A stretch of DNA of 20,221 nucleotides, from positions 1 to 20,221 of IMG/VR virus record IMGVR_UViG_3300032093_001059, one strand, 5' to 3'. Both the position numbers and the translations under genes were made by a program. Origin of the DNA: a virus. Position 1 is the stretch's first letter. Every line of letters begins with the position of its first letter. Shown in pieces: positions 1 to 20,221 of this stretch. The notes under the pieces are model-generated. The model saw only the letters and a list, made by a program, of their open reading frames with translations, was not told the DNA's origin and did no database searches.

Positions 1-467
1 ATCTAGGATATTGCTACGAGAAAGATATTGAGCCATCCCTGACGATTGAACAAGTTTCCATACATGTGAACGCAGACGAAGCCTCTTCAATATGGATGGA
101 TTTTTTAGAAGCAGAGGGTATGTTTCTGGAGTTCTCAGAAAGAAAGATGGATACCAGTGGGGGAGATGTCAGATATGAGGACATCCTGAGTTTCGCATTC
201 GGAGAAATAGGGTTGATGCCTTGGCAATTCTACCGAATGACTATGGCTGAGTACGGGTTAATGTGCAACGGGTACTTCTTTAAAAGATGGCGCCCGAATG
301 AGTTGACTAGACTAATTCTCTACGCTATAGCAAAAGTATTTAAAGGCAAGAAGGAAACCATTGGAAACATTGAGTCATTCATGCCACTACCGACTGACAA
401 AGCTAGTGCAAAAACCCTTGATAACGAGCAGATTAAGAGGATGTGGGCAGTGGCTAAAAATATGTAA
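1..467 (+). CDS. Tail assembly chaperone-like protein (5' end outside window)
   Basis: The reading frame is open from base 3, so the gene starts upstream of the window; the GTG at 66 is only an internal codon. 154 residues are visible. The middle (codons near 200-330) reads GLMPWQFYRMTMAEYGLM followed by a basic stretch and RLILYAIAKVFKG. A 'W-x-F-x-x-[ML]-T-x-x-E' core followed by an aromatic/basic segment is common in phage tail-assembly chaperones encoded before the tape measure gene. That family link is inference from motif shape only. No membrane segment or signal peptide is seen. It lies 21 bases upstream of another small gene and then the portal gene, so it belongs to the rightward structural transcript. 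An alternative is a head-tail connector accessory protein. Being coding is nearly certain; the function is tentative. Confidence 0.5.
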   Translation, partial: LGYCYEKDIEPSLTIEQVSIHVNADEASSIWMDFLEAEGMFLEFSERKMDTSGGDVRYEDILSFAFGEIGLMPWQFYRMTMAEYGLMCNGYFFKRWRPNELTRLILYAIAKVFKGKKETIGNIESFMPLPTDKASAKTLDNEQIKRMWAVAKNM

Positions 468-488
468 TAAAAAAATGTATATTGAGAT

Positions 489-809
489 ATGAAAATCTAC
501 AACTTTCACACAAGGGACGGCAAAGATATAAGTTTAGCATTCAACTCAGCTATTTTTATGGCTGTAAAGATGAAGCACGGCCTCATACTCGATCAGGAAG
601 TAATGAAAAACCCTTATAATCAACCAGTTCTGACAACTGTGATTACTAAGATGCATGAGAAGGCATGCCAATTAAAAGGTCAAGAGCCTCAATTTTCAGA
701 GGAGGAGATCAAGAATAGCCTTGATATTGACGAAATGCTTTACATTTATACAATGCTCTGCATTGAAAGGAATAAGATTATATCAACATCTCTGAAACCT
801 GAGAATTGA
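489..809 (+). CDS. Small structural-region protein, unknown function (106 aa)
   Basis: 106 residues starting at an ATG with no Shine-Dalgarno sequence, as is normal in Bacteroidota. The N-terminus (MKIYNFHTRDGKDI) looks like a beta-strand pair, and the rest is mainly helical with an acidic EEEIKNSLDIDE stretch. I do not recognise the family. It sits between the chaperone-like gene (21-base gap) and the portal gene (one base between its TGA and the portal ATG), so it is almost certainly co-translated with portal. A second small tail chaperone or a connector protein is possible from position and size, but the sequence does not show it. Confidence 0.7.
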   Translation: MKIYNFHTRDGKDISLAFNSAIFMAVKMKHGLILDQEVMKNPYNQPVLTTVITKMHEKACQLKGQEPQFSEEEIKNSLDIDEMLYIYTMLCIERNKIISTSLKPEN

Positions 810-810
810 C

Positions 811-2166
811 ATGGACTTAATTAAGCGAATACTAGGAGGGAAATCCAAGAACTACGGGATGCCACAACAATTTAGATGGCAATTAACGAACGGTTTGTGG
901 ATGCCCTATACCAATAGGGATGATACGTTTATCGACAAAGCGTACAAAGCCATTCCTATTATTCAAGCCATCATCTCCGAGATCATCGACAAAGCGTCTG
1001 ATGCGCCTCCAATGATCATGAGGATAAAGGAGAAGAGTTCGGCTAAGGCTTATTACAGGTACAGTCAAAACATGGTCAGCAAAGATAGCAAGGTGGCTAT
1101 GAAAGCAATGAGAGCAAAGGCTTTTGAACAGCTTGAAGATCATGACATCCTTTCTGTATTCGATAATCCGAACCCGTACATGACAGGAAAGGACTTGAGA
1201 GAGTCTAGTATGGGCTACCTATTGCTTCTTGGAAACGGGATTGAATATAACGCTGGCCCTACAGTTGGCCCTAGAAAAGGGATTCCAAGAAACATCTGGT
1301 CAATCCCTACCCCTTGCGTAGTCCCTAAGTTCCAGCAATCAACGAACGAGCCTCTAGTGGGCTATTCTGTATCCTACATGGATGAGGATATCATTCCGAA
1401 AGAAATGATCACCCATGTGAAGTATTTCAATCCGATTTCCTCTACAACCAACATACAAGAGTCTTTCTGGGGCCTTTCACCATTGAGATCAGCTGTTCGG
1501 CTAATTTCTCAGAAAAGGGATGCTGACATTGCTCAGGGAACCCTATTCAAAAACATGTCTCCAGCTGGTATGATTGTAGGAAACACGGCTGACGGATATG
1601 GAGAGCTTGATGAAGCTGAAGCATTGGCAATAAACAAGCATTTCAAAGATTCCCACATGGGAGTTTACAATGCTGGAGATATTCTGGTTACTCCAGCTAA
1701 TGTTCGCTGGGAAGAAATCGGGCTTTCACCAGTTGACTTACAGATCATTGATTGGGGTAAAGACATCGAGCGACAAATCGCCCGTCTTTACAAGTACCCT
1801 GATGAAATGCTTGAGTCTGGTGGTGTGGTAGCAAACTCTGAGGTAGGGGTTCTGAAGTTTATTCGAAATGCTGTTTACCCAGTGATTAGCAGGTTCGATC
1901 AAGTTAGAACCAAAAAGCTCAGAGAGTGGTATAAGGATGATTCTCTGGTTTACATGTCAGACCTAGACTTCTATCCAGAGTTACAACCTGACAAAAAAGA
2001 ATTGGTTGCATGGATGCGAAACGCATCGTGCTTTACGCAGAAGGAGTTCAGAACTGCTCTGGATTATGAGGAGAATTACGACGAAAACGACACGCTTGTT
2101 CCAGTGAACTTCATGCCTCTATCTGAAATGAGGAACAGGGATATTAGCGGTCAGAACCAACTATAA
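811..2166 (+). CDS. Phage portal protein, HK97 type
   Basis: Portal proteins form the dodecameric ring at one capsid vertex through which the terminase pumps DNA and to which the tail attaches. At 451 residues it is close to the usual length for the HK97-like portal family. Visible family features are an N-terminal region ending in AIPIIQAIISEIIDKASDAP (about residues 48-67), the GYLLLLGNGIEY segment (about 134-145), the WGLSPLRSAVRLI segment (about 218-230), the ISPVDLQ-like 'GLSPVDLQIIDWGKDIERQIARLY' region (about 307-330) and a C-terminal helical clip/stem. Start is the ATG one base after the upstream stop. A 55-aa membrane peptide gene begins directly after its TAA. Unusually, it is about 17 kb from the large terminase gene in this window rather than next to it. 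Confidence 0.93.
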   Translation: MDLIKRILGGKSKNYGMPQQFRWQLTNGLWMPYTNRDDTFIDKAYKAIPIIQAIISEIIDKASDAPPMIMRIKEKSSAKAYYRYSQNMVSKDSKVAMKAMRAKAFEQLEDHDILSVFDNPNPYMTGKDLRESSMGYLLLLGNGIEYNAGPTVGPRKGIPRNIWSIPTPCVVPKFQQSTNEPLVGYSVSYMDEDIIPKEMITHVKYFNPISSTTNIQESFWGLSPLRSAVRLISQKRDADIAQGTLFKNMSPAGMIVGNTADGYGELDEAEALAINKHFKDSHMGVYNAGDILVTPANVRWEEIGLSPVDLQIIDWGKDIERQIARLYKYPDEMLESGGVVANSEVGVLKFIRNAVYPVISRFDQVRTKKLREWYKDDSLVYMSDLDFYPELQPDKKELVAWMRNASCFTQKEFRTALDYEENYDENDTLVPVNFMPLSEMRNRDISGQNQL

Positions 2167-2334
2167 ATGAAAGCCTTTGTTTCTTGGGTTGCAGTAATCA
2201 GTCTAGGTCTATTCCTCCTAGATTTGATTGTTTTATTTCTCACTGAGTTTAGTGCAGTATGGAGTTATTCAATAGTCATCTTTGCTATCTCCTCTAGCCT
2301 TTATTATTTCCTCAATGAGAAAAAATGGCGTTAA
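2167..2334 (+). CDS. Small membrane peptide between portal and Mu F-like gene (55 aa)
   Basis: The ATG at 2167 directly follows the portal stop codon and opens a 55-codon frame ending with TAA at 2332-2334. The product is very hydrophobic: residues about 4-28 (WVAVISLGLFLLDLIVLFL) and about 33-48 (YSIVIFAISSSLYYFL) could each cross the membrane, with a basic tail NEKKWR. This fits a small inner-membrane protein. The gene overlaps the following head-protein gene by 20 bases if that gene starts at its first ATG (2315). Abutting both neighbours argues that it is translated. A holin-like or superinfection-exclusion role is possible for a two-helix phage peptide, but nothing in the sequence decides this. 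Confidence 0.7.
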   Translation: MKAFVSWVAVISLGLFLLDLIVLFLTEFSAVWSYSIVIFAISSSLYYFLNEKKWR

Positions 2335-3040
2335 CTCATACCTGATAAGACACGATCTTTTTCACAAAAAAGCGTCGAAAGAGATATATTCGGCCATTAC
2401 CAAGATGGCGAAGAACTATCCTTCTACAGATGGGCAGGAGATCGTTCTGGCCTACAAAAGGCTATACTTTGAAATCATGTCAAAGGAAGGCGACAACATC
2501 TGGGAAGAAGATGTCCAGCCAGTATTGAATGACATGCTGGGTAAGGCTGATGTTCAGATGAACAGGTTGTATATCTGGAGAAATGAAATCGGTAGATTTT
2601 TTGAGACCGTTGTAAGGCCAATAGCCGAATCTGTTGCTGAGACTACTATGAAACTACTACAGGCTCTTAATCTCACGCCACAGACCCCTAAAAATGAGCG
2701 TAGCAAAGCGTTAACTGATTTTCTTGATACTCAGAAAGGCCGAGCCATAAATCTAGGCAGAACTGCCACTACGCATGCCATGAATAGAGGCGCATTAATG
2801 GCTGTGAGTTCATCTGGATTGCCTTGGAATAAGGCTTGGGTTTCGATCAAAGACGAGAATACTAGGAACGCCCACCTGACCATGAATGCGAATGATTACA
2901 TTCCTATTGATCAGTTTTTTGTTGTTGGTGGAGAACCTATGCTTTTTCCCACAGATGGAAGTGCTGGGGCGAGCATTTCGAATATTGCGAATTGCAGATG
3001 CGGTATGACCTTCAAGCTGGGAAAACCAAGTAGAAGATAA
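2315..3040 (+). CDS. Phage Mu F-like head morphogenesis protein
   Basis: Mu F/SPP1 gp7-like proteins are minor capsid proteins that associate with portal during procapsid assembly and often enter the head. The product is 241 residues from the ATG at 2315; a TTG at 2282 would add 11 residues but lies deep within the upstream gene. The family's C-terminal domain is clear at about 140-235: RAINLGRTATTHAMNRG (the R-T-x-x-x-x-x-N-x-x motif), WVSIKDENTRNAHLTMN (the W-x-s-x-x-D-x-x-t-R-x-x-H core), then ISNIANCRCGMTF (the N-C-R-C metal-binding-like signature). N-terminal 130 residues are helical. Its place just after portal is typical. It is the last recognisable rightward gene here; the leftward tRNA-Ser and small-gene unit converges on it from 3101. 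Confidence 0.9.
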   Translation: MRKNGVNSYLIRHDLFHKKASKEIYSAITKMAKNYPSTDGQEIVLAYKRLYFEIMSKEGDNIWEEDVQPVLNDMLGKADVQMNRLYIWRNEIGRFFETVVRPIAESVAETTMKLLQALNLTPQTPKNERSKALTDFLDTQKGRAINLGRTATTHAMNRGALMAVSSSGLPWNKAWVSIKDENTRNAHLTMNANDYIPIDQFFVVGGEPMLFPTDGSAGASISNIANCRCGMTFKLGKPSRR

Positions 3041-3100
3041 AAGTAGCCACTGGAAGGCACTGGCGACCCGATTTTAATTATCCAAACTAGCCCATGAGTG
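3041..3100. other. Convergent intergenic gap without a visible terminator
   Basis: Sixty bases separate the rightward head-protein gene from the 3' end of the leftward tRNA-Ser. I looked for a GC-rich hairpin followed by a T-run in either direction and saw none; there is only a short direct repeat of CACTGG. Termination of the two converging transcripts is therefore unexplained. Confidence 0.4.
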
Positions 3101-3184
3101 CAGAGGGTGAGAGATTCGAACTCTCGAAACAAAACGTTTTTCGCCTTAGCAGTGCGACGGTTTAAGCCACTCACCCAACCCTCT
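3101..3184 (-). tRNA. tRNA-Ser(GCU)
   Basis: An 84-base class II tRNA on the minus strand. The acceptor stem pairs AGAGGGT with ACCCTCT (7 bp), the T-arm is GAGAG-TTCGAAT-CTCTC, the D-stem is GGT/ACC around the typical GAGTGGCTTAA loop, and the anticodon loop is CTGCTAA with anticodon GCT (reads AGC/AGU). A variable region of about 15 bases fits serine tRNAs. The anticodon stem has one A-G mismatch next to the loop. CCA is not encoded; the discriminator base is G, as in serine tRNAs. It lies 12 bases after the small membrane-protein gene at 3197-3358, so it probably is processed from the end of that leftward transcript. Confidence 0.9.
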
Positions 3185-3196
3185 TTTGTTTTACAA

Positions 3197-3358
3197 TTAT
3201 ACTCGTTTATTTCTGCTAAACACAATAGTTCCAACAACTGCACCAAAGGCAAATCCTACACCTAACATCGGTGTATCGCCTCTGAATAAAATCCATGTAA
3301 CTTGGACAATCACTGCTACATACACAATCCATAATGCTGTCTTGACCGCTTTGTTCAT
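3197..3358 (-). CDS. Small two-helix membrane protein (53 aa)
   Basis: A 53-codon frame read on the minus strand from the ATG at 3358 to TAA at 3197-3199. The product has two clear hydrophobic segments, about residues 8-25 (ALWIVYVAVIVQVTWILF) and about 31-47 (MLGVGFAFGAVVGTIVF, glycine-rich), joined by RGDTP and ending in the basic tail SRNKRV. The topology would be two transmembrane helices with positive ends. Its ATG lies one base after the stop of the upstream 62-aa gene, which supports translation in the same operon. The plus-strand frame across the same bases lacks such features. Function unknown; small phage membrane proteins include holins and exclusion proteins, but no family is recognised. 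Confidence 0.72.
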   Translation of the reverse strand: MNKAVKTALWIVYVAVIVQVTWILFRGDTPMLGVGFAFGAVVGTIVFSRNKRV

Positions 3359-3359
3359 T

Positions 3360-3548
3360 TTACCTGATGTTTAGTTTTGCTGTTCTTAATGCTAATTCTT
3401 CGCTTTTCTTGACCCCTGTGTCCCAAATGTGTTCGTCCCAGTACCAGTAGACCCACCCTTCTTCAGACTTAAAGACTCCGATCGAGTTCATTGGAACTTT
3501 ATCGGAGTCCATCATTGATTTCGCTTGACTACCCGTAAACACCTGCAT
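3360..3548 (-). CDS. Small protein of unknown function (62 aa)
   Basis: 62 residues, soluble, with a tryptophan/tyrosine-rich centre (EEGWVYWYWDEHIWDTG, about residues 29-45) and a basic C-terminal helix (KKSEELALRTAKLNIR). No family recognised. Its ATG shares a base with the stop codon of the upstream gene (TAATG at 3546-3550), a translational-coupling arrangement seen repeatedly in this block, so it is very likely a true gene. The centre with alternating aromatic and acidic residues looks like a short beta-sheet protein. Confidence 0.68.
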   Translation of the reverse strand: MQVFTGSQAKSMMDSDKVPMNSIGVFKSEEGWVYWYWDEHIWDTGVKKSEELALRTAKLNIR

Positions 3549-3952
3549 TAGTCTCCGCTGTCAAGGTTCCAACGCATCTCATACTCTTCATCCTCAGACT
3601 TGAGCCTTACAGTCATTTTCTGCCATGATGCTGACCCTGATCTGTTGTAAGTTCCTTCTATCCAGAATCTCCTAAGTTCTTCCTTTAAGTTAAGGGTTTT
3701 TTGGCCCCAGCCGTTTTCCCAACCCAAGTCAATGATGTTGTTTTGTGCCTCAATACCATACTTTTCCAGAATCACGCCTATTGGACGAATCTGCCCTCTC
3801 AAGTACCTATAAAGTTGCTTGGCATAATCCAGATCAAAGACTTGACCTTTAAAAGTGAACTCACTGACACCCATTGCTATCGCTTGATTGTATGCGATCT
3901 GAAATTCTTCAAGTGTAAACTCGACAACCGTCCCATTTTCCGTACTAGCCAT
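3548..3952 (-). CDS. Hypothetical phage protein (134 aa)
   Basis: An upstream ATG at 4045 in the same frame would give 165 residues, but I choose the ATG at 3952 (134 residues): the extra 31 codons overlap the HTH gene at 3945-4097 in another frame, and the chosen start overlaps that gene's end by only eight bases, like other junctions here. The protein begins MASTENGTVVEFTLEEF, followed by a predicted helix-strand region (FTFKGQVFDLDYAKQLYRYL, residues about 43-62), a glycine/tryptophan segment (LGWENGWGQ) and an acidic C-terminus. No catalytic motif or family is recognised. Confidence 0.7.
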   Translation of the reverse strand: MASTENGTVVEFTLEEFQIAYNQAIAMGVSEFTFKGQVFDLDYAKQLYRYLRGQIRPIGVILEKYGIEAQNNIIDLGWENGWGQKTLNLKEELRRFWIEGTYNRSGSASWQKMTVRLKSEDEEYEMRWNLDSGD

Positions 3953-4097
3953 TTTTACTGTCATTTCTATGTTTTTTAAGTGCGTAATAAATTTTGTGTG
4001 GTCTAACTGAAAGGAGTTGCGAGGCTTTGTAGGGAGTAGCCCCATTGTTAAGCAACGGCAACACTTTTTTCAGCAATATTTCAATCTCTGCTTTCAT
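3945..4097 (-). CDS. Small helix-turn-helix protein (50 aa)
   Basis: A 50-residue product read from the ATG at 4097 to TAG at 3945-3947. The second half, NGATPYKASQLLSVRPHKIYYALKK (about residues 18-42), has the spacing of a resolvase/Hin-type helix-turn-helix: 'A-x-x-[IL]-L-x-V-x-x-x-x-I-Y-x-A-[LI]'. The start overlaps the stop of the upstream 88-aa gene as ATGA, the classic coupling overlap, and the end overlaps the next gene by eight bases. These exact junctions on both sides make it convincing although it is short. Likely a small DNA-binding regulator; the target is unknown. Confidence 0.72.
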   Translation of the reverse strand: MKAEIEILLKKVLPLLNNGATPYKASQLLSVRPHKIYYALKKHRNDSKNG

Positions 4098-4360
4098 TTC
4101 CTCAACTCTTTAATTACTAATTCGAAAGCCTTCTCGTAATCTTCCTCGGTTGACTTCGTAAATCCGATTTGACTTACATCTAACCTAGACCTAAGCGACA
4201 TTTTCAAAGTGTCGACACCCATTTTGTAAGCGGATGCCCCGAGGTGTCCGCACTCAGGCCACAAAACCGTAACCGTCTCCCCAGCTATCCTGTAGTGACA
4301 ATCTGCCTCTCTGTAGAAACCGTCTGACAGAGAAGCAATCAATTCATCAATTTTTCCCAT
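4094..4360 (-). CDS. Hypothetical phage protein (88 aa)
   Basis: 88 residues starting MGKIDELIASLSDG, with a strand-rich centre (CHYRIAGETVTVLWPECGHLG, about residues 22-42) and a helical, acidic/basic C-terminus. Two cysteines and a histidine are present but not in a standard metal-binding spacing. No family recognised. It is the first protein gene after the tRNA-like element (15 bases downstream of it), and is coupled by an ATGA overlap to the small HTH gene. Confidence 0.68.
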   Translation of the reverse strand: MGKIDELIASLSDGFYREADCHYRIAGETVTVLWPECGHLGASAYKMGVDTLKMSLRSRLDVSQIGFTKSTEEDYEKAFELVIKELRK

Positions 4361-4375
4361 TTGTAGATTATTTTA

Positions 4376-4450
4376 GAGGTGATGGGGGATTCGAACCCCC
4401 GAAGACCCACCGCACAGGAAAGCATGAATAAAAACCTGCGCCTATCACCT
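4376..4450 (-). tRNA. tRNA-like gene with aberrant lower half
   Basis: Acceptor stem AGGTGAT/ATCACCT is a perfect 7 bp and the T-arm GGGGG-TTCGAAT-CCCCC is canonical, so the upper half is a textbook tRNA minihelix (75 bases in total, no CCA encoded). The lower half is not standard. Forcing a cloverleaf gives a D-stem of only three pairs with a 14-base loop and a poor anticodon stem (CTTTC/GTGGG with a T-T mismatch) around CTGTGCG, anticodon GTG (His) with C at position 37. A better fold pairs GCGCAGG (4435-4441) with CCTGTGC (4412-4418) around a 16-base loop. It may be a divergent tRNA-His, a decayed tRNA or a tRNA mimic. Type is assigned from the upper half; the amino acid is uncertain. Confidence 0.55.
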
Positions 4451-4502
4451 GCACAATATTAGATAGAAATATATTATAATACAATATCCTCTATTATAAT
4501 TT
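4451..4502 (-). promoter_or_regulatory. AT-rich gap, possible promoter for the tRNA-like/small-gene unit
   Basis: A 52-base, very AT-rich gap between the glycosyltransferase stop and the tRNA-like gene. Read on the minus strand it contains TATATTTC (4466-4473), one base off the Bacteroidota -7 consensus TAnnTTTG, 15 bases before the tRNA-like 5' end. No good -33 element is at the expected spacing, so the call is weak. Confidence 0.3.
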
Positions 4503-5696
4503 TCAATAAAGATGCAAAACATCCGTTGTCGGGTGTGTTGACTTTGGTCTGTAAAGATGAAATAGGTAAACCCCGTCTGCTATGCCTATTCTGGCTCTAA
4601 CTGCCATTGCTTTCTTGCTGAAAGAGTAATCAAAAAATTCATTTGCCTTGTTAACTATGCCTCCTTCATCAATTCCTCCTATTGCCAACCAAAGCCTTTT
4701 ACTGAAAAGCATCATTACCCCAGCTATATTTCCAGTGTAGTCACACACATGACTGCCGTGTTTAGCAATCAACTCCTCAGCAATAGCAATATGATTAACC
4801 ATGTTCATGTCGTCTGAGAGAGTTTTATTGTATAGCTGTCTTTCAAGGCCACATCTATTGGTAATACACCCTACTAAATCATAATCACCTCGAGAGGCTA
4901 TATCTTCGCACTGGCGTATGAACTGTTTATGTAGAGGTGGAACTGTGTCTATATCCCTTAAACAAATCCAATCATCATCATTGAGTCTCGAGACTAGATC
5001 GTTTATAGCTCTTCCGATATTCTTGTCTCCTCTAGCTGGAGTAATGTGGTGTACCGCTGGCTTTTGTTTGAACTGGCTAGAGATTAAATGAGGCTTATCA
5101 ATAGCAAAATACTTCTGTGCCTGACTAACCTCAACAGCTCCCCCCAGAACCGTATTCCTGACCTCCATAATAGCCGAGAGGGCCATCTGATCAGTGTTTG
5201 CAAACATCTCGATGTGATTCCACCAAAGCTCATGAAGCTCGTTTGATTCTTTGTTGTGCTCCCGAACAAAGAAGCTGTTTTGGTAAATAGGAACTGAACC
5301 CTTGATGTGACTCATTTTGTAAAAGTTAGCCTGTCTTGAGAGAACTGCTGGGTCTGCCTTTCTCAGGGTGATCAGTTCGTCTATTAAATGATAAATACCT
5401 CTCGAAGAGCCTCGGAAACATCTTACAGGGTGACTTGGCGGTTCCTCGATCAACTTCACGTTTCCATCTATGTAGCATACTAACTCATAATCTGGAAGAT
5501 AAATGTGGCTGTTTATTTTATACCGTCTGGACGCCTTTTGTGGATCAGGGTCTTTAGGCACTTGCTTTACTATCCAGCCTTTTGAATCAGCTGGGATGAT
5601 GTCGGTGAATAAAAAACAATCCCAACCCTCAAACATGGGGGCTGGGATTATCTCGTCATATCCACCGATTATAACCGTGAATATCGCTTTACGCAT
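4503..5696 (-). CDS. Two-domain glycosyltransferase-like protein (397 aa)
   Basis: The N-terminal half (about 1-205) resembles the DUF616/TOD1-MUCI70 glycosyltransferase-like domain: FTVIIGGYDE (6-15), WDCFLFTD (25-32), RRYKINSHIYLPDYE (57-71) and CYIDGN (74-79), the place of a DxD-type site, then NSFFVREHN (140-148) and TDQMALSA (168-175). The C-terminal half (about 213-397) looks like a GT-A family 2-type domain: DDDWICLRDIDT (240-251) with the DID metal-binding motif, AGVMMLFSKRLW (325-336), then GGIDEG (340-345) and LFHLYRPK (378-385). Predicted role: transfer of sugars from nucleotide donors; the acceptor (host surface, DNA or virion protein) is unknown. The start overlaps the upstream gene by eight bases. 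Domain assignments rest on motifs. Confidence 0.72.
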   Translation of the reverse strand: MRKAIFTVIIGGYDEIIPAPMFEGWDCFLFTDIIPADSKGWIVKQVPKDPDPQKASRRYKINSHIYLPDYELVCYIDGNVKLIEEPPSHPVRCFRGSSRGIYHLIDELITLRKADPAVLSRQANFYKMSHIKGSVPIYQNSFFVREHNKESNELHELWWNHIEMFANTDQMALSAIMEVRNTVLGGAVEVSQAQKYFAIDKPHLISSQFKQKPAVHHITPARGDKNIGRAINDLVSRLNDDDWICLRDIDTVPPLHKQFIRQCEDIASRGDYDLVGCITNRCGLERQLYNKTLSDDMNMVNHIAIAEELIAKHGSHVCDYTGNIAGVMMLFSKRLWLAIGGIDEGGIVNKANEFFDYSFSKKAMAVRARIGIADGVYLFHLYRPKSTHPTTDVLHLY

Positions 5697-5952
5697 GCTT
5701 TCCGAGTATGTCTTTTAAAACATTTGCTACATCTGCCTTCTTCTCTATCAATCCAAGCATCGACTTTCTATGCGACTCTATATCTTGATCAATTTGCTGA
5801 AGTGCTTTATCCAGCATAAAGAACAAGCCTTCGAGATGCATTGAGTATCCGTGATTCGAAATCATGAACTCATGGTACGAAAGAACTTTGTTTTTAACAT
5901 CATCCTCGGCTGGATGATCTGGATTTGTCGTAGAATAACTTTTTGAAAACAT
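5689..5952 (-). CDS. Hypothetical helical protein (87 aa)
   Basis: 87 residues; the first 20 are polar (MFSKSYSTTNPDHPAEDD), followed by two predicted amphipathic helices (about 45-65 and 67-85) containing LFFMLDKALQQIDQDIE and KKADVANVLKDILGKH. It looks like a small coiled-coil protein. No family recognised. It ends eight bases inside the glycosyltransferase gene, so the two are coupled. Confidence 0.66.
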   Translation of the reverse strand: MFSKSYSTTNPDHPAEDDVKNKVLSYHEFMISNHGYSMHLEGLFFMLDKALQQIDQDIESHRKSMLGLIEKKADVANVLKDILGKHA

Positions 5953-5964
5953 ATTTTTTGTTGA

Positions 5965-6207
5965 TTAAACTGCTGTTAGGTACTTCTTTTGAACTTCAAT
6001 GACCACCAGTTCAGTCATTGTATTTTTATGGATCATTAAGGTGTTCCAGTTGACTTGTATCGAGAACGGTAGCTTAGCGCATTCACACCCCTTTTCGTCC
6101 TCCAAGTAGTAACCTTCTACATCCCAATGATGCACATAAAACTCGTGGGCATTCGGCCTAATCAGAATATCCAGAGTTGGTCTTGCTGAATCAATCCAAA
6201 TCTTCAT
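5965..6207 (-). CDS. Hypothetical protein (80 aa)
   Basis: I choose the ATG at 6207 (MKIWIDSARPT...) over one at 6228: the MKIW[IL]D..RP opening looks like a natural beta-strand N-terminus, and it resembles the 'IWLDDxRP' opening of small receiver-like domains. The DD pair expected for those is not present (D-S here), so I do not assign that family. 80 residues, mixed alpha/beta, with CECAKL near residue 40. The start overlaps the upstream gene by 17 bases; the next gene begins 12 bases after its stop. Confidence 0.62.
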   Translation of the reverse strand: MKIWIDSARPTLDILIRPNAHEFYVHHWDVEGYYLEDEKGCECAKLPFSIQVNWNTLMIHKNTMTELVVIEVQKKYLTAV

Positions 6208-6430
6208 GGTTGGATATGTGAAATTCAAGTTTGTTCAAGATAATTCTAGTCTCATCAATGAGACCGCTAAGCCTCCTTTTATCCAAGTCGGTCAGGTTCC
6301 CGTACTTAGTCCCGTTGAAATCAATACCTGTGATCTTCATGTAGGTACTGTTCTTTCCCATGATAGACGAGAGCTTCATCTTCTTTTTCAGCTCCTTAAT
6401 CAAACCTTTAAACTTTTCTGTCTGCTTCAT
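6191..6430 (-). CDS. Hypothetical basic protein (79 aa)
   Basis: 79 residues, starting two bases after the SSB-like gene. The N-terminal 20 residues are strongly basic and helical (KFKGLIKELKKKMKL), followed by YMKITGIDFNGTKYG and a second helix LTDLDKRRLSGLIDETRIIL ending in an acidic tail. The lysine-rich start could bind nucleic acid. Its position directly after an SSB-like gene suggests a DNA-metabolism role, but this is only context. Confidence 0.66.
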   Translation of the reverse strand: MKQTEKFKGLIKELKKKMKLSSIMGKNSTYMKITGIDFNGTKYGNLTDLDKRRLSGLIDETRIILNKLEFHISNHEDLD

Positions 6431-6432
6431 AA

Positions 6433-6744
6433 TTAGAATGGTAAATCATCGTCATCGTCAGCTTTTGCCTGAGCAGGGCGCTGGCCTTTATCCCTCTTCT
6501 CTGCCAGCGAAACAGTTCCATTAGTCCAGAACACCTTTCCATTTCCTACATAGAACTTGTTTTTTTTAGCCTCCCTATCTTCTTTACTCTGGGAAACGTA
6601 TGCCGACACGTTACTGCCATACTCGTTTGTCTTGTCGTCCTGAGATACAGTGATGTTAATCCCTTTCTCATTTTTGGCCTTGAGTGTTTTTAATAGAGTC
6701 TCAAGGGTCTCAATCTTTACATAAATGTCTGCTAATGATGCCAT
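6433..6744 (-). CDS. SSB-like protein with acidic DLPF tail (103 aa)
   Basis: 103 residues. The last eight, DDDDDLPF, match the acidic amphipathic tip of bacterial single-strand DNA-binding proteins (E. coli SSB ends DDDIPF), which docks primases, helicases and nucleases. The body is short: an N-terminal coiled-coil-like helix (about 5-25), strands NITVSQDD and SNVSAYVSQ (about 30-52), then KNKFYVGNGKVFWTNG (about 61-76), which could form a partial beta-barrel. It is too short for a standard OB-fold SSB of about 150 residues, so it may be a minimal phage SSB or a protein that mimics the tip. Context among helicases and primase supports a replication role. Start and upstream stop overlap as TAATG. 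Confidence 0.6.
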   Translation of the reverse strand: MASLADIYVKIETLETLLKTLKAKNEKGINITVSQDDKTNEYGSNVSAYVSQSKEDREAKKNKFYVGNGKVFWTNGTVSLAEKRDKGQRPAQAKADDDDDLPF

Positions 6745-7004
6745 TATTCTTTAATTATTGGTTTTGCGTCAAATCTGTCCATCAACTCTTTTACGAGAGG
6801 ATTTTCTTCTATTCTATTTTTGAATCTAACTGGCTTCTGGGATAGCAAAGGCATCACTTTGTCTAGCTTTGCGAACTTGATGTAAATCCCGTTGTTGTCC
6901 AGCACCTTAACTTTGTCGATCACAATCCTACCGCCTTCCATGAAGTAGGTGGTTATCTCAAAAGAGCCAACCTTATCCAGCCAAGTCTTTTGTTCTGAAC
7001 TCAT
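6744..7004 (-). CDS. Hypothetical protein (86 aa)
   Basis: 86 residues with beta-rich N-terminal half (SFEITTYFMEGGRIVIDKV, DNNGIYIKFAKLD) and a helical C-terminus (ENPLVKELMDRF). No family recognised. It overlaps the upstream 64-aa gene by 32 bases and its stop shares a base with the SSB-like start, so it belongs to the same translationally coupled string. A role beside the SSB-like protein is inferred only from position. Confidence 0.66.
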   Translation of the reverse strand: MSSEQKTWLDKVGSFEITTYFMEGGRIVIDKVKVLDNNGIYIKFAKLDKVMPLLSQKPVRFKNRIEENPLVKELMDRFDAKPIIKE

Positions 7005-7167
7005 CCGATTCCTTCATTAAGCCTTTTGCGATCTCTTTCGCTTCCCTGATAATCCCAGCTGAGTCATATCTTCTCCCTCTCTCTGAGATAATCAGCGCTT
7101 CAGCAATTCTGCAAGTCAACTCAGCTTCCTCCGAGAGCTTGCTTGTTTTAAACGCTTTGTTTTCCAT
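6973..7167 (-). CDS. Small hypothetical protein (64 aa)
   Basis: 64 residues, mostly helical and highly charged (SEEAELTCRIAEALIISERG, about residues 12-31). First gene of the sub-operon that includes the SSB-like protein; preceded by a 67-base AT-rich gap and overlapping the next gene by 32 bases. No family recognised. Confidence 0.6.
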   Translation of the reverse strand: MENKAFKTSKLSEEAELTCRIAEALIISERGRRYDSAGIIREAKEIAKGLMKESDEFRTKDLAG

Positions 7168-7234
7168 AGATTAATAAACATTTTTCAATTACAATAATAC
7201 CGAAATATTAATTAAAATACCACATAAGCTATTC
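7168..7234 (-). promoter_or_regulatory. AT-rich gap, possible internal promoter
   Basis: The only gap above 60 bases within the early block besides the tRNA region. On the minus strand it contains TATTATTG (7192-7199), one base off TAnnTTTG, and AATATTTC (7202-7209). No convincing -33 element is seen at 19 bases. It may drive the small-gene/SSB sub-operon; low confidence. Confidence 0.25.
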
Positions 7235-7573
7235 TTATCCGTTAATAATTTTTGTGATCTCGAGAATAAATTCCTGCTTACTTCTGACTACAATGTAGTT
7301 GAATCCTTGAGCCTTTATCAGCTTCTCCCACTTGATCTGGTCTGGACTCTGTGATCCGTCCTCCGTCTTCATCTCAATCATGTAAGCTCTGGAGTTGAAA
7401 TAAAAAACCATATCACTACGGCCAGACTGCAAGCCCATCCCTTTGTTCTTAGCTCCTTGAATCCTGTTGGCGCTATTGTTTAGATTATAGCAAAGCAATC
7501 CCCTGTAGGAGGGATGCGTGTTATGAAACCATAAATAGCAATCTTCCTGTAGTCTCTCTTCCAGTTGTGTCAT
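7235..7573 (-). CDS. VRR-NUC domain nuclease (Holliday-junction-resolvase fold)
   Basis: 112 residues forming essentially a stand-alone VRR-NUC domain, a PD-(D/E)XK nuclease branch common in phages beside SF2 helicases and thought to cut branched DNA. Visible signature: E6 in the first helix, GLQSGRSDMVF (47-57) with D54 as the catalytic aspartate, IEMKT (66-70) giving E-x-K, then SQSPDQIKW (74-82) with the conserved Q and a hydrophobic strand YIVVRSKQEF. All core residues are present, so it should be active. Its ATG overlaps the helicase stop as ATGA, which supports a joint helicase-nuclease function in recombination or fork processing. Confidence 0.85.
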   Translation of the reverse strand: MTQLEERLQEDCYLWFHNTHPSYRGLLCYNLNNSANRIQGAKNKGMGLQSGRSDMVFYFNSRAYMIEMKTEDGSQSPDQIKWEKLIKAQGFNYIVVRSKQEFILEITKIING

Positions 7574-9021
7574 AATCTTAATCCGTCAAAAACCTTGAAT
7601 CTTTTAGCATTAATGTAAAGCCAGCCCTTTTTATATCCCAATTTTTCAATCAAGTCGAGTGCTTTTTGCTGATCTTTCAATTTATGCAAGACAGCATTGG
7701 CGTTGATCATCTTCAGTTTAATAGCTTCCACGATCTCGTCAACTGAATAATCAACAGCCCTCTGTATTCTGACTCCATTGGTTAAAGGCTCGAGTTTGGC
7801 CACCTCAGCGTTCTTAAACTTGCTCTTCTTGGGAAATTCAAAACCACAGTAGTCACAAACTGATTTTGAGGTATGGATTAAAGCGTTACAGTTCGGGCAC
7901 TCTTTTACTGGATAGGCGCCCTGTTTTTTCTTCTCTTTGGCTTTAAGTGTCCACTCTCGATCATCTTCCCAAAAGCCATGTTCCCTGATGTTATTGCCGA
8001 AATCTAGGATGGTAAATTCCTTCTTCGAGTCTGTTACCCTGCTCCCTCGGCCGACCATTTGTAGAAACAAGGGTAGTGATTTGGTTGCTCGGTAAAGAAT
8101 CACTGTCTCGATGCTTGGTTCGTCAAAACCAGTAGTGAGAACACCGACACTACACAAGACTGCATCTGGTGTATGCTTAAACCAAGACAATACCTCCTTC
8201 CTAGTCTTTGGGTCTGCGTCACCGTGTAAATACTTGGCGTTTATGCCAGCGTTGCAAAGCTCCTGACAAAGCTGGATAGACGACTTGATATTTGGGCAAA
8301 ATGCTATAGCCTTGCTTTTAGGGCAAATCCTATTGTAATTCTCAATTACACCTCTCCAAACCTTGTTGTCACTATACCTCTTCGCCAGCTGTTCCGAATC
8401 ATAGTCGTAACCCTTCTTCTCAACGCCCTTCAAATCAATCTTGACTCCGTAGCTTTTTGGCTTGGATAAGTAACCAGTTCTAACCAGTTCTGGAATGGTG
8501 ATTACATCTTGAATCTGTGAGTAGAATTGGCCCAAAGGCTTTTGGTTCCCATACCTAAACGGTGAAGCCGTAAAGCCGATTACAACCGTTTTCTGTGGGA
8601 ACTTTTCAAATAGCTTATCGAAGTTTCCAATATGACACTCGTCAATAATAACCAAGTCTTGACTCTGGATGAAGTCGATGTATTCCTCTTTTGTTATCCT
8701 TCTGGATAAGGTTTCGACCATTGCCACATGAACAAGTTTATCTGGGGATATGCCCTCTCCACTAGGCTCGATAAGTGATGGGGAAACCCCCAATCTGGAT
8801 AATGATCCATCTGTCTGAGTCAGAAGCTCGCTTCTGTGAGTGATAATCAAAACCCGCTTGCCTTTTTGAGTAGCCATCTTCACTAAAAACGAGAACATGA
8901 AAGTCTTTCCAGAACCAGTTGGTGAACACATAATGAAACGAGAAGAGCCACTTTTGATGGCTCCCCTTGCTTTTTCTATCGCTTCGTATTGGTATGGTCT
9001 TAAATCTACAGTCTGCGCCAT
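7570..9021 (-). CDS. SF2 DNA/RNA helicase with C-terminal zinc ribbon (483 aa)
   Basis: Start chosen at the ATG 9021 (MAQTVDLRPYQYEAI); an in-frame extension to 9078 adds 19 residues buried in the upstream gene. Motifs: Q-like RPYQ (8-11), Walker A SPTGSGKT (33-40), THRSELL (61-67), DECH (127-130), TAS (151-153), HGDA (266-269), TTGFDEP (296-302) and arginine-finger motif QMVGRGSR (321-328). This fits the RecG/RadD-XPB-like SF2 translocases. A zinc ribbon follows: CPNC (375-378) and CDYC (389-392). The C-terminal about 80 residues are an uncharacterised helical tail. Role: ATP-driven DNA unwinding or branch migration in phage replication, coupled to the VRR-NUC nuclease by a 4-base overlap. 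Confidence 0.9.
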   Translation of the reverse strand: MAQTVDLRPYQYEAIEKARGAIKSGSSRFIMCSPTGSGKTFMFSFLVKMATQKGKRVLIITHRSELLTQTDGSLSRLGVSPSLIEPSGEGISPDKLVHVAMVETLSRRITKEEYIDFIQSQDLVIIDECHIGNFDKLFEKFPQKTVVIGFTASPFRYGNQKPLGQFYSQIQDVITIPELVRTGYLSKPKSYGVKIDLKGVEKKGYDYDSEQLAKRYSDNKVWRGVIENYNRICPKSKAIAFCPNIKSSIQLCQELCNAGINAKYLHGDADPKTRKEVLSWFKHTPDAVLCSVGVLTTGFDEPSIETVILYRATKSLPLFLQMVGRGSRVTDSKKEFTILDFGNNIREHGFWEDDREWTLKAKEKKKQGAYPVKECPNCNALIHTSKSVCDYCGFEFPKKSKFKNAEVAKLEPLTNGVRIQRAVDYSVDEIVEAIKLKMINANAVLHKLKDQQKALDLIEKLGYKKGWLYINAKRFKVFDGLRL

Positions 9022-9647
9022 GTTTCTTCTGCGTAGTAGTTTGTATTTAACCGCTCGGTTGGATAGCCAAATAGACACTCTTCGTATCTGGCAACCATTG
9101 ACGGAAAGCGTTCAGTCAGGTACTTGTTGATTTGCAGGTTCACTACCCTTGGCTTCACTTTTTCGGTATCGAACCAGTAAAATGATCCAGAGTAATGAAA
9201 CGGCTCTGGCACAAACGGGGGACACGGCAAAATCTTACCACAAACCCCAGAGAACAGCTTACCACTCATATCTGGAACCTTGGTCAAATTGGAATTGTAT
9301 AGCTTGTTTATCCACATGTCTAACCCATTCAACCTTGGCCTTGTAACACCTTTGCAGTGGGCATAAAATGTAATGCCTCCATTTACCAAGTTCAACGATT
9401 CTAGAAAGTGTATAGCCTCCCCGTTCTGGGGGTCATTCTTAACTATCTGGTACTTGCATCCATCTGGAAGTAGATTAACAATATCGTCAGTTGAATAATC
9501 TGAATCTACAGCAATCTTAACGACCCGATCACCGTCAAAAACATTCCAGAAGTTTCGAAGAAATTCAAGGTTGAGCATGTGATAATAGTTAAGGCTTCCG
9601 TTGAAGTAAATGAAGTAGATCAGATTCTTCTTAACATCATTGCCCAT
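9006..9647 (-). CDS. Putative glycosyltransferase (213 aa)
   Basis: 213 residues with IYFIYFNGS near the N-terminus, GITFYAHCKGVTRPR (about 90-104), WINKLYNSNL (about 112-121) and HYSGSFYWFDT (about 151-161). A 'Y-x-H-x-K-G' segment followed by 'h-x-G-[ns]-F-x-W' is a recurring signature of glycosyltransferase-like proteins in capsule and phage loci. A clear DxD is not obvious; D48-S-D50 (VDSDYS) is the nearest candidate. Start overlaps the methyltransferase end by 28 bases and its end overlaps the helicase start by 16, so it is deeply embedded in the replication operon. Substrate unknown. Confidence 0.55.
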   Translation of the reverse strand: MGNDVKKNLIYFIYFNGSLNYYHMLNLEFLRNFWNVFDGDRVVKIAVDSDYSTDDIVNLLPDGCKYQIVKNDPQNGEAIHFLESLNLVNGGITFYAHCKGVTRPRLNGLDMWINKLYNSNLTKVPDMSGKLFSGVCGKILPCPPFVPEPFHYSGSFYWFDTEKVKPRVVNLQINKYLTERFPSMVARYEECLFGYPTERLNTNYYAEETWRRL

Positions 9648-10153
9648 AAAGTAGGGGTTTTTGGTCTGTCGATTACCTCAAATCCAAGCTCTCTCCAGAA
9701 CTCGCTCCACTCGTACTCCTGTTTGATGTTGATGTGTCCCCAGCGCTCATCGTTATCAGTGGTATGAGGCGTTGAGGAGAAGAGGATGAGCTTTGGATTG
9801 ATCTTACTTACAGCAACGGCTATTTCCCCGTTGGTCATGTGTTCGGCCACCTCAATGAACAGCATCAGCTCTGCGATCGTCGGCTTGGCTACAACGGTCA
9901 AATCTGGGTAGTTGCTTTTGCAATAATCCCGATGAGGCTTGAAGATGTCTTGCGCCACGATATTGTAGCCTTTTTGCCTAGCTACTTCTGAATAAACCCC
10001 AGTTCCGCACCCGAAGTCGATCACTGACTCTGGGGCGTACTGAGAAATATATTCGGCCACACTTTCTGCTAGAGCTACAAACTCAGCGTTGCTCATTGTT
10101 AGGTTGAGGATTTCCAGCTCTGCTTTTAAAAACTGATCTTGACTAATTTTCAT
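9620..10153 (-). CDS. SAM-dependent methyltransferase, class I (177 aa)
   Basis: Rossmann-type methyltransferase: motif I VIDFGCGTG (44-52) binds SAM, acidic end of the second strand at AQDI (67-70), and FIEVAEHM (99-106) is the post-motif IV segment typical of the Methyltransf_11/23 small-molecule type. No DNA-methylase catalytic motif (NPPY/DPPY or PC) is seen, so a DNA adenine or cytosine methylase is unlikely; a sugar, lipid or small metabolite is more probable. It overlaps the glycosyltransferase-like gene by 28 bases, suggesting the two act on one product, such as a methylated glycan. Starts 11 bases after the primase gene. Confidence 0.82.
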   Translation of the reverse strand: MKISQDQFLKAELEILNLTMSNAEFVALAESVAEYISQYAPESVIDFGCGTGVYSEVARQKGYNIVAQDIFKPHRDYCKSNYPDLTVVAKPTIAELMLFIEVAEHMTNGEIAVAVSKINPKLILFSSTPHTTDNDERWGHINIKQEYEWSEFWRELGFEVIDRPKTPTLWAMMLRRI

Positions 10154-10164
10154 AAGTTATTGTT

Positions 10165-12342
10165 TTACAATGGGTTAATTTCGATTACTTCATAAACTCT
10201 CTTGATCACATTCCCTACTCTCTTTGCTTTCTTAACAAATCCCTTGGCTTTCAGTGCTACGCCCATCTTGGTTGTATTAATCCTCAAGCTACTTCGCCCC
10301 TCGATGTAGTTCACGATTTCGGTTGCAGTCATAGCCTTGACATAACCTGCATTCTCTGGGGTGATAAAGAACATGTCAATCGCCTCCATCTCTATAGATA
10401 TGGCTTCATTTCTAGCTGTGGCTCTATTTAGATATTCGATTTCCTCCTTGGTTAACATCCACTCATCTCCGATTTCCTTCCACATCCAGTAAAGCTCCAT
10501 CCAGAGCTTTTCCTTGTTGACCTTGAAGTATTTGTCCTTGTTGATGCTGACGATGTTTACTGGGATAATCCTACGGTTTCCTGTAGGGTCATTGATCACA
10601 TCGTAATCATTCGAAGTACCGCAAAGCACAGCCAACCGCTTCAGTTCTTCCACCTCTCTACCGTATGGCTTCCTCATTGAGAACTCGGACTTGGACAGCA
10701 TATTCTTGAACCGTTTAGCTTCCTGCTTATTCTTGCCACCAAACTCGTCATCCATAATGATCAGTTTCTCGCACATCAGAATATAGGAGTCTTTCAGTTC
10801 GTCAAGAGAAGATTCAGCATAGTACCTGTGCAATTCCTCTGGAAGCAGATTACGGAAGAACTTGGTCTTGAAATCACCCTGACCTCCGATCAGAACCAGT
10901 ACCATTTCAGAGTGCGTACCGAAAACCGAGGCAACCACTGAGAGTAACCACTTCTTGAAGAAAATCTCTAGGTAATTGTTGACATAAACCCCGTCGATCT
11001 CTGCTTCATACTTGATGCAACTGAACAGTTTCTTCAGTTCCCCCTCTGGCTTTTTCTTCTCAGCCCGTTCTGTAAACCAGTCTTTGATTGGATTGTATTC
11101 AACTGCCGAGGAAAGTATCAAATGCCTGAGCATTCCCTCATTTACCCTCGTACTCACCTCTCTCCAAGCTCTCGATAAAATCTTGGAAAATATCTTGTCG
11201 GTAAGATTGTCCCCGTCGATCTCAATCTTTCCACTGATCACATTGTATTTGATCTCATAGTTAGACAGAAATCCTATAGTAGCTCTAAGCGCTTCGTCCT
11301 GATTGGCTGGCTTGACCGATCCAGCTGGCATCTTTTCCATTGCGCTGACGATCTCCTCTACCTCATCCGTATCAAGCCCCTCAAGTTCGGCCGTCTTCAT
11401 TACCGATTCACGGACATTCTTCACACCTCCCATGATTCGGCTCTTGACTATCTCCTCAATCTCCTGATTCTTTGGGGTCTTTATCTCCAACCCTGCCTTC
11501 TTGCACAGGTAGTAAACGGTAGAAATAGAGTTGCCATTCTTGGCAGTTCTGAGCATGGCATTGTAAGCCTTATCAGTCTTTTCTCTGCTGTATTTCTCGC
11601 TTGGCGATGAGATGATGTGAAACATATCCCTGCCAGATTCCCCATACTCATTAGCGAAAGCCATTCCTGCCCTCATCCAATCGTAGTAATCTTCCAGAAC
11701 ATTCACAGCCTTGTCCCTAACCTGCTGGAGTATGTGATCCATGTTGCTATTCGTGTGTACGAATGCGACTTTATTCGGAACCATTCTCCTCTTGGGTAGG
11801 TACTTGGTGAATACCTTGGCGCTTGGATTGTAGTATGCTTCTGGATCGAATGACACGAATCTGTAACGACTTACATCCTTACAGCTCTTGTCGGCAATCA
11901 GTCCGTACTTGTTGGCAAAGTAAGCCTCGAGACCAAAGTAGGAGTCAAGGTGCTTTTCTGGATCAATCTTGATGTAGAATGCGTAACCTCCGTTTCCAGA
12001 GATTGATTCGTGACCAGCCAGAATGTATGGATCAGCGTAAATCTCATCCACACTTATTGAAGGATTGGAATTGGCGTCGAAATCCATCACAATGATACCA
12101 GAGTGTGATGTGAGGCCATCAATAGCTCTGGAGGTGAAGACACCAGATGCCGTCACCCCCTGAGCTTGTTCTTTGGGCCATTTCCCCGTTCGAACTTTTA
12201 GTACCTCGTCTTGCCACTTTCCGTTGCGAATGCCTTCAATATACTCTTCGAATAGGATGGTTCCGCTTGGAACTTTTGCTGGGACTATCTTCCCAAATTT
12301 CTCAGAGTAGTAACCATTTGGATACAACGAAATGAAAGCCAT
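10165..12342 (-). CDS. Primase-helicase: AEP-like N-terminus, PriCT, VapE helicase
   Basis: 725 residues in three parts. Residues about 1-190 match the BT4734-like/VirE N-terminal primase-polymerase (AEP) region: IVMDFDA (84-90, catalytic DxD), SISGNGGYAFYIKID (113-127), then DVSRYRF. Residues about 200-290 look like the primase C-terminal PriCT-2 helical domain. Residues about 350-620 are a VapE-type SF3-like helicase with Walker A GGQGDFKT (486-493), Walker B LIIMDDEF (527-534) and GTSNDYDVINDPTGNRR (575-591) with the arginine finger region. The last 70 residues resemble a winged-helix tail. It should synthesise primers and unwind DNA at the phage origin. Start at MAFISLYPNG, three bases from the nuclease gene stop. 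Confidence 0.88.
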   Translation of the reverse strand: MAFISLYPNGYYSEKFGKIVPAKVPSGTILFEEYIEGIRNGKWQDEVLKVRTGKWPKEQAQGVTASGVFTSRAIDGLTSHSGIIVMDFDANSNPSISVDEIYADPYILAGHESISGNGGYAFYIKIDPEKHLDSYFGLEAYFANKYGLIADKSCKDVSRYRFVSFDPEAYYNPSAKVFTKYLPKRRMVPNKVAFVHTNSNMDHILQQVRDKAVNVLEDYYDWMRAGMAFANEYGESGRDMFHIISSPSEKYSREKTDKAYNAMLRTAKNGNSISTVYYLCKKAGLEIKTPKNQEIEEIVKSRIMGGVKNVRESVMKTAELEGLDTDEVEEIVSAMEKMPAGSVKPANQDEALRATIGFLSNYEIKYNVISGKIEIDGDNLTDKIFSKILSRAWREVSTRVNEGMLRHLILSSAVEYNPIKDWFTERAEKKKPEGELKKLFSCIKYEAEIDGVYVNNYLEIFFKKWLLSVVASVFGTHSEMVLVLIGGQGDFKTKFFRNLLPEELHRYYAESSLDELKDSYILMCEKLIIMDDEFGGKNKQEAKRFKNMLSKSEFSMRKPYGREVEELKRLAVLCGTSNDYDVINDPTGNRRIIPVNIVSINKDKYFKVNKEKLWMELYWMWKEIGDEWMLTKEEIEYLNRATARNEAISIEMEAIDMFFITPENAGYVKAMTATEIVNYIEGRSSLRINTTKMGVALKAKGFVKKAKRVGNVIKRVYEVIEINPL

Positions 12343-12345
12343 AGA

Positions 12346-13089
12346 TTAAAGTGAGTTTATAAGACCAGAAATATAAGATCGGCAAAGTACAACTCTACTT
12401 TTCAATTCCTCAATGACTGACTCGTTGTACTCCACATCAAACTCTTTGATTCTAAGACCAATATCCACACCAGAGTAGTCAAACTGCTGGACATAAGGCA
12501 TAGTATCTGGAGTGTTTTGTAGGCAGTAAACAACTTTTCCCTTTCTTCTCCCTGTGAGATTCATGTAAACATTGACCTGAGCGATGTGATCAGGATCAGC
12601 TGAAGTCTCGAAAAGAGGGAAAGTGAAAGCGTCCCAAGAATTTTTGAAGTCATAGATTGTCTCGTCGTCGTCAACATCAGGCTCCCCAGTAAAGTAATCG
12701 TTTTCAAATCGTTCATCGTTCTTGAGCAGGAATATACCACCCTTGAACTGGCTATAAAGTCGGATCGCCTCGTCTTCAAGCAATTTGCCTTTCTCAAGGT
12801 ACTTAGATTTTATCTCTTTCTCATGACCATAGAGCTTAGATTTCAACCACTCTTCGCAATAAGACTTGAGCGTCTGTGGCAACTCTTTGTTCTCCCTCTT
12901 CTCTATGAGGTCTTCGAGGGTAGTTCGCATGTTTTCGGTCAACGGTTTAGCCTCTCCTTTATGAGAAGCTATGAGTCTTTCGCTCAACTGCTGGAACTCG
13001 GCTTCCTGCTTAGCGCTGAGTCCGATGGTTCCTGTGAGTAGTAGCCCAGCCTTGCTGGCTCTGCACTTAAATACGGGTACTTGGTTCAT
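12346..13089 (-). CDS. RecB/Cas4-like PD-(D/E)XK exonuclease
   Basis: 247 residues. The RecB-family nuclease pattern is visible in order: KGKLLEDEA (99-107; conserved E), TGEPDV (134-139; D138), TIYDFKNSW (144-152; D147 and K149 of the DxK), then HIAQVNVYM (168-176), the Q-x-x-x-Y motif that marks RecB/Cas4 nucleases. No cysteines for a Cas4-type iron-sulfur cluster are placed suitably. It is transcribed with the ERF annealing protein, so it most likely resects double-stranded ends to make the single-stranded tails that ERF anneals. Three-base gaps separate it from both neighbours. Confidence 0.82.
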   Translation of the reverse strand: MNQVPVFKCRASKAGLLLTGTIGLSAKQEAEFQQLSERLIASHKGEAKPLTENMRTTLEDLIEKRENKELPQTLKSYCEEWLKSKLYGHEKEIKSKYLEKGKLLEDEAIRLYSQFKGGIFLLKNDERFENDYFTGEPDVDDDETIYDFKNSWDAFTFPLFETSADPDHIAQVNVYMNLTGRRKGKVVYCLQNTPDTMPYVQQFDYSGVDIGLRIKEFDVEYNESVIEELKSRVVLCRSYISGLINSL

Positions 13090-13092
13090 ATC

Positions 13093-13542
13093 TTACGGTT
13101 TTAAAATTGGATAATAGTCTACTGATTCGTGCCACTGTGGAAATGTGGTGTTCTGGTATCGTCGCTTCCACTGGAACTCGATCTCATCCAGATCGCTCTT
13201 CTTGAGCATGGATCGCAATCCTCTTGGAAGCCTGATCTTTCTTTTCGGATACTCGACTCTCAGTTTCTCGAGAGGGTAATCTGACAACAGCCACTTCTTG
13301 AAGTGCGGACGGCTCATCGCATTCTCTCGGATGTCGATGATGGCCTGTTCCACATCAATGACAAACAAGCCGTTGATTCTGGAGATGTCAATCCTGAGAT
13401 TCTTGTTCAGCTTGCACTCCAATTCTGCTTGCGTGTGATCGTTAAACAGCTTGATCCCGATAATTTTATTAGCCTTCTCCTGAGTTGTTGACAGGATGTA
13501 TGCCAGCTCCGAGGCCGACACGCTTACTAGTTCTCTTTCCAT
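13093..13542 (-). CDS. Hypothetical protein with HTH-like start (149 aa)
   Basis: Start chosen at ATG 13542 (MERELVSVSASELAYIL), which overlaps the upstream gene by 16 bases; an earlier ATG at 13584 would add 14 residues. The first 35 residues (SASELAYILSTTQEKANKII) could be a helix-turn-helix. The C-terminus is basic and aromatic (KRKIRLPRGLRSML, then QWKRRYQNTTFPQW). The mixture suggests a DNA-binding accessory protein of the recombination module, but no family is recognised. Confidence 0.66.
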   Translation of the reverse strand: MERELVSVSASELAYILSTTQEKANKIIGIKLFNDHTQAELECKLNKNLRIDISRINGLFVIDVEQAIIDIRENAMSRPHFKKWLLSDYPLEKLRVEYPKRKIRLPRGLRSMLKKSDLDEIEFQWKRRYQNTTFPQWHESVDYYPILKP

Positions 13543-13823
13543 TTTGTATCTATTGATTCTTCTATAAATGAAAACGGCATGCACTCAAACAGCTGGCCGT
13601 CAGATTTCTTAATTTCCATTATCGTACAGAACACCATCAGGTATATCTCATTGACCTGATCTGGATTAGTGTCTATAAAACCTTCTACCGCTCTTTTAAG
13701 ATCGGCATCAGTGCCATTGTGAACCACATTAAGGGTCACGGTATCAACGCTTGCTGGATAAGGATTGTCGCCCATAGGCATTTTCAGCAATCCGAGACTA
13801 ATCGTTGAGTGTATTAAGTTCAT
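13527..13823 (-). CDS. Hypothetical protein (98 aa)
   Basis: 98 residues if the ATG at 13823 is used (overlapping the upstream gene by 26 bases); starts at 13781 or 13775 (MPMGDN...) would also fit and would avoid that overlap. Strand VDTVTLNVVHNGTDADLKRA and helix NPDQVNEIYLMVFCTIMEIK are visible; no motif known. It is kept because of tight coupling at both ends. Confidence 0.6.
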   Translation of the reverse strand: MNLIHSTISLGLLKMPMGDNPYPASVDTVTLNVVHNGTDADLKRAVEGFIDTNPDQVNEIYLMVFCTIMEIKKSDGQLFECMPFSFIEESIDTKWKEN

Positions 13824-14085
13824 TTTCTTTTAGGCTAGTATCGTCAACATGTGTCATTTCACTTTTAGTCATCCGCTTCTGGTTCCAAATCTCAACCTCA
13901 TCGGTCTTGATGCAAAACAGTTGGCGATGAATACGCAGGTGGCTGTAGTACCTACCTGCAATCTTACCTACTGGTATCCCAGTGACAGCCGAAGCTCTTC
14001 TGAACGCAAAGCTCAGATTCAGTGGATAAATCATCACCATCGTACAGATCAGATTATCCAGTTGTTCTCTCGATTTGATTATCAT
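13798..14085 (-). CDS. HTH-like regulator (95 aa)
   Basis: 95 residues. The segment NLSFAFRRASAVTGIPVGKIAGRYYSHLR (about 23-51) has the form of a Myb/RsfA-like phage helix-turn-helix: helix 'N-L-x-x-A-F-R-x-x-[AS]', turn with 'T-G', then recognition helix and 'Y-Y-x-x-L-R'. The C-terminal third is polar and probably disordered. Likely a DNA-binding protein, perhaps binding the GCAAC array upstream of this operon, though nothing directly links them. It starts 56 bases after the preceding gene. Confidence 0.6.
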   Translation of the reverse strand: MIIKSREQLDNLICTMVMIYPLNLSFAFRRASAVTGIPVGKIAGRYYSHLRIHRQLFCIKTDEVEIWNQKRMTKSEMTHVDDTSLKENELNTLND

Positions 14086-14105
14086 AATTTCCTAGAAGTT
14101 ACAAG

Positions 14106-14133
14106 GGCAGGAAAGTTGCTGGGACTCCCTGCC
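14106..14133 (-). other. Small inverted repeat in a 56-base gap
   Basis: GGCAGG (14106-14111) and CCTGCC (14128-14133) can form a 6-bp stem around a 16-base loop in the gap between the 174-aa gene and the HTH-like gene. There is no T-run in the transcribed direction, so it is more likely a transcript-stability or regulatory structure than a terminator. Weak. Confidence 0.25.
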
Positions 14134-14141
14134 TGTTAAGT

Positions 14142-14666
14142 TTATTCGGCCATTGCGTCAACGAACAGGTCTACCATACCCAGATCATGAGCTTCGTCAG
14201 ACTCGGTGGCAATAGTAATCAGGTCTGCCACATACTGCATCTGGTTCGGCATACCGCCATTTAGGCTATTGGATTCCATGTGGTAAATCATTCTGTCACT
14301 ACTTAGAACCAGTGCTGATTCCTCTGGGGTCAGGCCGTAGCTCACCAGCCTCTTCATTGCGTCATACGCCAAGTCCTCGGTAATGTGCCTAGCCAGTTCT
14401 GCTGGAACAGTGCTTAGCGCACGGTCGTAAGTTCTGTAAAATAAGTCCCAAAATGGCTTCACTTCAACACCGTCCTTGGCTTTCATTGCCAGATCGGAAC
14501 TTCCACTGGATCGGGTTACTCGCTCAAGGGAATACCCGTGCTTCAAGCACTCCAGCTCGCCCATCAATCCCCCAATCATGTTTCCAGTGTAAAGGCTCTT
14601 TTCCTTTACTCGCTCGGCCAGTCTTTCCAAGAGTAGGCGCATCATTGTTGTTGCTTCGTTTTTCAT
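14142..14666 (-). CDS. Possible PD-(D/E)XK-fold protein (174 aa)
   Basis: 174 residues, ATG overlapping the ERF stop as ATGA. Residues 33-72 show GLMGELECLKHGY, then SSGSSDLAMKAKDGVEVKPFW: a glutamate in a helix (E37), an aspartate (D58) and E68-x-K70 separated by a short strand. That arrangement resembles a restriction-endonuclease-like core, although I do not recognise a family. The remainder is helical with an acidic end. Position right after an annealing protein fits a nuclease or nuclease-fold accessory protein. If the motif is chance, it is simply an unknown early protein. Confidence 0.55.
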   Translation of the reverse strand: MKNEATTMMRLLLERLAERVKEKSLYTGNMIGGLMGELECLKHGYSLERVTRSSGSSDLAMKAKDGVEVKPFWDLFYRTYDRALSTVPAELARHITEDLAYDAMKRLVSYGLTPEESALVLSSDRMIYHMESNSLNGGMPNQMQYVADLITIATESDEAHDLGMVDLFVDAMAE

Positions 14667-15220
14667 TTTTGTAATAAAAGTTGAATGTTTTCTTCTGTGA
14701 TCAGATAGGTCTTTCTGATCTTATCAATAGTAGTCTTACCGCTGTGTAGCTTCTTCTTAGCTGGCTCCCACAACTCATGCTTCGGAGTAAGCTCAGGCTT
14801 CTCCGCACCCTGCTCGTTAAAGTCATCCATATTCTTGCTATCGTCAAGAAGAAAGAGACTAGACATCGCATACTTTCTGGCGTAACTGGACGCCGACCCT
14901 GTAATCTGGGATAGGGTCATCCCCTTCAGCGCTTCGGGATGCCCAGCAAACCCCGTAGCCGAAACGGACTCGACTTCCCCATCCTTGCCCGCCTTGCACA
15001 AGCTCAGCGTAGCGGTACTCTTGACAAAGAGCATGCTCCCTGCCTCGACGATCTCATCCTCGAAGAGCAGTACAACACCGTGAATTTCCATCATGGGCTT
15101 GACCGCCTCGATGATATCCTCTGCCGATCGGTAATTGAAGCCACCGAAGTCATTTCGATGTGCCTTCTTCACTTTCAATTTTCGCTGAATTTCAGCAAGT
15201 GCCAATAGAATAGTGGTCAT
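14663..15220 (-). CDS. erf: ERF-family single-strand annealing protein
   Basis: ERF proteins coat single-stranded DNA and anneal complementary strands, used by phages such as P22 for recombination and genome circularisation. The 185-residue product shows LALAEIQRKLKVKKAHRNDFG (6-26), YRSAEDIIEAVKPMM (30-44), and the diagnostic GSASSYARKYAMSSLFLLDD (108-127). The C-terminus is a short helical domain. A TTG at 15250 would extend it, but that codon lies inside the -7 element of the promoter, so the ATG at 15220 is used. It is the first gene of the leftward early block and is coupled by 4 bases to the next gene. Confidence 0.88.
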   Translation of the reverse strand: MTTILLALAEIQRKLKVKKAHRNDFGGFNYRSAEDIIEAVKPMMEIHGVVLLFEDEIVEAGSMLFVKSTATLSLCKAGKDGEVESVSATGFAGHPEALKGMTLSQITGSASSYARKYAMSSLFLLDDSKNMDDFNEQGAEKPELTPKHELWEPAKKKLHSGKTTIDKIRKTYLITEENIQLLLQK

Positions 15221-15247
15221 TGTATAAGAAGATTGGTTATTGAAATT

Positions 15248-15278
15248 CAAATGTAGAAAGGGTTATTGAATTAACCAA
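15248..15278 (-). promoter_or_regulatory. Bacteroidota-type promoter of the early (erf) operon
   Basis: On the minus strand TACATTTG (15248-15255) matches the Bacteroidota -7 consensus TAnnTTTG exactly, and TTG (15276-15278) lies 20 bases upstream as the -33 element. The predicted transcript would start just before the erf ATG at 15220, fixing the erf start. The GCAAC repeat array begins 38 bases upstream of the -33 element. Confidence 0.65.
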
Positions 15279-15315
15279 GGGGATATTGAGAAAAATTGAA
15301 AAATGCGAAAAGTGC

Positions 15316-15598
15316 TGGCAACATGGCAACAGTGCTGGCAACAAAAATCGGCCTCAGTTTGCTGGAAAACCACTTTGTTGCTATGTTGCTACTGTTGCTA
15401 GGTAGTTGTATAGATTTATAAAGAGAGAGATTACATTAGTGACTTTTCGTGGTTGCTTAGTGATAATTATTTTATATCCCCAGAGAAAGTTTGTGACTTT
15501 TTGCTGGCAACGTAGCAACATTGGTGTTAAGTTGCTGTAGTTCAGTGAGTTTGGTGTTGCTAGCAGTGGTGGCAACAGGGTAGCAACAGGTAGCAACA
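15316..15598. repeat. GCAAC repeat array: eleven exact T(A/G)GCAACA boxes
   Basis: Copies of T(A/G)GCAACA in both orientations: TGGCAACA at 15316, 15324, 15336 and 15570; TAGCAACA at 15513, 15581 and 15591; inverted TGTTGCTA at 15376, 15384, 15393 and 15555; plus the near-match TGGCAACG at 15505. The core GCAAC/GTTGC occurs 14 times, where well under one would be expected in such a length. They come in clusters of two or three with 8 to 15 base spacing. The array fills the gap between the divergent early and terS promoters. It has the look of a multi-site binding region for a DNA-binding protein: a replication origin with iterons, or an operator/partition-type site. Confidence 0.85.
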
Positions 15599-15606
15599 TT
15601 TTCCGC

Positions 15607-15637
15607 TTTCCTTTATAGTCTTGAAGTGCTATATTTC
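15607..15637 (+). promoter_or_regulatory. Probable promoter of the small terminase gene
   Basis: TTTC (15607-15610), 19 bases, TATATTTC (15630-15637): spacing and bases match the Bacteroidota -33/-7 promoter (TTTG/TAnnTTTG) except that the final G of both boxes is C. A transcript from here would begin close to the ATG at 15659. The nearest GCAAC box ends nine bases upstream of the -33 box. Confidence 0.45.
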
Positions 15638-15658
15638 GAAAAACTAAATGCTGATAAT

Positions 15659-16090
15659 ATGAGAGCAGACGGATCAAGACCAAACGAAGGAAGGCCAAGA
15701 GCTTTTAAAAGTCCAGAGGATTTATGGGATGCCTTCTGTAAATATGAAAATTGGGTAGAGTCAAACCCCATTTTGGTTCATGACTTTGTAGGAAAGGACG
15801 GATCGGAGGTTTATAGGAGAAGACAGAGACCATTGGTATTGGAGGGTTTTCAGAGCTGGTTGGTTGATAACGGGTATATTGGGTTTCCTGATATTGATCC
15901 TTATTTGGATGGGACTTATCCCGAGTTTTCCGCTATCTCTCGCGCTATTAAGGGTAAAATACGCCAAGAGCAGATCACTGGAGGCATGGCTGGTATCTAC
16001 AACCCGAGCATCACGGCTAGGCTAAATGGACTCACTGAGAAGCAGGAACTCAAGTTTGTAGAGCAACCTCTGTTCGGTAACGACGAGTAG
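15659..16090 (+). CDS. terS: Terminase small subunit, P22 gp3-like
   Basis: The small subunit recognises the packaging site and regulates the large subunit. 143 residues from the ATG at 15659; an upstream GTG at 15626 would lie within the presumed promoter. GRPRAFKSPEDLWDAFCKY followed by WVESNPI closely parallels the N-terminus of P22 gp3 (FESPEALW...EWVEANP), and the central PLVLEGFQSWLV (the gp3 'MTITGLTLF' position), KGKIRQEQITGGMAGIYNPSI and ITARLNGLTEKQE follow the gp3-type layout. The end is acidic. It stands alone between the repeat array and a terminator, separated from the large subunit by about 2.9 kb holding an opposite-strand cassette. Confidence 0.85.
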   Translation: MRADGSRPNEGRPRAFKSPEDLWDAFCKYENWVESNPILVHDFVGKDGSEVYRRRQRPLVLEGFQSWLVDNGYIGFPDIDPYLDGTYPEFSAISRAIKGKIRQEQITGGMAGIYNPSITARLNGLTEKQELKFVEQPLFGNDE

Positions 16091-16135
16091 TCATAGTCTA
16101 AATTGCATATTCGGATAAACGAATAAGCTGTTTTT

Positions 16136-16168
16136 GCTGGGCTAGTTCTGGAAATCGGCTGGCCCAGC
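16136..16168. other. Inverted repeat downstream of terS
   Basis: GCTGGGC (16136-16142) and GCCCAGC (16162-16168) pair over 7 bp around a 19-base loop, 45 bases after the terS stop. No T-run follows on either strand, so it is not a simple intrinsic terminator; it could be a processing or binding site. Confidence 0.3.
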
Positions 16169-16255
16169 TACACTATCCTATTTTAATCCAAAAAAATACT
16201 ACGGGGGGTATGCCTACAAAAAGTGCCACTTTAGCCTCCTAGGCCCTTAATTCAA

Positions 16256-16299
16256 CTTATCGAATAGATTAGTTTAACTTGTCTAATAGATTAGTTCAA
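16256..16299. repeat. Tandem 22-bp direct repeat
   Basis: Two adjacent 22-base units (16256-16277 and 16278-16299) share AATAGATTAGTT and differ at three positions; the sequence just before (ending TTAATTCAA at 16255) resembles the end of a further, decayed unit. They lie between terS and the rightward terminator, outside any gene. Function unknown; a protein-binding site is the simplest guess. Confidence 0.6.
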
Positions 16300-16300
16300 A

Positions 16301-16327
16301 GGGCTGTTTTCAGTTAGCCCATTTTTT
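16301..16327 (+). terminator. Intrinsic terminator after terS (rightward)
   Basis: GGGCT (16301-16305) pairs with AGCCC (16316-16320) around a 10-base loop, followed by A and six Ts (16322-16327). It would end the terS transcript about 210 bases after its stop, and before the opposite-strand cassette. Confidence 0.55.
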
Positions 16328-16438
16328 ACGGGTATTCATATTTCATTAACCTTTCATTTTTGCCTGTTTTTTTGCCTTATACGGGGACTTTTTACCCTTA
16401 CCTATACTTTACCATTACTTTGAAATTTTAAGCGCTAA

Positions 16439-16461
16439 AAAGGGCTAAAAAATAGCCCTTT
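16439..16461 (-). terminator. Second leftward terminator hairpin of the cassette
   Basis: AAAGGGCTA (16439-16447) and TAGCCCTTT (16453-16461) form a perfect 9-bp stem around five bases. On the minus strand the 3' arm runs into TTT then TT before AGCGC, giving a short T-run. It backs up the terminator at 16483-16507. Confidence 0.6.
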
Positions 16462-16482
16462 GGTTATTGGAAAGAAAGCAAT

Positions 16483-16507
16483 AAAAAAGGGCCTAATTAA
16501 GGCCCTT
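16483..16507 (-). terminator. First leftward intrinsic terminator of the cassette
   Basis: On the minus strand AAGGGCC pairs with GGCCCTT (16501-16507 with 16487-16493; 7-base loop) and the stem runs directly into TTTTTAT (down to 16481). It lies 24 bases after the stop of the glutamine amidotransferase gene, so it cleanly ends that leftward unit. Confidence 0.8.
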
Positions 16508-16530
16508 GAAAGTTTGAATTAAAACAAGTT

Positions 16531-17274
16531 TTAAAGCTCGTTTTCTATCCAGTCTTTACACTCTTTACAAAGGTATGCTTGGAAAGAGTTATTGAATGAA
16601 GTTAGGCCGTAACCATCGCACCCACTGCAAATCGAATAAACTTCACTTTCATTTTCAGCTTTTGGGACTTTGCACCCTTTGGAGGCTTTTGGAGCTTTCC
16701 AGCTTTCCCAATAATCGCCGTAAGAGTAAGCGCCGTAACTATAGGAATTATTCGAATACCAGTTGCCATCGCTTTCCCATATACCTAACCTTTCATTTAT
16801 AATTGAAAATTGCCCTTGGTTATTTAGAAAAACGAGTTTTGAATACCCTATACGGTCAGAAATAAGGCTTTGGATTGCATTATTAGAAAGCAGGTCATTT
16901 TCTGAAATATGCTTCAAATAAACTCTATTAAAGTGCCGTGTGTCGTTTTCCAGTGCGTTACCTAGGCCCGAAATAATGCCGTTGTGCATGAATACTAGGT
17001 TTTCGGACACGTGGAAAGGATGCGTATTTGATAGGTCTATTTTTCCACTTGTCGAAATACGGAAATGGAGTAGAATAGGGCTCTCCGTATTTTCAAAGCG
17101 CTTTAAATACTTTTTATACAGGGCCTTTGAATCCGTGGAAAGGGACTTAAACAGCTTTATTTTTCCGTTTTCAATCCATGCCATACCAAAGCCGTCAGAA
17201 TTATTGGATAGGCTGTTTTGAAAGTAAGTCTTTGAGACTGGATTAGAGTTTTGGTTAAGAATTGCAATACACAT
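16531..17274 (-). CDS. Class II glutamine amidotransferase-like protein with zinc ribbon
   Basis: 247 residues of the Ntn-hydrolase GATase class II type, which release ammonia from glutamine with the N-terminal cysteine (or hydrolyse gamma-glutamyl amides). The sequence starts MC, so removal of Met exposes the nucleophile C2. Further family landmarks are NSDGFGMAW (25-33), LLHFRISTSG (68-77; conserved R72), THPF (84-87) and MHNGII (96-101; N98-G99 oxyanion region). A tyrosine/serine-rich linker (about 172-190) leads to a C-terminal zinc-ribbon-like CSGC (216-219) and CKEC (236-239). It follows the amidoligase by 28 bases, in the same transcript, so it probably feeds or opposes that ligase. 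No synthase domain is attached. An alternative is a stand-alone gamma-glutamyl amidohydrolase. Confidence 0.82.
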   Translation of the reverse strand: MCIAILNQNSNPVSKTYFQNSLSNNSDGFGMAWIENGKIKLFKSLSTDSKALYKKYLKRFENTESPILLHFRISTSGKIDLSNTHPFHVSENLVFMHNGIISGLGNALENDTRHFNRVYLKHISENDLLSNNAIQSLISDRIGYSKLVFLNNQGQFSIINERLGIWESDGNWYSNNSYSYGAYSYGDYWESWKAPKASKGCKVPKAENESEVYSICSGCDGYGLTSFNNSFQAYLCKECKDWIENEL

Positions 17275-17302
17275 TTTTTTTTAAGTTTATAGTTTTGGAT
17301 AA

Positions 17303-18547
17303 TTATTTTTTAAGTAGGTCGGGTAATGTTAATGCGTTTTCCGTTTCGCTTAGCGCCCTTTCTGAAATAGTTACATTTTCAAGGCTTTGCGAATACTTGG
17401 CTATCAAAAGCACTTTCTGTAATAGTTTTTCATAACTGAAAACCTTGGATAAATGCAAGTGTAAAGGGTGGTTAAAATCCGCAATCCAATTAATAACCTG
17501 TAAAGGACTTTTGGTTTTATGCAGGTCTATGATTTGGATTAATTCAAGTCTCCAAAGCAGGTTTTCAATATTCTTAACAGCTGGAAATATCCTAAACTCA
17601 ATACAATGCCTTTTCAAATTAACACTTTGGTATTTTTCCCCGTCCCTTATCAAATCTTTGGTGCTTTTGGCCTTACTCCAGCGTGAATTAATTCTATGCT
17701 CATAAATAGAATAAAGCAGTGGTAAATAGCCCTTTATGTTTTCCAACAAATTAGCGCTTGAATAGTCAGGGTGCGAATAGTTAATGTGACCACCGCAATT
17801 GCTTGAATAATCCGCGTTTATAAGCTCTTTCAATCGGCCAAATTCATTTCTGAAATAATCCTTTGATTCATGCAGGGAAAAAACAGGGCTAACCAGTTCA
17901 AAACCTGTAGTTGCGCATAAACTACCATCATTTTCCTTTCCCCATCCTGTTTCACTTTGTAATTCATGCGCATAAACACTCTGTTTGGCGTCCAAATCTT
18001 CTTTCTCTATTTCAAATCCAATCTTCGCGCCTTCTATAGTGCATTTGAATGCTGGATTTGAACCGTGATAACTGAAATTATATTCGGGTTCAGCCTCTTT
18101 GTGGTATTCGCCGTCACTTTCCCAGTAGTATAAATAGCTTCTATCAAAGTATTCGCCGTCGATATAAGTCACTGTATAGCCACCAATATTTGCTTCGCCA
18201 TCACTCATTATTTCGTCACAGTAATAAGAGCAAAAGCGACGGCCATAAGGGCCGAAACTTTCTATTTCATAATTATTGCCATTAAACCAGCGGGCCGATG
18301 TATCGCAATAAATAGCGCTTGAAATATGAATGCTTTCGTCTTCATAGGTAATTATTAAATCGTCTTCATGATAAATGCACCCATCATTATCGCACCTAAA
18401 CAGGCCGAATTTTGAAAGGTTGGTATTTTCAGCGTGATAATTAGAAATGCCTAACGTTTCAGCCTCAGAAAGTATTTCTTTCAGGTCTTGGCCTTTGAAT
18501 AGGGCAATTTCAGCCAGTAAATCGAGTGTGTGTTGGTCAAACTGCAT
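17303..18547 (-). CDS. Amidoligase (Amidoligase_2, COOH-NH2 ligase) with zinc-finger-like N-terminus
   Basis: 414 residues. Residues about 170-400 carry the Amidoligase_2 signature of glutamate-cysteine-ligase-like COOH-NH2 ligases: GFEIEKED (177-184), ENDGSL (205-210), GFELVSP (215-221), CGGHINYS (251-258), R285 and HCIEFRIFP (314-322), which supply the metal and ATP sites. Such enzymes join a carboxylate to an amine using ATP. The first 115 residues hold C52-x4-C57, C81 and C106-x3-C110, a zinc-finger-like set. It starts four bases after the small membrane-peptide gene and is followed by the class II amidotransferase. Base composition is visibly more AT-rich than the large terminase gene nearby, suggesting recent acquisition. 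Substrate unknown: host wall, surface or protein modification are options. Confidence 0.82.
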   Translation of the reverse strand: MQFDQHTLDLLAEIALFKGQDLKEILSEAETLGISNYHAENTNLSKFGLFRCDNDGCIYHEDDLIITYEDESIHISSAIYCDTSARWFNGNNYEIESFGPYGRRFCSYYCDEIMSDGEANIGGYTVTYIDGEYFDRSYLYYWESDGEYHKEAEPEYNFSYHGSNPAFKCTIEGAKIGFEIEKEDLDAKQSVYAHELQSETGWGKENDGSLCATTGFELVSPVFSLHESKDYFRNEFGRLKELINADYSSNCGGHINYSHPDYSSANLLENIKGYLPLLYSIYEHRINSRWSKAKSTKDLIRDGEKYQSVNLKRHCIEFRIFPAVKNIENLLWRLELIQIIDLHKTKSPLQVINWIADFNHPLHLHLSKVFSYEKLLQKVLLIAKYSQSLENVTISERALSETENALTLPDLLKK

Positions 18548-18551
18548 AGGA

Positions 18552-18689
18552 TTAGAAAGTTAATAGGTTTGAGAAAATTGAAAATTCACGGCCGATAAGG
18601 ACTAAACCAGTGAATAAAATAGCACTTAGCCCGCTGATAACTACCAGATTTTCAAGGGCTTGCAGGATAATTAATTTTTTAGTTTTCAT
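18552..18689 (-). CDS. Small membrane peptide leading the amidoligase unit (45 aa)
   Basis: A 45-codon frame from ATG 18689 to TAA 18552-18554. It begins with the basic MKTKK, then hydrophobic LIILQALENLVVISGLSAILFTGLVLIG (about residues 6-33), R34-E35, and a second hydrophobic end FSIFSNLLTF. This fits a one- or two-helix inner-membrane peptide. It is the first gene after the promoter at 18712-18741 and lies four bases before the amidoligase ATG, so it is probably translated with it. It could anchor or direct the ligase complex to the membrane; no family is recognised. Confidence 0.62.
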   Translation of the reverse strand: MKTKKLIILQALENLVVISGLSAILFTGLVLIGREFSIFSNLLTF

Positions 18690-18711
18690 AGCTTTTTTTT
18701 TACGCATGCCC

Positions 18712-18741
18712 AAAAATAGAAAAAAGGGTATTCAAAGCAAT
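18712..18741 (-). promoter_or_regulatory. Bacteroidota-type promoter of the amidoligase cassette
   Basis: On the minus strand TTG (18739-18741), 19 bases, TATTTTTG (18712-18719): an exact match to TTG-N19-TAnnTTTG. The transcript would start about 20 bases before the 45-aa peptide ATG. This gives the cassette its own promoter, independent of the late genes around it. Confidence 0.72.
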
Positions 18742-18963
18742 AGCCTGCAGGTTATTTATAGGTTTTTTGCTGGAAAAACGTTTCAAACTAGGCGCTTCGT
18801 TGATTATTTAGGAATGCCTCGTTTTTGGCTTGCTGGAGATCGAGGCAGGGCATGGGGGTCTCCATAATTCTCTACCCCCCAATAAGCTCTTTGCCTCCTA
18901 AAAATTTAGCCAGCATTTTTCCTCTCTATAGCCTATCTTGCGTCTTCACCATCCGTTCTGAAC
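18742..18963. other. Leader region upstream of terL, no clear gene
   Basis: About 220 bases between the cassette promoter and the large terminase start. It holds a GGGGGT/ACCCCC inverted repeat (18854-18859 and 18874-18879, 14-base loop) but no T-run. No convincing rightward promoter was found; TATCTTGC near 18934 is a poor -7 candidate. Packaging-initiation (pac or cos) sites often lie near terminase genes, but nothing here identifies one. Confidence 0.35.
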
Positions 18964-20221
18964 ATGTCCCAAGGATTCGTTTACACCACAGCCATCAAGA
19001 AAATGCGTGACTTAGCCAAGACTGGAACCCGTATCAACGTGGTCTGCGGAGGCTCGTCAGCTGGCAAGACCTTTGGCATTCTGCCGATTCTTATCGACAA
19101 GGCAACCAGAGTTCCGAGGAGTGAAATCAGCATTGTGGCAGAGTCCGTTCCGCATCTCCGACGGGGCGCCATGAAGGACTTTGAGAAGATCATGAGGGAG
19201 ACGGGCAGGTGGAGTGATGCGCACTGGAATACCACACTGATGAAGTACAGGTTTGCCAACGGGAGCTATGTGGAGTTTTTCTCGGCCGATGACGACGGCA
19301 AGGTTCGTGGCCCAAGAAGAACCGATCTTTACATCAACGAGTGCAACAATATCAAGTACGACACCTTTTTTCAGCTGAATATCCGAACCAGCGGTAGCGT
19401 CTGGCTGGATTACAACCCAGTGGAGGAGTTCTGGGTAGACGAGAACGTGATGAAGGGCAAGGATGTGGGGTTTGTCAGGCTGACTTACAAGGATAACGAG
19501 GCGTTGCCCCAGAGCATTGTGTCAGTTCTGGAGGAATGTCGGGATAAGGGGTTTTATGATCCGTTTTTGGCAGAGGAAGACCTGTTTGCGGACAAGAACA
19601 TCAAGAATCAGTATTGGGCGAAGTGGTGGAGAGTGTATGGCATGGGCTACCAAGGTTCGCTGGAGGGCGTGATCTTTCAGAACTGGGTTCAAGTGGATGT
19701 TATACCTCCGACGGCTACGCTGATGGGGTACGGGCTGGACTTTGGGTTTGCGAACGATCCGACTTCAATGGTCGGCATGTGGAAGCACGGGAAGGGGTAC
19801 TACTTCAAGGAAGTTCTGTATGAGAAGGGGATGACCAACAGGGATATTGCAACCAGAGTTCGGGATATGGGGATTGACCCGAGTGCGACCATCATCGCTG
19901 ACTCAGCAGAGCCGAAGAGTATCGAGGAGCTGAGGAGATATGGGTTGAAGGGGGTGAGAAAGGCCAGAAAGGGACGGGATTCCATCGTTTCTGGAATTAC
20001 CCTGATGTTGGCTAACCCGATGTTTGTCACTTCGGACTCCGTGAATATGATCAGGGAGCTGAGAAACTACATGTGGGAAGTGGACAAGAACGGGAATGCT
20101 ATCAACAGGCCGAATGCTGGTAATGACCACGCTATTGACGCCTCGAGGTATATTTCGATGGCGAAAATGGGGAAAGTTGGGGGATTTGTAGTAAGTTCGG
20201 GGAAAGTGATATACTCAGATG
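18964..20221 (+). CDS. terL: Terminase large subunit (3' end outside window)
   Basis: The ATP-driven packaging motor and nuclease that cuts concatemeric DNA. 419 codons are visible and the frame is still open at the window edge. ATPase: Walker A GGSSAGKT (29-36), Walker B DLYINE (121-126), and a coupling-type motif LDYNP (148-152). RNase H-like nuclease: GLDFGF (257-262; D259), IADSAEP (311-317; D313) and NDHAIDASRY (387-396; D388), so all three metal-binding acidic residues are present. By length only a short C-terminus should be missing. The frame is closed upstream at 18907, and ATG 18964 is the only ATG before Walker A in this frame that gives the usual N-terminus. It starts without a Shine-Dalgarno sequence. 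Confidence 0.93.
   Translation, partial: MSQGFVYTTAIKKMRDLAKTGTRINVVCGGSSAGKTFGILPILIDKATRVPRSEISIVAESVPHLRRGAMKDFEKIMRETGRWSDAHWNTTLMKYRFANGSYVEFFSADDDGKVRGPRRTDLYINECNNIKYDTFFQLNIRTSGSVWLDYNPVEEFWVDENVMKGKDVGFVRLTYKDNEALPQSIVSVLEECRDKGFYDPFLAEEDLFADKNIKNQYWAKWWRVYGMGYQGSLEGVIFQNWVQVDVIPPTATLMGYGLDFGFANDPTSMVGMWKHGKGYYFKEVLYEKGMTNRDIATRVRDMGIDPSATIIADSAEPKSIEELRRYGLKGVRKARKGRDSIVSGITLMLANPMFVTSDSVNMIRELRNYMWEVDKNGNAINRPNAGNDHAIDASRYISMAKMGKVGGFVVSSGKVIYSD

Follow-up and report, generated by a model that had tools for sequence, protein, structure and literature searches.

The window analysed here, a linear IMG/VR fragment of 20,221 bp, carries three minus-strand open reading frames between the plus-strand genes for the small (terS) and large (terL) terminase subunits. 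They encode a membrane micropeptide, an amidoligase and a class II glutamine amidotransferase (GATase), and as judged by sequence comparison they are a genuine, probably horizontally acquired and reduced variant of a known phage cassette. Our preferred reading, to which we give a probability of roughly 45%, is that the cassette both makes and trims amides of the gamma-glutamyl type close to the inner membrane, with cell-wall precursors as a plausible substrate. The sequences show the enzyme families, their intact active sites and near-universal pairing, the insertion between the terminase genes and the recurrent micropeptide; the gamma-glutamyl chemistry, recruitment to the membrane, the target and the benefit we infer. 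The amidoligase-GATase pair spans phages of mycobacteria, proteobacteria and Bacteroidota, and in the papers searched its function is predicted only. The new observations are a tiny membrane peptide recurring upstream of the amidoligase and three phages with a GATase-GGACT fusion; the former suggests the place (the membrane), and the latter suggests the bond (a gamma-glutamyl amide). The window cassette is among the smaller self-contained versions, with its own terminators and an empty site in relatives, and should thus lend itself well to cloning, expression and assay.

Layout of the cassette

The window terL product is closest to those of Flavobacterium phages (52.6% identity) and the primase to that of Nonlabens phage P12024S (40.8%), which makes a member of the Bacteroidota the most likely host. 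From the micropeptide through the last gene the cassette extends over about 2.2 kb. Its order is a membrane peptide of 45-51 aa, the 414-aa amidoligase, the 247-aa GATase, 28 nt from the amidoligase gene, and two terminators. The features are the following.

15626-16090 (+): terminase small subunit, flank (Pfam GP3_package 5.8e-12; phrog_606 4.3e-15)
16247-16290 (no strand): tandem pair of 22-nt direct repeats, 82% similar to each other, intergenic on the terS side
16439-16461 (-): distal hairpin terminator (fold z=-2.85 by itself; z=-4.15 for both hairpins)
16487-16507 (-): proximal hairpin terminator, 8 bp stem and T run (z=-3.17)
16531-17274 (-): class II glutamine amidotransferase, Ntn, 247 aa (Pfam GATase_4 7.9e-11; invariant residues; Foldseek)
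16558-16629 (-): zinc-ribbon-like motif CxxC...CxxC at the GATase C-terminus, aa 216-239 (motif pattern)
17303-18547 (-): amidoligase of the COOH-NH2 ligase/glutamine synthetase (GS) superfamily, 414 aa (profiles, motifs, AF2 model)
17306-18025 (-): amidoligase catalytic domain, aa 175-414 (AF2 pLDDT mostly 80-96; invariant residues)
18552-18707 (-): membrane micropeptide, 51 aa (ATG at 18707) or 45 aa (ATG at 18689) (hydropathy; recurrent position)
18964-20220 (+): terminase large subunit, flank, running off the window (Pfam Terminase_3C 4.9e-14; 52.6% to Flavobacterium phages)

The preliminary description of this DNA had placed the cassette here, against the direction of the terminase genes, and had seen two tandem terminators behind it; both points hold. 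Folded jointly, the two minus-strand hairpins with their T runs score better than 200/200 shuffles (z=-4.15). The same description also named an exact Bacteroidota promoter in front of the cassette. The candidate is TTTG-N14-TATTTTTG, and spacers of Bacteroidota promoters are usually about 19-21 nt. Matches with a spacing of 14-23 were found twice in the window, against 1.26 expected by chance, and the sole promoter-type site with a spacer of 17-23 lies at position 3350, outside the cassette. The promoter was discarded because its 14-nt spacer is wrong and such matches occur at chance level.

A second contig, IMGVR_UViG_3300005528_000451, is identical to the window over 8,916 bp (100% identity) and supplies the rest of terL, followed by tail-like proteins. 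The arrangement is thus no one-off artefact of assembly, although both contigs may come from one phage.

Insertion at the terminase junction

In the window, terS and terL are separated by 2,873 nt, whereas the gap is 3 nt in Flavobacterium phage FpV9 (terL 52.6%) and the two genes overlap by 1 nt in two IMG/VR relatives, L061 (terL 44%) and L063 (38%). Because the terminase genes abut in these phages, we read from the sequences that the cassette is an insertion at this junction, which is cleanly empty in the relatives. The contigs of L061-L063, themselves fragments, yielded no amidoligase. GC3 is 0.36-0.40 in the cassette versus 0.66 in terL and 0.54 in the primase gene. As a separate observation, terL has a GC of 0.51 and a GC3 of 0.66 versus about 0.43-0.45 and 0.43-0.54 in other phage genes, and this composition suggests that terL of the window is itself mosaic.

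No convincing insertion repeats flank the cassette; the direct repeats of 14-24 nt found there resemble terminators or low complexity. The two adjoining imperfect 22-nt repeats at 16247-16290 (TTAATTCAACTTATCGAATAGA) lie inside a 440-nt gap 3' of terS. In a separate contig group (e.g. L005, L025 and L028) the enzyme pair likewise adjoins the terminase genes, divergent from terS. The terL products of L005 and L028, the only two compared, are 32-35% identical to that of the window. The terminase border may be a favoured site for the pair.

The amidoligase

The preliminary description had called the ligase Amidoligase_2-type. Taken alone, the window protein falls below the curated cut-off of that Pfam family (PF12224; E=0.033, 14.5 bits, cut-off 22), but the assignment stands at the level of the aligned family, in which 10/11 sequences match Amidoligase_2 at E<=0.1 (best 2.6e-8), and it agrees with the motifs and the modelled fold. 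The motifs ExE (179/181), DGS (207-209), GFE (215-217), CGxH (251-254) and ExRIF, of the form ExRxF (317-321), are intact, and across 35 sequences there is no variation at ExE, D207, S209, G215, E217, G252, H254, E317, R319 and F321. In the AF2 model the catalytic part has a pLDDT of mostly 80-96 and the N-terminal part mostly <65. Foldseek matched the model to glutamine synthetases, gamma-glutamylmethylamide synthetase, YbdK and Dop. The GS match has an E of 2.4e-5 (about 3e-5 for GS and gamma-glutamylmethylamide synthetase taken together) and a probability of 1.0 with TM-scores of only 0.24-0.30, so that the fold class is supported and not a close superposition. With this match and the conserved motifs, the protein belongs to the COOH-NH2 ligase/glutamine-synthetase-fold superfamily.

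A PDB sequence search with the amidoligase gave nothing, and tblastn of the window and L002 amidoligases in named phages also found nothing; a profile was needed for detection. Homology to E. coli GlnA/PuuA and YbdK by profile comparison was set aside, as the weak alignments cover 17-27 columns only, over the catalytic motifs.

The N-terminal 170 residues of the window amidoligase have no CxxC. The zinc-finger-like N-terminus attributed to it earlier was therefore dropped; it is only some relatives that carry such arrays. Other lineages have 5-11 N-terminal CxxC motifs, with 8-11 in L040, L041, L042, L043, L044, L048 and L053, and these arrays are possibly tandem zinc-binding units. A second amidoligase-domain protein of 826 aa lies near the enzyme pair at L050:8412-10889.

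The amidotransferase

The GATase passes the cut-off of Pfam GATase_4 (E=7.9e-11) and also matches NCBIfam EgtC (2.3e-6). Invariant in 33 homologues are C2, N25, G28, G30, H70, R72, T75, G77, H85, P86, H97, N98, G99 and D111. By comparison with GlmS, this set contains the nucleophilic Cys, the Arg, Thr and Asp that bind glutamine, and the Asn-Gly pair. These residues and the profile match assign the protein to the class II (Ntn) glutamine amidotransferases. Its AF2 model (pLDDT 82.7) matched the GlmS glutaminase domain at 4.6e-8 and EgtC at 6e-5 in Foldseek. EgtC is the Ntn hydrolase of the ergothioneine pathway and takes off a gamma-glutamyl group. The ribbon, which comes after the catalytic domain, has CxxC at 216 and 236, and about 70% of homologues retain any given one of these cysteines. 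The N-terminal cysteine and zinc ribbon described before are thus both present, and the catalytic residues of the two enzymes, which were to be checked in alignments, are invariant (35 amidoligases, 33 GATases).

GlmS glutaminase is the best match of the GATase by sequence and by fold. This match and the shared class II residues favour ammonia-dependent amidation, in which the amidoligase would amidate D-Glu or DAP carboxylates of peptidoglycan precursors and the GATase would do no more than supply ammonia; a glutaminase partnered with an ATP-dependent enzyme for carboxylates fits this as well. Such a system would resemble MurT/GatD or AsnB/LtsA, which are from different families, and PMC3267633 provides MurT/GatD as a precedent. 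The cassette enzymes, however, have no Mur-ligase or channel domain, and together with the fusions and neighbours described below this leaves ammonia-dependent amidation somewhat unlikely.

Pairing in other phages

The GATase lies downstream in 49/51 viral loci with the amidoligase, within 100 nt in 45 and after a longer gap in four; the remaining two (L010 and L017) stop at a contig edge. This bears out the expectation that the genes occur together in related genomes, as far as the two enzymes are concerned. Named phages with the pair are Marvin (gp105/106), MEP401 (gp5/gp6) and MW202733. The amidoligase family profile also matches the annotated amidoligases of C75C1, StenR_269 and RHph_I3_11, and an earlier version of it matched LUZ24 gp18 at 2.6e-5. 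Marvin (a Mycobacterium phage) and MEP401 (a Methylophilales phage) encode this enzyme pair in the gene order of the window and have no GGCT or second ligase. They differ from the window in sequence (20-45% identity) and genome position, and no micropeptide was detected in MEP401. The published literature searched held no tested function for the pair, and a plasmid search for the cassette returned only weak, partial GATase matches. Among genome contigs, four related amidoligases without GATase occur in Hymenobacter/Pontibacter/Balneolales. The related amidoligases of L055, L056, L057 and L059, which have no GATase neighbour, carry a short N-terminus before the catalytic domain, and two lie in Hymenobacter prophage-like regions.

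Many phages have the pair in their early or replication region. This location, and the similarity of the modelled folds to gamma-glutamylmethylamide synthetase and EgtC, would suit small-molecule chemistry, in which gamma-glutamylation or de-glutamylation of a cytosolic amine (a polyamine or amino acid) tunes host metabolism, as in PuuA/PuuD or EgtA/EgtC. We consider this quite unlikely, as the recurrent membrane peptide and the conserved extra zinc-binding parts hint that the partner is a macromolecule. PuuA/PuuD, EgtA/EgtC and MurT/GatD are functional analogues, each an ATP-dependent ligase with a gamma-glutamyl or glutamine hydrolase; they have other sequence families or substrates, and the likeness is one of analogy only.

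A phage 'peptidoglycan modification' cassette has already been described, as a prediction only (LUZ24, PSA-HP1 and others; PMC5498523, PMC11945000), and superinfection exclusion is the published guess for this larger cassette (PMC5498523, PMC11945000, PMC10580990). The peptidoglycan target proposed for the window cassette is taken from this literature, where it is a hypothesis. Like the LUZ24 gp16-22/PSA-HP1/RIO-1/U17 cassette, the window has an amidoligase and a class II GATase in a phage genome, adjacent to each other as they are in LUZ24. Unlike it, the window has a membrane micropeptide, and its cassette sits between terS and terL, not in the early region. LUZ24 has genes for COOH-NH2 ligase, RimK-like and GGCT proteins next to the two genes. 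Neither GGCT nor a second COOH-NH2 ligase was found in the window and the overlapping contig, which are incomplete, by a search that finds both in LUZ24, so that the peptidoglycan reading may not carry over to the window. A RimK (ATP-grasp) model had no match in the window and also misses the annotated RimK-like gene of LUZ24. A PADLOC defence-model search gave no matches, and the anti-defence role suggested in the preliminary description found no evidence.

The membrane micropeptide

The membrane peptide noticed earlier is a hydrophobic reading frame of 45-51 aa (hydropathy maximum 2.43), and similar peptides recur upstream of amidoligases. A hydrophobic peptide of 26-54 aa was found upstream in 8/28 amidoligase clusters versus 5/132 control genes of the same loci (Fisher p=2.4e-4), a statistic limited by the clustering of labels through shared descent, a crude single-pass hydropathy measure and uncertain start sites of the enzymes. 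This count is redundancy-reduced and restricted to peptides whose end falls between -90 and +20 nt relative to the start of the amidoligase, and supersedes a looser one (41/56 vs 87/295). Among AT-rich representatives, 5/10 have the micropeptide versus 4/57 controls, and 2/60 in a further control set. In a tree made by a quick method, the window amidoligase groups with L002, L015, L016, L017 and L018 (SH-aLRT 99); the micropeptide is present in all of this clade but L018, and that of L015 is lipoprotein-like. All lineages with a micropeptide have at most one N-terminal CxxC in the amidoligase. The recurrence, as a pattern across genomes, supports a membrane link of the cassette.

The position directly upstream in several lineages could also point to peptide or protein modification, in which a host protein or, RiPP-like, the micropeptide itself would be the substrate of the enzymes. 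The title of Iyer 2009, the source of the peptidoglycan-modification idea and cited in PMC10580990, reportedly has amidoligases predicted to modify proteins. However, the micropeptides of distant lineages have no evident conserved core and many lineages have none, and we regard this alternative as improbable. A bolder version of our preferred reading holds that the micropeptide recruits, or is a substrate of, a gamma-glutamyl ligase/hydrolase pair, which would be a new membrane-localised envelope amide modification in independent lineages; we think this unlikely.

In L005, L025, L028 and their relatives, one or two membrane peptides of about 33-40 aa lie between the divergent terS and the amidoligase, and they look homologous between groups. 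An example from L024 is MNQFISLGEFILIVLICYPVVIFGKTIVEHIKEK.

Proposed gamma-glutamyl chemistry and function

In three phages that also have the amidoligase, the GATase carries an extra domain of the gamma-glutamylamine cyclotransferase GGACT, which is absent from the window GATase.

L018:7122-8834: GATase-GGACT fusion (GGACT E 2.9e-16)
L073:4001-5218 (MW202828.1): GATase-GGACT fusion (7.5e-18)
L074:4001-4897 (C75C1): GATase-GGACT fusion (2.7e-21)

L018 belongs to the amidoligase clade of the window (SH-aLRT 99). By the fusion argument, a GATase joined to GGACT implies a pathway that handles gamma-glutamyl amides, which strengthens the earlier idea of ligation or removal of an amide or gamma-glutamyl group. 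The fusions and the GGCT neighbours point to gamma-glutamyl-amine products and not to the simple amides expected from ammonia-dependent amidation. With modest confidence, a ligase with a gamma-glutamyl hydrolase or donor is preferred over simple ammonia transfer; the preference is only modest because ammonia-channelling and gamma-glutamyl-cleaving class II GATases share active-site residues.

Our preferred reading would then run as follows. A horizontally acquired accessory operon, the reduced and membrane-peptide-bearing form of the amidoligase/GATase cassette, would supply an amidoligase of GS fold that activates a carboxylate with ATP, most likely of the gamma-glutamyl type, and couples it to an amine. 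The GATase, an Ntn enzyme, would work on the gamma-glutamyl side, freeing ammonia or glutamate from glutamine for the amidoligase, or alternatively trimming the gamma-glutamyl amide that the amidoligase has made. The micropeptide may keep the reaction at the inner membrane, where a lipid-linked cell-wall precursor (the Glu/DAP carboxylate or amine of the stem peptide) or another envelope molecule would be altered during infection. Such an alteration would affect lysis or later phages.

Other features of the window

An Rfam scan gave a tRNA as its sole match, a tRNA-Ser with anticodon gct at 3100-3184 (-). Elsewhere in the window, 4503-5696 (-) encodes a TOD1/MUCI70 glycosyltransferase-like protein (7.9e-5) and 9620-10153 (-) a Methyltransf_23 protein (1.3e-8); both are possible further surface-modifying genes.
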